64,000 bases of DNA from Alphaproteobacteria bacterium (lineage in GTDB: Bacteria > Pseudomonadota > Alphaproteobacteria > Micropepsales > Micropepsaceae): positions 13,510-77,509 of the forward strand of contig PLJH01000028.1 in NCBI GenBank assembly GCA_003139615.1, read 5' to 3'. The notes beneath the pieces are model-generated. The model saw only the letters and a program-made list of their open reading frames with translations, ran no database searches and was not told the origin of the DNA. The position numbers and the translations under genes are program-made. Below, in pieces: positions 1 through 64,000 of this stretch (positions are counted from its first letter, which is position 1; each line of letters starts with the position of its first letter).

Positions 1-131
1 CGCTCGATCCGCTGAACTTTCATCCCCTGCGCAACGACCGCACGACGGCCATTTCGCCGGACGACCTGTTGCGCTTCCTGCGTGCCACGGAGCACGAACC
101 ACTGATCCTGAAACTTCCGGAGCGCGCCTGA
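1..131 (+). CDS. C-terminal end of a YbaK/ProX-type aminoacyl-tRNA deacylase (partial)
   Basis: The gene enters from the left edge; only about 42 codons are visible, in the frame that ends at the TGA at 129-131. The visible end contains NFHPLRNDRTTAISPDDLLRF followed by a GHEP-like turn (here TEHEP), a tail I recognise from prolyl-tRNA editing proteins of the YbaK/ProX family, which hydrolyse mischarged Ala- or Cys-tRNA(Pro). The stop overlaps the next ATG by one base (TGATG), so the acetyltransferase is probably translated in the same operon. The catalytic part lies outside the window, so the assignment rests on the tail and on the neighbouring proteostasis genes. Confidence 0.7.
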   Translation, partial: LDPLNFHPLRNDRTTAISPDDLLRFLRATEHEPLILKLPERA

Positions 132-727
132 TGCAACCCGTGACATCGCTGGGGCCGACGACATTGCGCGGACGCTTCGTCGCGCTCGAACCGCTCGAAG
201 ATCGTCATCACGCCGATCTCATTCGCGCAGCCGACGATCCCGATCTGTGGCGCTACATTCCGATCGATATCGAAAAAGGCTTCGCCGGCCGTCTGCCCTG
301 GATCATCGAAGAGATGGCGAAAGGCCGCCAGATCACATTTGTCGTGCGCCGGCTTTCCGATAATGCGGTCGTGGGATCGACATCCTACATGGCGATCACA
401 CAAGCGGATGCGAAAGTCGAAATCGGTTCCACCTGGTATGTCGCGGGCGCGCAAGGCGCGGCAGTCAATCCGGAAGCGAAATATCTGTTGCTGTCGAACG
501 CGTTCGCGGCCGGCTATAACCGCGTCGAGTTCAAGACGGATGCGAAGAACCTGCGTTCGCGCGCGGCGCTCCGGAAGCTGGGCGCACAGGAGGAGGGTAT
601 CCTGCGAGGCCATATGTGGATGCCGCAGGGCTATTTCCGCGATTCCGCCTATTTTTCGATCCTGGCTGCGGAATGGCCCGAGGTGAAGGCGCAGCTGGAA
701 GCCCGGCTTGCCGCGTTTGCCGCTTAG
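131..727 (+). CDS. GNAT-family N-acetyltransferase (RimJ/RimL type)
   Basis: A 198-residue protein with the RimJ/RimL pattern: an N-terminal LEPLEDRHHADL motif, a central beta strand with VGSTSY, and the C-terminal NLRSRAALRKLGAQEEGILR segment that shapes the acetyl-CoA pocket and in relatives is followed by a short tail, as here. The substrate cannot be read from sequence; relatives acetylate ribosomal-protein N-termini, antibiotics or small amines. The start overlaps the stop of the upstream deacylase gene by one base, implying translational coupling. Length and motif order are normal for the family. Confidence 0.85.
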   Translation: MQPVTSLGPTTLRGRFVALEPLEDRHHADLIRAADDPDLWRYIPIDIEKGFAGRLPWIIEEMAKGRQITFVVRRLSDNAVVGSTSYMAITQADAKVEIGSTWYVAGAQGAAVNPEAKYLLLSNAFAAGYNRVEFKTDAKNLRSRAALRKLGAQEEGILRGHMWMPQGYFRDSAYFSILAAEWPEVKAQLEARLAAFAA

Positions 728-815
728 TTCTACAGAACCCGCCCGCCACGCCGGGCCTTTTCTTTCGCGCCTGTAACGCCCATCTTTTGGGCCGAGAATA
801 TTGGAAAGAGTGCCT

Positions 816-1769
816 ATGCCATTGATCGGTCCTACCGGCCGCCCCGTCTCCAGCGTCGCCCCCACGGCAGCGGCGCCCGCGCCCGCAGGCGCGACGAGCG
901 CCCATATCAAGGATGCCTCGCTCGAGACCTTCGCGGCCGACGTGCTGGAAGCGTCGCGCGATGTGCCCGTGATTGTCGATTTCTGGGCGCCCTGGTGCGG
1001 CCCCTGCAAGCAGCTTGGGCCTGCGCTGGAAAAAGTGGTGGCGGAGGCCAACGGCGCGGTGCGTCTCGTCAAGGTGAATATCGACGAGAACCAGGAGATC
1101 GCCCGTCAGCTCCGCATCCAGTCCGTCCCGACAGTCTATGCATTCAAGAACGGCCAGCCGGTCGATGGCTTCATGGGCGCGATTCCGGAATCGCAGATCC
1201 GCGCCTTCGTGCAGCAATTGACGGGCGGCGAAGCGGGCGCGAGCCATGCCGATGAAGTGCTCGCCGCCGCAGATGAAGCCTTCGCTGCCGGCGATCTCGG
1301 CAATGCGGCGCAAGGCTACGGCCATGTGTTGCAGGAAGAGCCGGGCCATCCGCGCGCGGTCGCGGGGCTCGCGCGTTGCTATCTGCAAAGCGGCGATCTC
1401 GAACGCGCGCGTTCCACGCTCGGCCTCGTGCGCCCCGACGGCGCCGCCGACGAAGCGATCCGCACCGTTGAAGCGGAGTTGAAATTGCGCGAGCAGGCGG
1501 CGCAGGCCGGCGACAGCGCGCCGCTGAATGCGAAACTTGCAGCCGATCCCAACGATCATCAGGCGCGCTACGATCTCGCGCTGGCGCTGGATGCCAAAGG
1601 CGACCGCGACGGCGCGATCGAGCAATTGCTCGAACTGATCAAGCGCGACCGCAAATGGAACGACGACGGCGCGCGCAAACATCTGGTGACTTTGTTCGAA
1701 GCGATGGGTCCCACCGATCCGCGCACCATTGCGGCGCGCCGCAAACTCTCATCGCTGCTGTTCTCCTGA
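816..1769 (+). CDS. cnoX: CnoX/YbbN-like thioredoxin co-chaperone with TPR tail
   Basis: A 317-residue protein. After a low-complexity Pro/Ala N-terminus it has a thioredoxin domain (about residues 35-140) with a complete WCGPC active site at C61 and C64, followed by a TPR-like helical half rich in Ala and Glu (about residues 150-300). This architecture is that of CnoX (YbbN), a holdase that protects proteins from oxidation and hands them to GroEL or DnaK. Start 816 is chosen because GAAAGAG lies about 6 bases upstream; an in-frame TTG at 801 is also possible. Unlike the E. coli protein, both active-site cysteines are present, so redox activity is plausible. The gene runs directly into the LON-like gene. 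Confidence 0.88.
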   Translation: MPLIGPTGRPVSSVAPTAAAPAPAGATSAHIKDASLETFAADVLEASRDVPVIVDFWAPWCGPCKQLGPALEKVVAEANGAVRLVKVNIDENQEIARQLRIQSVPTVYAFKNGQPVDGFMGAIPESQIRAFVQQLTGGEAGASHADEVLAAADEAFAAGDLGNAAQGYGHVLQEEPGHPRAVAGLARCYLQSGDLERARSTLGLVRPDGAADEAIRTVEAELKLREQAAQAGDSAPLNAKLAADPNDHQARYDLALALDAKGDRDGAIEQLLELIKRDRKWNDDGARKHLVTLFEAMGPTDPRTIAARRKLSSLLFS

Positions 1770-1772
1770 GCC

Positions 1773-2423
1773 ATGGCACGATTTTATTCGCTGAACGATC
1801 TGCCGTCCGAACTCGGAATTTTTCCGCTGAGCGGCGCGCTTCTGCTGCCGCGCGGGCAATTGCCGCTCAACGTGTTCGAGCCCCGTTATCTGGCGCTTGT
1901 CGACGATGCGATGTCGGGCACGCGGCTCATCGGCATGATCCAGCCGACGGAGGCCGAAGACAAAACGCTCACTCCCCCTTTGTCGGCTGTGGGTTGCGTC
2001 GGGCGCATCACGTCCTATCGCGAAAGCGATGACGGGCGCTATCTGATCACGCTGTCGGGTCTTTGCCGTTTCAAGGTCGCGGCGGAATTGCCGCCGGGAA
2101 CGCCGTTCCGGCGCGTGCGCCCGGACTATGCGCCTTTCGCTGCCGATCTCGCGACGCCGCCGTCGGACGATTTCCCCCGCGAGCGGCTCCTCACCGCGCT
2201 CAAGGATTATCTCTCGCGCCGCGATCTCAATGCGGATTGGCATTCGGTCATGAGCGCGCCGGCGGAAACGCTGGTGAATGCGCTGGCCATGCTGTGTCCG
2301 TTTGCGCCGGCCGAAAAACAGGCGCTGCTGGAGGCGCCGGGTTGGCTTGAGCGTGTCGACACGCTGGTCGCATTGCTCGAAATGGCCGGTGCGCCGGCGC
2401 CCGGCGGCTCGACGCTCAATTGA
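1773..2423 (+). CDS. LON substrate-binding-domain protein
   Basis: A 216-residue stand-alone version of the N-terminal substrate-binding domain of Lon protease. It has the typical opening ([20 protein letters not shown]), then [11 protein letters not shown], and the [23 protein letters not shown] strand pair, but no AAA+ or protease domain. Stand-alone members are widespread; their role is unproved, probably in binding unfolded protein. It starts 3 bases after cnoX and is followed 7 bases later by a Trm112-like gene, so the whole set is probably one operon around protein quality control. Confidence 0.88.
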
Positions 2424-2430
2424 GAACGTG

Positions 2431-2622
2431 ATGGAGCCGGATCCCAAGCTGCTCGAAATCCTCATCTGCCCCGTCACCAAGGGGCCGTTGACCTATGATC
2501 GCGAACGGCAGGAATTGGTGAGCAGGCTTGCGGGCCTCGCCTATCCGATCCGCAACGGCGTTCCCATCATGCTGCCCGGTGAAGCGCGCGAACTCACCGA
2601 ACTTGAACGCATCGCGAAATAG
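2431..2622 (+). CDS. Trm112-family small zinc-ribbon-like protein
   Basis: A 63-residue protein with the Trm112/YcaR pattern: [14 protein letters not shown], then [13 protein letters not shown]. In eukaryotes and archaea Trm112 activates methyltransferases that act on tRNA, rRNA and release factor; bacterial homologues are small accessory proteins with few known partners. Only one of the usual cysteines (in LICPV) is retained, as in many proteobacterial versions. The ATG at 2431 was chosen over longer in-frame extensions because it gives the family's normal length and N-terminus. It lies 7 bases after the LON-like gene. Confidence 0.88.
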
Positions 2623-2628
2623 ACACGC

Positions 2629-2988
2629 ATGAACGCGCGCCCGTGGCCAGTGGAATTGCGGCTCAATCCGACGAAGACGACGCTCACTGTTGCTTTCGAT
2701 TCCGGCGCGCGCTTCGCGTTGGCTGCGGAGTATTTGAGAGTTGAATCGCCCAGCGCCGATGTGCAGGGACATGGCTCAGGCGAGAAACAGATCGTGCCCG
2801 GCAAGCGGCAAGTGAAGATCGAAGCGCTCGAACCCGTCGGCAATTATGCCGTTCGCATCCGTTTCGACGACGGCCACGATACGGGATTGTTCACCTGGGA
2901 TTATCTGCACGAACTGGGATCGCATCACGAAACCAAATGGCAGACTTATTTGAGCGCGCTCCGGCGCAAGCATGAGACGCGGGGATAG
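2629..2988 (+). CDS. DUF971 protein (gamma-butyrobetaine hydroxylase N-domain-like)
   Basis: A 119-residue protein with the DUF971 signature: an N-terminal strand pair around LRVESPSADVQGHG, then EALEPVGNYAVRIRFDDGHDTGLFTWDYLHELG, which is the core of the family. The same fold forms the N-terminal domain of gamma-butyrobetaine hydroxylases; the stand-alone bacterial form is often linked with iron-sulfur carriers such as Mrp/ApbC. It begins 6 bases after the Trm112-like gene and ends the operon, followed by a palindromic repeat. No catalytic residues can be named. Confidence 0.85.
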   Translation: MNARPWPVELRLNPTKTTLTVAFDSGARFALAAEYLRVESPSADVQGHGSGEKQIVPGKRQVKIEALEPVGNYAVRIRFDDGHDTGLFTWDYLHELGSHHETKWQTYLSALRRKHETRG

Positions 2989-3069
2989 TCATCCTTCGCA
3001 ATCTTTCGTGCTGCCCCCCACCCGGCTCGCACATTTTGACTGGCATTGGTCAATCGCCAGGCTCGCCGG

Positions 3070-3158
3070 CCTCCCCGCAAGGGGGGAGGCGAATCCTTTT
3101 ACTTTTACCTCCCCCAATGCGGGGAGGTCGAAATCGTGAAGCGATTTCGGGCGGGGGG
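3070..3158. repeat. Intergenic palindromic GC-rich repeat (family R, copy 1)
   Basis: Short complementary blocks CTCCCCGCAAGGGGGGAGG and CCTCCCCCAATGCGGGGAGG are followed by GTCGAAATCG. The same kind of block, ending in GGTCGAA, recurs at 5347-5488, 8986-9143 and 55217-55355. It lies between convergently unrelated transcription units and could fold into a strong hairpin, so it may also terminate the upstream operon. The remaining sequence from 2989 to 3295 shows no gene I can support. Confidence 0.6.
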
Positions 3159-3295
3159 ATTCTCGACAGCACTGGACATGTGCGCCGCAATATTCAAGCC
3201 GTCCTTCGCAAAATGTTTCGTCCAGTGCGGCATGGCTTTGTCCGGAGCCATCCCTATATTCCCTCGTGAAAGAATCCTCAGGGAGGGCTGCCCAA

Positions 3296-5308
3296 GTGGA
3301 TTTGTCCAGGTTGAATTATCTCGCTGCGCACAGTTCGTTTCTTGACGCGTTGCTGATTGCGCTGTTGGTCGTTTTTGTCATCATCCTGATGAAGTCGACG
3401 CGAAACATCGGGCCGACGGAAGTGGGTCTGGTGCGCAAGCGTTTCGGCTCGCGCAAGCTCACGGGCGGCAATGCCGTCGCATTCGATGGCGAGGCCGGCT
3501 ATCAGGCGAAGCTGTTGCATCCGGGGTTGCAATTCAAACTGTGGCCGCTCTTCGACGTGACGCGCCATCCGATGGTGCAGATTCCGGCAAATCAGATCGG
3601 TGTTGTGATCGCGCAGGTGGGCGAGTCGCTTCCGGTGGGCGCGAAGTCCGGCGTCTACAAACCGGAATTCGGCAACTTCCAGGACATCGCGACCTTCGTC
3701 GCGAAAGGCGGACAGAAAGGCGTGCAGCGCCCCGTCCTGCCGCCCGGCACGGTCGTGCCGATTCATCCCGTGGGCTTTCTCGTCATCACGCGCAGCACGG
3801 TGTTCGGTGTTCCCATCGACGAAGAATATGCGCGCCTGGAATCGCGCGGCGGCCTCAAGCCTGCCTCCTTCGGGCTTCCCGATTCGAAACTGCAGGTCGT
3901 GCATATCGATCCGTCCGTCAGCGACGGCGGCAAGATCGTCGACATGATCGGCATCGTCACGACCTATGAAGGCCCGCCATTGCCCAAGGGCGCAATCGCG
4001 AACCGCATCGGAGATTTCGAAGACATCGCGGAGATGGAATCGAAACCCGCGACCAAGGACAGCGATCTCATCGAGGCGATTCTTTCGGTCAAGAACGAGG
4101 TGCACAACAACTACCAGGATTTCCAGGCGTTCCTCGATCACGGCGGCCGTATCGGCATCCAGCACGATCCGCTGATGTATGGCGCCTACAACCTCAATCC
4201 GTTCCTCGTCTCGGTCGAACTTGTTCCCATGCTCGTCGTCAATCAGGGCGAAGTGGCCGTGATCAAGGCCTATGTCGGTCTCGCGACGGAAGACACCTCG
4301 GGAGTCGATTTCAAGTTCGGCTCTCTCGTGCGCCCCGGACATCGCGGCATCTGGCAGGAGCCGATCCGCACGGGCAAATATGCTATCAATCCGCGCTGCT
4401 ACAATGCGGAGATCGTGCCCACTTTCATTCTTACTCTGAACTGGGCCGATGCGTCCTCCTCGGCGCACAATCTCGACAAGGGATTGAAACAGATCACCGC
4501 GAAGTCGAAGGAAGGCTTCGTGTTCAACATCGACCTTCAGGTGCAGATCCATGTGCCCGATACGGAAGCGCCGAAGGTGATTTCTATCGTCGGCACCATG
4601 CTCAATCTCGTGAACGAGGTGCTGCAGGCCGCGGTCGGCAATCATTTCCGCGACAAGCTGCAATCCATGCCGGCAATCGATTTCATCGAGAAGCGCCAGG
4701 AAGTGCAGGCGCAAGCCCAGGCGCACATCACCGAGAAGCTGAAGGAATACCGCGTCGAGACGCGCGGCGTTTACATCCAGGACGTGATCTTTCCGCAAGC
4801 GCTGGTCGACGTGCTCACCTCGCGCGAAATCGCCAACCAGCAGAAGGAAACCTACAAAGCCGAAGAGCAGGCGCAGGGCCAGCGTCTCGTGCTCGAACAG
4901 GCGAAAGGCCGGGCGGACATGCAGGCCGATCTCGCCAAATCGTCTGTCGGCATCGACATCGCCAAGAACAAGGCCCAGGGCGTCCAGGCGGAAGCGGACG
5001 GCGAATCCTATCGTCTCGACAAGGTGGGCCGCGCCAGCGCCGCCAAGACGGAGGCCGAAGGGCTCGCGATCGCGAAGGGCCTCGAGGCGCAGCAGCAGGC
5101 CATCGGCAAAGACCAGGCGGCCCTGATCAATGCCATTCGTGCGCTCGCGGCCGGCGGACAGCGCTTCATGCCGGAGAATCTGTCGGTGACGGTCGGCGGC
5201 GAAGGCGGCCTCGGCGCGAACGTTAATGCGCTCGTGCCACTGATCATGAGCCGCCTGCAGCGCGCCACCCCGCCGGAGACTGTCGAACCCGCGCCTCCGG
5301 CGTCGTGA
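3296..5308 (+). CDS. SPFH/Band 7 (flotillin-like) membrane protein
   Basis: About 670 residues. An N-terminal membrane segment (LLIALLVVFVIILM, roughly residues 18-31) is followed by a long SPFH/prohibitin region and a C-terminal Ala/Glu/Gln-rich coiled coil (QAQGQRLVLEQAKGRADMQA, then EAEGLAIAKGLEAQQQ) as in flotillins and YuaF/YqiK-type scaffolds. Such proteins organise membrane microdomains and affect proteolysis and stress responses. The GTG at 3296 is preferred because GGGAGGG lies about 10 bases upstream and the product then begins just before the anchor; an in-frame GTG at 3266 would add ten residues. No NfeD partner is adjacent, which is unusual for some classes but not for all. Confidence 0.82.
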   Translation: MDLSRLNYLAAHSSFLDALLIALLVVFVIILMKSTRNIGPTEVGLVRKRFGSRKLTGGNAVAFDGEAGYQAKLLHPGLQFKLWPLFDVTRHPMVQIPANQIGVVIAQVGESLPVGAKSGVYKPEFGNFQDIATFVAKGGQKGVQRPVLPPGTVVPIHPVGFLVITRSTVFGVPIDEEYARLESRGGLKPASFGLPDSKLQVVHIDPSVSDGGKIVDMIGIVTTYEGPPLPKGAIANRIGDFEDIAEMESKPATKDSDLIEAILSVKNEVHNNYQDFQAFLDHGGRIGIQHDPLMYGAYNLNPFLVSVELVPMLVVNQGEVAVIKAYVGLATEDTSGVDFKFGSLVRPGHRGIWQEPIRTGKYAINPRCYNAEIVPTFILTLNWADASSSAHNLDKGLKQITAKSKEGFVFNIDLQVQIHVPDTEAPKVISIVGTMLNLVNEVLQAAVGNHFRDKLQSMPAIDFIEKRQEVQAQAQAHITEKLKEYRVETRGVYIQDVIFPQALVDVLTSREIANQQKETYKAEEQAQGQRLVLEQAKGRADMQADLAKSSVGIDIAKNKAQGVQAEADGESYRLDKVGRASAAKTEAEGLAIAKGLEAQQQAIGKDQAALINAIRALAAGGQRFMPENLSVTVGGEGGLGANVNALVPLIMSRLQRATPPETVEPAPPAS

Positions 5309-5346
5309 TCGGGCACGCGGTGCAGAGCAGCGTCTGATGCAAACAA

Positions 5347-5488
5347 TCCCCTCGCCCGCGAAGCGACAGCGAAGCGTGGGGAGGTCGAGGTAGCGACAGC
5401 GTGCCGAGCGGGTGGGGACGCGCGCGTCCGCGCGCGAAAGACTCTTTTATTTGCCCCCACCCTAACCCTCCCCACAAGGGAGAGGGGA
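5347..5488. repeat. Intergenic palindromic GC-rich repeat (family R, copy 2)
   Basis: A 140-base imperfect palindrome beginning CCCCTCGCCCGCGAAGCG and ending in CTCCCCACAAGGGAGAGGGG, with an internal GGGGAGGTCGAGG matching the core of the other copies. It fills the gap between the flotillin-like gene and the Kir-like gene and could act as a terminator or an mRNA-stabilising structure. It is more diverged than the copies at 8986 and 55217. Confidence 0.6.
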
Positions 5489-5569
5489 AATTCCGTTCTA
5501 TGCAAAAAGGTTCTCGTTGGGGAAACTCTGCTATAAGCCGGGCGAGCCCGGTCGAGATCAGCTGACTCC

Positions 5570-6490
5570 ATGACAATTCCATCGCGCCATCCGCATCACG
5601 CCCAGCATGTGGAGAACAAGCTGCCGCCTCCGCGCTATGTCAATCCGAATGCACGCCCGCGACGCGCCGTCGTCAAAGGACAGGACAGCTCACGCTGGAC
5701 GGACGTCTATCATGTCGTGCTGACGGCGCCGTGGTGGCTTTTCTTTCTCGGGCTTCTGGCGCTCTTCGGTTCGTTGAATTTGTTTTTTGCCTCCTTTTAC
5801 GTGTTCGATCCGCACGGTATTTCGAATTCACGGCCGGGCTCGTTCTGGGATGCGTATCTGTTCAGCGTGCAGACCATCGCCTCGGTCAACAGCGAGATGC
5901 TGGCGCAGTCGACCTATGTCAATATCGTCGTGTCGTTCGAGGCTTTTTTCGGCATTCTTTATATGGCGACCGTGACGGGCGTCATGTTCGCCCGCTTCTC
6001 GCGGCCCTATGCGCGCGTGCTCTTCAGCAAGGTCGCCGTGATCGCGCCGTTCGACGGCGTGCCGACTTTGATGTTCCGCGCCGCCAACCAACGTGGCAAC
6101 CAGATCTTCGATGCGTCGGCGAGCGTTTCGCTGGCGCGACAGGCGACGACGCTCGAAGGCGTGACCATGCGTCGGTTCGAAGAGCTGAAGGTGCAGCGCT
6201 CGCGTTCGCCGCTTTTTGCGTTGTCCTGGACCATCATGCATGTCATCGACGAAAAAAGCCCGCTTTACGGCGCGACGATCGATCAGCTTTACGACATGCA
6301 GTTCGAAATCCTGATCCTTCTGAGCGGCACGGACGACACGCTGGCCGATGTGATCTATGCGCGCCATTCCTATACGCCCGACGAAATTCTGATGGACCAT
6401 CGGTTCGTGGACGTGATCTCGGTCACGGCCGACGGCCGCCGGCAGGTCAATCTCCACCGCTTCCACGACACGGAGCCTTTGTCCGCTTGA
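5570..6490 (+). CDS. Kir (inward-rectifier)-type channel homologue lacking the GYG filter
   Basis: A 306-residue protein with KirBac layout: a short N-terminal slide helix with WTDVYH, a first membrane helix (WWLFFLGLLALFGSLNLFFA), a pore loop, a second helix (FEAFFGILYMATVTGVMFARFSRP), and a cytoplasmic beta-sandwich with the conserved FRAANQRGNQI, LTWTIMH-like (LSWTIMHVIDEKSPLYG) and ARHSYTPDEI motifs. The pore loop reads QTIASVNSEM at residues 101-110 where KirBac channels have T-x-GYG-D, so the potassium selectivity signature is absent. The IRK sandwich motifs make the family assignment solid; ion selectivity, or whether it conducts at all, is open. It lies alone between repeat copy 2 and leuD. 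Confidence 0.82.
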   Translation: MTIPSRHPHHAQHVENKLPPPRYVNPNARPRRAVVKGQDSSRWTDVYHVVLTAPWWLFFLGLLALFGSLNLFFASFYVFDPHGISNSRPGSFWDAYLFSVQTIASVNSEMLAQSTYVNIVVSFEAFFGILYMATVTGVMFARFSRPYARVLFSKVAVIAPFDGVPTLMFRAANQRGNQIFDASASVSLARQATTLEGVTMRRFEELKVQRSRSPLFALSWTIMHVIDEKSPLYGATIDQLYDMQFEILILLSGTDDTLADVIYARHSYTPDEILMDHRFVDVISVTADGRRQVNLHRFHDTEPLSA

Positions 6491-6524
6491 GCAGAGCGAG
6501 CCGAGCGGCTAACGTCCGCCCGCC

Positions 6525-7130
6525 ATGGACCCCTTCACGAAACTAACCGCGGTGGCCGCACCGCTCCCCATGATCAATGTCGACACCGACATGATCATCC
6601 CCAAGCAATTCCTCAAGACCATCAAACGCACGGGCCTCGGCGGGGCCCTGTTCCATGAGATGCGCACACGCCCGGACGGCAGCGACAATCCGGATTTCGT
6701 GCTGAACAAGCCTGCCTACAAACAGGCGAAGATTCTCGTCGCCGGCGCCAATTTCGGTTGCGGTTCGAGCCGCGAGCATGCGCCGTGGGCGTTGCTCGAT
6801 TTCGGCATTCGCTGCGTGCTGGCGCCGTCGTTCGCCGACATTTTCTACAACAACTGCTTCAAGAACGGCATCCTGCCGATCCCCCTGCCGCAGGAAGATA
6901 TCGACAAGCTGATGGACGATGCAGAACGCGGCGCCAATGCCGTGATCTCCATCGATCTCGAGAAACAGGAAATCCGCGGCCCCGACGGCGGCTGCCTGAA
7001 ATTCGAGATCGATCCGTTCCGCAAGCAATGCCTGCTGAACGGCTGGGACGATATCGGTCTCACCTTGCGCAACGAGAGCCGCATCTCGGATTTCGAGGCG
7101 CACCGCAAGATGGAAAGCCCTTGGTTATGA
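6525..7130 (+). CDS. leuD: 3-isopropylmalate dehydratase small subunit
   Basis: A 201-residue swivel-domain subunit of isopropylmalate isomerase, converting 2- to 3-isopropylmalate in leucine synthesis with LeuC. It shows the family landmarks: [19 protein letters not shown] near the start, then [20 protein letters not shown], and the C-terminal [15 protein letters not shown]. Length is normal. leuC is not in the window. The stop overlaps the start of the enoyl-CoA hydratase gene (ATGA at 7127-7130), so the two are coupled. Confidence 0.96.
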
Positions 7131-7870
7131 GCGAAGACCTCGTCCTGCGCGACGAAAAAGACGGACTTTGCACGCTCACGCTCAACCGGCCGCAGAAGCT
7201 GAATGCGCTGAACTATGACGTGTTCAAGGCGCTGGCGGCCCATATCGATCATATCGAAGCCAACAGCGCGAAGATTGGCTGTGTCGTACTGCGCGGCACC
7301 GGCCGCAGCTTCTGCGCCGGTCACGATCTCGACGATATCGGCGGCGGCGGTGAAGGCGGCCATGTCGCAAGTTTCGAAAGCAGGACCATCGAGCGGTTGA
7401 GCGAATTGCCCATGCCGGTCGTCTGCGTCGTGCAAGGGCATTGTTTGACAGGCGGGCTCGAACTCGCGCTGGGGGGAGACATTCTGATCGTTGCGGAGTC
7501 AGCGAAACTCGCCGACACGCATGGCAAATGGGATCTCGTGCCTGTGTGGGGCATGAGCCAGCGCCTGCCGCGCCGGGTCGGCCGCGCCAAGGCGATGGAG
7601 ATGATGTTCACCTCGCGCACCTATTCTGGGCGTCAGGCCGAAGCGATGGGTCTCGCCAATTTCTGCGTGCCCGATGCCGAACTTGATGCGGCGGTCGATG
7701 CGTTCGTGAAAGAGGTGCTGGCCAATTCCTGGCGCAGCAACCGGGCGAACAAGAAGCTGCTCTCCGACACCGAAACGATGAGCCTGAAGGCCGCGCTGGC
7801 CCATGAGATTCACCGCAGCGAAGGTCGCGGCCCCGAAATGGTCGAACGCCTGAAGCGCATGCGCAAATGA
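7127..7870 (+). CDS. Enoyl-CoA hydratase/isomerase family protein within the leu operon
   Basis: A 247-residue crotonase-fold protein. It has [13 protein letters not shown] near the start, the oxyanion-hole loop [16 protein letters not shown], and the second helix [18 protein letters not shown], followed by [25 protein letters not shown]. Members hydrate enoyl-CoA or act as related lyases and isomerases; the exact substrate is not readable. It overlaps leuD at its start and leuB at its end, each by four bases (ATGA), so it is almost certainly translated together with the leucine genes. A link to branched-chain acyl-CoA metabolism is an inference from that position only. Confidence 0.88.
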
Positions 7871-8976
7871 ACCGTATTCTTCTTCTGCCCGGCGATGGGA
7901 TCGGTCCCGAAGTGATCGCGGAAACGCGCCGTGTGCTCGGCTGGTTCGCGCAGAACCGCAACATGTCGTTCGACATCGAGGAAGACCTCGTCGGCGGCGT
8001 GTCCTTTGAGACCTATGGCACGCCGGCCACCGACGCGATGATGGCGAAGGCGCTTGCGGCGGATGCGATCCTGTTCGGCGCGGTCGGTGGTCCGCAATGG
8101 GATCCGTTGCCGTTCGCGCAGAAACCCGAGCGCGGGCTGTTGCGCCTGCGCAAAGACCTCGAACTGTTCGCCAATCTGCGCCCGGCCCTGTGTTTCGATG
8201 CGCTGAAAGATGCGTCAACTCTCAAACCCGAAATCGTTTCAGGCCTCGATATCCTCATCGTGCGCGAACTGACGGGCGGGGTGTATTTCGGCGAGCCGAA
8301 GGAAACGACGACGCTTGCCAATGGCGAAAAGCGCGCCGTCGATACGCAGGTCTATACGACCAGCGAGATCGAACGCATCGCGAGAGTCGCATTCGAGCTG
8401 GCGCGGCTTCGCGACAAGCGCGTCGTCTCGGCCGAGAAATCGAATGTGATGGTGACGGGCGTGTTGTGGCGCGAGGTCGTGACCCGCGTGCACAAGGCGG
8501 AATATTCCGATGTCGCGCTTTCGCACATCCTCGCCGACAATCTCGCGATGCAGCTGGTGCGCAATCCCAAACAGTTCGACGTGATCGTCACAGACAATCT
8601 GTTCGGCGATGTCTTGTCCGACGAAGCGGCCCAGCTCACGGGCTCGATCGGCATGCTGCCGTCCGCGTCGCTGGGTGCGAAGGATGCAAAAACAGGCCGC
8701 CAACCCGCACTCTATGAGCCGATCCATGGCAGCGCGCCGGACATTGCCGGCAAAGGCCTCGCCAATCCTATCGCCTGCATCCTCTCGCTCGCGATGTGCC
8801 TGCGTTATTCCTTCGGGCGCATCGACGACGCGAAGCTGCTCGAAACTGCGGTCGAGCGCGTGCTGGCCGAAGGCTATCGCACCGCCGACATCATGCAGCC
8901 CGGCATGACCAAGCTCGGCACGCAGGAAATGGCGAGCACGGTGCTGAAGGCGCTGGATGCGCTGGCGGCGGGGTAG
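7867..8976 (+). CDS. leuB: 3-isopropylmalate dehydrogenase
   Basis: A 369-residue protein that oxidatively decarboxylates 3-isopropylmalate with NAD in leucine synthesis. It has [14 protein letters not shown] at the N-terminus, [16 protein letters not shown] for substrate recognition, [14 protein letters not shown], the catalytic Tyr region [13 protein letters not shown], the [20 protein letters not shown] metal/NAD motif and [18 protein letters not shown]. All catalytic motifs are intact and length matches the family. Its ATG overlaps the stop of the preceding hydratase gene. A long hairpin repeat follows the stop by about 10 bases. Confidence 0.97.
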
Positions 8977-8985
8977 ATAAATTTT

Positions 8986-9143
8986 CCACCCTCCCCTTGC
9001 GGGAGGGTCGAAAAATTCGAGCGCAGCGAGATATTTTTCGGGGAGGGGCAAGACCACCGCAACCGGAGGCTTGCCCCTCCCCGAAGTTTTCTTTTCGCTG
9101 GCACTCAAAGAAAGCCTTCGACCCTCCCGCAAGGGGAGGGTGG
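8986..9143. repeat. Intergenic palindrome with perfect 27-base arms (family R, copy 3)
   Basis: The outer arms 8986-9012 and 9117-9143 are exact reverse complements (starting CCACCCTCCCCTTGCGGG). Inside lie a second stem (CGGGGAGGGGCAAG against CTTGCCCCTCCCCG) and a TCTTTTCGCTGGC block that is also present in the copy at 55217. The element separates leuB from a gene running the other way and could fold into a very stable structure acting as a bidirectional terminator. Confidence 0.8.
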
Positions 9144-9151
9144 ATGTTTAC

Positions 9152-10123
9152 TCACGGCTCGATCACGGCCTTGCCGATGATCTTGCGGTCCTGGAGCATG
9201 CGCATCGCGTCGAGCGCGCCGGAAAGCGGAAAGCGCGCGCCGATATGCGGGCGAATCTTTTTCTCCGCAAGCAACCGGTCGATGGTCGCGATGTTCTCGC
9301 GACCTTTCTCCGGAAATTTCCGGCCGTATTCACCCGCGCGCACGCCCACGACTGAGAATCCCTTGATCAGCGGCATGTTCGCGGCAATCGTCGGGATGCG
9401 GCCGCTGGTGAACCCCACCACAAGCAGGCGCCCATTGAACGCGATGCAGCGCACGGATTCGTCGAACACGTCTCCGCCCACCGGATCGTAAATCACGTCG
9501 GCGCCGCGGCCCTGGGTGAGTTCCTTCACCGTTTCGCGGAAGCCGAAAGGCGGCAAGGTGTATTCCGTGCCATAACCCTTCAGGAAATTGTGCTTCTCTT
9601 CGCTCGATGCGGTCGCAATCACATGCGCGCCGAACACGCGTCCCAGATCGACGGCCGCGAGCCCCACGCCGCCTGCCGCGCCATGAACCAGCAGCCATTC
9701 GTCCTTCGCGAGTTCGCCGCGACGCATGAGCGCCACATAGGCCGTAAGATACGCCGTCGTGAACGATGCAGCCGTCGCAAAATCGACGCCGTCCGGAATG
9801 GCGCGCAAGGAGGCCGCGGGAATCTGCGCCTCTTCGGCAAACGCGCCCGAGAATCCGCCCCCGACGACGCGGTCGCCATTCTTGAATCGCGTGACGCCCT
9901 CGCCAACCGCGATCACGTCGCCCGCCATCTCGCCGCCCACAACAAACGGCAATTCCGGCCGGTGCTGGTATTTGCCCTGCGCCATCAGGATGTCGGGGAA
10001 ATTCACGGAGGCCGCGCGCACGCGAATGCGCACCTGATCGGGCCCAGGCGCCGGCAGGATCATGTCTTCGAACTGCAACGCATTCAGATTGTCGGCATTG
10101 CTCCGGCAGACAAGCGCCTTCAT
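9152..10123 (-). CDS. NADPH:quinone oxidoreductase-like medium-chain dehydrogenase
   Basis: A 323-residue MDR-superfamily enzyme of the zeta-crystallin/QOR branch. It opens with MKALVCRSN, has the cofactor-binding loop VHGAAGGVGLAAVDLGRVFG with Ala/Ser-rich NADP contact, and PVGGDVFDESVRCIAFNGRLLVVGFTSG, and lacks the zinc-ligand pattern of alcohol dehydrogenases. Relatives reduce quinones or enones using NADPH. The start overlaps the stop of the upstream TetR gene by four bases, so enzyme and regulator form one transcription unit. Confidence 0.9.
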   Translation of the reverse strand: MKALVCRSNADNLNALQFEDMILPAPGPDQVRIRVRAASVNFPDILMAQGKYQHRPELPFVVGGEMAGDVIAVGEGVTRFKNGDRVVGGGFSGAFAEEAQIPAASLRAIPDGVDFATAASFTTAYLTAYVALMRRGELAKDEWLLVHGAAGGVGLAAVDLGRVFGAHVIATASSEEKHNFLKGYGTEYTLPPFGFRETVKELTQGRGADVIYDPVGGDVFDESVRCIAFNGRLLVVGFTSGRIPTIAANMPLIKGFSVVGVRAGEYGRKFPEKGRENIATIDRLLAEKKIRPHIGARFPLSGALDAMRMLQDRKIIGKAVIEP

Positions 10124-10782
10124 GGCGCTGCGATGTCCGGCGGCGTCACGGTCGGCAAAGCGTGAATGCCGCCCAGCAACAGGGCCGTGGCGAAGGCTGT
10201 GGCCGTGGCGGGATCGCGAAGTTCGCGCCGCGCCATGCGTTCGGCGAGTTCGAAGGCCACGCCCACAATGGCCGCCATGAGGAAGTCTGCATCGACCGGC
10301 GGGAACATCCCCTTGGCGATCGCGCCCACCAGGTCTTCGCGCAGTTCCTCGAAACCCGCGATGGTTTCGGGCGTGTCCATGCGAACCCGCAGCGTGTCGG
10401 TGTTCATGCGCAATGTGCGGAAATTCGAATGGTCGCCCGCCACGAATTCGAAAAAGGTGCGGAAGGTGCCCGAAATGAACTCCTCCACGGTGCTGGCTTT
10501 GGCGCGTTCTTCATGCAGGCGAGGGCGGATGCGCAGCGCGCTCTCGTCCTGGATCGCCTGGAACACTTCCTCCTTGGATTGGAAGTAGTTGTAGAAGGTG
10601 CCGGAGGCGAGAGGCGTGGCGCGGATGATGTCGCGCACGGTCGTGGCGCCATAGCCGAGTTCGGCAAAAACCTGGCGGGCCGCCTCCAGGATCGTCAGGC
10701 GGTTTTGCGCCTTTGTCAGCTCGCGCTTTCCGGTGGGTTTGGGGGCCGGCCGGGGCGCAGATTTGATCAGTTCGATATCCAA
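10120..10782 (-). CDS. TetR/AcrR-family transcriptional regulator
   Basis: A 220-residue regulator. The N-terminal HTH (about residues 25-70) reads LTILEAARQVFAELGYGATT, then VRDIIRATPLASGTFYNYFQSKEEVFQ, a textbook TetR DNA-binding helix pair. The rest is a divergent all-helical ligand domain. It is transcribed ahead of, and overlaps by four bases, the quinone-oxidoreductase gene, and faces the thioesterase genes across a 113-base gap that should contain its operator. Autoregulation and control of the divergent genes are inferred from this layout. Confidence 0.9.
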   Translation of the reverse strand: MDIELIKSAPRPAPKPTGKRELTKAQNRLTILEAARQVFAELGYGATTVRDIIRATPLASGTFYNYFQSKEEVFQAIQDESALRIRPRLHEERAKASTVEEFISGTFRTFFEFVAGDHSNFRTLRMNTDTLRVRMDTPETIAGFEELREDLVGAIAKGMFPPVDADFLMAAIVGVAFELAERMARRELRDPATATAFATALLLGGIHALPTVTPPDIAAP

Positions 10783-10895
10783 AACATGTTCCCCGGGTTG
10801 TCGGCCGCAATTCTAAAGGATCGTGACGAGCCGTCAACTTTCGGCCTATTCCGCCGGATTTGACAGGGCAATCGGCTTCGCCTTCAACCAGCCCC

Positions 10896-11357
10896 ATGAG
10901 CGACAACTGGTTCGACAAGCTCCGGGACCTCGGCAAGCAGATGGGCCAAACGGCCTATATCGCGGGGCTGAAAGGCGAAGTGCTGGAGATGGTCGCTCCC
11001 GGCCGTGCCCGCATGCGGCTGCCATATGGTCCGGATCTTGTGGGCGATCCCGACACGGGCATCGTCCATGGCGGCGTGATCACCGGCATTTTGGATCACA
11101 CCTGCGGGATGTGCGTGACGGCGGCCCTGCGGACTCCCATGCCCATCGCGACGCTCGATTTGCGCATCGACTACATGAAGCCCGCCGTTCCCGGGCAGGA
11201 TATTTTCGCGGAAGCCGAATGCGTGAAGGTGGGCCATGACGTGGCCTTCGTCCGCGGCCTCGCCCATCAGGGTTCGCGCGAGGAACCGATCGCGCTTTGC
11301 ACGGGCGCGTTCATGCTCATCCGCGGCGGCTATCAGATGCCGCCGGCTGCGGAGTAG
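10896..11357 (+). CDS. PaaI-type hotdog thioesterase (first of tandem pair)
   Basis: A 153-residue hotdog-fold protein. It has the active-site segment TGIVHGGVITGILDHTCGM (the HGG.. and downstream Asp of PaaI thioesterases) and a second strand block TLDLRIDYMKPAVPGQDI. These enzymes cleave acyl-CoA thioesters. The ATG at 10896 (MSDNWFDKL) is chosen instead of an upstream in-frame TTG because it gives the usual N-terminus. A second hotdog gene follows 4 bases later, and a TetR gene is divergent. Confidence 0.88.
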   Translation: MSDNWFDKLRDLGKQMGQTAYIAGLKGEVLEMVAPGRARMRLPYGPDLVGDPDTGIVHGGVITGILDHTCGMCVTAALRTPMPIATLDLRIDYMKPAVPGQDIFAEAECVKVGHDVAFVRGLAHQGSREEPIALCTGAFMLIRGGYQMPPAAE

Positions 11358-11361
11358 CGCG

Positions 11362-11796
11362 ATGGAGCTGCTCGCCCGCGCGATCGCCGAAGGCCGCGAT
11401 CCCGATCCCGACGCCCTCATCGCGGCCATTCCCTATTGCCGCTATCTGGGCGTGCGCGCCGCGGTGAAAGACGGCGCCGTCAGCCTCATCATGCCGTTCG
11501 CGGCGCATCTTGTCGGCAATCCGATGCTGCCAGCTCTCCATGGCGGCGTGATCGGCTCGCTTTTGGAAACGGCCGCCATCGTGCAGGTCGTGTGGGAGAC
11601 GCGCGCACCGAAGATGCCCAAGCCCGTCGATATCACCGTCGATTATCTACGGACCGGCAAGCCCGTCGAAACCTATGCGCGCGCCCGCATCGCGCGACAG
11701 GGCCGCCGCGTGGTGAATGTGCATGCCGAGCTGTGGCAGGAAGACGAAACGAAGCCGATTGCCGCGTTGCGCGGCCACTTCCTGATCCAAAGCTAG
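11362..11796 (+). CDS. PaaI-type hotdog thioesterase (second of tandem pair)
   Basis: A 144-residue hotdog-fold protein, related in plan but clearly diverged from the preceding gene. It shows NPMLPALHGGVIGSLLETAA for the active-site helix and KPVDITVDYLRTGKPVETYA for the following strands. Where the first copy has Asp in its helix, this one has Glu (LLETAA), a common alternative. Two adjacent hotdog genes may form a heterodimer or have different chain-length preferences; this is inference. The intergenic distance is 4 bases. Confidence 0.86.
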   Translation: MELLARAIAEGRDPDPDALIAAIPYCRYLGVRAAVKDGAVSLIMPFAAHLVGNPMLPALHGGVIGSLLETAAIVQVVWETRAPKMPKPVDITVDYLRTGKPVETYARARIARQGRRVVNVHAELWQEDETKPIAALRGHFLIQS

Positions 11797-11802
11797 GTCA
11801 GG

Positions 11803-12210
11803 TCAGTTCCAGCGTCCGTTGACGCCGCCGACACTGAGGCGGCCGGCGCCCAGGAACACGACGGCCAGACCGGAGAACAGAAAGAACGCTTCGAGTTCGA
11901 GAATGTAGCCGCCAAAGTTGGTCAGCCCAAGCAAGCCCACTTCCTTGTTCAGCACGGCAAGCGCAATCGCTGCAATCATATCGATGACGATCAGCAGGCC
12001 GCCGACGCGCGACAGGAGCCCGATGATGACAAGGACAGGGCCCAATACCTCACCCAGATAGACGCCATAAGAAAGCCAATCCGGCAGGCCCTGGGCCGCG
12101 ATCATGTGCTTGATGGGGTCGATTCCGGTCAAAACCTTGTGGACGCCGTGAAAAAGCATCAACACGCCGACGGTCAGTCGCACGACAAGCTTGCCGAAAT
12201 CCTCGTCCAT
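11803..12210 (-). CDS. DoxX-family membrane protein
   Basis: A 135-residue integral membrane protein with four predicted helices. It has the DoxX pattern LVVRLTVGVLMLFHGVHKVL, then YLGEVLGPVLVIIGLLSRVGGLLIVIDM, and ends in a helix ahead of GAGRLSVGG. DoxX-like proteins are found with oxidative-stress and thiosulfate-oxidising systems but most have no assigned reaction. It is convergent with the thioesterase pair with only 6 bases between stops, and has its own promoter region in 12211-12364, where I see no gene. Confidence 0.88.
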   Translation of the reverse strand: MDEDFGKLVVRLTVGVLMLFHGVHKVLTGIDPIKHMIAAQGLPDWLSYGVYLGEVLGPVLVIIGLLSRVGGLLIVIDMIAAIALAVLNKEVGLLGLTNFGGYILELEAFFLFSGLAVVFLGAGRLSVGGVNGRWN

Positions 12211-12364
12211 GAAGCCCCCAAGCCATCATTTGTTAGGACCATCGTAGCGCAATCAACTCTGCGCTGCGAGCGGAAGAGGCCGCTCGAAGGGTCCAAATTT
12301 ACCATCGTGGATCATATTTCATGTGCGGGTTGGAACCGGCATCGCGCGTCGATCGCCGTTCCTC

Positions 12365-13414
12365 TCAGCGGTGGTCGGCGCCGACAGCGTCGGAGATGGC
12401 TGCGAATCCGTCGGATGCGAGCAAAGACAACAGATCTTTCTTGATACGCGCGACCAGGCCGGGACCTTGATAGGCAAGCGCAGTGTAAAGCTGGACAAGC
12501 GAGGCGCCCGCGCGAATTTTTGCATAGGCTTGCTTGCCCGAACTCACGCCGCCGACGCCCACCAGCACCAGTTTTGAACCCACACGCGCTCGCACCGCGC
12601 GCAACACATGCGTCGAAAGATCGAAAAGGGGCGCGCCCGACAGGCCGCCTGTTTCGACGGTATGTGCGGACATCAACGAAGCGGGTCGCGAGACGGTTGT
12701 GTTGCCGACGATCAATCCTTCGATGCCGAAGGTGAGCGCCGCATTCGCGATGTCGTCCATGGCCGCATCGTCGATATCGGGCGCGATCTTGAGCAGCAAT
12801 GGAAGGTTCTGCCCCATCGTCGCGCGCGTTTCGGTGAGAAGACCGAGCAGCCGCGCGAGCTCGTCCTTGTTCTGAAGGCCACGTAATCCCGGCGTATTGG
12901 GGGACGACACATTGATCGCAATGTAATCGGCAAACGGCGCGAGCCGCTCGAACGCGATGCGGTAGTCGGCAATGCGATCGGCGCTGTCCTTGTTCGCGCC
13001 GATATTGATTCCGAGAATGCCGCGGCGCCCGCGTCGGGCGAGGCGGTGGGCCGCCCGATCCATTCCCCCATTGTTGAATCCCATGCGGTTGATGACGGCA
13101 TGATCACCGGCCAGACGAAAAAGCCGCGGCCGCGGATTGCCGGCTTGAGGCCGGGGTGTGATCGAGCCGCATTCGACGAACCCGAAGCCGAGCTTCAGCA
13201 TGGCGTCGGGCACTTCGGCGTCCTTGTCGAAGCCCGCGGCAAGGCCGATCGGATTGGGGAATGTGAGGCCGAATGCGGTTACCGCGAGGCGCGGATCGTC
13301 CGGCGCCGCCGCAGGCAGAAGCGGCGCCGCCATCCGCAGCAACTTAAGCGTCGCCCGGTGCGCCGTTTCCGGCGGCAGGCAGCGCAGAAGCGCCGCACCG
13401 GCATCCATCAGCAT
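12365..13414 (-). CDS. pyrD: Dihydroorotate dehydrogenase (quinone), class 2
   Basis: A 349-residue enzyme oxidising dihydroorotate to orotate in pyrimidine synthesis and passing electrons to quinone at the membrane. It has the class 2 N-terminal helical extension (about residues 1-40), NPIGLAAGFDKDAEVPDAML, FVECGSITPRPQAGNPRPRLFRL, the active-site loop NVSSPNTPGLR with catalytic Ser, and FMN-phosphate loops around VGVGGVSSGKQAY. Length is normal for class 2. The gene is downstream of, and in the same direction as, the TPR gene, 58 bases away. Confidence 0.96.
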   Translation of the reverse strand: MLMDAGAALLRCLPPETAHRATLKLLRMAAPLLPAAAPDDPRLAVTAFGLTFPNPIGLAAGFDKDAEVPDAMLKLGFGFVECGSITPRPQAGNPRPRLFRLAGDHAVINRMGFNNGGMDRAAHRLARRGRRGILGINIGANKDSADRIADYRIAFERLAPFADYIAINVSSPNTPGLRGLQNKDELARLLGLLTETRATMGQNLPLLLKIAPDIDDAAMDDIANAALTFGIEGLIVGNTTVSRPASLMSAHTVETGGLSGAPLFDLSTHVLRAVRARVGSKLVLVGVGGVSSGKQAYAKIRAGASLVQLYTALAYQGPGLVARIKKDLLSLLASDGFAAISDAVGADHR

Positions 13415-13472
13415 GTCGCGGGACTCGCTTGATTCCCCGGAAGCACTCTAGCGCGTCCTGCAACGCACGCGA

Positions 13473-14243
13473 TCAAGGGTAACCCTGATCGCGGCGGACC
13501 ATTTGTGAGAAATTCTGCAGGTCGCCCGATTTGATCGCATCCAGCAGCGCGCGCGCGCGCGCTTGCTCGAATTTGTCGAATTCGCTGTGGGGCGCGCCCG
13601 CGACAGCACGGGCCAGCGTGTCTTCGATCTCCTTGCGGTAGGCCTCCGGATCGTAAGCTCCCAGCACGAGCGCATATTGATAGCGCAGCACCAGATTGTT
13701 GGGTTCCGCCGCGAAGGCTCTCGCGAAATATTCGCGCCCCGTTTTGATGCTGGCGCCATAGGTCCATCTTGCCAGCGTCTCGCCCGCGGTGCGCACGATT
13801 TCGATGTTCCAGCCACCCAATCCCGCAAGCGCCCAGGCATTGTTCGGTTCGACGGCAAGCACATCGTCGAGGTTTTCCCTGGCCTGTTCGGCATAGCCCT
13901 TAAAGCGCGCCTCGATCATGCCGATGATGCGAGCCTCATAACCGAACGTCACCGCGAGATAGATGTGTCCTTCGGGATATTTCGGATCGGCCGCAATGGC
14001 TTTGCGCGCATAGGCCTCGGCACGTTGAAGACATTCGAGACAGGGCGGGTGCATCAGTTCGTCCGCCAGGACGGAGCGCGTTGCGATCGCATAGCCGGCG
14101 GCATCTCCCGCCGCGACGCCCGCTTTCTCGGCTTGCGCGTATTTGCCCACAGTAAAGAGCGCGAGCGCGCCATTGTCGGCGGCCAATGCGCCGGGCGCCC
14201 AGAGAAACGCGGCCATCAATACTAGATACGCAACTCGCGTCAT
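13473..14243 (-). CDS. Secreted TPR-repeat protein
   Basis: A 256-residue protein that begins with a clear signal peptide ([21 protein letters not shown]) and then consists of helical TPR-like repeats, for example [23 protein letters not shown] and [20 protein letters not shown]. It is likely periplasmic and involved in protein contacts; no specific role can be named. The ATG at 14241-14243 gives the signal peptide directly and overlaps the lysS stop (ATGA), so it is coupled to the synthetase gene. Confidence 0.85.
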
Positions 14244-15847
14244 GTGTTGTCCGTGAATTCGCCTGCCAAAGCCCGGCCGATCAGTGAAGCCGTTTCCGCG
14301 CATCCGAACAAGGCCGCGAAGGAGCCGAAGCGGGGACCCTGCGTCTGGCCGAACAACACTTCGTAAAGCGCCTTGAACCAGTCGCGCAGCGGCTCGAAGT
14401 CGTATTTCTTGCCGACCGCGTAAACGGCGTTCTGAACAGTCTCCGCATTGCGCTCGCCCGCCATTCCGTCGAGCGCCATAGCGAGGTCTTCGAGGGCGGC
14501 ACGTTCCTTTTCGGTTGCCGCTCTATAGCGCTTCTGCGGCTTCACGAAGTCGTCATAATATTTGAGCGCGTATCCCACCAGGCGATCGAGCCCGGGATTG
14601 TCCTTGGCGTTGGCTTCCGGCGCATATGCGCGGATGAATCCCCACAGCACATCCCGATCGCCGGCATTCGATGCACTCACGAGATTGAGCAGCAACGCAA
14701 AGCTGACCGGATAGGTTTCCGCGGGCGGATGGCCGTGGTGGAGGTGCCAGATCGGGCTTTCGAGGCGTTGCGCTTCGTCCATCTCGTTCGAGCGATATTG
14801 CTTGAGGAGATCGATGTAATCATCGACCGCTTTCGGGATCACGTCGAAATAAAGCCGCTTTGCCGCGCGCGGCTTCTGGTACATGAAGAGCGCGATGCTT
14901 TCTTCCGGCCCATAGGTGAGCCATTCGTCGACGGTGAGTCCGTTGCCGCGCGATTTGGAGATGCGCTCGCCGTTCTCGTCGAGGAACAGTTCGTAGTTGA
15001 AACCGTCCGGCGGCAGTCCACCCAATGAACGCTGGATCTTGGACGCCAATTCGACCGAGGAAATCAAATCCTTGCCCGCCATTTCATAGTCGACGCCGAG
15101 GGCTTCCCAGCGCATCGCCCAGTCGGCCTTCCATTGAAGCTTGCAATGGCCGCCGGTGACGGGAACTTCGGTTTTTTTGCCGTCCTCGTCGTAAACGATC
15201 GTGCCGCGTTCCTTGTGCCATTCGAGAATGGGAACCTGGAGCACGGCCCCTGTGCGGGGCGACAGCGGCAGGAACGGCGAGTAGGTCGCGCGGCGCTCCG
15301 GGCCCAATGTCGGCAATACGATGTCGCGCACTTTCTCGTAGTTCGCGAGCACGTTGAGCAGTGCTGCATCAAAGCGCCCGCTTTTATAGCACTCGGTCGA
15401 GCTCAGGAATTCGTAGTCGAAGCCGAACCGGTCGAGGAACGCGCGCAGCCGCGCGTTGTTGTGCGCGCCATAGCTTTCATGCGTGCCGAACGGATCGGGC
15501 ACCGCCGTCAGCGGCTGACCCAAATGAGCCGTCAGCATGTCCTGGTTGGGCACATTGCCCGGAACTTTGCGAAGCCCGTCCATGTCGTCGGAGAACGAGA
15601 TCAGCCGCGTCTTGACGCCCGACATCGCTTCGAAGGCGCGACGCACCCAAGTTGTGCGCGCCACTTCCCCGAAGGTCCCGATATGCGGCAGGCCGGACGG
15701 GCCGTAGCCGGTCTCGAACAGCACGTAATCCTTGGGTTTTCCACTCGCCGCCCGCTTTTCGACGCGCGCCAGCACTTTGCGAGCCTCTTCGAACGGCCAG
15801 GCATGTGCGTCACGGGCGATTTCTTGGGACGGCGAGACGGAAGTCAT
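14240..15847 (-). CDS. lysK: Lysyl-tRNA synthetase, class I
   Basis: A 535-residue class I LysRS, which charges tRNA-Lys and is typical of archaea and alphaproteobacteria, unrelated in fold to the class II E. coli LysS. The Rossmann domain carries PHIG (residues 54-57; the HIGH box) and the KMSKS-like loop ISKSRGNG near residue 295. The N-terminal [20 protein letters not shown] and the [10 protein letters not shown] segment are family hallmarks. The C-terminal helical anticodon-binding domain is complete. It overlaps the TPR gene at its 3' end and is divergent from the histidine kinase gene. Confidence 0.96.
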
Positions 15848-15913
15848 TGGAATTACTTAACCTTAAGCGTTTTGAAAGGGGCGAAAGCTAGGCTCGCGAA
15901 GGGGAGGCCGTCA

Positions 15914-18061
15914 ATGACCGGGCCTGACGCGACGCAACCGACGATGGAAGCCGCCTCTGCGCCCGTCTGCGCCGATCGCGTCGACATTCTTTATCGCATC
16001 GGCCGCCATCATCTGTTCCTGCCTTTTTCGGCATTGTGCATTGCCGGTGTGCTCTATCTCCAGATCGTTCCGATCTGGATCGCCGTGCTGCCGCTTCTGC
16101 TGCAGATCGGCGCGACGGTTTTCACCGGACAATTGGCGGAAGCCTATCGCCGGCGCGATCCCGCCGATTCGCCGCTGCTCTGGGCTCGGCGCTTTACTTT
16201 CGCATCGGGACTTTCCGGAGCGGCCTGGGGCATCGGCGCAATCATCTGGTTCTCGCCGGACTTTTTTCCGGCCCAGGCGTTTCTGACGCTCGCCATGCTC
16301 GGCATGACGGCCACCGAGTTCATCGCGCGCTGCAGCTATCGTCCGGCCTATCTCGCGCATGCCGCTTTGTCTCTCGGGCCACTCGCGGCGATGTTGCTGC
16401 TGGCAGGCAACGTCTACGCCAGCCTGTCGAGCCTGCTCGTGCTCTTCTTCGGCGGCGTGCTCTATTCTTATTGCGAAGGCATTGCGGGAATGCTCGACGA
16501 AAGTTTCCGCCTGCGCCGCACAAATGCCGATCTCGTGGTTCAGCTGTCGCGCGAGAAAAACGATGTCGAGACCAGCCGCGATCTGGCCGAAGCAAGCACG
16601 CGTGCCAAATCCGCTTTCGTTGCCAATATCAGCCACGAAATCCGCACGCCGCTGAATGCGCTACTGGGCATGGCGCAACTTCTGGAGCGCAGCGAGCTCG
16701 ACCGGGCGCAGAAGAGCCATGTGAAAGTCCTGCTCGAAGCGGGCCGCGGCCTGAAAACCCTGCTCGACGATGTGATCGCGCTCTCGCGCGACGAAGGCGA
16801 AGACCGGCATGTCGCCGATGAGGATTGCGATGCGGCGCAGACGGCGCGCACTGTTGCGCGATTGCTGCAGCCAAGGGCCTGGGAAAAGCAGCTTCGCCTC
16901 GGCGTGAGCGCGGCTTCGAATCTGCCGCGTGTGGCGGCCGATCCGCGCCGCGTGCGCCAGGTCCTGCTCAAGCTTGCCGACAACGCCATCAAATTCACGC
17001 CGCGCGGCGGCGTCGAGATCAGAGTCGAAGCCGAAGACGGGAACGATAGCAGTCAACGTTTGCGCTTTTCGGTCATCGATACGGGCCTCGGAATTCCGCC
17101 GGAGATGGCGGCGAGCGTTTTCGAGCCGTTTGCGTCGGGCGACAATTCCTACACCCGCCGCAATGACGGTGCGGGCCTCGGCCTCGCAGTCGCCAAACGC
17201 GTGATCGAGACGCTGGGCGGCGAAATCGGTTTCGAGAGCGAACCCGGCCAGGGCTCGACCTTCTGGTTTACGGTTCCCGCCATCGGCGCCGATCAGTCCA
17301 TACCGTCCGCGTCGGTAGCACATGCGGACGCGTCGCCGCCCTGGGGATTGGCGCTGCTCGTCCGTGTTGCGGATGACGCGATGCACAAGCAGGTCGCCGA
17401 TATGCTCGAGCCGTTCGGCAACCGGCTCGTGTTCGCCGAAAGTGCGGCAGAAGCCATCGGCCTGGCCGGCCGCGAAACATTCGACGCCATCATTGTCGGC
17501 GCATCGGATGCCGACTCGATTGCGGCCGCGCCGGGTGTGAAAGCGCCGTTGCTGGCGCTTGTGCTGAGCGGTATGCGCACGCCTGCGGCTGCCGGCGAAA
17601 TGCTGCGCTGGCCTGCGCCTGCGGGCGCGCTTTATGCCGCGCTGCGCGAGTTGCTGGGACGCGGCGCGGATTCGAGCGGCATGCGGCCGGATGCAGCCCA
17701 GCAGGCGACGGCCGCGATCGATGCGCCCGCCTTCGCGGCGCTGGAGAAATCACTGGGCCTGCGCACGCTGATCGAAATCCTGCAGTCCTACATGACGACG
17801 GCCGAGGAGCTTTGCACCAAGCTGGAGCAGGCCAGCGCAGACGAGAATTGGGACGAGGCTGCCCGCCTTGCGCAGGATATTGCAGGCGCGGCCGGCGGGC
17901 TCGGCCTTGCCGCGTTGACCACCGCTGCGCGCGGCTTCACGCAGCGGGCCCGCGAAGGCGATACGGGCGCAGACCTTCACGACGCCGCCAAAAGCATCGC
18001 GGCCGAGCATGCGCGGGTCTCGCGCGCGCTTGCGAACCTCTATCCCGAACTCGCGGCCTGA
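15914..18061 (+). CDS. Membrane hybrid-type histidine kinase with degenerate receiver and Hpt-like modules
   Basis: A 715-residue sensor kinase. Residues 1-190 hold about six membrane helices; a short coiled coil leads into the HisKA domain with ANISHEIRTPLN (H241 is the phosphorylated His). The HATPase domain is intact: LADNAIKFTP (N box), DTGLGIP (G1), GAGLGLAVAKR (G2). After it comes a receiver-like region where the strand that should end in the phospho-acceptor Asp reads FDAIIVG (G529), and then an Hpt-like four-helix region where the expected His is Q654 in LAQDIAGAAGGLG. So the kinase core looks active while its downstream relay modules look dead. Start 15914 follows GGGGAGG by about 8 bases. 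It is divergent from lysK. Confidence 0.87.
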   Translation: MTGPDATQPTMEAASAPVCADRVDILYRIGRHHLFLPFSALCIAGVLYLQIVPIWIAVLPLLLQIGATVFTGQLAEAYRRRDPADSPLLWARRFTFASGLSGAAWGIGAIIWFSPDFFPAQAFLTLAMLGMTATEFIARCSYRPAYLAHAALSLGPLAAMLLLAGNVYASLSSLLVLFFGGVLYSYCEGIAGMLDESFRLRRTNADLVVQLSREKNDVETSRDLAEASTRAKSAFVANISHEIRTPLNALLGMAQLLERSELDRAQKSHVKVLLEAGRGLKTLLDDVIALSRDEGEDRHVADEDCDAAQTARTVARLLQPRAWEKQLRLGVSAASNLPRVAADPRRVRQVLLKLADNAIKFTPRGGVEIRVEAEDGNDSSQRLRFSVIDTGLGIPPEMAASVFEPFASGDNSYTRRNDGAGLGLAVAKRVIETLGGEIGFESEPGQGSTFWFTVPAIGADQSIPSASVAHADASPPWGLALLVRVADDAMHKQVADMLEPFGNRLVFAESAAEAIGLAGRETFDAIIVGASDADSIAAAPGVKAPLLALVLSGMRTPAAAGEMLRWPAPAGALYAALRELLGRGADSSGMRPDAAQQATAAIDAPAFAALEKSLGLRTLIEILQSYMTTAEELCTKLEQASADENWDEAARLAQDIAGAAGGLGLAALTTAARGFTQRAREGDTGADLHDAAKSIAAEHARVSRALANLYPELAA

Positions 18062-18189
18062 CCGCGGCCGATGAATGCCGGATGAACGGACGCGCCAGCG
18101 TCGGTTCAGAGAGCTTGATCCATGTTGGCGGCACTGGTTCGCACCATTGAACAACGGATTTCGGTGCGACCGAGAAAGAGGAGATCGCC

Positions 18190-18375
18190 ATGAACACGAA
18201 GTTTTCGATGATAGCGCTTGCCGTTCTTTTCACCCTGGCCGGATACGGAGCTGCCAGCGCTCTCAATCCGCAACCCTTGCCGCCGCGCCGGATGCCGGTC
18301 GCGACGGTTGTCATCCCACACGGCCAATCGTCCGGCATCCATCGTCTCAATCCGCAGCCCCTGCCCCCGGGTTGA
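18190..18375 (+). CDS. Small secreted protein with two LNPQPLPP motifs
   Basis: A 61-residue protein with a signal peptide (MNTKFSMIALAVLFTLAGYGAAS). Only 38 residues remain after it and contain two copies of LNPQPLPP, one directly after the cleavage site and one at the extreme C-terminus (LNPQPLPPG). AAGAGGAGATCGCC upstream provides a ribosome binding site close to the ATG. The motif pair suggests a short extended, proline-rich exported peptide. I recall this motif in small unannotated proteins of other alphaproteobacteria but know of no function. Confidence 0.68.
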   Translation: MNTKFSMIALAVLFTLAGYGAASALNPQPLPPRRMPVATVVIPHGQSSGIHRLNPQPLPPG

Positions 18376-18435
18376 ATGCGCGCGGGTAGCCGCTCCGGTG
18401 ACTTTCCGCCGGAGCGGATCACGCGGCAAGTCATC

Positions 18436-18873
18436 TCAGGCCAACCTTTGCCCATCACTTTCGCCCCGCGCGTCAGATTCGAATTGCGGCGCGCCATCGG
18501 TGATAACGACCCAAGGCGCTTTTGAGCCGACAAAGATGTGTTGGGCATAACCGCGAAATCCCGGGTCGTCATCGAGCAGTCCCGCCGGCACGAAATAGAT
18601 TTTCTTGTCGTCGTTCGGGAAAGGGACGGGGCTTCCGCAGGTCACGCAAAAGCGCGATTTCCATGTGCTTTCCGGCACGATGAAGATTTTCGTATTTTCC
18701 TCTCCGCTAAGCCAACGAAGCGCTCCGTAAGCGGTGATAAAAACCGCATTGCCGTCGGACCCCGAAACTTTCCGGCATTTCGAGCAGTGGCATTGGCCGA
18801 CGGGTGAATATTTGCCGTCGATCGCAAAGGAGACGGCTCCGCAGAGGCACGAGCCCTTAATTGTGGTGGACAT
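18436..18873 (-). CDS. GFA-family (CENP-V/GFA) zinc-binding protein
   Basis: A 145-residue protein of the GFA fold, first named for glutathione-dependent formaldehyde-activating enzyme. It has KGSCLCGAVSF, the QCHCSKCRKVSG double-cysteine motif and RFCVTCGSPVPF, together giving the zinc sites, and ends normally. Most family members are uncharacterised and the formaldehyde role is disputed. The second in-frame ATG (18871-18873) is chosen because AAGGA sits 8 bases upstream; the first ATG is too close to that site. Confidence 0.88.
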   Translation of the reverse strand: MSTTIKGSCLCGAVSFAIDGKYSPVGQCHCSKCRKVSGSDGNAVFITAYGALRWLSGEENTKIFIVPESTWKSRFCVTCGSPVPFPNDDKKIYFVPAGLLDDDPGFRGYAQHIFVGSKAPWVVITDGAPQFESDARGESDGQRLA

Positions 18874-18941
18874 TTCGATCATCCTTCATGCAACGGCGCG
18901 CGCTTTCGCTCATATGGACCATACAGAAATCCCGCAAATGA

Positions 18942-19012
18942 GTGACCACCGCAGCGTTCCCCAACCGTTGCTTTGTGCCGTGCCGCGATAGGGGCCATCG
19001 CTGCTGTCATCT
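18942..19012 (+). repeat. Dispersed palindromic repeat (family P, copy A)
   Basis: About 70 bases running GTGACCACCGCAGCGTTCC through GCCGTGCCGCGATAGGGG to GCTGCTGTCATC; the ends are partly complementary. It matches copy B (19388-19460) in the same orientation over nearly its whole length. Further copies are at 38872-38944 (inverted) and 41508-41575. Copies A and B flank the small cysteine-rich gene at 19059-19355. Confidence 0.65.
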
Positions 19013-19058
19013 AATTCCTACTTGCTTCAACAAGAAGGTAGAGCTCGCTGCGTATTCG

Positions 19059-19355
19059 CTATGGGCGAAATCCGAACGGATGCCCGCCTTTTTGATCACA
19101 CTCCTTCTCGGTACTAACATGAATTATCTGGGAATTGGCTAGCTTGCAGCGGAAGGTATCCTCACCCGGTGGACATCGCTCTTTGTTCGCGTCAACGTCG
19201 TAATATGTGCCGTTAGCTCTTTCGCAAAGATAGAAGTAGTCGCTCCTGGCGCTGCTGCGCGCAGTTACATTTTCTGAGCATGCTGCAGCAAAGATGCACG
19301 AACCACTCAATGCTACAAGGCACGACAGAAGCGGCGCTAGACAGATGCGTTTCAT
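19059..19355 (-). CDS. Small secreted cysteine-rich protein
   Basis: A 98-residue protein with an N-terminal signal peptide (MKRICLAPLLSCLVALSGSC) and a mature part containing about five cysteines in a pattern that could form disulfides (YFYLCERANG, KERCPPGE, FRCKLAN, KECDQKGG). The ATG at 19353-19355 has AGAGGA about 11 bases upstream. I do not recognise a family. Base composition is less GC-rich than the neighbours, and the gene is bracketed by two same-direction copies of the family P repeat, which suggests it arrived as a unit. Confidence 0.6.
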   Translation of the reverse strand: MKRICLAPLLSCLVALSGSCIFAAACSENVTARSSARSDYFYLCERANGTYYDVDANKERCPPGEDTFRCKLANSQIIHVSTEKECDQKGGHPFGFRP

Positions 19356-19387
19356 CACTTTGGGCGTCCTCTTCCCCACGAAATAAG

Positions 19388-19460
19388 GTGACAGCGGCAG
19401 CGATCCCCAACTGTTACTTTGCGCCGCGCCGCGATAGGGAACATTGTTGGCATCCAATTC
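19388..19460 (+). repeat. Dispersed palindromic repeat (family P, copy B)
   Basis: The run GGTGACAGCGGCAGCGATCC, then GCGCCGCGCCGCGATAGGGA, then ATTGTTGGCATCC parallels copy A base for base with scattered changes. It lies just upstream of the cysteine-rich gene (which is on the minus strand) and before the helicase gene. Its GGTGACAG end is the best conserved part across copies. Confidence 0.65.
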
Positions 19461-19563
19461 CCGACAATAGCGCCTCCCACCGGTTCTTTGAAGCTTGCGG
19501 TGCGGCCAAGCCGGCCCAATCGCGGTTGGCACAACTTCGTCCGCGACTTTCCTGCTAACAATC

Positions 19564-22338
19564 GTGCATGATCGCATCCGGTTTTCCCCGGATGCATCTT
19601 TGAGCGACGTTTTCGAAATTCCTGCCCTTGTGCCCGCGCCCGGCGGCGCCGTCGTCGAAGCAGCAGACGGCTCCTGCCGGATGGCGGCGCTCGACGAGGC
19701 ACGCGCGCTGTTTCGCGGCGGCGAAGTCCTTGTGGCGCACGGCGTTTTTGTCGCCGGTCGTCTCAAGACCGCGCCGCATGGACCCTTGTTCGATCTGCTC
19801 GAACTGTTCGCGTTTGTCCGGCCGGGCATTCCCTTCGTGCCGAGTCCGGTGGGCCTCGCGCGTGCGCTCGGCCTGGAAATTCCCCGCAGCGCGGAGGCGC
19901 AGGCGCAGATATTGCGCCAGGCTGCGACGCTTCTGCTCGAAGAATTGCGGGAGCAGCCGGAGGCCTTGCGCCTGCGCGCGCGCGCTTTGGGCGGATTGCT
20001 CGCGCGCTCCGGCTGGCGTTGGGGTGCAATGGTGCTTCGCGCGGCGGGCGAGCCCGAGAAATCCACGTCGCCGATTGCCGGCCTCGAAGTCTGGCGCGCG
20101 CTCCCCCAGTGGGAAGACGAAGCGCCGCCCGCCAAGCCGGGCTCGCTGCCGGTGGCGGTCGGTGAAACGCGCGCGCGTTTGGCCCAGCTTGTCGGCGATG
20201 CGGGCGAGGTGCGCGTCGAGCAGGGCGATTATGCGGAAGCGGCGGCCTATGCGTTTGGACCGCGCGATGCGGCCGGTGCTCCCAAGGTAGCGCTTCTCGA
20301 AGCGGGAACAGGCATCGGCAAGACGCTGGGCTATCTCGCGCCCGCAAGCCTGTGGGCGGAGAAGAACGGTCCCGGGCTCTGGATTTCGACTTACACCCGC
20401 AACCTGCAGCGCCAGATCGTGCAGGAGCTCGCGCGGCTCTATCCCGATCCGGCCGAACGCGAAGAGAAGATGGTGGTCCGCAAGGGCCGCGAAAATTATC
20501 TGTGCCTGCTCAACTACGAAGACGCCGCCAAACGCAGTGCGCTCGCGCCCGGTCAGCGCACGGTGGCGCTTGGGCTGATCGCGCGCTGGATTGCGGCGAC
20601 CTCCGACGGTGATATATCGGGCGCGGGATTTCCGGCGTTTCTCGCCGCATCTTTTCCGGTGCGCGAGATCACCGACCGGCGCGGCGAATGCATCTATGCC
20701 GCGTGTCCGCATTATCGCACCTGTTTCATCGAGCGGGCGATACGGCGCTCGCGCCATGCCTCGATCGTCGTCGCCAATCATGCGCTCGTGATCGCGCAAG
20801 CCTCGCAGGATTGGCTTGCGGTGGACGAAACGACGGACACGCCGCCCGAGCGTCGCGTGCGCTATGTGTTTGACGAAGGCCATCATTTGTTCGACGCGGC
20901 CGATTCCGGATTCGCCGCGCTGATCTCCGGCACCGAGATGGCCGATATGCGTCGCTGGATTCGCGGCGCCGAGGGTCGCGCGCGCAGCCGCATGCGCGGG
21001 CTTCAGGAGCGGCTGAAGGATCTGATTGAAGACGATCCGGTCGCGCAATCCGCACTGGAGGAAACGCTTGCGTCCTCGGGCGCGCTCGCAGGCGAAGGCT
21101 GGACGGCACGCATTGTAGGCGGGGGACCGCGCGGCCCCGGAGAACTGTTCCTGGCGGCAGCTTACCAGCATGTGCGCGCCCGCACCGAAGACCGCGATGC
21201 GTTTTATTCGCTGGAAGCGGATACCGAACCGCTCGGCGACGACACGATTGCAGCCGCGCGCGCACTGGGCGCGAGCATGAAGCGGATCGCGGCGCCGCTC
21301 GCGCGTTTGGCGAAATCTCTGCGCGCGCAGATCGCGGACAAATCCGAAGATCTCGAAAGCTTCAGCCGCGGCCGTATCGAAGCGGCGGCGCGCGGTCTCG
21401 AACGTCGCGCCAAACTCATTTTGCCTGCGTGGATCGCGATGCTCGATGCGCTGGAGACGGGCGAACGGCGCGAAGAATTCGTCGACTGGTTTGAGATCGA
21501 GCGGGAAGACGGCCGCGATGTCGATGTGGGGCTGCGGCGGCATTGGATCGATCCCACGATTCCGCTTTCGGGCGAAGTGCTGGCGCCGGCGCATGGCGCG
21601 CTGATTACCTCGGCGACGTTGCGCGACGCCGAGTCCGGCGGCGACGATTGGCAATCGGCCGAAGTGCGCACGGGCGCGGCGCATCTGCCGGAGCCTGCCC
21701 GCCGCGCGAGCTTCGGTTCGCCGTTCGATTATGCGCAGCAGGCGCGCATCTTCATCGTGCGCGATGTCGAGCGCCGCGATCCGGGCGCGCAGGCCGCCGC
21801 TTATCGCGAATTGTTTCTCGCCGCCGGTGGCGGAGCGCTCGGACTGTTCACGGCGGTGCGCGCGTTGCGGGCGGTCGAGGAACGCATCGCGGGTCCGCTC
21901 GCCGATGCTGGCCTCACGCTTTATGCCCAGCATGTCGACCGTCTCGATACCGGCGCGCTGGTCGATCTGTTCCGCGCCGAAGAAAACGCCTGTCTGCTCG
22001 GGACGGATGCATTGCGCGACGGTGTCGATGTTCCCGGACGTTCGCTGCGCCTCGTGGTATTCGACAAAGTGCCGTGGCCCAAGCCCACCATCCTCCACAA
22101 GGCGCGCCGCGCACGCTTCGGAAAATCCTATGACGACCTGCTGACGCGGCTCCGGCTCAAGCAGGCGTTCGGACGCCTGATCCGCAGCCAGACCGACAAG
22201 GGCTGCTTCGTGATCCTGGAATCCGCGACACCGTCGCGGCTGCTGACGGCGTTTCCGCCGGAGACGCCCATTAAACGGTGCGGGCTGGCGGAGGCGATAG
22301 CGGAGATATGCGCATTCCTGCACGAAGGCGGCGTCTAA
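19564..22338 (+). CDS. DinG/XPD-like ATP-dependent DNA helicase
   Basis: About 924 residues. A 200-residue N-terminal region precedes an SF2 helicase with Walker A LEAGTGIGKTLGYLAP, an iron-sulfur domain marked by four cysteines (in NYLCLLN, GECIYAAC and RTCFIE), and the DEAH-type box VFDEGHHLFD. The C-terminal motor half includes GALITSATL and the motif VI region RLKQAFGRLIRSQTDKG. It should unwind DNA 5' to 3' and act in repair of structured DNA, as DinG/YoaA proteins do. The start is uncertain: GTG 19564 is chosen, while TTG 19600 would give a product starting at SDVFEIP, and the frame stays open upstream. Followed by remnants of accessory DNA. Confidence 0.88.
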   Translation: MHDRIRFSPDASLSDVFEIPALVPAPGGAVVEAADGSCRMAALDEARALFRGGEVLVAHGVFVAGRLKTAPHGPLFDLLELFAFVRPGIPFVPSPVGLARALGLEIPRSAEAQAQILRQAATLLLEELREQPEALRLRARALGGLLARSGWRWGAMVLRAAGEPEKSTSPIAGLEVWRALPQWEDEAPPAKPGSLPVAVGETRARLAQLVGDAGEVRVEQGDYAEAAAYAFGPRDAAGAPKVALLEAGTGIGKTLGYLAPASLWAEKNGPGLWISTYTRNLQRQIVQELARLYPDPAEREEKMVVRKGRENYLCLLNYEDAAKRSALAPGQRTVALGLIARWIAATSDGDISGAGFPAFLAASFPVREITDRRGECIYAACPHYRTCFIERAIRRSRHASIVVANHALVIAQASQDWLAVDETTDTPPERRVRYVFDEGHHLFDAADSGFAALISGTEMADMRRWIRGAEGRARSRMRGLQERLKDLIEDDPVAQSALEETLASSGALAGEGWTARIVGGGPRGPGELFLAAAYQHVRARTEDRDAFYSLEADTEPLGDDTIAAARALGASMKRIAAPLARLAKSLRAQIADKSEDLESFSRGRIEAAARGLERRAKLILPAWIAMLDALETGERREEFVDWFEIEREDGRDVDVGLRRHWIDPTIPLSGEVLAPAHGALITSATLRDAESGGDDWQSAEVRTGAAHLPEPARRASFGSPFDYAQQARIFIVRDVERRDPGAQAAAYRELFLAAGGGALGLFTAVRALRAVEERIAGPLADAGLTLYAQHVDRLDTGALVDLFRAEENACLLGTDALRDGVDVPGRSLRLVVFDKVPWPKPTILHKARRARFGKSYDDLLTRLRLKQAFGRLIRSQTDKGCFVILESATPSRLLTAFPPETPIKRCGLAEAIAEICAFLHEGGV

Positions 22339-22384
22339 ATACTATTTCGGGTTCTCAAGGTATGTCGACTCTGACCCCGATTCT

Positions 22385-22591
22385 TTATATTGTCACTACT
22401 TCGCGCACCACCTTGACAAAAACCGAGAAAGCACTCGTTCCAGTCGGATCGATCCTGTCGATAGGATCATTTCCAACGTAGGTGTAAAAAGCCGAAGCCG
22501 ACACGAGCGCGCCGTAGTCAAACGCGTTTTTGCTAGTCGCTATATGGACTTGGCTTAGCTGTTCGAAGACACGCCCCCGCTGTCAGCATTA
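22385..22591 (-). pseudogene. RHS-repeat core-like C-terminal gene remnant
   Basis: On the minus strand a frame open from 22591 to the stop at 22385-22387 translates to a segment containing AFYTYVGNDPIDRIDPTG, which is close to the conserved end of the RHS-repeat associated core (Y.YV.NDP...DPTG), followed by a short variable tail of about 18 residues. No start or upstream RHS repeats remain; an in-frame stop lies just beyond 22591. I read it as the tip of a polymorphic-toxin-type gene left after deletion. The identification rests on one short motif. Confidence 0.5.
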
Positions 22592-22736
22592 ATTTTTCCC
22601 CGACGCGAATTTTCAACCAGCGGGCTGTCTTGCACAAGACGCGCCCGGTAACTTGCATTCCCCTATGTTCCACGTCTGTTCTTTCGTAGATTCACACCGT
22701 TTGAGCCGATTCGGGCAGCTACGGAGGTACGGTGAT

Positions 22737-22937
22737 ATGGAAATGCCAATCGCGAAGGGCGACGTGGTGCATGAGAGGATGGGTGGGCCGGTCATGAGGG
22801 TTACTGGCGTCGATGGCGCGCGCGTCCGCTGCATCATGTCGACCAAATCGGGATGGAAATATCGCGAGTTCAAGAGTTCGGAACTGGAGAAGGTCGTGCC
22901 GGTCAGACGCCGTCCGATCACGTTCCGATTTTCTTGA
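22737..22937 (+). CDS. DUF2158/YodC-like small protein
   Basis: A 66-residue protein beginning MEMPIAKGDVVHERMGGPVM, which matches the small DUF2158 family (a compact beta domain with GDVV..K.GGP.M). Unlike the usual form it continues with VRCIMSTKSGWKYREFKSSELEKVV. The ATG at 22737 is preceded by GGAGG with 9 bases spacing, which decides the start over upstream in-frame ATGs. Function unknown. It stands in the low-GC accessory stretch between the helicase gene and the recombinase remnant. Confidence 0.65.
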   Translation: MEMPIAKGDVVHERMGGPVMRVTGVDGARVRCIMSTKSGWKYREFKSSELEKVVPVRRRPITFRFS

Positions 22938-22969
22938 AGGCCGATATTGATGAGGCGCTGGAATGACCT

Positions 22970-23863
22970 GTGCGCCATAGCGGGACCGGGAACGTGCCGA
23001 GCAAACGGCATCTAAAAATTGCCATTGCGGCGGTCGTGGCCGTGGTGTGCGTTTGGTTGTTCTGGTGGTGGGCAGCAGTGGGATACCCGACGCAAGAACA
23101 AATATGCGATCCGCCCCCTGCCGATTATGACTGTTCGAGCTATAGCATCGTTGTCTATTTGATCTTGGCCGCTCTTGATAAATTGAATTTTTACGGCGCG
23201 GTAATCACCGCTATAGCGACGGCAATTATCGCTTGGTTCACATACACTTTGCGTGCCGCCGCGCTGAAATCCGCAGACCTGACTCAGCAATCCATTGATC
23301 TGGCACGCGACGATTTCAGCGCCACTCATAGGCCATGGATTCAGATCACAACTGTTTCAAATTCCAACGGCCTTTGGTGGAGTGGCGATAATGCATTTAC
23401 CGGCTTGAACGTATTTTGCAGAAACACCGGCAGTTCGCCCGCGCAGCGTGTTTCTGTCGCGGCCAAGTTTTTCCCATTTCTTCCCAACGACGCGATTCTG
23501 AAAGAATTGGAAATCCTCAAAGAATTTCATCGAATAGAGCCAGCTTCACGGCAGCTTGAGCATACTATGTTCCCCGATCCTGACGACACACTTATCGAAC
23601 GCATTTTGATGATCAGTAGTGCCGAGATTGCAGCGTTGAAAGACGGCTACGGAGACCCAGCGAAGGAAATGATCCCCGTCATTATCGGTGCCATTCAATA
23701 TTACTTTCCCTTCGGGCCTCAGATTCCACACTACACGCCATTTGTCCGCTTTTTGTGGCACAAGAAGGACGGCGTCGAAGGAACATTCAAGCTGGATGGC
23801 GCTCGCATCCCGACGAGCGAAATCGTCTTGAAGTCCCACATCGCGGCCGGGGATGCGTCCTAA
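22970..23863 (+). CDS. Hypothetical membrane protein with soluble C-terminal domain
   Basis: A protein of up to 297 residues with two membrane helices (AVVAVVCVWLFWWWAAVGY and YGAVITAIATAIIAWFTYTL) separated by a short Cys-containing loop, then a coiled stretch ending FSATHRPWI and a beta-rich domain to the C-terminus. The two-helix plus THRPWI arrangement is common among uncharacterised alphaproteobacterial proteins; no role is known. Start is GTG at 22970 or GTG at 22994; neither has a decisive ribosome binding site. Composition is lower in GC than the flanking core genes, consistent with acquisition. Confidence 0.65.
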   Translation: MRHSGTGNVPSKRHLKIAIAAVVAVVCVWLFWWWAAVGYPTQEQICDPPPADYDCSSYSIVVYLILAALDKLNFYGAVITAIATAIIAWFTYTLRAAALKSADLTQQSIDLARDDFSATHRPWIQITTVSNSNGLWWSGDNAFTGLNVFCRNTGSSPAQRVSVAAKFFPFLPNDAILKELEILKEFHRIEPASRQLEHTMFPDPDDTLIERILMISSAEIAALKDGYGDPAKEMIPVIIGAIQYYFPFGPQIPHYTPFVRFLWHKKDGVEGTFKLDGARIPTSEIVLKSHIAAGDAS

Positions 23864-23880
23864 GAATATTAGCTTGGCTG

Positions 23881-24090
23881 CTACCCCTCGTCCTCGTCCT
23901 CATTGAGAAGCGCTTCAAGCAGCGCCCGCGCGCGCTCGTAGTTCGCGGGGGAGATTTTTGCGGGACGCTTGCGCTTGAGCCTCGCGGGGTGCGTGTCGGC
24001 GTGGACACGTTGCAGCTTGCCGATGGCGACGTGCGTGTAGCGTTCCGTGGATGACAGCGCCGCGTGTCCGAGCAGCGCTTGTGGCCTTAG
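23881..24090 (-). pseudogene. C-terminal remnant of a tyrosine recombinase (integrase)
   Basis: The minus-strand frame ending at 23881 reads QALLGHAALSSTERYTHVAI and continues KLQRVHADTHPARLKR: this is the C-terminal box of XerC/phage-type tyrosine recombinases, with the LLGH motif and the catalytic Tyr in ERYTHV. Residues upstream of QALLGH (beyond about 24090) do not fit the family, and the Arg-Lys-His core is missing, so only the tip of the gene survives. It marks the edge of a former integrated element. The break coincides with a GGGTCAGAGTGGAATT stretch seen in similar form near 22370 and 26460. Confidence 0.72.
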
Positions 24091-24163
24091 GGTCAGAGTG
24101 GAATTATCGGCAGGTCGACCGAGTTCCCGCGCTCTCGGCGGCCCCGCGTGCTGACTCACATTC

Positions 24164-25249
24164 TCACCGGTCCGGTCGCAACACGGTGAGCCGGAGCGGG
24201 CCGGCGTTGGCGGCGGCGTGGGCGACAGCTTCGTTGGCGTCGTCGAGCGCGAATTCGGTTACGTCGAATTTTCCCAGATCGATGATCCCGGCGCGCACCA
24301 GCCGCACCATCCGGGTCACGGCCTCGCGCGCATACATCCACTTGCCGCGAATGGTGATGTCGTTGCGCATCAGCCACGGGTAAGGCAGCGCGAGATCGGT
24401 GCCGCCCTGCCGGCCGACGCCTCCCATCAGCACCACGCGCCCGCCCGGACACACGGCCAGCACGGCCGCGAGGACTTGCGAGGCATTCGCTTCGCGCGGC
24501 AGCAGATCGAGCACGCAATCGATCGGCCCGCCCGCGAGCTCGATAATGCGGCGCCGGTCATCCGCCTCGACTCCCGTCATCTGCGCCGGCTGCACCCGCG
24601 CACCGAAGCGGCGGACGAGATCGTCCAGCGCGCGCCCGTTGCGTCCCGTGGCAACAACACGCGCAGCGCCCATCGCGAGCGCAACGGCCGCTCCCGCGCT
24701 GCCGAAGCCGCCGGTCGCGCCGTTCACCACCAGCGTTTCGCCCGCGCGCAAATCGATTGCGAGCAATCCGCCGAATGGCACAAGCAGGCTCGAGAGCGCG
24801 CACCAGCGTCCCGCATCCGCCGCATCGATTTGGCCGATGGGCGTGACGTTTTCGGTCGGCAGCAGCATCTGCTCGGCAAACGAGCCGTGATGATAGAAGC
24901 GATGTAGCGGCAGCGACGCGGCGCTCACGGCCGTCCAGCCCTGCAGGATCATGTCGGGATTGATGGCGTCGTCGCGCGCGCGGATCGTGGGATCGCAGAA
25001 CACCCAGTCGCCGACCGCGAGCTTCGTCGCGTCCGGCCCGGTCGCGCGCACCCTTCCGATTCCGCCCGGCCCCGGCACGACAGGCGGTTCCAGCAGATAA
25101 TTGCGCGCGCCCGAGAAGACGCCGCCGGCATAATTGGCGACACCGGCCGCTGCGACATCGACGATGATCTCTCCCGTGCCGAGGACAGGATCGGGGAGCG
25201 TCTCGATGGCGAGCGGCGTGCCGAACGCGTTGAGGACGGCGGCTTTCAT
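24164..25249 (-). CDS. Zinc-type alcohol dehydrogenase-like oxidoreductase
   Basis: A 361-residue medium-chain dehydrogenase. It starts MKAAVLNAFGTPLAIETLPD, has the catalytic-domain loop VVPGPGGIGRVRATG, and the nucleotide fold LVVNGATGGFGSAGAAVALAMG, followed by VLDLLPREANASQVLAAVLAV. The usual GHE zinc motif is replaced by GPGG, so catalytic zinc is probably absent. Substrate unknown. The stop region is next to accessory remnants, while its 5' end lies 5 bases from the aldo/keto reductase gene, so the two enzymes are co-transcribed. Confidence 0.87.
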   Translation of the reverse strand: MKAAVLNAFGTPLAIETLPDPVLGTGEIIVDVAAAGVANYAGGVFSGARNYLLEPPVVPGPGGIGRVRATGPDATKLAVGDWVFCDPTIRARDDAINPDMILQGWTAVSAASLPLHRFYHHGSFAEQMLLPTENVTPIGQIDAADAGRWCALSSLLVPFGGLLAIDLRAGETLVVNGATGGFGSAGAAVALAMGAARVVATGRNGRALDDLVRRFGARVQPAQMTGVEADDRRRIIELAGGPIDCVLDLLPREANASQVLAAVLAVCPGGRVVLMGGVGRQGGTDLALPYPWLMRNDITIRGKWMYAREAVTRMVRLVRAGIIDLGKFDVTEFALDDANEAVAHAAANAGPLRLTVLRPDR

Positions 25250-25254
25250 GAATC

Positions 25255-26250
25255 CTATCGCTCGGCGTCGACCGCGCGCCAGGCCGCCGTCATTTCGTCG
25301 AGCTTTGCCTTGAGATCGTCGGGGAGCGCGCCCTTTTCGCCGGCCGCCAGATTGTCGGCCAGCTGTTCGGGGCGGCTGGCGCCGATGATGGGCGCGGTGA
25401 TCGCTTTGTTCGACATCACCCAGCGAACCGCCAGCGTGGTGAGGCTCATGTCGGCGTCTTTGGCGACGCCGCGCAGGGCTTCGATCGTGTCGAATTCGCG
25501 CTCGTGCCAATAGCGCGTCTGATACATCGCGCCGGCGCGGCCGACGGTAAAGCGCGTTCCCCGCTCGGGCGGCGCGGTGCGATTGTGCTTTCCCGTGAGG
25601 AGGCCTCCGGCAAGCGGATTATAGGGAATGACCGCCACGCCTTCTTCTTCGCAGAGCGGCAGCAGATCGCGCTCGAGCGTGCGGAACAGCAGGTTGTAGC
25701 GGGGTTGCACGGAATCGATGCGCACCAGATTCTTCACTTCGCTGCGGCCGAGCGCGCGGGCCACGCGATGCGCCATCCAGTTCGAAACGCCGATATAGCG
25801 CGCTCTTCCGGATCGCACGACTGTGTCGAGCGCCTCCAGCGCCTCATCGATCGGTGTGGACGGATCGAAACCGTGCAGTTGATAAAGATCGACATAGTCC
25901 GTCTGCAACCGCTTCAGCGACGCGTCGACCGCATCGAGAATGTGCTTGCGCGACATGCCCTGGTCCCACGGTTTGGGACCCATCTGGCCCACGCATTTCG
26001 TGGCGAGCACGAAGCTCGCGCGCTTGCCCTTCAGCCAGCGGCCGAGAATCTCCTCGGTGCGTCCGGCCGTCGTGCGGTCTCCGCCGAGAGGATAAACGTC
26101 GGCGGTATCGAGAAAATCGATGCCGCCTTCCGCGGCGGCATCAAGGATGGGGATGCTTTCGAGCTCGTTGCATTGAAGCCCGAAATTCATCGTTCCGAGG
26201 CAGAGCCTGGAAACGCGTAAGCCTGTGCGGCCGAAGTTCGTGTGGTGCAT
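25255..26250 (-). CDS. Aldo/keto reductase
   Basis: A 331-residue TIM-barrel NADPH-dependent reductase of the YajO/AKR general type. It opens HHTNFGRTGLRVSRLCLGTMNFG and has the catalytic tetrad pieces DTADVYPLGG (Asp/Tyr), FVLATKC (Lys), DLYQLHGFD (His) and the C-terminal NADPH loop PIIGASRPEQLADNL. Likely reduces carbonyls on sugars or xenobiotics; substrate not readable. It precedes the zinc-type dehydrogenase in the same direction by 5 bases. Confidence 0.92.
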   Translation of the reverse strand: MHHTNFGRTGLRVSRLCLGTMNFGLQCNELESIPILDAAAEGGIDFLDTADVYPLGGDRTTAGRTEEILGRWLKGKRASFVLATKCVGQMGPKPWDQGMSRKHILDAVDASLKRLQTDYVDLYQLHGFDPSTPIDEALEALDTVVRSGRARYIGVSNWMAHRVARALGRSEVKNLVRIDSVQPRYNLLFRTLERDLLPLCEEEGVAVIPYNPLAGGLLTGKHNRTAPPERGTRFTVGRAGAMYQTRYWHEREFDTIEALRGVAKDADMSLTTLAVRWVMSNKAITAPIIGASRPEQLADNLAAGEKGALPDDLKAKLDEMTAAWRAVDAER

Positions 26251-26310
26251 GCGGTCAGTCTAGCGCGTGTTTGGGTCGGTACGAAAGGGATTCTTGCCCC
26301 GATTGGATCA

Positions 26311-26450
26311 TCACTCCGCCTTCTGCGCCAGCACCCAATCCATCACGGGATCGCGGCCCGCTTTCACATCGTCCCAGGTCGGAATGATTTCCTTGTTGGG
26401 ACGAACTGCGTTTTCGCCGTGCTTGCGGAATTCGTAATAGAGCGTCGGAA
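26311..26450 (-). pseudogene. Truncated 3' end of an unrecognised gene
   Basis: A minus-strand frame ending at 26311-26313 encodes LPTLYYEFRKHGENAVRPNK followed by a tail ending in WVLAQKAE. The segment looks coding (balanced residues, GC-rich third positions) but has no start; it is cut at about 26450, where an inverted repeat GAGTGAGA / TCTCACTC and a GGGATCAGAGTGAG stretch begin. I do not recognise the parent family. The stretch 26451-26511 beyond it seems non-coding. Confidence 0.45.
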
Positions 26451-26511
26451 GTCCGGGATCAGAGTGAGAATTCGTGCAGACGATCTCACTCCGACTCTCG
26501 ACTTCTTTTCG

Positions 26512-27333
26512 TCAGATATCCTCGCGGTGTAATCCCTGCTGTTCGGATCGGCGCAGCCTCGTATTGAAAACAGCCGGGCGCTTTTCTGCAAAGGCTCTCA
26601 TGCCCTCTCGGCCGTCATCGAGTCCAAAGGCGGCGTGACTCATGCGCCGCTCGAACAATAGCCCCTCGGCGAGCGGCATTTCGTAGGCGCGACCGACGCA
26701 CTCCTTGATCATCATCACGACGGGACGCGACAGGTTTGCGATGCTCGCCGCCGTGCGGAGCGCTTCCTCAAGCAGGCCGGCGGCGGGGATGATGCGGCTC
26801 ACCATGCCTGCGCGCTCCGCCTCGACAGCGTCCATCAGCCTGCCGGACAAGCACATTTCCATGGCCTTGGACTTGCCCACCAGGCGCGGCAGCCGCTGCG
26901 TCCCGCCACCCCCGGGAACCAAACCCAGGGTGACTTCCAACTGTCCGAATTTGGCCGTATCGGCTGCCAAGATGAAATCGCACATCATTGCCAATTCACA
27001 TCCGCCGCCGAAGGCATAGCCGGCAACGGCCGCAATCGTCGGCTTGCGGCATGTCGATAGTCGCAGCCAGTCTCCTGCATTGAATTCCTGCAGATAGGCC
27101 TGGTCAAGGGAACCGAGCGAAGACATTTCCTTGATATCGCCGCCGGCCGCGAAGCCGAACTCGGTGCCCGTCACGACGATGGCGCCGATCGTGTCGTCTG
27201 CCTCAAAAACATCGAGTGCACGTCGAAGCTCGCCGATGAGAGCCGCGCAGAGCGCATTTCGCGCCTGCGGCCGGTTGAGTCGAATGAGACCCACGCGGTC
27301 ACGCACTTCGGTGAGGATCAGCCTATCGCTCAT
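26512..27333 (-). CDS. Enoyl-CoA hydratase (crotonase family)
   Basis: A 273-residue crotonase. It has LIRLNRPQARNALC, the oxyanion loop GFAAGGDIKEM, and both catalytic glutamates in GGGCELAMMC and GQLEVTLGLVPGGGGTQRL, so hydratase activity is expected. The family normally ends a few residues after EGMRAFAEKRPAVF; here about 16 extra residues (NTRLRR onwards) run into the repeat-bearing junction at 26512, so the native C-terminus was probably replaced. A divergent LysR gene lies 108 bases away and may control it. Confidence 0.9.
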   Translation of the reverse strand: MSDRLILTEVRDRVGLIRLNRPQARNALCAALIGELRRALDVFEADDTIGAIVVTGTEFGFAAGGDIKEMSSLGSLDQAYLQEFNAGDWLRLSTCRKPTIAAVAGYAFGGGCELAMMCDFILAADTAKFGQLEVTLGLVPGGGGTQRLPRLVGKSKAMEMCLSGRLMDAVEAERAGMVSRIIPAAGLLEEALRTAASIANLSRPVVMMIKECVGRAYEMPLAEGLLFERRMSHAAFGLDDGREGMRAFAEKRPAVFNTRLRRSEQQGLHREDI

Positions 27334-27396
27334 GGAGCCATCCTTGGGAGGCGGGGTGCTGCAGCACCGGCGATAAGATTAGGGTGGAAGCCGACC

Positions 27397-27414
27397 ATAA
27401 TGGGAATATATTAT
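27397..27414. promoter_or_regulatory. Probable LysR-type operator (T-N11-A palindrome)
   Basis: The dyad ATAAT-N8-ATTAT contains a T-N11-A core (T27401 to A27413) and sits 28 bases before the lysR start, in the 108-base gap between lysR and the divergent enoyl-CoA hydratase gene. That is the expected place and shape for a LysR-family binding site controlling both directions. Ligand unknown. Confidence 0.6.
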
Positions 27415-27441
27415 TTGGATGTCGTTCCATAGGTAAACGCG

Positions 27442-28320
27442 ATGAAACTGCAGCATTTGCGCTTCCTTGTCGCGACCGTCGAATGCGGCGGAGTTGTAAA
27501 GGCGGCGGTGCGGCTGCATGTGTCCCAGCCCGCGGTTTCTGCCGGCCTTAAGTCCCTGGAACAGGAGACTGGTCAGCCCCTGTTCGAGCGATCCGGCCGC
27601 GGGGGAAGGGCACGCCCGACATCCAAAGCCCTGCAACTGCACCAGCATGCGATTGGGATCCTCCAACAATGCGATCTCGCTCTATCGCAATTGCGGAGCC
27701 CGGAGCGACGTCCCGCCGCACTTCACATGGGGGTGCTTCCCACAATTGCCGCGCGCGAAATCGTCGGGCTGTCGGCGGCCTTGAGCGGACAGGCCGGATG
27801 CCCACGCATTCAGCTCCGGGAGGGAGGCATGACTCGTCTCGCCGACTGGCTGCGACAAGGGCGTATCGACGCCGCGTTGACGGTGGTGGAGAATGACGCC
27901 TCCACCGCAAGGCGACTCTGGCGGGAGCGCTACGTGGTGGTCGTCTCCCGAAGCCATCGCTTTGCGCAAAATCGCCGTTCGAAGGTTTTTCTATCGGACC
28001 TCGAGGGGGAACCGGTCGTCTTGCGCACCGCCTGCGAAATGCGCCGGGGTTCGCTCTGGCCTGACACGCGGCGGATACGGGTGGCTGCGAGGGTTGAGCG
28101 CGACGAACTTGCGATGCTTTTGGTTGCCCAAGGGCTCGGTATTGCAATTGTACCGGAGAGCCTCGTCTCCAGGGAGGTTGTTGCCCGACCGATTCACGAT
28201 CTCGATGTGCAGCGTTCGATTGGTCTTCGATGGCGAAAGGACTTGTCCCAAGAACATGTCACCGCGCTTGTCGAGGCGATATCGGCACTGAAAGGAGGAC
28301 GGAAAATCCGGGACGCTTGA
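27442..28320 (+). CDS. LysR-family transcriptional regulator
   Basis: A 292-residue LTTR. The N-terminal HTH is typical: MKLQHLRFLVATVECGGVV, then AAVRLHVSQPAVSAGLKSLEQETGQPLFER. The effector domain (about residues 90-290) has GVLPTIAA, the DAALTVVEN strand and LVAQGLGIAIVPESLV. The opening resembles the CbbR/CysB-like group that act on aromatic or organic-acid genes, but the ligand is not readable. Its partner is probably the divergent enoyl-CoA hydratase gene, with a T-N11-A dyad between them. Confidence 0.92.
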   Translation: MKLQHLRFLVATVECGGVVKAAVRLHVSQPAVSAGLKSLEQETGQPLFERSGRGGRARPTSKALQLHQHAIGILQQCDLALSQLRSPERRPAALHMGVLPTIAAREIVGLSAALSGQAGCPRIQLREGGMTRLADWLRQGRIDAALTVVENDASTARRLWRERYVVVVSRSHRFAQNRRSKVFLSDLEGEPVVLRTACEMRRGSLWPDTRRIRVAARVERDELAMLLVAQGLGIAIVPESLVSREVVARPIHDLDVQRSIGLRWRKDLSQEHVTALVEAISALKGGRKIRDA

Positions 28321-28349
28321 CGAGGAGTGTTTGCGCGCGTTGCCGATTC

Positions 28350-28524
28350 CCGACGCGAATGAGAGTTGGAGAACCGGCATATTTCCCGGGGTTGCGGCGG
28401 TCCGGTTCAAGCAGCACCCGATGACGCGAAGCCCGCGCAGGGGACGATCCGTTACAAGAGAAGCCGTGCGCCGCCCGCAGCAGCCGCGGGAAAGTCTGGA
28501 GATTGATTTCACGTACCCGCATTC
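28350..28524 (-). repeat. GGGACG-family dispersed repeat, diverged copy
   Basis: GCGAATGAGAGTTGGAGAACC at the left resembles the left unit of the copies at 33384 and 37111. The right part, from GGGGACGATCC through AAGAGAAGCCG, CCGCCCGCAGCAGCCG and GATTGATTTCACGT to CCCGCATTC, follows the right unit of the same copies. It occupies much of the 411-base gap between lysR and amt. The rest of that gap (28525-28731) shows only the amt leader. Confidence 0.65.
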
Positions 28525-28731
28525 GGCCGCCCTGACCGTTCAGCGAGAAGGGATGATTGGCGTCCTCAAGAGAGCGAAAGCTGCGGCTTCGAGGTTCATG
28601 ACGTCAAGCGTACAGGCGACAACCCGTTGAAAGTTTGTTGTTTCTGCACAGTCCAAAATCGCCGAACCTTTCTATGTCATGGCCCCGCTCGCCGAGATAG
28701 TATGGCGACGTCTCATGGGCAGGAGAGATCG

Positions 28732-29952
28732 ATGCCGAATATCGATACGGGCAACACCGGCTTCATGCTGCTTTGCAGCAGTTTGGTGATGCTCATGACT
28801 CCGGGTCTGGCTTTCTTTTATGGCGGCCTGGTCAGTCGGCGGAATGTTCTGACCATCATGATGCAATCGTTCGTATCGATGGGCTGGACCACCGTCATCT
28901 GGTTCGCCGTGGGTTATTCGCTTTGCTTTTCCGGCGGCGCCGGCGGCGTCATCGGCAATCTGGACATGGCGTTCCTGCGCGGCGTGACGCTTTCGACACC
29001 TTCGCCGACGCCCGGAATTCCGCTGCTCGTGCACGTTGCCTATCAGATGATGTTCGCGATCATCACGCCTGCGCTGATCACCGGCGCCTTCGCCAACAGG
29101 GTCACGTTCAAGGCCTATTTGGTGTTCCTCACGCTTTGGCTTCTTTTCGTTTATTTTCCCTTCGTACATATGATCTGGGGCGGCGGACTCCTGCAGAAAT
29201 GGGGCGTGCTCGACTTTGCCGGCGGAATCGTGGTGCACAACACCGCAGGACTCGCAGCGCTCGCATCGGTTCTCTATGTGGGCAGGCGGAAAGTGCTCGA
29301 CGGCGGAGCGCATAATGTTCCGTTGGTGGCGCTGGGAACCGGTTTGCTGTGGTTCGGCTGGTACGGCTTCAATGCCGGCAGCGAATTTCGCGTTGACGGA
29401 GTAACGGCAGTCGCTTTCCTCAATACCGATGTGGCGGCGTCGTTTGCGGCAATCACCTGGCTCGCCGTCGGCTGGTGGATGGAAAAGCGGCCCACCTTCG
29501 TTGGCCTGTTGACGGGGGCCGTCGCCGGCCTGGCGACGATTACGCCCGCCGCCGGTTATGTCTCCCCTGTCTCTGCGGTCATCATCGGAATCGTATCGGG
29601 GGGCGTATGCTACTTCGCGGTGGCGCTGAAAAACCGTCTCCGTTGGGATGACGCGCTCGATGTGTGGGGTGTCCACGGTGTCGGCGGTGCGCTGGGAACC
29701 GTGTTACTGGGCGTCTTCGCGGCTACGGCTTTCAACCCCAATGGCGCCGACGGTCTGATCGCCGGCAATTGGACGTTCTTCACGAAACAGCTTGCCGCTG
29801 TTGCGCTTTCATCGGTCTGGGCTTTCGGCTTCACATACGGAATGCTGTGGCTCATCGACAAAATCACGCCCGTGAAGGTGAACCAGCAGGCCGAGGAGAG
29901 CGGGCTCGATGCGGCGCTTCACGGCGAGACGGCTTATTTGGGCGGAAACTGA
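28732..29952 (+). CDS. amt: Ammonium transporter (Amt family)
   Basis: A 406-residue protein with eleven predicted membrane helices. It starts NTGFMLLCSSLVMLMTPGLA (the conserved Amt opening), carries the pore twin histidines H169 in GIVVHNTAG and H315 in GVHGVGGALG, and the AFFYGG and WYGFNAGSE motifs. It moves ammonium across the inner membrane. AGGAGA lies 6 bases before the ATG at 28732, which decides the start over longer frames. No glnK gene is adjacent, so PII control, if any, is from elsewhere. It sits inside the repeat-rich accessory region. Confidence 0.95.
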   Translation: MPNIDTGNTGFMLLCSSLVMLMTPGLAFFYGGLVSRRNVLTIMMQSFVSMGWTTVIWFAVGYSLCFSGGAGGVIGNLDMAFLRGVTLSTPSPTPGIPLLVHVAYQMMFAIITPALITGAFANRVTFKAYLVFLTLWLLFVYFPFVHMIWGGGLLQKWGVLDFAGGIVVHNTAGLAALASVLYVGRRKVLDGGAHNVPLVALGTGLLWFGWYGFNAGSEFRVDGVTAVAFLNTDVAASFAAITWLAVGWWMEKRPTFVGLLTGAVAGLATITPAAGYVSPVSAVIIGIVSGGVCYFAVALKNRLRWDDALDVWGVHGVGGALGTVLLGVFAATAFNPNGADGLIAGNWTFFTKQLAAVALSSVWAFGFTYGMLWLIDKITPVKVNQQAEESGLDAALHGETAYLGGN

Positions 29953-30014
29953 AATGCGGATGATCGCGAAAGCTGTTCCCGTTCTCGACTGAACTTAAAG
30001 GCTTCCTTCTCCTT

Positions 30015-30932
30015 TTATGCTGGAAGCGTCGCCAGCAAAGCGCGCGTCTCGGCGACGACGCGATCCTGGAAGCTCGTGTCGCGCACGAGCGCGGAGCCCT
30101 GTGTCGGATGGCCGCCGTCGTCGTAGTAGATGCCGGTCTCGCCTCGCGCATTGATCAGGACTTTGGCGGCCACGCGCCCGGCCCGCTTCGGGTTGCTCCA
30201 ATACTTCATAAAGGGCGCGAGCAATGGCAGAACATGGTTCAGCAGGAAGCGTACAAAGAAATTGCCGCCGCGCCCGAGGCCCGTGTTCGGAATAAAGCCC
30301 GGTTCGAGCGCGTTGATGCGCAACCGCGGAGTCTCGCGGGCAAACACCATCGCTGTCGCGAGATTGCATTGCTTCGACGTGGCGTAGGCATCCGCGCCCG
30401 GCCTCGCGGAGCCGCCGGGTTTCCACGCGCCGCGGGCGCTCGCCTCGGCGGAGATATAGCGTCCGCCGCGGAAGCCGACGGCCTTGGCGGGCTTGCGCTC
30501 GGGGTCTTCAACGGCCGAGCAGATGAAGACGACGTTCGCACCGTCCGGGAGATGCGGCATGAGCGCTTCGGTCAGCACGAACGGTCCCAAATGGTTGGTT
30601 GCGAACGTCATGTCCCAGCCCTGCGCGCTGTTGGTGGCGTGCTGCTGGGTGATACCCGCGTTGTTGAGCAGACCCGCGATCGGAAGATCGAGCGCTATGA
30701 TCTCCGCGGCCGCGCGCCTGACGCTCGCAATATCGGACAGGTCGCACACGACCGACACTGCGTGCCGGCCTTTTTTCCGCTCGATGGTCTTCTGCACCTC
30801 GTCGAGCTTTCTCCGATCGCGGCCGACCAGGACGACCGTGCCGCGCTTGGCCAGCTCGAGTGCCGTGCGCAGACCTATGCCGGAGGTCGGGCCGGTGACG
30901 ATGTACGCTTTGCGATCTCCAGTCTTCGGCAT
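30015..30932 (-). CDS. Short-chain dehydrogenase/reductase (protochlorophyllide-reductase-like)
   Basis: A 305-residue SDR. It has the cofactor loop VTGPTSGIGLRTALELAKRG, GLLNNAGIT, the substrate Ser region VFICSAVED and the catalytic YATSK. Length and the NHLGPFVLTEALMPHLPDGA segment place it with long SDRs resembling protochlorophyllide reductase and WW-domain oxidoreductases. The ATG at 30930-30932 (MPKTGDRK) follows AGGAG by six bases and is preferred to the upstream ATG at 30968. It lies 52 bases downstream of a TetR gene in the same direction, probably its regulator. Confidence 0.9.
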   Translation of the reverse strand: MPKTGDRKAYIVTGPTSGIGLRTALELAKRGTVVLVGRDRRKLDEVQKTIERKKGRHAVSVVCDLSDIASVRRAAAEIIALDLPIAGLLNNAGITQQHATNSAQGWDMTFATNHLGPFVLTEALMPHLPDGANVVFICSAVEDPERKPAKAVGFRGGRYISAEASARGAWKPGGSARPGADAYATSKQCNLATAMVFARETPRLRINALEPGFIPNTGLGRGGNFFVRFLLNHVLPLLAPFMKYWSNPKRAGRVAAKVLINARGETGIYYDDGGHPTQGSALVRDTSFQDRVVAETRALLATLPA

Positions 30933-30984
30933 ATCTTTCTCCTGATAGGCGTCCGCCTCGTCGGTCATGACTCAATGAAAAAAA

Positions 30985-31551
30985 TCAGGCGAGCATGCGC
31001 CAAAGGGCATCGAACCCGGCCTTGCAATGCTTTTTCGCGTGGGTTGGATCGTGGATCATGAAATCCATCGTTGCGTCCCCCATCGCGTTCATGATCGCGA
31101 CGATAAAACCCATCGGAACCTGGCGCATCGGACCTTTGGCGCGGCTCCGTTCAAGCAGCGCCGCGATACCCGTCATGGTCTTGTGCCCCGCCTCGCGGCT
31201 TGCCGGCGTGATCTCGTCGGAAACGCCGAGCTGCGCGAGCGCGCGCCGCTTCCCGGGATTGGACACCGCCCAGTCCATCGAACGCGACCACGCGTGAAGC
31301 ATCTGCTTGCGAAGATCGGCCGTGACCGGAAGTCCCTTGAGCGAGACAGAGGCCAGTTCGGATTTCAGTTCGAGATAGAGCTGGTTGAACAGGTCGGCCT
31401 TGGTCTCGAAATAGGTGAACAGCGAACCGTTGGCCACGCCGGCCTCCTGGGCGATCGTCGCGGTCGGCGCACCCAACCCCTGCGCCGCGATCACGCGCAC
31501 CGCAGCCGCCATGATGGCGCTCCGCTTTTCCTCGCTCCTGGGCTTGGCCAT
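30985..31551 (-). CDS. TetR-family regulator (paralogue A)
   Basis: A 188-residue TetR protein. HTH: AAAVRVIAAQGLGAPTATIA, then QEAGVANGSLFTYFETKADLF. It is about four-fifths identical by eye to the TetR at 38093-38659, over the full length including the ligand domain. It is followed by an SDR gene and preceded by a TTGACT-N17-TATAGA promoter that carries the dyad TGACTAGACAGTCA, also present before the paralogue. This points to autorepression from a shared operator. Confidence 0.92.
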   Translation of the reverse strand: MAKPRSEEKRSAIMAAAVRVIAAQGLGAPTATIAQEAGVANGSLFTYFETKADLFNQLYLELKSELASVSLKGLPVTADLRKQMLHAWSRSMDWAVSNPGKRRALAQLGVSDEITPASREAGHKTMTGIAALLERSRAKGPMRQVPMGFIVAIMNAMGDATMDFMIHDPTHAKKHCKAGFDALWRMLA

Positions 31552-31575
31552 GCGTCCTGTCCGTCAACACAGGCG

Positions 31576-31604
31576 TCTATAATCAAGAGTGACTAGACAG
31601 TCAA
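31576..31604 (-). promoter_or_regulatory. Promoter with overlapping TetR operator (module A)
   Basis: On the minus strand a -35 TTGACT (31599-31604) and a -10 TATAGA (31576-31581) are separated by 17 bases. The dyad TGACTAGACAGTCA (31590-31603) covers the -35 and part of the spacer. The same arrangement, with one base changed in the dyad, stands before the paralogous tetR at 38683-38711. Conservation of the site alongside conservation of the HTH is good evidence for the operator. Confidence 0.72.
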
Positions 31605-31728
31605 TTAAAATCCGAACTCTCCGTCTCGCGCCGCGGCGGGCTCGCAATTTGCCGGCGCGCGACCGGCCTCTTTTGCATTCCGGCCCGGGCCGCTACGCTG
31701 GTTCTATGACCACCGGTCACAGCACCCG

Positions 31729-32142
31729 ATGATCCGCATCATTGTTCTTTGGGCCCTCGTTCTGGCCGCCGGCGCCTTCGCCCTCGAGTGGCTGCAATAC
31801 CAATATCTGGTGCGCCTGTTCTCGGAGCAGATCTATATCGCCATCATCGCAGCCGGGTTCGCGGCCGGTGGAATCTGGGTCGGCTGGAAGCTGACGGCCC
31901 GCCCGGCGCCGGGACCGTTTGCGCGCAACGACGCCGCCCTCACAGCCCTCGGGCTGACGGGGCAGGAGATGAAGGTGCTGGTTCTCCTGGCGGCCGGGCA
32001 ATCCAACAAGGAGATCGCGCAAACGCTCGGGCTCTCGCCCAACACGGTGAAGACCCACATCGCCAATCTGTTCGCCAAGCTCGAGGTCGCGCGCCGCAGC
32101 CAGGCGGTGAACAAGGCCCGCGAGCTGGCGCTCATCCCCTGA
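31729..32142 (+). CDS. Membrane-anchored LuxR-type HTH regulator
   Basis: A 137-residue protein with two membrane helices (IIVLWALVLAAGAFALEWLQ and IYIAIIAAGFAAGGIWVGW) followed by a GerE/LuxR HTH: LTGQEMKVLVLLAAGQSNKE, then IAQTLGLSPNTVKTHIANLFAKL. There is no receiver domain. A transcription factor tethered in this way should respond to a membrane event or to a membrane partner. The gene 112 bases downstream encodes a DUF4199 membrane protein, the likely partner. Confidence 0.85.
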   Translation: MIRIIVLWALVLAAGAFALEWLQYQYLVRLFSEQIYIAIIAAGFAAGGIWVGWKLTARPAPGPFARNDAALTALGLTGQEMKVLVLLAAGQSNKEIAQTLGLSPNTVKTHIANLFAKLEVARRSQAVNKARELALIP

Positions 32143-32254
32143 ATTTGCGCCATCCGAAGGGACGAAACATGCGAATTCACCCTTTTGGGCGATACCCTGA
32201 CGGCGGCATTCCGCCCAAAGATTGCACCGTTCAAACCGCAAAGGAGCACGGGGC

Positions 32255-32794
32255 ATGACCCGCACGATATCGATTTACGGCGTGATCTCGGGGGCGCTGG
32301 CCGCGCTCGGGATCGTCGGCACCATTCTACTGCCGGCGGGCAACCCGCTGCATGAAAGCCTCTGGGTCGGTTATCTCGTCATGCTGGTTGCGCTGTCGGC
32401 GATCCTCGTCGGCGTGAAGCAATATCGCGACGAGGTGCAGGGGGGCGTGATCGGTTTCGGCCGGGCGTTCCTGATCGGGCTCGGCATCGCGGCCGTGGCA
32501 GCGCTCGCCTATGCCGTGGTGTGGGAGGTGTATCTGGCGCTGACGCATTACGGCTTCACCGAGGCTTACATCAACGAGGCGCTGGCGGCGAAGCGCGCGG
32601 CGGGCGTGAGCGGGGCGGAATATCGCAAGGCCGTCGCCGACATGGACGCGTTCCGCACGCAATATGCGAGCCCCCTGTTCCGCATGCCGATGACGTTTCT
32701 CGAAATCTTCCCGGTCGGGCTCCTGGTCGCGCTCGTCAGCGCGGCGCTGCTGCGCAATCCAAGGTTCCTGCCGGCGCGCGCACGCACGGCATAG
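32255..32794 (+). CDS. DUF4199 membrane protein
   Basis: A 179-residue protein with four predicted membrane helices and the DUF4199 features: YLVMLVALSAILVGVKQYRD, GGVIGFGRAFLIGLGIAAVA and, near the end, MTFLEIFPVGLLVALVSAALL. The large loop between helices 3 and 4 contains an amphipathic helix (AYINEALAAKRAAG). AAGGAG stands 8 bases before the ATG at 32255. The family is uncharacterised; it is often beside a LuxR-type HTH gene, as here. Confidence 0.82.
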   Translation: MTRTISIYGVISGALAALGIVGTILLPAGNPLHESLWVGYLVMLVALSAILVGVKQYRDEVQGGVIGFGRAFLIGLGIAAVAALAYAVVWEVYLALTHYGFTEAYINEALAAKRAAGVSGAEYRKAVADMDAFRTQYASPLFRMPMTFLEIFPVGLLVALVSAALLRNPRFLPARARTA

Positions 32795-32811
32795 AACGCG
32801 CGTGCGCAGAA

Positions 32812-32966
32812 GAATCCGGCGACAGGTTATGTGTTGCAATTTGTGGTGCAGGAGCATTCCGCGAAGAAGCATTGCATGCGTTCGAGTGGATTTCGCGAAT
32901 GGATCCGATCTTGCTGTAATCCGGCGCGAGAGCTTTAACTGCAACAGATAACCTGTCGCCGGAATC
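32812..32966. repeat. 155-bp MITE-like element with 27-bp inverted ends
   Basis: The arms 32812-32838 and 32940-32966 are inverted repeats matching at 25 of 27 positions, with core CCGGCGACAGGTTAT and TGTTGCA. The 100-base middle has no open frame of note. Its size and the long terminal repeats are those of a miniature inverted-repeat element. It sits between the DUF4199 gene and a truncated kinase gene. No flanking target duplication is obvious. Confidence 0.65.
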
Positions 32967-33021
32967 CCGCGATTTCCGCTGTTTAGGGCTCCGAGGAATA
33001 TCTTAGCTCCGAGACGCCGGA

Positions 33022-33387
33022 TCAGGCAGCGCCCCTGAATGCTCGGAGTGTTCCCTCTAGGTGTTGCGGCGCTGTGCACTCTCCCTGATCGCTCACGGCA
33101 GCGTGAGGCAGCCGAACCTTTGCGACGGTGCCCTCGCTTGGTACGGACTCGATTGAGATCGTGCCACCATGCAGGGCTGCGAGTGTCTTAACGAGCGCGA
33201 GACCTAATCCAGTACGGTCTTGGAAGAGCGTACGCCCGCCGCCCTCATGCTCGAGGGATGCGACGAGGTGCTTCAAGGCCTCAGCGTCGATACCGGCGCC
33301 CGTGTCGGCGACTTCGATCTCAATGCCGCCCGCATCGCGCCTTGCACAAATGTGCACTTGGCCGCCCTGGGGCGCGAATTTCAGAAT
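33022..33387 (-). pseudogene. C-terminal remnant of a sensor histidine kinase
   Basis: The minus-strand frame encodes ILKFAPQGGQVHICA, then EVADTGAGIDAEAL, RTGLGLALVKTLAALHGG and SEGTVAKVRLP: the N-box end, G1 and G2 parts of a HATPase domain. Everything upstream (sensor, HisKA, most of the N box) is absent; the frame breaks exactly where the repeat at 33384 begins (GAATTCGGGGACG). The 3' end is intact. It cannot encode a working kinase. Confidence 0.75.
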
Positions 33388-33577
33388 TCGGGGACGTTTA
33401 ATCCATTGGCGAGAGAAGCGATGAGTTGGAGTGAACCCCTCGGGTGAGTCACGGCAATTGGAGACAGTTGGGCCCTATCCGAAATACAGGGACGCTCAAT
33501 CCATTGCGAGAGAAGCGGTCAGCCGCCCGCGGCAGCCGTAGGAAACTTCGGAAATCGATTTCACGTCCCCGCATTCC
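33384..33577 (-). repeat. GGGACG-family composite repeat, copy 1
   Basis: Two units. 33384-33441 (GAATTCGGGGACGTTTAATC to GAACCCCTC) and 33482-33577 (AAATACAGGGACGCTCAATC to CCCGCATTCC) are identical to 37111-37168 and 37170-37265; here they are separated by 40 bases, there by one. Both units share GGGACG, then AATCCATTG and GCGAGAGAAGCG, so the element is itself a tandem of related pieces. GCATTCC is repeated twice more up to 33602. The left border is the break point of the kinase remnant. Confidence 0.82.
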
Positions 33578-33679
33578 CGCCGCATTCCCGTCCCCGCATT
33601 CCAGTAAGCGTCCGGTGTGGGCCGCGGGGCCATGCCTGGTGATCGGACGCCGCGCAGTTTGCGAACAATCCGACGCGGA

Positions 33680-34492
33680 TTAGCCGCCTTTGCTTTCAGT
33701 GTAGGGCGCTTGAGCGAAGGTGATATGCATCGCGCGGAGCTGCTCTTTTCCGCGGATCGTCAGGTCGGTGATCATGGCGAACTGATCGCGGCTGTCGCGC
33801 ACATAGGCTTTAACCTTGTAACGCGTGCCCCATGGCAGTTCCGCCGCAACGACCTTCACTGCCGTGTCCTGGCGCCGGTATCCGCTGGTTTCGGCGATTG
33901 CGATGAGGGTCTTGCAGACCGCAGCGCCGTCGTGGTCGGCGGCGAGGTAGAAGTTTGCCACGCAGAGCAGACTGTGGCTGCCGCTGCTGGCGTTGAACAC
34001 GCTGGTCGACCATAGCCTTGCATGGGGGATGATGACCTCGGTGTCGTCGGCCGTCACGATATGCACGGCCCGGGTTGCAATCGTTTTCACCTCGCCATAG
34101 GCGCCGTCGACCTCGATCCAATCTCCCGGCTGATAGGTGTTCTCCAGGATGGTCACGATCCCGGCGGCGAGAGAACTGACATAATCCTTGAGCGCGAATG
34201 CGAGCGCCAACGCCACTGTGGCGATCAATGCTACGATATCGTCGAACGTGGGCTCGACCAGAATGGGGATGATGATCGCGATGCCGGCGATGGCGATCAG
34301 CAATGTTGCGAGCGGCGCCATCCGCAGGATCGACAATCGCCAATGCGAGGGTGCGCTCTCGGCCGCGCGGTGAACGCACCATCGCACGATCCCGATGAGC
34401 AACCGGCAACCGACAACAATGGCGAGGACGAAAAGAACATGGCTCCAGGTCAGTTCGCGCAGGTCGCCGAGTTGGCGGACAGATTCGTCCAT
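33680..34492 (-). CDS. MscS-family small-conductance mechanosensitive channel
   Basis: A 270-residue protein with three N-terminal membrane helices and the MscS pore helix LALAFALKDYVSSLAAGIVT, followed by the beta domain start NTYQPGDWIEVDGAYGEVKT and IIPHARLWSTSVFN. The C-terminal alpha-beta domain is complete. It should release solutes at hypo-osmotic shock. Length and motif order are normal for small MscS proteins. The gene is divergent from the ClC gene, and its 3' end lies about 80 bases from the GGGACG repeat. Confidence 0.93.
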   Translation of the reverse strand: MDESVRQLGDLRELTWSHVLFVLAIVVGCRLLIGIVRWCVHRAAESAPSHWRLSILRMAPLATLLIAIAGIAIIIPILVEPTFDDIVALIATVALALAFALKDYVSSLAAGIVTILENTYQPGDWIEVDGAYGEVKTIATRAVHIVTADDTEVIIPHARLWSTSVFNASSGSHSLLCVANFYLAADHDGAAVCKTLIAIAETSGYRRQDTAVKVVAAELPWGTRYKVKAYVRDSRDQFAMITDLTIRGKEQLRAMHITFAQAPYTESKGG

Positions 34493-34935
34493 GGTGTGGT
34501 CTCCCCGCCTCGAAGATTTCGGTTCGCCGATCCGGCGGATCGCACGGCGTCGACGATGTTATCATGCCAATCCTTGAGAAAGACCTCCAGCTCCGTGCTC
34601 TTGAACTTGGAGGGCTGGCCGTCAAACAGGCGGCAGTCCGATTTCCGCCGGCGATTGGCCCCAGTTGCCGTGCGGACTAGACGTTCGGTGATCGACTGGT
34701 TTTGTCGATTTGGTCTTTGATGATTTCTCGCAGGTTCTCGATGCCGAACTTGCCGAACTTACAAAATCCGAATCGAGATTGATGTTGTCGGCTTCCGATT
34801 GAACCATCAGACATGGCTGACCTGCGGCCGTTCCAGAATTCGGCATTGGAATGCAACGCACTTGTGTTGCCCCACGGCTCGTGGCAGGTGAACCGGCGCA
34901 TCAACCGACTTTACAAGAACCAGCCGTGCCGAACT
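34493..34935. other. Intergenic stretch without a supported gene
   Basis: This 443-base gap separates the divergent MscS and ClC genes. Short frames exist on both strands but none has a ribosome binding site or a recognisable motif. A minus-strand frame (about 34677-34904) reads FGKFGIENLREIIKDQID near its end and could be a gene scrap; I cannot support it. Promoters for both channels are expected here. Confidence 0.5.
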
Positions 34936-36735
34936 ATGTCTGAACCCTCATCCAAGGAACGCCCTCTCAATCTCGTCGCATTTTCGCTTGTGGCGGTCTT
35001 CGTGGGTATTGTGACCGGGTTTGGCGCCGTGCTTTTCCGCGATCTGATTTCCGTCCTCCACAATCTGTTTTTCTTCGGTCGGTTTTCGTTCCTCTACGAC
35101 GCAAACACCTACACGTCCGTGTCGGCGTGGGGCGCGTTCGTTGTTCTCGTTCCCGTCTTGGGCGGAATGGGCGTCGTGTTCCTGGTCAAGACGTTTGCGC
35201 CCGAGGCGCGGGGGCATGGCGTGCCGGAAGTCATGGACGCCATCTTCTACAATGAGGGTCGCATCAGGCCGGTCGTCGCTGCGGTCAAATCGCTCGCGTC
35301 CGCGCTCGCGATCGGAAGCGGCTCCTCGGTGGGCCGGGAGGGACCCATCATCCAGATCGGCGCCTCCCTCGGCTCCAGCATCGGGCAGCTGATCCGGCTC
35401 GAAGCGTGGCAACGCATCACGCTGGTGGCGGCCGGCGCGGGCGCCGGCATCGCCGCGACATTCAACACGCCGATCGGCGGCGTCATCTTCGCCATCGAGC
35501 TGATGATGCCGGAAGTGAGCACACGAACCTTTTTGCCGGTCGCCCTCGCTACGGGCACAGCGACGTACATCGGCCGGATTTTCTTCGGACTGCGCCCGGC
35601 CTTCGACGTCCCTGCCGTCGGCAGTGTGTCCACAGACCCCAGGGCGGTATCTCTGCTGCTTCTATACGCCGTTCTGGGAGCGGTTATCGGCGTGGCGAGC
35701 GCCGCATTCATTCGCGGACTTCATTTTGCCGAAGACAAGTTCGGGCAAATTGGAAACCCGTATCTGCGTCACGCACTTGGGATGACGGTTCTGGGCGGAA
35801 TGATGTACGCGCTGCTGCGCATGACGGGGCACTACCACGTCGACGGCGTGGGCTACGCAACTATTCAGGACGTTTTGCTGGGTGGGCTCGCTGCTGCGCC
35901 GCTCCTTGTACTGTTGTTTGCATCGAAGATTGTCGCAACCTCACTGAGCCTCGGCTCCGGCTCATCGGGTGGCATCTTTTCCCCTTCGCTGTTCATGGGC
36001 GCGACATTGGGCGGGGCCTTCGGCGCGTTTGCCCATCTGCTGTTTCCGGCCGCGTCCATCAGCATTCCGGCTTTTGCGATGGTCGGGATGGCTGCCATGG
36101 TCGGCGGCACGACAGGGGCTGCGATGACGGCTGTCACGATGATCTTCGAAATGACACTCGATTATGGGATCGTCATGCCGATGATTATCGCCGTGGCGAT
36201 CAGCATCGGTTGCCGACGCGTCCTGTCGCGCGAAAATATCTACTCCATCAAACTCGTCGCACGGCATCACTTCATCCCGAAGGCGTTGCACGCCAACATG
36301 TTCCTCGTACGGCGCGCGGGCGAAGTGATGGACAAGGATATTGTCATTCTTCCGGACAACACGAAATTCGACGACTTTCTGCGGCTACCGGAGCATCAGG
36401 GTCGGACGCGTCACGTCGTCGTGACGCATGACAATAGCATTGTCGGCGTGCTGCGCGTGAACACCGCCCTGCGCGGTGGTCTCGAAGGCACCTTCACGGG
36501 TATCTCGCTCAAGGATGTCGCAAGTCGCAATTACACAATTGCGCGCAGCCAGGACATCATGTTCACGGTCATCGGTCGCATGTGGCGCAAGAAGGCGATG
36601 ATGTCCATCGTCGTGGAATCCGAGGCCGGACTTCCGCGTCCGAAAGATGTTCGCGGCGTGATCACAAAAGAACATGTTGCCGATTCGGTCGCCGACAGCA
36701 TCAAGCCATATGCCGATGGCGGCGGAATGCTTTGA
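34936..36735 (+). CDS. ClC-family chloride channel/transporter with CBS domains
   Basis: A 599-residue protein. The membrane part (residues 1-450) has the ClC selectivity motifs: RGHGVPEV, GSGSSVGREGP with the gating glutamate E135, and GSGSSGGIFSPSLFMGATLG. The C-terminal 130 residues form a CBS-type regulatory region (GEVMDKDIVILPDNTKFDDF, then RHVVVTHDNSIVGVL). The gating Glu suggests possible H+/Cl- exchange, but the proton-side glutamate was not assigned. The ATG at 34936 is chosen; the frame is open 41 codons upstream without a better start. Confidence 0.92.
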   Translation: MSEPSSKERPLNLVAFSLVAVFVGIVTGFGAVLFRDLISVLHNLFFFGRFSFLYDANTYTSVSAWGAFVVLVPVLGGMGVVFLVKTFAPEARGHGVPEVMDAIFYNEGRIRPVVAAVKSLASALAIGSGSSVGREGPIIQIGASLGSSIGQLIRLEAWQRITLVAAGAGAGIAATFNTPIGGVIFAIELMMPEVSTRTFLPVALATGTATYIGRIFFGLRPAFDVPAVGSVSTDPRAVSLLLLYAVLGAVIGVASAAFIRGLHFAEDKFGQIGNPYLRHALGMTVLGGMMYALLRMTGHYHVDGVGYATIQDVLLGGLAAAPLLVLLFASKIVATSLSLGSGSSGGIFSPSLFMGATLGGAFGAFAHLLFPAASISIPAFAMVGMAAMVGGTTGAAMTAVTMIFEMTLDYGIVMPMIIAVAISIGCRRVLSRENIYSIKLVARHHFIPKALHANMFLVRRAGEVMDKDIVILPDNTKFDDFLRLPEHQGRTRHVVVTHDNSIVGVLRVNTALRGGLEGTFTGISLKDVASRNYTIARSQDIMFTVIGRMWRKKAMMSIVVESEAGLPRPKDVRGVITKEHVADSVADSIKPYADGGGML

Positions 36736-36778
36736 GATTGCCGGCCGAACATTTCTTTGCGCTATCCACGGAGTTGCG

Positions 36779-37110
36779 CTAGTGGGGAGTGCGACGACGC
36801 CCGTTGACCATATTCCGAAGCGCTTCAAGGTCACGTATTTCGATGAGACGCGACGAGATGCGGCGAACCACGGAAACTTTTTCTAACTTGCCAAATGCCC
36901 GCGCGACCGTTTCCGGCGCTGTTCCCAGATAGTCACCAAGATCGAAGCGCGTGAGAGGCAATGTCAGTTGACGCCGCTTCTCGTCATAAAAATCGCGGTG
37001 CTGAATAAATTCCAGAAGAAACGACGCAAGCTTCTGGACCGTATTATGCTGGCCCAGGAGCATGATGCGACGCTGCGCCTGCCGCAGATCGAATGCGACC
37101 CGCACCAAGG
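36779..37110 (-). pseudogene. C-terminal remnant of a Crp/Fnr-family regulator
   Basis: The frame encodes VQKLASFLLEFIQHRDF, RRQLTLPLTRFDLGDYLGTA and ETVARAFGKLEKVSVVRRIS, the dimer-helix end and HTH of a Crp/Fnr protein (a T-x-ETVAR recognition helix). The cyclic-nucleotide or Fe-S sensing domain is missing: the coding frame stops being Crp-like exactly at 37111, where the GGGACG repeat starts. A start at 37108 is possible, so a free HTH peptide might be made, but the parent gene is broken. Confidence 0.78.
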
Positions 37111-37265
37111 GAATTCGGGGACGTTTAATCCATTGGCGAGAGAAGCGATGAGTTGGAGTGAACCCCTCTAAATACAGGGACGCTCAATCCATTGCGAGAG
37201 AAGCGGTCAGCCGCCCGCGGCAGCCGTAGGAAACTTCGGAAATCGATTTCACGTCCCCGCATTCC
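37111..37265 (-). repeat. GGGACG-family composite repeat, copy 2
   Basis: Identical to copy 1 (33384-33577) in both of its units (58 and 96 bases), with the 40-base spacer of copy 1 replaced by a single T. It joins the broken 5' side of a crp-like gene (left) to the broken 3' side of a hydrolase gene (right). That is what recombination between two repeat copies with loss of the DNA between them would leave. Confidence 0.85.
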
Positions 37266-38041
37266 GGGATGGTCTGGACCATCCGTTCTGCGATCTGCGG
37301 AGAGAGAATGTCGGACAGTGCGCCGCGAATGATTAGCGTCGGCGCTTCGATGTTCGCGCATGACCGCCAGACTGTTTCCGAATCCCGCAAATGCAGATTG
37401 CGCGGCGATCGCAGAGCGTGATCGTAGCGATAGGTCCAGCGACCGTCTTCCGTTCGCATCAGGCCAGCGTCGGAACGCTGTCTATGAAGCATTTCGGGCG
37501 GTCGGTTATTGTCGGCGCGAGCCGCCGCAAACGCGTCTTCGCGGCTGGCAAAGACATCTGCCGCCTGCACGCTGACCTGGATACGACTGGACCCGGATTG
37601 GACAATCTCCGGACCGATATCGACGATGACACAAGCAGCGAGTGGCTCAAGGTGGCGACCGGCATATTCCATCGCCACCAGGCCGCCCATGGACAGGCCG
37701 AGGAGCGCAAAGCGTTTCAAGCCCAGCGCCCGCGCGAATGTCTCCAGATCATCGGCCATGTTGTCGACTCCGTACTGATCGGCGGCGACCCAGCCGGTCT
37801 CGCCGTGACCGCGCTGATCAAGCGCCAACACGCGATAGCGATCGGTCATCGCCCCGGCGAAAGCATCCCAGGACCTTGCGTGCCCGGTAAATCCATGCAG
37901 CAGAACGAGACTTGGCGCATCCGAACGGTTCGACGGCCAATCGCGAAAATGGAAGCGAAGGCCGCGCATCTCAATAAGTTCGTCGATGACGGCCGTGGTC
38001 CTGCTTGCAGCCATCATTTCACTCTCGTCGATGCGTGACAT
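37184..38041 (-). pseudogene. Alpha/beta hydrolase with C-terminus replaced by repeat sequence
   Basis: A 285-codon frame. The body is a normal alpha/beta hydrolase: LVLLHGFTGHARSWDAFA (oxyanion HG), LALDQRGHGET, the nucleophile elbow LLGLSMGGLVAMEYAG with catalytic Ser, and PTLIIRGALSDILSP for the acid. After MVQTIPE the frame enters the GGGACG repeat at about 37265 and ends with 25 repeat-encoded residues. The strand carrying the catalytic His (usually a GH near the C-terminus) is therefore lost. The ATG at 38041 has GAGG six bases upstream. It lies 51 bases after tetR paralogue B and was probably its target. Confidence 0.75.
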
Positions 38042-38092
38042 GGTGTCCCTCATAAGTACGTGTCCAGTCAGTCATTTATCAAGCAAAAAAAT

Positions 38093-38659
38093 TCAGGCCA
38101 AAGCGCGCCAGAGCGCGTCGAACCCGGCCTTGCTGTGCTTTTTCGCGTTGGCGGGATCCTGGATCATGAAATCCATCGTGGCATCGCCCACCGCGTTCAT
38201 GATCGTGACGACGAATGCCATCGGCGCGTTGCGCATTGGGCCGTTGGCGCGGGCCCGCTGCAGCAGCGCTGCCACACCCGCCATGGTCTTATGCCCCGCC
38301 GCCCGGCTTGCCGGCGTGATCTCGTCGGACACAGTGAGTTGCGCCAGCGCGCGCCGCTTTTCCGGACTGGACACCGCCCAGTCCATCGAATTCGACCAGA
38401 CGTGAAACATCTGTTTGCGAAAATCGGCCTTTGCCGGAAGCCCCTTCAGCGAGGCGGAAGCCATCTCGGCTTTCAGTTCGAGATAAAGCGCGTTGAACAA
38501 ATCGGCCTTGGTTTCGAAATAGGTGAACAGCGAGCCGTTGGCCACGCCGGCCTCCGCGGCGATCGTCGCCGTCGGCGCACCGAGCCCCTGGCTCGCGATC
38601 ACGCGCACAGCAGCCGCCACGATCGCGCTCCGCTTCTCCTCGCTCCTGGGCTTGGCCAT
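38093..38659 (-). CDS. TetR-family regulator (paralogue B)
   Basis: A 188-residue TetR with HTH ATIAAEAGVANGSLFTYFET, nearly identical to paralogue A (30985-31551) in the DNA-binding half and well conserved in the ligand half (both end in AGFDALWR.LA). It precedes the truncated hydrolase gene and has the same promoter/operator. A half-site TGACTGGACA (minus strand, 38061-38070) is also found between it and the hydrolase gene, so it may act there too. Confidence 0.92.
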   Translation of the reverse strand: MAKPRSEEKRSAIVAAAVRVIASQGLGAPTATIAAEAGVANGSLFTYFETKADLFNALYLELKAEMASASLKGLPAKADFRKQMFHVWSNSMDWAVSSPEKRRALAQLTVSDEITPASRAAGHKTMAGVAALLQRARANGPMRNAPMAFVVTIMNAVGDATMDFMIQDPANAKKHSKAGFDALWRALA

Positions 38660-38682
38660 GTGTCCTGCTCCTGGCGCAGGCG

Positions 38683-38711
38683 ACTATAATCAAGAGTGAC
38701 TGGACAGTCAA
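38683..38711 (-). promoter_or_regulatory. Promoter with overlapping TetR operator (module B)
   Basis: On the minus strand, -35 TTGACT (38706-38711), 17-base spacer, -10 TATAGT (38683-38688). The dyad TGACTGGACAGTCA (38697-38710) overlaps the -35 as in module A. The flanking TCAAGAG is conserved as well. Sequence beyond this block diverges from module A, which supports selection on the site. Confidence 0.72.
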
Positions 38712-38745
38712 TTATCCGAAAATGACCCATTGACGAATGCAGAGA

Positions 38746-38829
38746 TACGGGAGACTTAATCCAATATCGGAGAAGTGGTCCCCACCCGCCTCGGAAAATT
38801 TGGAAATTGATTTCACGTCGCCATATTCC
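38746..38829 (-). repeat. GGGACG-family repeat, diverged copy
   Basis: TACGGGAGACTTAATCC, GGAGAAGTGGT, CACCCGCCTCGG and GAAATTGATTTCACGTCGCC follow the right unit of copies 1 and 2 in order, with substitutions and a short deletion. It lies 35 bases upstream of the module B promoter and is the right-most member of the family in this window. Confidence 0.65.
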
Positions 38830-38871
38830 GATAAGGGCCGGATCGAAACAGCGTCGGCAAAATCGAAATGA

Positions 38872-38944
38872 GTTGACCGGGGCAATGTTCCCCCGCTGAT
38901 ACTTTGTGCCACGGCGCGAAGGGGGCATTACCACTGTCACCCTA
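38872..38944 (-). repeat. Dispersed palindromic repeat (family P, copy C, inverted)
   Basis: Read on the minus strand, GGTGACAGTGGTAATGCC, the central GTGCC / CGCG block and GGGGGAACATTGCC correspond to copy B (19388-19460). Its GGTGACAG end faces right, toward the gene at 38962. The matching member with the opposite orientation is at 41508-41575, on the far side of the two-gene module. Confidence 0.55.
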
Positions 38945-38961
38945 TTTGCCCCGTCCCGGCT

Positions 38962-39930
38962 CTAAAGACTCCGCCAATTAGGTGAAACCGGTTTTGTCAA
39001 TAAAAGCGAATCGTTTTCTATGCCAACCTCCGACAGCGAACGTAAATCAATGCCGTTCTCGTTGCGATGAATTGCTATCCGTCCCCCATCCTCGTTCTCC
39101 AAATACCATTGAATGCCATATTTACGAGGTACGAGACTTCCATCTACATGGCTCATCTCCATAAATAATTGATCCAGTAAGTCCTGGAAACCCTCCGATT
39201 TCGTGTGGCTAATTTTAAAAATTCGGCCCACCTTCCCGAGAAGGGGGCGAGTGTCAATAACGATTAAGGAATTTCTGAAGGCTGGGGATGTCGATTTTCC
39301 GCGCAAGTTCCTTTTTCGGTCGAACTCACCAAGTTGTTCTTCGATGAAAAAGAGTCGTTCCTGGAGTCCTCCAATCACGCGGTCCCGAGGATCAGCGCTC
39401 CCGCGCATCTTAAAAGAGGCGTTGGCTTGTGTGATTGGATTGCTCACATGAAACCCAGGCTCTTTGATCGCTCGAGCGAGGTCAGCAAGCGCTTTTCTGC
39501 TGCTCTCAATGCTATGCCAATCGGCTACATCAACAAAAAGTGTACGATGACTAATATTGTCGAATGGAAGGGCAGTTCCCGTACGAGCGATATGAATCGT
39601 TGGTTTCTCTGTTGCATGCCGAATACCCAATTCGTAGAAAGCGTTAGGGTTCAATTCCGTCAGATCGGCGACCACGAGCTCGGCGTTCAAAATATCGATT
39701 ACAACGCGATCGCCTATCATGCCAGGGTCGGTGTCTTCGTCCGATCGTTTCACACGGTAGCCGAATTGTTCAGTCTCTAAGACATGTCTGACGACAGCAT
39801 TGAGCAACATATCGGCGTGTTTACGAGTATCTGATCCATTCCCTCCAATCGGGCCAATTACGAAGCACAGTGGGCGTTGCGCAGCTGTCGTGGGAAAGGT
39901 GTCTGCAGGCATTGGATGAGAATCCATCAT
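38962..39930 (-). CDS. Nucleoside-2-deoxyribosyltransferase/TIR-like protein, possible defence effector
   Basis: Up to 322 residues. The N-terminal domain (about residues 20-150) has CFVIGPIGG, DPGMIGDRVVIDILNAELVV and ADLTELNPNAFYELGIRHA. This pattern belongs to a family related to nucleoside 2-deoxyribosyltransferases and TIR folds, in which the Glu of FYELG is the candidate N-glycosidase residue acting on nucleosides or NAD. The C-terminal half is not recognised and ends in an apparent beta-rich domain. Related domains occur as effectors in anti-phage systems, but a defence role here is inference from domain type and accessory location. Composition is AT-richer than the core genes. It is divergent from a SEC-C/TPR gene. 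Confidence 0.66.
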   Translation of the reverse strand: MMDSHPMPADTFPTTAAQRPLCFVIGPIGGNGSDTRKHADMLLNAVVRHVLETEQFGYRVKRSDEDTDPGMIGDRVVIDILNAELVVADLTELNPNAFYELGIRHATEKPTIHIARTGTALPFDNISHRTLFVDVADWHSIESSRKALADLARAIKEPGFHVSNPITQANASFKMRGSADPRDRVIGGLQERLFFIEEQLGEFDRKRNLRGKSTSPAFRNSLIVIDTRPLLGKVGRIFKISHTKSEGFQDLLDQLFMEMSHVDGSLVPRKYGIQWYLENEDGGRIAIHRNENGIDLRSLSEVGIENDSLLLTKPVSPNWRSL

Positions 39931-40084
39931 TCTACAAATAAGTAAGCGTTGATTAGAAGATCGGTTTCAATTTAGTTTATTGAAGTTACGCGGACACGAA
40001 CTGCAATACCCAGATGCTCGCCGCTTCGGAATTGAGGTACTGTAGCCCATGTCACTGAATCTCACTTTATACTAGGGGGCGACA

Positions 40085-41500
40085 ATGCCGAAGCCTCGCC
40101 GTAATATCCCGCAGTATAGCCCCAAGCCGCAAGAACCCTGTCTTTGCGGGTCAGGCGCAGCGTTTGGTGATTGTTGCGCCGAGCGGCTTCCTGGCTTTGA
40201 GCATGGGGAGCGGGTGCGGGAGGCGTGGAACAGCGGAGATTTGGAAGCGGCGCTCGTTGCGGCTCGCGCCGCGCTTTGTCAGTACGCCATTTGGCACAAG
40301 AGCCACACTGCGCCGATAATGGCATTGGGTGACCGCAGGATCGAGAAACTGCTGGCCGTTGACATTGAAGCCTTGAGCGAATTTGTAGGCGATGTCTGCA
40401 CTTTGCATTTTCGGCTCGCGCGGCAGCGTGAATTGCCGGCTCAGTTGGAACGGCTACGCGCATTGGTTGCCGATCCGCGCTGGCAGCGCAAGCTGACCTA
40501 TCATCAGGCTTTGGTGCTGGATGCGACTAGTGCCCATGACGAGGCGCGGGCCGAATTTGCGAAGCTGGGGCCGATCGTGGCGGATACGGAAACGGATGTC
40601 GAGATTCTGCAGGCACATCTCGATTTGTTTGGCGCAGATATGCCCTTTGCCGAAAAGCTTGCAGTTTGCGACCGCATTCTCAAACTGACCCACTCGATCA
40701 GCGATCACGTGCAATACGGCGGGGTCAAAGCGATGACCTATGCCGCGATCGGCGATGTTGGTCAGGCAAAAAAGGAATTGGCCCTAGCGGTGGCCTACGC
40801 TCATATGCGGGCCAAGGAAAAGCCGTTGGGATCGCGCGCGCAGCTGCTGTTGGCATCGGCCTTGAGTTTCTTAGGGCTTTTCACTCGCGAAGAGCGTCGG
40901 TTTGTGGAAGCGGAAGAGGTTTTCAAGGCGCTATTGGCGGACGATGGGCATTGGAGTGCGGAGGGCTTCGCCATGCTCTGGGACCATTTGGGCGAATGTT
41001 ATCGCTATTGGGGCAAATGGGCGGCCGGCGACAACGCCTATCGCAAGGCGCTTAGCTTACATCCCACTGGCATCCGTTCGGTGTTCTTGGCGGAATGCGT
41101 GCTCAGGCTGGGCCACAAACACGCCGCGGCGGCAATTCTTGACGCGGTGAAGTTTGAAGAATTACGACCGGCAGAACAGGTCGACTACGCCTATATAACC
41201 GCTGAGATCGCGGTGGAGTATTCCGACCGAGATAGGCTCAAGACCGCGCTTGCCGTCTTGGAAGGTGTAGTGGCTGAGGAGCCTTACTTTGAGCAGAGAC
41301 GGCTCGAGTTCATTGTTGCGGTGCAAGCAGAGTTGGCCAAAGGGTCGACGTCATGGCAAGCGCTCAAGGACCTGCTTGCGCAGCCGTTGCGCCAACTCAA
41401 TCGCTATATAATGCTCCAGCCTAACATCGCGGGATTCGGACTCAATCTCAATGCCATGATTGAGGACGCCCTGGGACCCAAGGACAAAGAGACGGACTAG
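40085..41500 (+). CDS. SEC-C motif plus TPR-repeat protein
   Basis: A 471-residue protein. The N-terminus carries a SEC-C zinc motif, PCLCGSGAAFGDCC (C19, C21, C30, C31), like the C-terminal tail of SecA. The rest is helical and TPR-like, for example FAMLWDHLGECYRYWGKWAA and GDNAYRKALSLHPTGIRSV. SEC-C in other proteins mediates zinc-dependent contacts with ribosomes or SecB-like partners. The gene is 154 bases from the divergent NDT/TIR-like gene and the pair is enclosed by family P repeats, so a joint role is possible. Function is otherwise unknown. Confidence 0.8.
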   Translation: MPKPRRNIPQYSPKPQEPCLCGSGAAFGDCCAERLPGFEHGERVREAWNSGDLEAALVAARAALCQYAIWHKSHTAPIMALGDRRIEKLLAVDIEALSEFVGDVCTLHFRLARQRELPAQLERLRALVADPRWQRKLTYHQALVLDATSAHDEARAEFAKLGPIVADTETDVEILQAHLDLFGADMPFAEKLAVCDRILKLTHSISDHVQYGGVKAMTYAAIGDVGQAKKELALAVAYAHMRAKEKPLGSRAQLLLASALSFLGLFTREERRFVEAEEVFKALLADDGHWSAEGFAMLWDHLGECYRYWGKWAAGDNAYRKALSLHPTGIRSVFLAECVLRLGHKHAAAAILDAVKFEELRPAEQVDYAYITAEIAVEYSDRDRLKTALAVLEGVVAEEPYFEQRRLEFIVAVQAELAKGSTSWQALKDLLAQPLRQLNRYIMLQPNIAGFGLNLNAMIEDALGPKDKETD

Positions 41501-41507
41501 GAAAGAG

Positions 41508-41575
41508 GTGCCAGTGGCAGCGTTTCCCGGCCGCTACTTGATGTCATGTCGGGACCGTAAAGACCGCGCCGTAAC
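41508..41575 (+). repeat. Dispersed palindromic repeat (family P, copy D, diverged)
   Basis: GGTGCCAGTGGCAGCGTTTCC, GCTACTTGATGTCATGTCG and GGACCGTAAAGACCGCGCC match copies A and B with more substitutions; the conceptual translation AAFPGRYLMSCRDR parallels AAFPNRCFVPCRDR in copy A, which makes homology convincing. It lies 8 bases after the SEC-C/TPR gene, with its GGTG end toward the gene. Confidence 0.5.
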
Positions 41576-41629
41576 CCTAGCTACGACCCTTCCTGTATTC
41601 GAACGCATTATTCGAAATGGACACGGTCA

Positions 41630-42544
41630 TCACCGCCCGCTCGCCTCCCCCCGATGCGCGTCAAGCCACGCAGCGAGTGAAATCCGCGAAATGCCGGATT
41701 GTCCTGTGACGTAGATGGCGTTTCCGTCCGGCGCGAGGTGCGCGCCCCAGGGAAGGTCTTTGTTGAGCGCGTCGCCGAGGTCGATGGGTTTGCCCCAATG
41801 ATCGCCCTCGCGGAATGCGATGCAAAGACGTCCCAAACCGCCCTTCACCTTGCCGTAGTCGAACACGATGAAGGATTGATCCGCCGCGACCGCAGGGTCG
41901 TGCAGCGACTGGGACGGATCGCCCAATATCACCCGCTCCGGTGCTTGATACAGGCCGCCTCTCAGAGACGCGCGCCAAAGGTGCATGGCCTTTGCGCTGG
42001 CGTTCCAGCGGATGAAATAGAGCGTGCCGTCGCCGGCGAGACTCGCGAAGTCGATGAACACATCGTTGTTGATGGTGGGACCGAGCCGGCGCGGCGCACC
42101 CCAACCGTCCGCCGTGCGATCGACCCGCCAGATGTTCGAGCCCGGCCCCGGCGGGCCTGCGAAATAGTTTTGCTTCAGCGGTTGGCCTGCGGGTGCAACC
42201 GGACGATCCGAATCGAACAGCAGATAGGTGCCGTCCGGCGCGACCAAGGGGTCCTGGTCGAACCACTTGCCCGAGAAACCCGCGATCCCAGGCTGAGACC
42301 AACGACCGCCGACGCGATGCGAGACCATGATCGTCTTTTGCGGGCCTTTGCTGCGATCGAAGAAGACGGTGTTGCCGTCGGGCGTAAATGCAAGGGTGTC
42401 GTCGCTGTCCGCATCGATGATGCCGTCCAGCGTCATGGGCGAGGCTTTTGTCTCTGCGGCGTTTGCCGCGAACACGGGCGGCGACATGCAAACCACAGCT
42501 ACGCCCGCGAAAAGCAAACCTATGACGAAAGACATGCGGCGCAC
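41630..42544 (-). CDS. Exported TolB/WD40-like beta-propeller protein
   Basis: A 304-residue protein with a signal peptide (MRRMSFVIGLLFAGVAVVCM up to VFA). The mature part has repeated propeller blades of the PD40 kind: FTPDGNTVFFDRSKG, VAPDGTYLLFDSDRP, LAGDGTLYFIRW and LAPDGNAIYVTGQSG. These repeats bind proteins or carbohydrate in TolB and related periplasmic factors; no catalytic residues are apparent. The start at 42542-42544 gives the signal peptide directly. An intergenic region of about 800 bases lies upstream. Confidence 0.85.
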   Translation of the reverse strand: MRRMSFVIGLLFAGVAVVCMSPPVFAANAAETKASPMTLDGIIDADSDDTLAFTPDGNTVFFDRSKGPQKTIMVSHRVGGRWSQPGIAGFSGKWFDQDPLVAPDGTYLLFDSDRPVAPAGQPLKQNYFAGPPGPGSNIWRVDRTADGWGAPRRLGPTINNDVFIDFASLAGDGTLYFIRWNASAKAMHLWRASLRGGLYQAPERVILGDPSQSLHDPAVAADQSFIVFDYGKVKGGLGRLCIAFREGDHWGKPIDLGDALNKDLPWGAHLAPDGNAIYVTGQSGISRISLAAWLDAHRGEASGR

Positions 42545-43360
42545 GCAATTTCCCCCTGTTCACGGAACGAAACAGAGCGTAGCCCCGGGCGAGCGCGCGA
42601 ACCCAGTCACAATTCTGTGCGGTGCGGGAACCTGCAGCGCGGGAGCACAGGAAATCCGATGCTCGCTGGATCAAGAAATAGTTTGGAAAAATCGGCCGCG
42701 TCCTAACCGCCTGACGCGCAAAAACATTCTCCGAAAATTCGCGCCAACTGTTCGTTTCTTGTTCAACTATTTTCTCCGATCGAACATTTGTTCGATTGCG
42801 CGCGTGAATTTGCGTCGCCATGTTGGGTGTTTTCCAGTGATGGAAAGCGCGCATGGAAGAGAAGCGGTCCGGCATCGGGACGCGCCGGAAGACGGAAGGT
42901 GAGGGCGCCGCGCCTGTCGCGTGGGCAAAGTTTGCGCGCCCGCGCCTCCAGCGTCTGGTAATCGCGCCGGTACGCGCGCGTTCGCGTGTGACGGCACGCC
43001 TTCAGTTGGATGCACGTCCCGTTACGGAAACTGCGCACCTGTTATTGCCTGTTATGTTTTCGAGAAAGTCGGGCTTTGACTGGAGAATCCGGGCGATAAC
43101 AGGTGAATTTTTTTTCGCGCGAAATGATTCTCTGAACGCCGACAATGCAGGCTCGAGGGCAGGGAAATTTGCAGGGCAAAAAAGCCCTGTTCCGGCGGAT
43201 CAAGTCATTGATTTTGTTGAATATTACGGCGTACAAAAATATTCGCGAAAGACGGCGGCGTCTGCTCCGCAACCCGTCGCGGCCCGAACCTTGCGACCCT
43301 TGCACAGCTTTGTTCGCGTGCGCGCGTGACGCCTCTCAACGTGGGCCTTATAAACGGCGC
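42545..43360. other. 816-base intergenic region without a supported gene
   Basis: Several overlapping frames exist on both strands (for example plus 42853-43329) but they are Arg-rich, lack ribosome binding sites and match nothing I know. Visible elements: GAACATTTGTTC (42782-42793), a GTTC-N7-GTTC pair (42750-42764), and an inverted pair CACCTGTTAT (from 43036) / ATAACAGGTG (to 43107). Local AT-rich patches around 42720-42800 and 43100-43120 suggest promoters for the flanking divergent genes. Confidence 0.5.
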
Positions 43361-44518
43361 ATGGCCCAGACCGAAGACAATCTGTTCGGCGAGAGCGGCG
43401 TGGCGGACGCCGGCGAAAGCTATGGCCGCCACTCGACCGGTATCCTGCCCAGCCATGTTCTGAAGCGACTGATCCGGTCGCGGCGCGAAGTGCTGGCCTC
43501 CGAAGATATCGACGACGCGCAGATCCAGCCGGCCAGCCTCGACCTTCGGGTCGGCGCGATGGCATGGCGGGTGCGCGCGAGTTTCCTGCCCGGGCCGAAT
43601 GCGACCGTGCGCGACAAGCTCGCGACCGTCGCGCTGCACGAGATCGACCTCACGCAAGGCGCGGTGCTGGAAACCGGCTGTGTCTATGTGGTGCCTCTCC
43701 TGGAGAGCGTGGAGTTTTCCTCGCGCGTCTCCGGCATCGCCAATCCCAAAAGCTCGACCGGGCGGCTGGATGTGTTCACCCGCCTGATCACGGATCGCGC
43801 CCAGGGTTTCGACCGGATCGAGTCGGGCTATCGCGGGCCCCTCTATGCCGAGATTTCGCCGCGCACGTTCCCCGTGCTGGTGCGCAAGGGCTCGCGGCTG
43901 AACCAGTTGCGCGTCCGCAGCGGTTCGCCGCAATTCACCGATACGCAGCTCAAGCGTCTCCATGCCGAGCAGCCGCTCGTGGATGGGCCGGCGGATATCG
44001 ACAACGGCCTCGCGCTCTCCGTCGATTTGCGGGGCGATTCCGTCAGCAAGCAGGTCGGCTGGCGGGCGAAGCGCCACACCGGCATCATCGACATCGACCT
44101 GCGCGCGGCGCTCGACCCGCTCGATTACTGGGAGCCGATCTATGCCAGCCGGTCGGAGACGATCGTGCTCGACCCCGACGAGTTCTACATCCTGGCCTCG
44201 CAGGAAGCGGTGGCGATCCCGCCGGAGTTCGCGGCCGAGATGGTGCCGTTCAATCCGCTGGTGGGCGAGTTCCGGGTTCACTATGCGGGTTTCTTCGATC
44301 CCGGTTTCGGCCACGAGGCGGGCCGGGGCCGCGGCTCGCGCGCGGTGCTGGAAGTCCGCTCCCGCGAAGTGCCGTTCATCCTGGAGCACGGCCAGATCAT
44401 CGGGCGGCTGGTGTTCGAACGACTCACCGATCCGCCGCCCGAAGTTTATGGACAGGGCATTGGCTCAAACTATCAGCGGCAAGGCCTGAAGCTGTCCAAG
44501 CACTTCCGGCAGGGTTGA
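43361..44518 (+). CDS. dcd: dCTP deaminase, long form
   Basis: A 385-residue 2'-deoxycytidine 5'-triphosphate deaminase of the long type found in alphaproteobacteria; it makes dUTP from dCTP in thymidylate supply. It has the dUTPase-like fold twice over: first half IQPASLDLRVGAMAWRVRAS and IANPKSSTGRLDVFTRLITD, second half KRHTGIIDIDLRAALDP and AEISPRTFPVLVRKG-type strands. The E. coli enzyme is about half this length. The ATG at 43361 was chosen since the frame upstream is Arg-rich and unlike the family. A strong hairpin follows about 190 bases after the stop. Confidence 0.92.
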   Translation: MAQTEDNLFGESGVADAGESYGRHSTGILPSHVLKRLIRSRREVLASEDIDDAQIQPASLDLRVGAMAWRVRASFLPGPNATVRDKLATVALHEIDLTQGAVLETGCVYVVPLLESVEFSSRVSGIANPKSSTGRLDVFTRLITDRAQGFDRIESGYRGPLYAEISPRTFPVLVRKGSRLNQLRVRSGSPQFTDTQLKRLHAEQPLVDGPADIDNGLALSVDLRGDSVSKQVGWRAKRHTGIIDIDLRAALDPLDYWEPIYASRSETIVLDPDEFYILASQEAVAIPPEFAAEMVPFNPLVGEFRVHYAGFFDPGFGHEAGRGRGSRAVLEVRSREVPFILEHGQIIGRLVFERLTDPPPEVYGQGIGSNYQRQGLKLSKHFRQG

Positions 44519-44706
44519 TCTATATTGCTCACTTGTTCCGGAAGCGCTTGTTTCTGTTGCAAAGAAATCACTTCGAGTGGCCAAAACGCACAGGACTCGT
44601 ATGGTCCCATTGCAAGCGGTCGCCGTCCCAGCACACTTGCGCCGCTGCGAGGCTACGGCAGGGGGCCAGGCCGCGCAGCTTCTGGGTCCGTTTTGACGGG
44701 GGCAGA

Positions 44707-44746
44707 CATGAGGCGGCCACGGCGCCAACGTGCCGGCCGCCTCATG
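44707..44746. terminator. Strong hairpin, possible terminator or leader structure
   Basis: A 12-bp perfect stem CATGAGGCGGCC / GGCCGCCTCATG with a 16-base loop stands 40 bases upstream of the acetyltransferase gene. There is no T-run, so it is not a classic intrinsic terminator; it may end dcd transcripts in a factor-dependent way or act in the leader of the next gene. The rest of 44519-44786 shows nothing I can name. Confidence 0.45.
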
Positions 44747-44786
44747 ACATTTCAGGGCCTGATAATCCTTTTGGCCACCCCGCCCG

Positions 44787-45311
44787 ATGCCACAGCTCCG
44801 AACATCCCGTCTCTCGCTCCGGCCGCTGTCCACCGGCGATGCGCCCGTCATGTTCGCCATGATGCGCGATGCCGAAACCATGCAGTTCTGGGACTGGCCC
44901 GCCTTCACGGATCCGGAAACGGTGGAGGAGGTCGTCGCGGCCCAGATCGCCGATATGGACGCCGGCAACTCGCTCTACTGGGCCGTCTGCCTAGAACCGG
45001 GCGGACCGGTCATCGGCTGCTGCGATCTCAGCGAGATCGACCGGCATCATGCGCGCGGGGAAGTCGGGTTCCTGTTCGGCCGCGCGAGCTGGGGGCAGGG
45101 CTATGCCTTCGAGGCGATGACGGCCATTGCGGACTACGCTTTCGGCGAACTCGGCCTCGCGCGGCTCTGGGCCCGTTTTCACGCCGGCAACGAGAAGTCC
45201 CGCGTTCTGCTCGAACGGTTGGGATTCACCTATGAGGGCACCCTGCGCGGGCATGTGCTGCGAGAAGGCGTGCGGCGCGATTGCAGTCTTTACGGGTGCA
45301 TCCGCAGTTGA
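44787..45311 (+). CDS. GNAT-family N-acetyltransferase (RimJ/RimL type)
   Basis: A 174-residue acetyltransferase. It has LRTSRLSLRPLSTGDAPVMF at the N-terminus, VIGCCDLSEIDR for the central strand, the acetyl-CoA loop GRASWGQGYAFEAMTAIADY, and NEKSRVLLERLGFTYEGTLRG near the C-terminus. Motif order is the complete GNAT core. It is unrelated in detail to the GNAT at 131-727. Substrate unknown. Confidence 0.92.
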   Translation: MPQLRTSRLSLRPLSTGDAPVMFAMMRDAETMQFWDWPAFTDPETVEEVVAAQIADMDAGNSLYWAVCLEPGGPVIGCCDLSEIDRHHARGEVGFLFGRASWGQGYAFEAMTAIADYAFGELGLARLWARFHAGNEKSRVLLERLGFTYEGTLRGHVLREGVRRDCSLYGCIRS

Positions 45312-45434
45312 TTGGCATTACGGACAGTCCACGTGCTATCGGAACGTTCGGGGTGCCGATGTCGTTCGCCGTTTTTCCGAGCCGGCGGATCGATTGACTC
45401 GATTTTCGCCACGCGAAAATTCATGGATATGTGA

Positions 45435-46133
45435 ATGGTGACCGTTTTCCTGAGTTGGTGGCATGCGATCGGAGCCTTCCTGGACTGGATGGTGCATGCG
45501 TCGGTCGAGTTCATCAAATTGCATCAGCAATGGTCCTTCCCCGTAATGTTCCTGGTGTCGTTCGGCGAGTCTTTTGTGGGCTTCAGCTTCCTCTTTCCCG
45601 GCACCACGATTCTTGTGTTGGCCGGAACACTGGTCGCGTGGCCGTTGAACCCGCATGGTGCGCTGAGTATCTGGCCCGTGTTGTCGGGCGCCATTCTCGG
45701 CGCGGTGATCGGGGACACGATCTCTTACATGCTCGGCCAGCGCTTCGGGCACCTGCTCGAAAAGCACTGGTTTTTCATCCGCTACCCGGAAGTGCTTGCA
45801 CGCGGCTACAGCTTCTTCGACCGATTCGGCACTGTCAGCGTTTTCGTCGGGCGGTTTTTCGGCCCTGTGCGCGCCGTGATTCCGCTGGTGGCCGGGATCA
45901 TGGGGATGCCGACGCGGAAGTTCTGGGTCGCCAACATTGCGTCGGCTTTCATTTGGGCGCCCGCGCTGCTGCTTGTCGGGGCGGGGATTCACCAGCTCGC
46001 GGCCCTCTTCACGGAAAAGCACGAACGGCTGCTGATCAGTGCGGCCGTCGTGGTGGCGTTGATGGCGACGATCTGGGCGCTGGAGAAATACGGCATACTG
46101 GACCGCTTCAAACCGGCGAGGACGGACCGTTGA
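45435..46133 (+). CDS. DedA/VTT-family membrane protein
   Basis: A 232-residue membrane protein with the SNARE-associated/VTT domain: ESFVGFSFLFPGTTILVLAG, then GAILGAVIGDTISYMLGQRFG, the FFDRFGTVSVFVGRFFGPVRAVIPLVAG motif and a closing pair of helices. DedA proteins are lipid transporters or scramblases involved in membrane potential and polymyxin or pH tolerance. Motif order is normal. It is followed by an exported phosphatase gene 41 bases downstream. Confidence 0.92.
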   Translation: MVTVFLSWWHAIGAFLDWMVHASVEFIKLHQQWSFPVMFLVSFGESFVGFSFLFPGTTILVLAGTLVAWPLNPHGALSIWPVLSGAILGAVIGDTISYMLGQRFGHLLEKHWFFIRYPEVLARGYSFFDRFGTVSVFVGRFFGPVRAVIPLVAGIMGMPTRKFWVANIASAFIWAPALLLVGAGIHQLAALFTEKHERLLISAAVVVALMATIWALEKYGILDRFKPARTDR

Positions 46134-46174
46134 GCCATCTCACGCCTGTCATGTTTTCGTCTCATACTGCACGC

Positions 46175-47425
46175 ATGCGCATCGCGATCCGTCTTTGGCT
46201 CATCTCTCTGCTCTTGGGCCTGGCCGGCGCTGCAAACGCGGCGACACCGGCGCTTCTCAGCCATTGGGCGCAACTGGCGCCCGGCGGAGGCGCGGAAGCG
46301 CGAATCGTCCTGCAGGGCAATGTGTGTCCGCCCGCCATCGTTGACGGCGCAAACATGCCGATGCGCGTGCGCGCCGCCGCCGACAAGAATTTTCCCGTGC
46401 TTCTGTGCGCAGTGACTTTGCCCGCGGGCGCGAAACATCTTTCCATTCTCGGCACCGACATGCCGGTGCCCGTCGCCGACCCGCAACGCATTATCGTGCT
46501 GGGCGATACGGGGTGCCGCATCAAAGGCTCGGCCGTGCAGGCCTGCAACGATCCCGCCAAATGGGAATTCCCGGAAATCGCCGCCGCCGCCGCGAAGCTG
46601 AAACCGGACCTCACGATCCATGTCGGCGATTATCTGTATCGCGAAGGACCTTGTCCCGGAGTCGACAGCGGCTGCACCGGAAGTCCGTGGGGCGACAATT
46701 GGAATGCATGGGCCGCGGATTTCTTCACGCCCGCTCAGCCGTTGCTTGGCGCCTCGGCATGGGTTGTCGTGCGCGGCAATCATGAAGATTGCACGCGCGG
46801 CGGCCCCGGATGGCTGAGGTTGTTGGGACCACTCGCGGTCGATACTGCGAATTGCGTGTCGCATCTCGCGCCCTATCCCGTACCGCTGAAGCCGATGACC
46901 CTTATTGTGATGGACGATGCCGATGCGTCCGATGTTCTCGCGCCGTCCGATCAGGTTGCGGTTTATCGCGGAGACTTTGCGGCGATCGGAAGACTTGCGC
47001 CGGCTCCGAGCTGGCTCGTGATGCATCGCCCCATCTGGGGCGTCGTCAAAGGGCCGATGGGCATGGTGCTGGGCGGCAACAGCACGATGATGGCGGCGGT
47101 CGATAGAACCAGGATCGCGCCCAATATTTCGCTTCTGCTTGCGGGCCACATCCATACATTCGAGGCGATCAACTACGAGAAAGGCGCGCCGCCGCAGATC
47201 CTGGCGGGCGAAGGCGGCGATTTGCTCGATCCCGCGCCCGCCGATCTGACCGGCCAAAGCGTGGGCGCGATGAAAATCACCAGCGGGCTTTCCTTGCCCG
47301 GTTACGGTTTCCTGCTTTTCACCCGTGCCGGAAACATCTGGAACGTCGATGTGCGCGCCGCCGACGGCTCGCATGAGCGGAGCTGCGAGTTCGCGTCCGG
47401 CCATATCGCGTGCGCAGCCAAGTAG
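46175..47425 (+). CDS. Exported calcineurin-like metallophosphoesterase
   Basis: A 416-residue protein with a signal peptide (MRIAIRLWLISLLLGLAGAA). The two-metal phosphoesterase motifs are in order: IIVLGDTGCR (D), LTIHVGDYLYRE (GD), VVVRGNHEDC (GNHE), WLVMHRPIWG (H) and LLAGHIHTFE (GHxH). It should act on phosphoesters in the periplasm; substrate not clear. Start: ATG 46175 begins the signal peptide, ATG 46151 would add eight residues; no ribosome binding site distinguishes them. Probably co-transcribed with the DedA gene. Confidence 0.9.
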   Translation: MRIAIRLWLISLLLGLAGAANAATPALLSHWAQLAPGGGAEARIVLQGNVCPPAIVDGANMPMRVRAAADKNFPVLLCAVTLPAGAKHLSILGTDMPVPVADPQRIIVLGDTGCRIKGSAVQACNDPAKWEFPEIAAAAAKLKPDLTIHVGDYLYREGPCPGVDSGCTGSPWGDNWNAWAADFFTPAQPLLGASAWVVVRGNHEDCTRGGPGWLRLLGPLAVDTANCVSHLAPYPVPLKPMTLIVMDDADASDVLAPSDQVAVYRGDFAAIGRLAPAPSWLVMHRPIWGVVKGPMGMVLGGNSTMMAAVDRTRIAPNISLLLAGHIHTFEAINYEKGAPPQILAGEGGDLLDPAPADLTGQSVGAMKITSGLSLPGYGFLLFTRAGNIWNVDVRAADGSHERSCEFASGHIACAAK

Positions 47426-47638
47426 GCGCATTCGACCGCGATATCTGAATGCGGAATGAATGCACTGCTCGCATTTCCGTGAAGCGAACGCGAAGCAATC
47501 ACCCTCGCGTGATGCGCCGCCAAATGATCCGTACAAAGACAGATGACGGCAATAGTTCGGACATGTTTCGGACGCACTCGGCATCCAGATTCCTTCACGA
47601 GAGGCGGCACTGAAGAAATCGTTCGAAGGATATCGATC

Positions 47639-47950
47639 ATGCTTACGTCAAATCTGCGCAAGACCGTTCTCGCCGTTGCCGCACTCGCTCTCTGCCCATC
47701 GCTTGCCTTTGCGCAGGCCGGCAGCGAACCGGCGAAACCCATGACCACGACGACGATGTCGACCCCGGCGGCAGCCAACGTCAAGGCGACGAAGACCGTC
47801 GTGAAAGCCAAGACGCACAAGACGACCAAAGTCTCGCAGCTCGCCAAACACAAGCATCTCGGCAAGGTGGCGCGCACGAAGACCAAGACCGCGAAGACGG
47901 CATCGCTGTCGACCAGCGACACGATGAAGGCCAAGACCGCGGCGAAATAA
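47639..47950 (+). CDS. Small exported Lys/Thr-rich basic protein
   Basis: A 103-residue protein with a signal peptide (LRKTVLAVAALALCPSLAFA) followed by a low-complexity mature chain rich in Lys, Thr and Ala (TKTVVKAKTHKTTK, HKHLGKVARTKTKTAKTAS). It is unlikely to have a globular fold; such basic proteins may bind the cell envelope or DNA. AAGGA stands 8 bases before the ATG. A clear intrinsic terminator follows, so this is a single-gene transcript. No family recognised. Confidence 0.75.
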   Translation: MLTSNLRKTVLAVAALALCPSLAFAQAGSEPAKPMTTTTMSTPAAANVKATKTVVKAKTHKTTKVSQLAKHKHLGKVARTKTKTAKTASLSTSDTMKAKTAAK

Positions 47951-47975
47951 GCCCGCCAGGCATTGCCGAAACTTG

Positions 47976-48008
47976 AAGGGCGCCTGTAACGGGCGCCCTT
48001 TCTTTTTG
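47976..48008 (+). terminator. Intrinsic terminator
   Basis: A 9-bp stem AAGGGCGCC (47976-47984) / GGCGCCCTT (47992-48000) with a 7-base loop is followed by TTCTTTTTG on the plus strand. It ends the Lys/Thr-rich gene and lies at the convergent end of the ELM1-like gene, whose stop is just beyond. Confidence 0.88.
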
Positions 48009-48971
48009 TTATGCGAGCTCCCGGATTGCCTCGACAACTGTCGACATTTCGTCGATGCGCGATGGGGCAAAAACTTCCAGTCGATCCGAGAAATCGCGTG
48101 TCAGATTGCGTTCGCGCAAGATGCGCTTGAAATCCGCGAATTTCCGCGATCCGCCGGGCAGATCGTAGATCCGGACGGGTCGGCCGGTGGCGCAGGCTTC
48201 GGAGATCATGTTCACGGAGTCGCACGTGACGATCAGATGATCGGCGAGACCGAGGATTCCGTAATAGGGGTTTGCACCGGAACCGTCCCACACGAATGCG
48301 GGCACATCGGAAAGCTCCGAGCGAAGGATCGCGACATTCTCGTCGCCTGTGCGGCGGGACGGTGTGACGAGGAGGCTGACATTTTCGGCTTTTGCGAGAT
48401 CGCGTAGCGCGCCTGCAAATGCGCGCATCTCTTCAGGTCCAAAACGGAACGCTGCATTCGGACCGCCGATCAGCACGCCGATATAGGGTCGGGGCAGATT
48501 CGCAACTTGCGGCGCGAACGCGGCCGCGTCGGCTGCCAGCCGCTCGGGCGTGACGCGATGGAGCGCGCCAATGGTCGAGATCACATTCGGCCCGCTCAGC
48601 CTGTCGTGCAAGGGTGTGACGACCAGATCGAAATGCGAAGGCGCGATGACGGGGTTCTGAATCTGAACTGTCAGCGTCGGCTTTCCGGCGCGCCGGCTTT
48701 CGCGCCGAACATAAAGCGACGCCGGTACGCTGTGGCGTCCCGTGGCAATGAGGATGTCGGGCCAGGGCGGCGCGAGCGCGTCGCTGCCTTCGGAATACGC
48801 ATGCGAAAGCCCGATGCGAAGATAGGGCGACAATTGACGCCAGGGCATGCGAAGCGTGACCCGCTTGACGATCGTCGTGACACCCAACGCTTCGGCGAGG
48901 CCGAGACACTGGCTCTCCATGCCTGCCTTGCCGTCGGTCACGACCCAGCATGTCGACAAGCGAGCTTCCAC
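48009..48971 (-). CDS. ELM1/DUF1022-like (mitochondrial fission ELM1 family) protein
   Basis: A 320-residue protein of the ELM1 family, named for a plant mitochondrial-fission factor; the bacterial members look like GT-B-type glycosyltransferases. Landmarks: TCWVVTDGKAGMESQCLGLAEAL, ILIATGRHSVPASLYVRRES, PHLKGPN-like (PLHDRLSGPNVISTIGALHR), VLIGGPNAAFRFG, and the C-terminal LADHLIVTCDSVNMISEACATGRPV. The last motif is where a nucleotide-sugar would bind. It follows the unknown 634-residue gene by 2 bases. Confidence 0.85.
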   Translation of the reverse strand: MEARLSTCWVVTDGKAGMESQCLGLAEALGVTTIVKRVTLRMPWRQLSPYLRIGLSHAYSEGSDALAPPWPDILIATGRHSVPASLYVRRESRRAGKPTLTVQIQNPVIAPSHFDLVVTPLHDRLSGPNVISTIGALHRVTPERLAADAAAFAPQVANLPRPYIGVLIGGPNAAFRFGPEEMRAFAGALRDLAKAENVSLLVTPSRRTGDENVAILRSELSDVPAFVWDGSGANPYYGILGLADHLIVTCDSVNMISEACATGRPVRIYDLPGGSRKFADFKRILRERNLTRDFSDRLEVFAPSRIDEMSTVVEAIRELA

Positions 48972-48973
48972 GC

Positions 48974-50878
48974 TCAGAAGCCGAACATGTGATCCAGGCT
49001 GAAGCTGCCGCCCGAGCCCAGAACGCCGTGATAGCCGAACAGCCGGCAGGTCTCGTCGCGGATGATCACATAAGGATGCTGTCCCGCTTCGCGCAGCAAA
49101 TCCGCATCGAACATCTCGCCGACACGCCAGTGCAACGAACCGGAGGCGGGAATCGCGATATCCTTGCGCGCAAGTTCGGCACCGCTTTCACTGCGCAGTG
49201 TGAGCGTGGTCGTCGACTTCGGAAGCCATTTTTCCGAAACCGGATAGATCAGGTGGCAAATCGTTTCCGCCGGGCGCGGCGCCACACGCAGAAACAAGCG
49301 CGTCGACAATCCGGGCGGTGGGCCGGCATAGGATTGGGGCTCGCCGCGATAGGTGAGCGCCGTGTTGAACACATGCGAGCCGAAGCTCGTTTCGGCATGA
49401 TGCCCGCTTGCGCGATCGCCATAGCGGAAAAGCGCGTGAAGCCAACCGTCGGCTTCTTCGCCGGCATCGAAATCGTAGACAAGTTCGACATGGCCGTAGC
49501 CGCCGGGAAGTTTCCCGGCTGCGAGTTCGGTAACGTCGAGCGCGACAGATTGATTGCGCCTGAGATTGCCGAATTTGTGCTCGGCGACGAGTTGGCCGTC
49601 TGCCGTGTAAACCAGCGCCTTCACCGGCAGATGCGTCTGCGCGGTGGACATCGGCGTGGGCAGCACTGTCGTTGTGAAGGACGCGGTCGGAAGAATTGCT
49701 GCCGGCAGAAGATGCACTTTGCCCAGCAGAGCTCGCAAACCCGCCAGTGCCGGGTCGTTCTTCAGATCGACGCGCTCGACATTCGGATGTGCCACGCGCG
49801 AGCGGCCGTTCTTGCCCACGATCTCATAGCGCGGACGCACGAGATGCTTGCCGGCGTGAATCTCGATCTGATCGGGCCAGCGCAAGTCCGGCAGCAATTC
49901 CGAAACGCTCAGCCGCCGCGTGGCGAAGGGCGAAATCTCTTCCTGAAGACGCGTCACGCCCTCGCGGCCCGTCGCACCCATGCCGATATCGCCGGCCGGA
50001 ATCGAAATCGGATGGCTGTTCTGCACCCAGAGGATCACGTCCTCGCCGTCTGCGGGGGCAGGCAGCCCGGCATAGAGATCCGCAGGCCATGAATTCGCGT
50101 CATGCGTGGCGGAAAGAACATTGGGTTCGTCGCCATAGGTGTCGAGCGCATATTTGACGATGTCATGGCCCGCGACGCCCACCGCGTGCACGAACAATTG
50201 TCCGGTGAAGGCGGGCAGTTCGAAGCGCGCGCGGATTTCGCGGCTGTCGATGACGACGGAACTCTCGGGCGCGCCGCAGGATTCCGTCCATGTCGCGAGA
50301 ACCGATCCGTCGGCCGCAAACAGCCGGCACCAAAGCGAGACGGCCTTCGCACCATAACGCGTCCAGTAGTTTGCCGTGACGAGGCGCGTGTGGTGGCCGC
50401 CTTCGTCGCGGAAAAACACGTGATTGGTCGCGAAATTGAGGGTGGACAGATAGCGATCCGGAACCGTTTGCAGCTCCGCGGGCGTCTTCAGATGCGCGAA
50501 GCTGATCGTCTGCGCATTCTTGGGCAGCAAATGCCGGATCTGTGCGAGCGGCTTCTTGTCGTCGAAGCTGGCAATGAGCACGGTGCCGCATTGCGTGTTT
50601 GCGAGGTCCGTCACGGCCCGCGCCGACAGATTGCGGAAGCGCCGGTTCAGATGCTCGATGTTCTGGACGAAATAACCGGCGAGTTCGATTCCGGTCAGCG
50701 GATAAAAGGTCTCGAACGCTTCGATGATGCCGTCGGGATCGTAGATCGCGGTGCCGCCGTTCGCACTGAGCTTCGCAAGCAATGCGCGCGCGGGCTCTGC
50801 CGCAAGCGGATGCGAAATCGCCTTGTAGATCGAACTGCCGCCGATATCGTTGCGGAAAGTGTCAATGCGCAGCGGCAT
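48974..50878 (-). CDS. Unrecognised 634-residue protein in the ELM1/2OG-oxygenase cluster
   Basis: A 634-residue protein with no signal peptide or membrane segment. It looks like a multi-domain beta-rich protein: an N-terminal alpha/beta part (residues 1-110), then several Ig-like or jelly-roll strands (for example VSLWCRLFAADGSVLATWTE and HVELVYDFDAGEEADGWLH), and C-terminal RDETCRLFGYHG. The combination HDANSWPADLYAGLPAPADG with ILWVQNSHP suggests a carbohydrate- or envelope-related function, but I do not recognise the family. The start at 50878 overlaps the upstream 2OG-oxygenase gene by 17 bases and it ends 2 bases before the ELM1-like gene, so the three form one operon. Confidence 0.8.
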   Translation of the reverse strand: MPLRIDTFRNDIGGSSIYKAISHPLAAEPARALLAKLSANGGTAIYDPDGIIEAFETFYPLTGIELAGYFVQNIEHLNRRFRNLSARAVTDLANTQCGTVLIASFDDKKPLAQIRHLLPKNAQTISFAHLKTPAELQTVPDRYLSTLNFATNHVFFRDEGGHHTRLVTANYWTRYGAKAVSLWCRLFAADGSVLATWTESCGAPESSVVIDSREIRARFELPAFTGQLFVHAVGVAGHDIVKYALDTYGDEPNVLSATHDANSWPADLYAGLPAPADGEDVILWVQNSHPISIPAGDIGMGATGREGVTRLQEEISPFATRRLSVSELLPDLRWPDQIEIHAGKHLVRPRYEIVGKNGRSRVAHPNVERVDLKNDPALAGLRALLGKVHLLPAAILPTASFTTTVLPTPMSTAQTHLPVKALVYTADGQLVAEHKFGNLRRNQSVALDVTELAAGKLPGGYGHVELVYDFDAGEEADGWLHALFRYGDRASGHHAETSFGSHVFNTALTYRGEPQSYAGPPPGLSTRLFLRVAPRPAETICHLIYPVSEKWLPKSTTTLTLRSESGAELARKDIAIPASGSLHWRVGEMFDADLLREAGQHPYVIIRDETCRLFGYHGVLGSGGSFSLDHMFGF

Positions 50879-51512
50879 GCTTGCCCGCCCCGCCGGAAAA
50901 GAGGCCGCCCAGTCGTTTGATGAATGCACTCAGGCGATGGCGCGCCTGTTCGCGACGCACGACGGATTCGTCCGTCACCCAATTCACCTGGATCACGCGC
51001 CGCATGCCGTCGACCGGCTCGAAGCCGTGCCACGCATTGGGGCCGTTGCGGAAGATCAGGAGCGTGCCTTCGTCCGGCGGAATCTCCGCGGCGTAATCGT
51101 TCAGATCGGTCGACGAGCGCAGGATGCGCAGCCGGCCGCGTTCGCTCTCGTCCTTGCTGTTCATATAAAGCAGCAGGGTGACAAGCTTTGTCGTGCTGTC
51201 GGTGTGGATGTGCCCATCGCGGGCGGAGCATTGGCCGCGCACCGTCACCATCACGGGGCGGCCGTTCAAATCGATCTTCAGCTTGTCGGTGATGATCGCC
51301 GCCATTTGTGAACTCGAAAGTTCCGCGATCAGCGAGGAGAAGGCGGGACCGTAAGTCAGGCTGGCCAGAGGAAAGCTGCCCGTCTTTTCGACTTTCGGAA
51401 AGTCGCCGTCTATCGCTGCGAGCGCATCGCTCTTGATGAACCCCGGCACGATCGCAAACGGATAAGGCGCTTGCTGGACGTTTGCAGAAACGAGACGTTC
51501 TAGATCGACCAT
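50862..51512 (-). CDS. 2OG-Fe(II) oxygenase family protein
   Basis: A 216-residue double-stranded beta-helix oxygenase. Iron ligands are visible: HxD at H103/D105 (HIHTDS) and the distal His H162 (NAWHGFEPV), with R171/R172 for 2-oxoglutarate. The N-terminal YPFAIVPGFI resembles prolyl hydroxylase-like oxygenases; substrate unknown. The ATG at 51512 (MVDLERLVS) has GAAGAA upstream. It leads the operon with the 634-residue protein and the ELM1-like gene. The 289 bases upstream (51513-51801) hold no gene I can support. Confidence 0.85.
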   Translation of the reverse strand: MVDLERLVSANVQQAPYPFAIVPGFIKSDALAAIDGDFPKVEKTGSFPLASLTYGPAFSSLIAELSSSQMAAIITDKLKIDLNGRPVMVTVRGQCSARDGHIHTDSTTKLVTLLLYMNSKDESERGRLRILRSSTDLNDYAAEIPPDEGTLLIFRNGPNAWHGFEPVDGMRRVIQVNWVTDESVVRREQARHRLSAFIKRLGGLFSGGAGKHAAAH

Positions 51513-51801
51513 GCTTGTTCTTCGAAGGTTTCGCGTTACGCCGCCGTCATATTTTGTCCGCGTGGGTTCGACAGGGCGGACGCGGTCTGAAACCAGACGG
51601 CGAATGCCAGCCACCTAACAGCCTAAGTGCCGAAAGTGTAGGCCTTTTTTCGTTTTGGTTTAAGAGCGCCGCAGGAATCCCGGCTTTTCACGGCCGGTCG
51701 CGCGTCGTGCGGCACCAGCACACTTATTTGAAGCGCCTGTTCGTGGTAGGGTTATTGCCGATGGGGCGTGGGCGACGGCGTGTCGCCATCAGGAGGGGCA
51801 T

Positions 51802-52110
51802 ATGATGTGGATGGGTCTGATTCATCACGCGACGGCGGCTTTGATCGTCGCGTTTTTCGTCTTGTTTGCGGCCGGCAAGTCCGAGGGGTTGGTCAAGCTC
51901 CTGGGTACGGTGCTCGGTCTTTGGATTCTGGTGCTGACCATTGTCGGGGTGGTGGGCATCGTTACCGCGCCGATGTTTGGCGGCAAGCCGTTTGGGATGG
52001 ATTTTCACGGGATGCACGATCATTGGATGCATCATGACGGCGGCCCGGGAATGACGCCCCCGCCGGCCGGCACGCCCATGCAGCCTGCACCCACGCCGGG
52101 CAGCCACTAG
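51802..52110 (+). CDS. Small membrane protein with His/Met-rich tail
   Basis: A 102-residue protein with two membrane helices (LIHHATAALIVAFFVLFAAG and LLGTVLGLWILVLTIVGVVG) and a tail rich in His, Met and Pro (MHDHWMHHDGG, then PGMTPPPAG). The tail could bind copper or other soft metals. AGGAGG stands 5 bases before the ATG. I do not recognise a named family. It is 90 bases ahead of an exported beta-propeller gene. Confidence 0.72.
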   Translation: MMWMGLIHHATAALIVAFFVLFAAGKSEGLVKLLGTVLGLWILVLTIVGVVGIVTAPMFGGKPFGMDFHGMHDHWMHHDGGPGMTPPPAGTPMQPAPTPGSH

Positions 52111-52200
52111 CACTTGTTCGCGTTTCGAAGTTTGATCGCGGCCGCCGCCGTTCTCGCAGCGGTCGCAGTTTTGCGTTCGCCTTCATCAAGGAGTTTGTCG

Positions 52201-53223
52201 ATGAGTCTTTCATCCGTCGGTCGCCGCGCGCTGCCGGCGCTGCTGGCCTGTCTCGCTGCAGGCTCGTCCCTCGCGGCAACGCCGGACATGAGCGTTATCG
52301 GAAAAATTCCCGGACCGGATGGCGGTTGGGATTATGCATCGATCAACGCGGCAACCCATCAACTTTATGTCGGACGCACCGACGGCGTCATGGCAGTTGA
52401 TCTCGACACCGGCAAGCTTACCGACCCGTTTGTGCCGGGCAGCGTCGTGCATGGCGTGATCGCCATCGGCGATTCGGAACTCGGTGTGAGCGCCAACGGC
52501 AAAAGCCGGATGGCGATCATTTTCGATACGAAAAGCGGAAGGGTTCTGGCCTCGATCCCGACAGGCGAAGGTCCCGATGCGGTCGCCTACGATCCGGCCA
52601 CCAGTCTTGTCGCAATCATGGAAGGCGATGCTCAGGCCGTGTTCCTGATCGACCCCAAGGCAATGAAGAACGTGGGCACTATTGCGTTGGACGGCAAACC
52701 GGAATTCGCGGCTTCGGACGGCCATGGCCACTTGCTCATCAACATCGAGGACAAGCACGAGATTGCCAGGGTGGATATCGCGTCGCGTAAGGTCGTCTAC
52801 AGCGTTGCGCTGCCGGGCTGCGAAAGTCCCACGGGCCTTGCGTATGACGGCGACGACGATGTTGCGATCTCAACCTGCCGCAACGGCGTGGCGGATGTGA
52901 CAGACGCGAAGACCGGCGCCGCGCGCGCGACGGTCGCGATCGGCCAGGGCCCCGATGCGGCGATCTACGATTCCACGCACAAGGTCTTTTACGTGCCCTG
53001 CGGTCGCTCGGGAACGCTTTCCGTGATCGCGGTCAGGAGCCCGGCGGATATCGCGCTCGTCGCAACGGTGCCGACCGCGCTCGGCGCGCGCACGGGCGCG
53101 TTCGATGCGAAGACGGGGAAACTTTATCTTCCGACCGCGCAGTATCAATTGCCGATCGCGCCGGGCACGCGGCCGCAGACGGTGCCCGGCACGTTTGAAA
53201 TCGTGGTCGTCGGGCCAAAGTGA
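52201..53223 (+). CDS. Exported YVTN-type beta-propeller protein
   Basis: A 340-residue protein with a signal peptide (RRALPALLACLAAGSSLAAT) and YVTN/NHL-like blades: GGWDYASINAATHQLYVGRT, GDAQAVFLIDPKAMKNV, DKHEIARVDIASRKVVYSV and DSTHKVFYVPCGRSGTLSVI. A periplasmic binding or scaffold role is usual for such proteins. AAGGAG lies 7 bases before the ATG. Its stop overlaps the GTG start of the endonuclease III-like gene (GTGA). Confidence 0.87.
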   Translation: MSLSSVGRRALPALLACLAAGSSLAATPDMSVIGKIPGPDGGWDYASINAATHQLYVGRTDGVMAVDLDTGKLTDPFVPGSVVHGVIAIGDSELGVSANGKSRMAIIFDTKSGRVLASIPTGEGPDAVAYDPATSLVAIMEGDAQAVFLIDPKAMKNVGTIALDGKPEFAASDGHGHLLINIEDKHEIARVDIASRKVVYSVALPGCESPTGLAYDGDDDVAISTCRNGVADVTDAKTGAARATVAIGQGPDAAIYDSTHKVFYVPCGRSGTLSVIAVRSPADIALVATVPTALGARTGAFDAKTGKLYLPTAQYQLPIAPGTRPQTVPGTFEIVVVGPK

Positions 53224-53915
53224 GCGCAAGGCGTTCCGCGGCGCGTGGCCTCAAGGCCACGATTGCGAAGCTTGCAACGCTTTATCCTGTGCCGAAGCCG
53301 TTGAGCGATCCGCTCGCAATGATCGTGTGGGACAATATCGGGTATCTGATCGACGACACGCGCAGGGCCGAACTGTTCGAGGAATTCTACGCCCGCGTGG
53401 GTCTCGATGCGGACAAGATCATGCGGGCCCCGGGCAACGTGCTGCTCGACATCGCCAAGCGTGGCGGCATGAATCCCGGCACGCGCGTCGCGCGGCTCAA
53501 GAACATCGCGGCGATCGCGCGCGAATGCGGCGACGGCGGCCTTTTGGCCGCGCTCAAATCTCTGCCTTTGCCCAAGGCGCGCACGCTCTTGAAGAAATTT
53601 CCCAGCATCGCCGATCCGGGCGCGGACAAGATTCTGCTGTTCTCAGGCATCAGCGTGCAGCCGGCGCTGGAATCCAATGGGTTGCGCGTGCTGGTGCGCC
53701 TGGGCTTTGCGCCGCAGCAATCGTCCTACACGGCCGGCTACAAAGCGGCGGTCACGGCGCTCAAGGAGCAGGGCGTGATGGAGCGTGACTGGCTGGTGCA
53801 GGCCTATGTCCTTCTGCGCGCACACGGCCAAGCATTATGCAAACGCTCCGCGCCGAACTGCATGGCCTGTCCGCTCGACAAAAGCTGCGCCCATCAGCCC
53901 GCAACGGGCCTATGA
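53220..53915 (+). CDS. Endonuclease III-like HhH-GPD protein with iron-sulfur cluster
   Basis: A 231-residue DNA glycosylase-like protein. The C-terminal cluster motif C207-x6-C214-x2-C217-x5-C223 is intact for a 4Fe-4S cluster. The HhH region has FPSIADPGADKILLFSG with the candidate lysine, but the strand that normally carries catalytic Asp (VDTHV in Nth) reads LESNGLRVLVRLG, with Glu and no Asp. It may use Glu, be a divergent glycosylase or have lost activity. It starts at a GTG overlapping the propeller stop and its stop overlaps the kynureninase ATG. Confidence 0.82.
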   Translation: MSARRSAARGLKATIAKLATLYPVPKPLSDPLAMIVWDNIGYLIDDTRRAELFEEFYARVGLDADKIMRAPGNVLLDIAKRGGMNPGTRVARLKNIAAIARECGDGGLLAALKSLPLPKARTLLKKFPSIADPGADKILLFSGISVQPALESNGLRVLVRLGFAPQQSSYTAGYKAAVTALKEQGVMERDWLVQAYVLLRAHGQALCKRSAPNCMACPLDKSCAHQPATGL

Positions 53916-55213
53916 CGATACGAAATTCTGTTAGATTGGCTTGCTTAGCCCGTGAAAGTCCGGATCCCCTGACCGCACACATCACCCGCGCCGATCTCGA
54001 AGCGCTCGACCGCGAAGATAGACTGCGGCCGTTCCGCGATCGCTTCTTCCTGCCCGAAGACACCATCTATCTCGACGGCAATTCGCTAGGCGCGATGCCG
54101 AAAGCCGTGCCCGCGCGCATGCGCGAAGTCGCCGAGGAGGAATGGGGCCGCGATGTCATCTGCAGCTGGAACATACATGGCTGGATCGATCTGCAGACGA
54201 AGATCGGCGGCAAGATCGGGCGTCTGATCGGGGCAGGCGAAGGCGAAACGATCGTCGCGGACTCCACCTCGATCAATCTGTTCAAGGTTCTGTCGGCGGC
54301 ACTCGCGCTCAATCCAACACGAAAGGTCATTCTCTCGGAGCGCGAGAATTTTCCGACCGATCTCTATGTCGCCGAAGGTCTGATCCGCCTGTTGGATCAG
54401 GGACACGTTCTCAGGACCGCATTGCCCGAAGAATTTCCGGAGGTCATCGACGATACTATCGCCTGCGTAATGCTCACCCATGTGAGCTATCGCACCGGCC
54501 GCATGTACGACATGGCGAAGATCACCGAAGCGGCCCACGCCAAGGGCGCACTGATGATTTGGGACCTCGCGCATTCGGCCGGCGCGATGCCACTCGATCT
54601 TGCCGGCGTGCGCGCCGATTTCGCGGTCGGCTGCGGCTACAAATTTCTCAACGGCGGGCCCGGCGCGCCGGCCTTTCTCACGATCGCGAAGCGACACCAG
54701 GATCGCGTTGTGCCTGCGCTGTCAGGCTGGTTCGGCCACGCGGCGCCGTTCGCGTTCGAAGGCACGTTTCGGCCGGCGGAAGGTATTGCGCGCGCCGCCG
54801 TTGGCACGCCGCCGGTGCTGAGTTTGGCTGCGCTCGAAGTGGGTGTCGATCTGATGCTCGAAGCATCGCTCGACGAGATACGTGCGAAATCGCTACGGCA
54901 GGCGGATATTTTCGCGGGCCTGATGGAACAGGAGTTGGCGGATCACGGCTTCCGCCGCGTGACGCCGGAAGACCCGGCGCAATGCGGTAGCCAGATGTGC
55001 TTTGCGCACGAGCAGGGCTGGCCGATCATCCAATGCCTGACGGCGCACAACGTCATCGGCGATTTCCGCGCGCCCGACATCGTGCGCTTCGGGGTTACGC
55101 CACTTTATCTGGGCTACACGGAACTGTGGGACGCCGTCGCGATCCTGCGCCGCATCATGGACGCGCGACTGTGGGACGCACCGGAATTCCATCGCCGGGC
55201 GAAGGTGACGTAA
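53912..55213 (+). CDS. kynU: Kynureninase
   Basis: A 433-residue PLP enzyme that cleaves kynurenine or 3-hydroxykynurenine to anthranilate or 3-hydroxyanthranilate in tryptophan breakdown. It has IYLDGNSLGAMPKAVPARM, the SWNIHGWIDL loop, DSTSINLFKVLSAAL, LTHVSYRTGRMYDM, DLAHSAGAMPLDL and the PLP Lys K244 in GCGYKFLNGGPG, then SGWFGHAAPFAF. Nothing else of the kynurenine route is adjacent. It is translationally coupled to the preceding gene by ATGA. Confidence 0.95.
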   Translation: MTIRNSVRLACLARESPDPLTAHITRADLEALDREDRLRPFRDRFFLPEDTIYLDGNSLGAMPKAVPARMREVAEEEWGRDVICSWNIHGWIDLQTKIGGKIGRLIGAGEGETIVADSTSINLFKVLSAALALNPTRKVILSERENFPTDLYVAEGLIRLLDQGHVLRTALPEEFPEVIDDTIACVMLTHVSYRTGRMYDMAKITEAAHAKGALMIWDLAHSAGAMPLDLAGVRADFAVGCGYKFLNGGPGAPAFLTIAKRHQDRVVPALSGWFGHAAPFAFEGTFRPAEGIARAAVGTPPVLSLAALEVGVDLMLEASLDEIRAKSLRQADIFAGLMEQELADHGFRRVTPEDPAQCGSQMCFAHEQGWPIIQCLTAHNVIGDFRAPDIVRFGVTPLYLGYTELWDAVAILRRIMDARLWDAPEFHRRAKVT

Positions 55214-55216
55214 CAA

Positions 55217-55355
55217 CCACCCGCCCCATGAGGGCGGGTCGAAAAATTCGAAGAATTTTTCGGGGCGGGGTGCTGCTTCCACACGACCCCGCCCCGAAAT
55301 TCTCTTTTCGCTGGCGCTCAAAGATAATTTCGACCCGCCCTCAAGTGGCGGGTGG
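55217..55355. repeat. Intergenic palindrome (family R, copy 4)
   Basis: Arms CCACCCGCCCC(ATG)AGGGCGGG at 55217 and CCCGCCCTCAAGTGGCGGGTGG ending at 55355 pair almost fully. The middle repeats the TCGAAAAATTCG, TTTTTCGGGG and TCTTTTCGCTGGC blocks of copy 3 (8986-9143), with GC-for-AT changes in both arms that keep pairing. It follows kynU by 4 bases and probably stops its transcript. Confidence 0.78.
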
Positions 55356-55409
55356 ATTGAGGGGCCGGACTTTCCCATCGACCACTTCGCATGCTATCCA
55401 AGATCGCGC

Positions 55410-55483
55410 GCGGGCGTAGCTCAATGGTAGAGCTGTAGCTTCCCAAGCTACTGACGAGGGTTCGATTCCCTTCGCCCGCTCCA
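55410..55483 (+). tRNA. tRNA-Gly (anticodon CCC)
   Basis: A 74-base cloverleaf with CCA encoded. Acceptor GCGGGCG / CGCCCGC, D-arm GCTC..GAGC, anticodon stem GTAGC / GCTAC with loop TTCCCAA (anticodon CCC at 55442-55444), T-arm with TTCGATT loop. It decodes GGG. The two genes downstream are of unusual type, so the tRNA may have served as an integration site, though no integrase or att duplication was found. Confidence 0.96.
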
Positions 55484-55603
55484 AATGTTAGCTGCTTTCG
55501 TAGGTCAACGGCGTCCGCGCGCATGCGGAATTTGCTTTGCAACCAAGTATCGCGTCACCGGGGTTTCGAAAACCTGCTCATCGGACAATTCCTGAGAATC
55601 ACG

Positions 55604-56047
55604 ATGGCCCAATTTCTGATAAAGGTGAATGCATCTGCGTGCCCCAATCAAAACGGGCGACCAACAGGCGCCGAAGATTGGCAACGTGGATGGTTCGACG
55701 TGTCGAGCTCCACTCGGCGATACAAGGAGACTATCCCTCACGAGCGCGACTTCGCACTTATATGGGTCAACGAAACTTCGCGCGCTCGCCTGAATGGTGA
55801 TGGTTTGATTGCATCTGCGACAATCCAAACTGTCCGGCCAAGCACTATGCCGGATGCGATACAAATCTTGAATCCAATTTTATTTCCTCGACCGTTAATC
55901 ACGCGAGAGGTTATACGGCAGTACGTCGCAAGGCATTCGCGTTTAGGCGTAGAACATATTTTGGTGCGGCTGAATAACGATCGCCACCGGACGCTCTATC
56001 ATTTGACCGACGATGATTTTAGCGAACTCGTTCGTCCGATAGTCTAA
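55604..56047 (+). CDS. Hypothetical protein, possibly EVE/PUA-like
   Basis: A 147-residue protein (MAQFLIKVNASAC start). The stretch DFALIWVNETSRARLNGDGL followed by IASATI resembles the strand order of EVE and ASCH/PUA-like domains that bind modified nucleotides or RNA, but the usual aromatic cage residues were not assigned, so this is a weak suggestion. Codon use is less GC-biased than the core genes. It lies 120 bases after tRNA-Gly, where acquired genes often stand. Confidence 0.62.
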   Translation: MAQFLIKVNASACPNQNGRPTGAEDWQRGWFDVSSSTRRYKETIPHERDFALIWVNETSRARLNGDGLIASATIQTVRPSTMPDAIQILNPILFPRPLITREVIRQYVARHSRLGVEHILVRLNNDRHRTLYHLTDDDFSELVRPIV

Positions 56048-56143
56048 CTTATCACGGTGACGGCGTAGCGCCGGCAAGGGCTGATGACTTCGGCAAACTC
56101 CTAACGGCACCGCTAGACAATCGTAGTTCGTCAGCAAGATACC

Positions 56144-56641
56144 TTAAAACTGTGGTGTCGATTTATGACATGGGAAAGATGTAACATTTCCGTAGTTGGA
56201 CGCGTCAAGGCTAGCACGATTGAAAGTACCCCCTACGCGGTCAATCCACATTTTCTGATACAAAACTGTTCCCGTATCCTGTTCGACCCACTTCTTTTCC
56301 CAGCTAACGAGAGTATCAGTGATTTGAACCCGAAATGTCTGCGGGGCATGATTTTCATTCGGAACGGTCAGATTTCCGAGGACAGACGTGACGTGTCTGG
56401 TGCCGCTGATGGGGCACTGTTGTGCCACTTTCATCGCCGCGTGATCCAAATCTATCGTATAGACAAATAATTCATTTGGTCGCTCAAACGTGTCTACAGA
56501 ACCGGAGCATATTACCGTCAGTGTAGCGGCGGATGCCGGAGTCATCGTGCAAGCTAACGCACCGAGCATCGCGTAAAGAACTCCGCCCGACAAATTGGGT
56601 CGAGTGCTGGTCCGGAACGGATTGTGCGCCGTCTGTGTCAT
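56144..56641 (-). CDS. Hypothetical exported protein
   Basis: A 165-residue protein with an N-terminal hydrophobic stretch (GVLYAMLGALACTMTPASAA) that should be a signal sequence, followed by a beta-rich mature part with cysteines (TLTVICSGSV, VAQQCPISG, TSFPCHKS). LFVYTIDLDHAAMKV and TFRVQITDTLVSW look like strands of a small beta-sandwich. Family not recognised. Base composition is lower in GC than the neighbours. The 296 bases from 56642 to 56937 upstream have no gene I can support. Confidence 0.62.
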   Translation of the reverse strand: MTQTAHNPFRTSTRPNLSGGVLYAMLGALACTMTPASAATLTVICSGSVDTFERPNELFVYTIDLDHAAMKVAQQCPISGTRHVTSVLGNLTVPNENHAPQTFRVQITDTLVSWEKKWVEQDTGTVLYQKMWIDRVGGTFNRASLDASNYGNVTSFPCHKSTPQF

Positions 56642-56937
56642 GACACCCCTTGATTGGCGTAATTTCCGACAAGTCGAGACAACCTTCGACCGGCGTTCGT
56701 CGCCAGATGCTCACCGCTATAGTTCGAATGATAGCAGAATTCACACGTGAAATGGCCGGACGCATTCGAAGCCGCCAGCCGCGAGCATCTGGAGTATATT
56801 TCGAACGGAAGGTCTGACGGCTAAAGGAAGCATCGCTTTGATTCCCGTCGCCTCCAAATGTCGCTACCCCTTTTTGATCCGGAACAGCGTTCGACGTGTC
56901 TGGCAACCGCCTTTCCCGCTCAGTCACTCAATCGCAC

Positions 56938-56966
56938 TTGACACTCATTCGCAACTAACCTACATA
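56938..56966 (+). promoter_or_regulatory. Sigma70-type promoter of bfd-bfr with possible iron-responsive operator
   Basis: TTGACA (56938-56943), a 17-base spacer and TACATA (56961-56966) stand 28 bases before the bfd start. The region TGACACTCATTCGCAA overlapping the -35 and spacer resembles a Fur/Mur-type A/T-rich dyad (read on the other strand, TTGCGAATGAGTGTCA), which would suit iron control. The promoter is clear; the operator is tentative. Confidence 0.68.
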
Positions 56967-56994
56967 TCCGTTGTAGCTCCCGGGCCTGCGTTGG

Positions 56995-57183
56995 ATGATT
57001 GTCTGCGTCTGCAATAGGTTGAACGAAGCGCGGGTCCGCACGGCCATCCGCTCCGGCGCAGGGTGTGCAGACGAGGTTTATGCCCGTTGCGGGGTCGAAA
57101 GGAATTGCGGCCGATGCCAGGACGAGATCGAGCACATGCTGGACGAGGTGCAGGCCGAAACCCCGCTGGTCAAGGCGGCGTAG
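56995..57183 (+). CDS. bfd: Bacterioferritin-associated ferredoxin
   Basis: A 62-residue [2Fe-2S] protein of the BFD/Fer2_BFD family with the four cluster cysteines C4, C6, C38 and C41 (MIVCVCN and NCGRCQDEI). BFD docks on bacterioferritin and reduces the ferric core so that iron can be released. The bacterioferritin gene follows directly. Length is normal. A sigma70-type promoter and a possible iron operator precede it. Confidence 0.93.
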   Translation: MIVCVCNRLNEARVRTAIRSGAGCADEVYARCGVERNCGRCQDEIEHMLDEVQAETPLVKAA

Positions 57184-57695
57184 GCCCCGAGCCGGTTGCT
57201 TCGGTCGCGGGCGACGCGAAAGTCATCGCGTTCCTCAATCTCGTTCTCAAGAACGAGCTCACCGCGATCAACCAATATTTCCTCCATTCGCGGATGCTCG
57301 CGGATTGGGGCTTGTCCGAACTCGCCAAACACGAATACGAAGAATCCGTTGACGAGATGCGCCACGCGGACCGGCTCATCAAGCGCGTGCTGTTCCTGGG
57401 CGGTCTGCCGAATTTGCAGGATCTCGGCAAGCTGATGATCGGCGAGAATGTCAGCGAAGTCATCGGCTGCGATCTCAAGCTCGAGCAGCGCTCCTATCCC
57501 GATCTCAAGGATGCCATCGCCTATTGCGAGACAGTGCGCGATTACGCCTCGCGCGAGCTGTTCGTGGATATCCTCGAAAGCGAAGAGGAACATATCGACT
57601 GGTTGCAGACGCAATTGCGGCTGATCGAGCAGATGGGCATCCAGAACTTCGTGCAGCTCCAGACCAAGCCCAATGAATCGGGCGCGGGTTCGTAG
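57114..57695 (+). CDS. bfr: Bacterioferritin
   Basis: The ferritin body (from about 57207) is typical: GDAKVIAFLNLVLKNELTAI, then NQYFLHSRM, DEMRHADRLIKRVLFLGGLP (with the heme-ligand Met) and ILESEEEHIDWLQTQL, giving about 160 residues with the di-iron ferroxidase Glu/His set. It oxidises and stores iron with heme at the dimer interface. Family proteins start at M-x-GDAKV, but here the codon before GDAKV is GTC-GCG and no ATG, GTG or TTG occurs nearby in frame. The nearest in-frame ATG is 57114, inside bfd, adding about 30 odd residues. The coordinates given use that ATG and are uncertain at the start. Confidence 0.8.
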   Translation: MPGRDRAHAGRGAGRNPAGQGGVGPEPVASVAGDAKVIAFLNLVLKNELTAINQYFLHSRMLADWGLSELAKHEYEESVDEMRHADRLIKRVLFLGGLPNLQDLGKLMIGENVSEVIGCDLKLEQRSYPDLKDAIAYCETVRDYASRELFVDILESEEEHIDWLQTQLRLIEQMGIQNFVQLQTKPNESGAGS

Positions 57696-57713
57696 TCGAA
57701 GCTTTGCCGAGCT

Positions 57714-58685
57714 TTACTCCGGCCAGAGCGCTGCGCGGTCTTCGGCATAACGCGCATAGGAATCGATGAGTGTTGCGCTATTCAGCAGCATCGTCGCGAG
57801 CACGTCGTTCGAACCGGGCGCGTAGAAATTCGCGCGCATCCAGACGCTTTCGGTGCGGCGGCTGCCGCTCAACGCCACGACCTCGCGCTCGACTTCGTAA
57901 GGCTCGCCGACAAAAAGCGGCCCCTTGATGAGGCGGATTTCCTGGTCGGCGAACAATCCGACCGCCGGTCCGCGCGAGGGCAGGCGATCGCCCTGCGAGC
58001 TGTAATAACCCAGCACGCTGATCATCTCGAAAGGAATGATTGCGCGATTGAATGGGGAGCCTTCCGCGCGATCCGGATCGTACCAGGGCGAGGGCTCGGT
58101 AATCTTCGCAAGCTTTTCGCGCAACGAAAACGGATAGAGCGCGCCCATATTCTGGTCGATCGCCATGCGCACGGGATGACGCTTCAGCTTCATCCCGACT
58201 TTCACGTCGTGCAGGATGACAGGCCTTTCCAACGGCGGCAGTGTCGCGAGTCTTTGTTCGAGCGCGGTCGGGCCATGCTTGCTGCCGACCGACGCCGTGC
58301 CTTTGAGAACTTCTGTGCCGTCTTCCTTCTGCGCCCAGATCGCGACGAGATTGGGATCGTCCGCCGGTTTCGCCATGAACGCGCGGACCTTTTCGCCCTC
58401 CACGACCATGTTGCGGTAATGCGCGGACAGACATCCTTCCTCGAACCAGCGTTTGCCCCAGAGCGCCGCGCCCAGAGGCGCGAACTGGCTGAAATGCGTC
58501 GGGCCCTCGATGGCCGCGCCCTTGAAGCCGAGCTTGGCGGCGGTCGCTTCGTCGTGAATCGACGAATGCTTGTCGTATGTCTGTGCCTGGAGCATCTGGC
58601 GAGGGCCTCGCCATGGGCCGGCGATCGCGTTGCCGAGATCTTCGAGTGTGCTGTCGAATGCCTGTTGCGCCAATTTCTGCTCCAT
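57714..58685 (-). CDS. MaoC/hotdog-like dehydratase family protein
   Basis: A 323-residue protein that looks like a tandem hotdog (MaoC-type) protein: first half with TYDKHSSIHDEATAAKLGFK and GAAIEGPTHFSQFAPLGAAL, which resembles the R-specific hydratase motif (D..x5..H), second half with PFEMISVLGYYSSQGDRLPS and ALSGSRRTESVWMRANFYAP. It may hydrate or bind enoyl-CoA substrates. The ATG at 58685 (MEQKLAQQAF) is chosen; it is preceded 8 bases upstream by the glyoxalase stop, so both genes are co-transcribed. Confidence 0.75.
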   Translation of the reverse strand: MEQKLAQQAFDSTLEDLGNAIAGPWRGPRQMLQAQTYDKHSSIHDEATAAKLGFKGAAIEGPTHFSQFAPLGAALWGKRWFEEGCLSAHYRNMVVEGEKVRAFMAKPADDPNLVAIWAQKEDGTEVLKGTASVGSKHGPTALEQRLATLPPLERPVILHDVKVGMKLKRHPVRMAIDQNMGALYPFSLREKLAKITEPSPWYDPDRAEGSPFNRAIIPFEMISVLGYYSSQGDRLPSRGPAVGLFADQEIRLIKGPLFVGEPYEVEREVVALSGSRRTESVWMRANFYAPGSNDVLATMLLNSATLIDSYARYAEDRAALWPE

Positions 58686-58693
58686 CTGAATTG

Positions 58694-59167
58694 TCAGCCA
58701 CCGCTCGCGGCTCGGCGTGCCTTGAAACGCGGCGCAAGCTCCGCCATCGAAGCTGCCTTGCGCGGCAATTCGATCAGTTCGAACATCGTACCGTCGGGAT
58801 CGCGCACCCACACGAGCTTTGCGCGGCCCATTTCCTGGGGGCCGTCACCGGTCACCAGTCCTTGCGCCTTCAACGCCGCGAACGTCGCGTCCATGTCTTC
58901 GACCGCGAAGGCGAACGCGGCCAGCCCGGGTGGCCGGTTTGTCCCCTCCGCGGACGCAGCATGCTCGGACGAATTCGTCTTTACCAATTCCACGGCCGCG
59001 CCGGCGATCGTGCCGAACACGCGCGGCAGGCGCGGATCGTCCCGCAAATCGTCGAACATGTCGAAGCCCAGCACGCGCGAATAGAATTCGACGGACCGCT
59101 TGAGGTCCGTGACGCGGATCGCGAAATGCGAAAATCCCTTGGGTGCGGCGAGGGGCGCATCGGCCAT
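58694..59167 (-). CDS. Glyoxalase/VOC-superfamily protein
   Basis: A 157-residue VOC protein with two beta-alpha-beta modules. FSHFAIRVTDLKRSVEFYSRVLGFD starts the first and AFAVEDMDATFAALKAQGL the second, ending KLVWVRDPDGTMFELIELP. H (first strand) and E (FELIEL) are the usual metal ligands. Members include glyoxalase I, dioxygenases and resistance proteins; the reaction is not readable. The start (MADAPLA) is at 59165-59167. Confidence 0.9.
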   Translation of the reverse strand: MADAPLAAPKGFSHFAIRVTDLKRSVEFYSRVLGFDMFDDLRDDPRLPRVFGTIAGAAVELVKTNSSEHAASAEGTNRPPGLAAFAFAVEDMDATFAALKAQGLVTGDGPQEMGRAKLVWVRDPDGTMFELIELPRKAASMAELAPRFKARRAASGG

Positions 59168-59284
59168 GGCAGTCACTCCCGGAAAGCGCGGCCATTTGGC
59201 GATCCGGTGCGCGCTTAAGTCAAGCTCGCAGGCGGGGTGACGATAGAGTAAGTTTCCGCGCGACGCGTGAAGTGGACGGGGACA

Positions 59285-59701
59285 ATGCGGGTTTCGATCA
59301 TTGCGGCAACGGCACTGTGCGTGCTGACGGGCGGGGCATCTGCGAGCGATGCGCCGCTCTACAAGACCAGGGACTGCGACAAGGAGATGGTGCAGATGGA
59401 GATGAACCTCTGCGCCGGCGCCAATCTCGATGCGGCCAACGCGGAGCTGAATCACGTCTATCAGAAACTGATGTCGCAGCAGGCCGATCCGAAGTCGAAA
59501 GACCAGTTGAAGGATGTCGAGCGCACCTGGATGTCCTATCGCGACAAGGAATGCGCCTGGGAGATCGGTCCGCAGGAAGACGGCGGCTCCATCTGGCCGA
59601 TGGCCATGGACAACTGCCTGCAGGACCAGACGGATGCGCGCATCCGCGAACTCAAATCGCAACTCGACTGCGCCGAAGGCGACGTGTCGTGCAAGAAGTG
59701 A
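59285..59701 (+). CDS. LprI/DUF1311-family exported protein
   Basis: A 138-residue protein with a signal peptide (MRVSIIAATALCVLTGGASA) and the LprI/DUF1311 core: CDKEMVQMEMNLCAGANLDA, LNHVYQKLMSQ, and ERTWMSYRDKECAWE with three to four conserved Cys. In mycobacteria LprI inhibits lysozyme; in proteobacteria the role is largely unknown. The ATG at 59285 is used; an upstream in-frame start would disrupt the signal peptide. It lies in a 117-base gap from the glyoxalase gene. Confidence 0.85.
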   Translation: MRVSIIAATALCVLTGGASASDAPLYKTRDCDKEMVQMEMNLCAGANLDAANAELNHVYQKLMSQQADPKSKDQLKDVERTWMSYRDKECAWEIGPQEDGGSIWPMAMDNCLQDQTDARIRELKSQLDCAEGDVSCKK

Positions 59702-59707
59702 CGGCGC

Positions 59708-60526
59708 CTACCGTCCCTTGAACACGGGTTCGCGTTTTTCGACAAAGGCGCGGGCCGCTTCCTTGTGATCTTCGGTCATGCCCGTGTGGATGTGATGCGT
59801 CGCTTCGAGGTCGAGGCAATCGTCGGTCTCCCCGGCCGCCGCGCGATTGAGATTTTCCTTCATGTAGCGATAGGCCACACGCGGGCCGGAGGCGAGGCGC
59901 TGCGCAATCTCCAGCGTTTTCTTTTCGAGCTGGTCCGCGGGCACAACCCAGTTGACGAGGCCGAGGCGCAGCGCCTCCTTCATGTCGACGCGCTCGGAGA
60001 GAAGATAGAGTTCGCGCGCCTTCCCCGTGCCCACAAGCTGCGTGAGGAAATAGGTGCCGCCGTAATCGCCGGAGAATCCCACACGTGCAAAGGCGGTCGT
60101 CATCACGGCGTTCTCGGCTGCTATGCGCAAATCGCAGGCGAGTGCGAGCGCGAAACCCGCGCCGGCCGCGGCGCCTGGAAGCGCTGCCAAGGTCGGCTTG
60201 GGCATTTTGTGGAGCCTGCCGGCCGTCGCGCGCTGGCTGACACGTTGCAGGTGAATCCGGCTGTCGAGATCGAGCTTCACGCCGTCTCCCGCCGCCATGC
60301 CTTTCACGTCGCCGCCCGCACAGAAGCCGCCGCCGGCCCCCGTTAATACGACGACGCCCACATCGGGGTCCGTCTCGCATTTCGCCAGCACAGCGCCCAT
60401 CGCCTGCAGCATGTCCTGGCTCAGCGCGTTGCGCCGTTCGGGGCGGTTCATGGTGATGGTTGCGACACCGTGTTCCACATGGGCCAGAAGATCATTGGTG
60501 CCGGTTTCGATCGTGCGTGCGGTCAT
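59708..60526 (-). CDS. Enoyl-CoA hydratase/isomerase family protein (PaaG-like)
   Basis: A 272-residue crotonase. It has ATITMNRPERRNALSQDML, the oxyanion loop GAGGGFCAGGDVKGMAAGDG and GAAAGAGFALALACDLRIAA. The first catalytic Glu position of hydratases (GGGxE) is Ala here, while Asp appears in GFSGDYGG, an arrangement seen in PaaG/isomerase-type members. The ATG at 60524-60526 has GGGAGA upstream. The gene ends 6 bases from the LprI-like gene, converging. Confidence 0.9.
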   Translation of the reverse strand: MTARTIETGTNDLLAHVEHGVATITMNRPERRNALSQDMLQAMGAVLAKCETDPDVGVVVLTGAGGGFCAGGDVKGMAAGDGVKLDLDSRIHLQRVSQRATAGRLHKMPKPTLAALPGAAAGAGFALALACDLRIAAENAVMTTAFARVGFSGDYGGTYFLTQLVGTGKARELYLLSERVDMKEALRLGLVNWVVPADQLEKKTLEIAQRLASGPRVAYRYMKENLNRAAAGETDDCLDLEATHHIHTGMTEDHKEAARAFVEKREPVFKGR

Positions 60527-60768
60527 GGCTGTCTCCCAGTTTGAGCAGAGCCTTGCACGCTCGCGGGTGCACGAAAAGGCCGGGATCGTCCGGAATTCGG
60601 TCGTTTCCGAGTCCGCCCGCTGGTTCATGGATGCGACTTACAAGGCTTGGACGTATGCCGCATGCGCATGGCTCCTAACAATTGCACTGCAGCAAATGCG
60701 CCCCATCTGAGTGCCAAGGCCGGTTAAGGCGAATTCACCAACCCCGCCCGACCGAAGTGGAGAGGCAC

Positions 60769-60990
60769 ATGCGTAACATTTCTTTCAAGACAGCATCCGT
60801 CGACAATTCATCAAGCGAATCCGTCGGGACAGCGCTGACCGTCACCGTCATCGTCGGTTCCGTGCTGTTGCTGCTGGCTGCGATGGCCGGCCCGGCGCCG
60901 GTGCTTGCCGATACGAGCGTGGCTCAGGTTGCGAAGCCCGCGATCGAACAGGTTGTCGTCACGGCGGCGCGGCTGCATCATGTTTCGTGA
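60769..60990 (+). CDS. Small membrane or exported protein
   Basis: A 73-residue protein with one hydrophobic segment (LTVTVIVGSVLLLLAAMAGP, about residues 22-41) flanked by polar ends, then a short tail VAKPAIEQVVVTAARLHH. It may be an anchored or secreted small protein; a signal-peptidase site could follow VLADTS. GGAGAGG stands 3 bases before the ATG at 60769. The gap upstream (60527-60768) shows nothing else. Function unknown. Confidence 0.62.
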   Translation: MRNISFKTASVDNSSSESVGTALTVTVIVGSVLLLLAAMAGPAPVLADTSVAQVAKPAIEQVVVTAARLHHVS

Positions 60991-61030
60991 TGCCGAACGG
61001 TAAGTGCGATGGGCGGGAAGCCCGTCGCGC

Positions 61031-62518
61031 TTACTCCTCGTTCGGGACTTCCTCGAAGATGACTTCGTGGCCCCACAGCCGTTCGATATGGGCGCAGACA
61101 AGCTCCCGGCTCTGCACTTGCAGCGGAACGCCGCGGTTCATGCGATGCTCGACAAACAGTTTGCGGTCGCTGTGAAGGTTGGCGCCTGTGATCTGGATGT
61201 TCGCATCCGCCGATCCGACATCGTATTGACGGGCAAGCGAGGCGCGCACGCGGCGATAGCCGGTTTCGTTGTGGATCGATGAAACCTTGTAGGCTCCTTC
61301 GTCCGCCTTGTCGAAAAGCGCGAACATCCGGAAGTCGCGCATGAGCTTCGGGCTCAGGAACTGCTCGATGAAGCTTTCGTCGCGATAGTTGGCCCAGCCG
61401 TCCTTGAGCACATCCATCCAGTCGCCCTTGCCGGCGATATGGGGAAACCAGTCGCGGTCTTCCGGTGTGGGTGTTGTGCAGATGCGCTTGATGTCCGCCA
61501 TCATGCCGTAGCCCAGCGCATAGGGGTTGAGGCCGTAGTATCGGCGGTCGTCGAAGTCCGGCTGGAACACGACGCTCGTATGGCTGTGCAGGAATTCGAG
61601 CAGCGAGCTTTCCGTGATGAGGCCCTTGTCGTAGAGCGCGTTCATCAGGGTGTAATGCACAAAGGTCGCGCAGCCCTCGTTCATGACTTTGGTCTGCCGC
61701 TGAGGATAGAAATATTGCGAGAGGTTACGCACGATCCGCAGCATTTCCCGCTGCCAGGGCTTGAGCGCCGGGGAATGTTTTTCGAGGAAGTAGAGGATGT
61801 TCTCCTCGGGAACCTTCATTTCGCCCGGATAGTCTTCTTCCGGATCTATAGCGGGTGAGACTGCCGGTGGCTCGATACCCGCAGGCAGTGTGCGCCACAA
61901 CTCGCTATAGGCCTCTTCCTCGTGCTCCACGCGCTTGCGGCGCTTCTCGAGCACGCGTTCCTTCGACGGTCGCGGCGGGCGGCGGTAGCGGAACACGCCC
62001 TGATCCATCAGCGCATGCGCCGAATCGAGCACAGCTTCGACGTCGTCGCGTCCATGCCGGTCTTCGCAGGCGGCGATATAGCGCTTGGCGAAAGCGAGAT
62101 AGTCGAGAATGCCTTCGGCGTTGGTCCATTGCCGGAACAGGTAATTGTTCTTGAAGAAATGGTTGTGGCCGAAGGCGGCATGCGCGATGACCAGCGCCTG
62201 CATCGTCATCGAATTTTCTTCGAGCAGATAGGAAATGCAGGGGCTCGAATTGATCACGATCTCATAGGCAAGCGCGCTGTAGCCCGCGCGATACATCGCT
62301 TCCTCGCGGGCAAACAGCTTGCCGAAGGACCAATGATTGTACATCAGCGGCATGGCGAGCGAGGAATAGGCGTCGAGCATCTGCTCCGACGAGATGACCT
62401 CGATCTGGTTCGGATAGACATCGAGCTTGAGTTCGCCCAGCGCGATCTCCTCGATTGCCTTGTAGACGCGGTCAAGCGTCCCAAAGTCCCATTCGGACTC
62501 GGTAAACAGAGGAGTCAT
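61031..62518 (-). CDS. SpoVR-family protein
   Basis: A 495-residue SpoVR/YcgB protein. It shows the family blocks YPNQIEVISSEQMLDAYSS, GYSALAYEIVINSSPCISYL, IAHAAFGHNHFFKNNYLFRQ, MNEGCATFVHYTLM and YALGYGMM-type (NPYALGYGMMADIKR). In many proteobacteria spoVR follows prkA and the DUF444 gene yeaH in one stress-response operon; here the DUF444 gene is upstream. Function is poorly known. Its ATG overlaps the stop of the GIY-YIG gene (ATGA), so the inserted gene now sits in the translational path to spoVR. Confidence 0.94.
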   Translation of the reverse strand: MTPLFTESEWDFGTLDRVYKAIEEIALGELKLDVYPNQIEVISSEQMLDAYSSLAMPLMYNHWSFGKLFAREEAMYRAGYSALAYEIVINSSPCISYLLEENSMTMQALVIAHAAFGHNHFFKNNYLFRQWTNAEGILDYLAFAKRYIAACEDRHGRDDVEAVLDSAHALMDQGVFRYRRPPRPSKERVLEKRRKRVEHEEEAYSELWRTLPAGIEPPAVSPAIDPEEDYPGEMKVPEENILYFLEKHSPALKPWQREMLRIVRNLSQYFYPQRQTKVMNEGCATFVHYTLMNALYDKGLITESSLLEFLHSHTSVVFQPDFDDRRYYGLNPYALGYGMMADIKRICTTPTPEDRDWFPHIAGKGDWMDVLKDGWANYRDESFIEQFLSPKLMRDFRMFALFDKADEGAYKVSSIHNETGYRRVRASLARQYDVGSADANIQITGANLHSDRKLFVEHRMNRGVPLQVQSRELVCAHIERLWGHEVIFEEVPNEE

Positions 62519-62916
62519 CTTGCGTCCTTCGGGGCTCGCTGCGCTCGCACCTCAGGATGACGAGAGCCGGACGAGTGGAAAGAATGAACGAGTGCCCGCT
62601 TGGACGGGCGAGGATCTTTCTTGGGTTTGCCGGCGCGACGTTTGGACAGTTGCTTCAATCCGGCGGCGTCGCTGGCGATCAGCGCTTTCTTTTTCGCACG
62701 ACCCCATCCTTTGATTCGACGTTCGGCGTCATGCGCGTCCTGAAGATCGTCGAAACGCTTCGACCAGACTAGAACGACAGGTCTACGCGAGGATGTATAG
62801 CCGATAAACTTTGCGTCGTTATGCTCATCCACGCGGGTCTGAACGTCTTGGTAGGAGGTGGAACCCACATAATAGCTCTGATCCGAGCAGCGCAGCATGT
62901 AGGTCCAGCCGCTCAT
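62515..62916 (-). CDS. GIY-YIG nuclease-domain protein within inverted repeats
   Basis: A 133-residue protein whose first 85 residues form a GIY-YIG nuclease domain: WTYMLRCSDQSYYVGSTS (the GIY and YIG equivalents), TRVDEHND with the catalytic-type Arg, and RRPVVLVWSKRFDDLQDAHD with the later Glu region AERRIKGWGR. The last 15 residues (RHPEVRAQRAPKD) are encoded by the left arm of a perfect 38-base inverted repeat, and the ATG stands five bases inside the right arm. The gene is in the same direction as spoVR and its stop overlaps the spoVR start. It is a small UvrC-N-like or homing-type nuclease; target unknown. Confidence 0.85.
   Translation of the reverse strand: MSGWTYMLRCSDQSYYVGSTSYQDVQTRVDEHNDAKFIGYTSSRRPVVLVWSKRFDDLQDAHDAERRIKGWGRAKKKALIASDAAGLKQLSKRRAGKPKKDPRPSKRALVHSFHSSGSRHPEVRAQRAPKDAR
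62525..62562 (+). repeat. Left 38-bp arm of perfect inverted repeat around the GIY-YIG gene
   Basis: TCCTTCGGGGCTCGCTGCGC and the following 18 bases to GGATGACG. It is the exact reverse complement of 62922-62959. The arm itself has an inner dyad (GCGAGC-type, CTCGCTGCGCTCGC), so each arm can also fold. It encodes the tail of the GIY-YIG protein. I recall closely similar GC-rich palindromes as dispersed repeats in alphaproteobacterial genomes. Confidence 0.92.
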
Positions 62917-62921
62917 TTCGG

Positions 62922-62959
62922 CGTCATCCTGAGGTGCGAGCGCAGCGAGCCCCGAAGGA
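62922..62959 (-). repeat. Right 38-bp arm of perfect inverted repeat around the GIY-YIG gene
   Basis: CGTCATCCTGAGGTGCGAGC up to CCCCGAAGGA at 62959, exactly complementary to 62525-62562. It ends directly against the DUF444 stop codon (62960-62962), while the left arm ends 6 bases from the spoVR start codon. The 435-bp unit 62525-62959 thus fills the whole gap between two operon partners. Confidence 0.92.
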
Positions 62960-64000
62960 TCATGACGTGACCTCCGTTTTCTTGAAAAGTTCGCGGAACA
63001 CCGGAAAGATATCCGCCGGCTTGGAAATACGCTTGGTCGCGAAATTGGGCCACAGATCGGCGACGGTGCGATAGGCGCGCCACAGTTCGGCGCCGGAATC
63101 CTCGCTCGCGAACACTTCCATTTCGCGCTCGTCGAGGATTTCGATATAGGCATAATATTGGCAGAGCGGCATGATGTCGGCGTTCAGCATCTCCACGCAG
63201 TGTCGCGCATCGCCGGATTGCGTGTAGCCGTCGGAGGCTTGCGCCGCGTAGATATTCCAGTCGGCAGTCGCGTAACGCTCCTTCTGAATCTCCAGCATCT
63301 TGTCCAGCGCTGTCGACACGATCGTGCCGCCCGATTGGCGCGAATAGAAGAACTCCTGCTCGTCTACTTCCTGTGCGTCGTGCGTGTGGCGAATGAACAC
63401 GATGTCGACGCGCTCGTAGCGCCGCTTCAGGAACAGATGCAGCAGCATGTAGAACCGCTTGGCGAGGTCTTTCTCGCGCTCGCCCATCGAACCCGAGACA
63501 TCCATCAGGCAGAACATCACGGCCTGGCTCGTGGGTATCGGTTGCTCGGTGAACGCGTTGTACCGCACGTCGATCGGGTCGATGAACCCGATCCATTTGC
63601 GCTTCGCATTCGCCTTGGCGATGTCTTCCCTGAGTGTCACGATCCGCGCGCGTATCTCGTCGGTCTGCGGCTCCTCGCGCTCGAGCGCGTCCAGCTGTTC
63701 CACGAGCAGATTGAGATTGGCGATCGACGGTCGTTTGAGCGCTATGCGCCGGCCGAAGGCGTGGCGCATGGTCCGGATCAGATTGATCTGGGTGGGCGAA
63801 CCGGCCGTCGTGATGCCGGAACGGCGCCAGGTGCGGCTGGGCGTTTCCTTGAGTGTGGTGCGTACGAGGTTGGGAAGCTCGAGATCCTCGAAGAAGATGT
63901 CGAGAATCTCGTCCTGCGTCATCGTGAATTCGAAATCGTCCTCGCCGTCGCCGGAATCGCCTGCCTGCTTACCGCGCCCGCCGTCTTCACCCGAGCGCGG
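62960..64000 (-). CDS. DUF444/YeaH-family protein (partial, runs off the right edge)
   Basis: The frame is open from the right edge to the stop at 62960-62962, giving at least 346 residues; the N-terminus lies outside the window. It has the DUF444 marks GSPTQINLIRTMRHAFGRRI, then a von Willebrand/MIDAS-like loop MFCLMDVSGSMGEREKDLA and RRYERVDIVFIRHTHDAQEV, YYSRQSGGT-type (FFYSRQSGGTIVSTAL). An acidic Gly/Asp-rich stretch (KQAGDSGDGEDDFEF) precedes it, as in YeaH. It belongs with PrkA and SpoVR in stress physiology. An internal ATG at 63920 is not its start. Confidence 0.93.
   Translation of the reverse strand, partial: PRSGEDGGRGKQAGDSGDGEDDFEFTMTQDEILDIFFEDLELPNLVRTTLKETPSRTWRRSGITTAGSPTQINLIRTMRHAFGRRIALKRPSIANLNLLVEQLDALEREEPQTDEIRARIVTLREDIAKANAKRKWIGFIDPIDVRYNAFTEQPIPTSQAVMFCLMDVSGSMGEREKDLAKRFYMLLHLFLKRRYERVDIVFIRHTHDAQEVDEQEFFYSRQSGGTIVSTALDKMLEIQKERYATADWNIYAAQASDGYTQSGDARHCVEMLNADIMPLCQYYAYIEILDEREMEVFASEDSGAELWRAYRTVADLWPNFATKRISKPADIFPVFRELFKKTEVTS

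Follow-up and report, generated by a model that had tools for sequence, protein, structure and literature searches.

Few channel motifs are as strongly conserved as the selectivity filter of K+ channels. In the weaver form of GIRK2, the exchange of a filter glycine for serine reportedly goes with lost selectivity. The filter mutation G154S of GIRK2 also led to a loss of selectivity in the simulations described in PMC9001731. Among bacterial Kir-domain channels, NirBac1.1, 1.2, and 2.1 are described as lacking TxGYG and having variable P-loops while keeping the other Kir architecture (PMC4607889). According to the same account, NirBac1.1 and 1.2 are tetrameric when purified and are permeable to Na+, K+, Rb+, and other ions (Zubcevic et al. 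2015, PMC4607889), and the NirBac type is characterised by a POPG-activated flux of these cations. TxGYG is thus not needed for a Kir-domain protein to assemble or to conduct monovalent cations without selectivity. TbIRK of Trypanosoma brucei is another inward-rectifier relative without the classical filter; this eukaryotic, acidocalcisomal protein is reported to keep the glycines, in the form GGYVG, as well as a K+ preference (PMC5429665). The sequence of solved structure nearest to the channel studied here is that of KirBac3.1 from Magnetospirillum magnetotacticum. The two are alike in fold, pore helix, transmembrane (TM) helices, and cytoplasmic domain, but KirBac3.1 has the filter TIGYG.

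The channel described below resembles the NirBac proteins in its Kir architecture without TxGYG. However, the P-loops of NirBac1.1 and 1.2 (Anaeromyxobacter) are described as having no K+ channel homology, whereas the pore helix of our protein is still KirBac-like, and the NirBac2.1 filter (Gemmatimonas) is given as TTGTD, whereas the filter here is S-I-N-Y-S/T or a shortened form of it (PMC4607889). Unlike NirBac, the host groups with alphaproteobacterial metagenome-assembled genomes, and GYG and non-GYG orthologues occupy one locus. The GIRK2 changes are Kir filter changes with a loss of selectivity, as may be the case here, but as described they are single mutations of a K+-selective channel, whereas the present change marks a conserved lineage. 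Searches of open-licence papers for non-canonical bacterial Kir filters found NirBac and TbIRK only; they turned up no description of the Asn-type filter, of this host lineage, of a graded set of filters that includes more than one shortening, or of a GYG return at a fixed locus. Kir-domain channels without TxGYG are thus already published (NirBac); new are the Asn-type filter, the graded filter states, the repeated one-residue shortening, and a syntenic locus at which GYG has probably re-evolved.

The Channel Gene and Its Pore Loop

The window, i.e., the whole stretch of 64,000 nucleotides that was analysed, contains a Kir-fold channel gene with the following features:

5570–6490, + strand: Kir-fold channel gene (P0001), 306 aa (open reading frame, KirBac3.1 match, and IRK_C)
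5696–5725, + strand: slide-helix-like helix, residues 43–52 (AlphaFold2 model, Kir-fold position; rough boundaries, low pLDDT at residues 1–48)
5732–5806, + strand: outer membrane helix TM1, residues 55–79 (AlphaFold2 model)
5843–5881, + strand: pore helix, residues 92–104, with Trp93 at 5846–5848 (model and alignment)
5882–5896, + strand: altered filter S-V-N-(gap)-S-E, residues 105–109; KirBac3.1 has T-I-G-Y-G-K (alignment)
5912–5998, + strand: inner membrane helix TM2, residues 115–143, with the bundle-crossing aromatic F140 at 5987–5989 (model and alignment)
6017–6478, + strand: cytoplasmic Kir domain, IRK_C, residues 150–303 (Pfam match)

KirBac3.1 was the top match in a phmmer search against solved structures (E 2.9e-65, query residues 21–300), and the protein matched IRK_C (PF17655) with an E of 1.5e-31 and 109.8 bits against a cut-off of 22.5. 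PF01007, the Pfam TM model, gave no match under E 0.001 in the genome search and was absent from the hmmscan matches to E 1. In a search of NCBIfam, neither the channel nor its SPFH-type neighbour was assigned to a family.

AlphaFold2 was run on the window protein and five named relatives and gave one usable model with a mean pLDDT of 63.5, the other four being at about 37. The model of the window protein contains a slide-like helix, TM1, the pore helix, TM2, and the Kir sandwich, and it aligned with the KirBac3.1 chain 1xl4_B over 246 residues (Z 23.1, rmsd 7.1). The two TM helices and the pore helix of the Kir fold are predicted at residues 55–79, 115–143, and 92–104, respectively. As the pLDDT of the filter stretch is below 50, the model bears on the fold and not on the pore.

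A previous sequence-only reading had described the protein as a Kir relative without the K+ signature, in which TIASVN, within QTIASVN at residues 101–107, replaced GYG. The translation of 5870–5899, which encodes residues 101–110 (QTIASVNSEM), confirmed this heptapeptide, and the IRK_C and KirBac3.1 matches together with the S-V-N-S filter bore out the assignment. In the phmmer alignment, the window segment fsvqtiasvn.sem stands opposite KirBac3.1 FSVQTMATIGYGKL. GYG is indeed absent, but the replaced segment is smaller than proposed: TIASV pairs with TMATI of the KirBac3.1 pore loop (QTMATIGYGKL), and N107-S108 alone occupy the place of G-Y-G, leaving the window loop one residue short. By this alignment, TIASV is an ordinary pore-helix end and filter entrance, and N-S is the substitute for GYG.

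A Conserved Locus

The genes that flank the channel are as follows:

801–1769, + strand: thioredoxin-type gene (label without family match), upstream, conserved
1773–2423, + strand: LON-substrate-binding gene, upstream, conserved
2629–2988, + strand: GBBH-like gene, upstream, conserved
6525–7130, + strand: LeuD-like gene, downstream
7127–7870, + strand: enoyl-CoA-hydratase-like gene (label without family match), downstream
7867–8976, + strand: LeuB-like gene, downstream

The thioredoxin-type, LON-type, and GBBH-like genes lay upstream of the channel in this order and orientation in 19 of 20 flanks, the exception being the outgroup genome G412. All three were found at 39 of the 41 loci examined; the misses were G412 and G040, in which a contig end cuts the locus. 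The GYG and non-GYG channels are, therefore, orthologues in place at one conserved locus.

An SPFH/Band_7 protein of 680 aa (E 1.1e-21) is encoded at 3266–5308 on the + strand, between the GBBH-like gene and the channel. It looks like an unshared insertion, since it had no match in 20 related flanks at E 1e-8. The intergenic stretch 5340–5490, just 5' of the channel, holds a G+C-rich near-palindromic element resembling a dispersed repeat, of which the part at 5466–5486 has no second copy within the window when up to 3 mismatches are allowed. Elsewhere, the host also has three Ion_trans_2 channels with an intact filter, TVGYG or TLGYG, so the locus is not its sole K+ route.

Distribution of the Filter States

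Of the 69 genomes of the genus, 40 carried the gene; with genomes under 90% completeness or over 5% contamination set aside, the figure was 29 of 48. As the remaining 29 of the 69 gave no match, the gene is dispensable. It was found in 42 of 96 genomes order-wide and in 14 of 385 in the class sample, 11 of these lying outside the genus. The alignment combined 40 rows from the genus with 11 from the outgroup, one of the latter being KirBac3.1. Second copies of included loci (L031–L035, L057, L058, L061, and L064) and fragments (L045, L046, L048, and L056) were left out before the tree counts. L047, found at E 3e-4 in the class sample search, gave no match on re-examination, and the filter counts leave out G104, G158, and G163.

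GYG was present in all 11 outgroup rows. Within the genus, it was present in 11 of 40 rows; 28 had an Asn-type or derived filter (hereafter Asn-type rows) and one had GAGG. Both glycines of GYG were gone from all 28 Asn-type rows. The first was replaced by N (23 rows), A (2), P, D, or S (1 each), and the second by S (16), T (9), N (2), or A (1), i.e., by S, T, or N in 27 of 28. The tyrosine was kept in 25 rows and deleted in three, namely the window, L002, and L027. The commonest Asn-type filter is thus S-I-N-Y-S/T. An IRK_C search of the phylum matched 16 of 398 genomes, of which 15 had GYG, and the sixteenth was the window's own genome. Within the samples searched (genus, order, class, and phylum), the Asn-type filter is restricted to this genus.

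The other 39 genus orthologues are about 55–70% identical to the window protein. A sequencing error is an unlikely source of the altered filter: the frame is kept, and GYG is also missing from 27 other Asn-type rows of separate genomes, as well as from L055. Nor did the collected homologues reduce the change to a private mutation, for the nearest relatives lack GYG; GYG homologues do exist in the genus, but two of them look like returns. The check proposed in that reading, whether ASV is conserved in a subfamily, came out positive in so far as the loss of GYG is common to 28 of 40 rows, but ASV itself is not the substitute.

Three cases deserve separate mention. L055 (G059), with the filter GAGAGGEF, represents a separate second loss of GYG (GAGG) inside the GTLGYG group, and its turret is changed too. 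L027/L064 and L056 come from one genome (G004), which has a shortened filter (SSN-A) and another, fragmentary channel where a contig ends; its assembly has 8% contamination. In L016 (G028), one TAG was flagged within the aligned range, yet a 305-aa open reading frame over the pore and the Kir domain is open; the start may sit downstream of this TAG.

Pore Marks, Gate Residues, and Selection

A mark of the lineage is Trp93, near the beginning of the pore helix: it was present in 28/28 Asn-type rows and, among the GYG rows of the genus, in L049 and L050 but in 0/9 others. Residue 97 was aliphatic in all 28 Asn-type rows and F or Y in the nine other GYG rows, and residue 125 was A or G in 28/28 against S in 9/9. 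L049 and L050 have W93, A125, and an unusual R97. Ser105 was dropped as an Asn-type mark, as the outgroup GYG channel L073 (ASVGYG) has this serine too. The bundle-crossing aromatic and the R-x-x-R-P motif after TM2 are retained in both the Asn-type and the GYG sets; among the Asn-type rows, residue 140 was F in 27 and Y in one, and R142, R145, and P146 were each present in 28/28.

The dN/dS values (NG86, residues 40–146) ranged from 0.07 to 0.56 in 11 close non-GYG pairs and from 0.13 to 0.44 in four GYG pairs. For the membrane part of the window protein (L001) and L003, dN was 0.30 and dS 1.34, a ratio of 0.23 with dS near saturation; the value of 0.27 against L002 over residues 40–146 is likewise poorly estimated at a dS above 1. 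The cytoplasmic domain is strongly conserved. The membrane part is thus still constrained, and the gene is intact and under purifying selection. Meanwhile, the end branches of the one-residue-short rows (L001 0.69, L002 0.65, and L027 1.03; median 0.39) agree with partial relaxation.

Loss and Probable Return of GYG

The channel trees were built without residues 98–116, so the filter trait cannot shape them; the groups used in the AU tests were named only after the trees had been inspected. A single clade of Asn-type rows was rejected on the channel tree (AU p 0.00125; p 0.0003 without seven distant rows), but a clade of Asn-type rows together with L049 and L050 was acceptable (AU p 0.112). 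These two GYG rows fell at 100/99 into a six-row set with L023, L017, L014, and L022. In two-state models on this tree, the lnL was -19.6 when a return of GYG was allowed and -29.9 with loss only. A chimaeric origin of L049 and L050 is unneeded, as they lay inside a six-row set at 99/98 in the C-terminal tree and grouped with L023 at 98/80 in the TM tree.

The neighbour tree, made from three adjacent proteins of 39 genomes with the channel itself excluded, placed G009 and G025, the hosts of L049 and L050, in the same six-member set (100/99) and rejected a clade of five nearby Asn-type hosts without them (p 0.0002). With L049/L050 left out, the four nearest Asn-type rows were not rejected as a group on the channel tree (p 0.38) and were weakly rejected by the neighbour tree (p 0.032). 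As drawn, the neighbour tree requires 11 independent losses under loss only (lnL -21.3 against -15.7 with return), and within it the remaining GYG hosts (G026/G043/G048 and the G008 group) branch from among Asn-type hosts. Unlike the channel tree, it rejects a single Asn-type clade with G009/G025 (p 1.9e-8). Trees without the filter columns thus reject one loss without return, and the filter state has changed more than once at this locus. GYG has probably switched back at least once, the clearest case being L049/L050, which lie inside the Asn-type clade and keep its pore marks. The genus tree, built from the genus and outgroup rows, points to a putative origin separate from NirBac, out of a GYG ancestor.

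In rows of the G026/G043/G048 and G008 groups, the pore helix is of the GYG type while the remainder of the protein looks like that of Asn-type rows. In short-segment comparisons (13 to 20 columns), the pore helices of the GYG rows L019, L020, L021, L029, and L030 were 0.69–0.87 identical to other GYG sequences and 0.51–0.77 to Asn-type groups, while their flanks were mostly nearer to Asn-type rows. At this number of columns, the pattern is compatible with recombination, convergence, and retention alike. Further GYG returns, recombination of a pore module, or in-place gene transfer are possible for these groups. For the locus as a whole, the sequences suggest a tentative history, in which a K+ filter at one syntenic Kir locus may have given way to a working Asn-type (N-Y-S/T) filter of other selectivity, the filter may have lost one residue on at least two occasions, and GYG may have re-evolved from the Asn-type state at least once (G009/G025), possibly with an exchange of the pore helix plus filter in two further lineages.

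Proposed Function

The window protein has S-V-N-S in place of the TxGYG or TxGFG filter of KirBac and Kir channels and does not have the GGYVG of TbIRK; Kir architecture with a non-TxGYG filter is, in turn, the NirBac type. Our preferred reading, to which we give a probability of roughly one half, is a NirBac-like, weakly selective or non-selective monovalent cation channel gated by its Kir domain. By analogy with NirBac, the protein would form a homotetrameric Kir-fold cation channel. T-x-G-Y-G would have been replaced by the Asn-type S-I-N-Y-S/T in the ancestry of the genus, with a later shortening to S-V-N-S in the line that leads to the window. The filter would then be wider and partly hydrated, with four Asn and Ser/Thr side chains arranged around it in a ring. 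As in NirBac, it may let monovalent cations through while favouring K+ slightly or not at all, and the slide helix, the bundle crossing, and the cytoplasmic Kir domain would, by the same analogy, still gate the pore. The restricted filter alphabet (N in 23/28, Tyr in 25/28, and S/T/N in 27/28) counts for this explanation, as do the Kir fold seen by sequence and model, the retained gate residues, the dN/dS values, and the loss of selectivity in simulated GIRK2 G154S. A locus at which the filter changed to, and probably from, GYG is also easier to reconcile with a filter in use than with a dead loop. We weighted the NirBac precedent above that of TbIRK because no GYG glycine remains in the window protein. 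Against the explanation stand the long end branches, the dispensability of the gene, and the three other GYG channels of the host.

The sequence-only reading had named a non-selective, differently selective, or non-conducting Kir relative, possibly a ligand sensor. The non-selective option is favoured because of the published NirBac channels (PMC4607889); a ligand sensor or a non-conducting protein is less probable, given that residues of the membrane part and the gate are conserved and GYG seems to return. A non-conducting Kir-fold membrane sensor or scaffold signalling via its cytoplasmic domain would agree with the loss of both glycines and the shortened loop of the window protein, with the long branches of the three shortened rows, and with the other GYG channels in the host. 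We nevertheless consider it unlikely, as conservation extends to TM2, the pore helix, and the aromatic residue of the bundle crossing, the filter states cluster on N-Y-S/T without drift, and the probable GYG return in L049/L050 is hard to picture without ion passage.

A K+-preferring channel with an unorthodox filter is a still less probable alternative. It would draw on the tyrosine retained in 25/28 rows by the S-I-N-Y-S/T of the relatives and on Asn, which tolerates a left-handed backbone. Its precedent is TbIRK, for which a preference for K+ over Na+ above 7 is reported without the classical motif (PMC5429665); however, TbIRK retains its glycines, mutants of which are described as altered in conduction, whereas both are absent from 28/28 rows here and the window protein has lost the tyrosine as well. 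NirBac, as described, is the opposite outcome (PMC4607889).

The one-residue deletion and the end branch of L001 could also mark a decaying pseudo-channel, with relaxed selection in the window's own line only and no present function. The intact 306-codon reading frame, the L001–L003 ratio of 0.23 (dS near saturation), and the strong conservation of the cytoplasmic domain make this improbable. A ring of Asn is reminiscent of the Asn-lined pores of two-pore channels and NMDA receptors. Although N is the commonest filter residue (23/28) and persists in the shortened L001, L002, and L027, a new preference for Na+ or a divalent cation conferred by this ring is very improbable, since A, P, D, or S stands at the same position in 5/28 rows and NirBac1.2 is described as impermeable to Ca2+ (PMC4607889).

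Significance

Whether a channel can return to the K+ filter after leaving it is a question that this locus makes addressable. Its 40 orthologues, with GYG, N-Y-S/T, A/P/S/D, and one-residue-short filters, provide natural pairs with few other differences, which permit comparison of selectivity, assembly, and gating and a test of regained K+ selectivity. The NirBac kind, until now a handful of scattered sequences, thereby gains an evolving lineage, in which a shared change and a probable switch back form a natural experiment on the evolution of ion selectivity.
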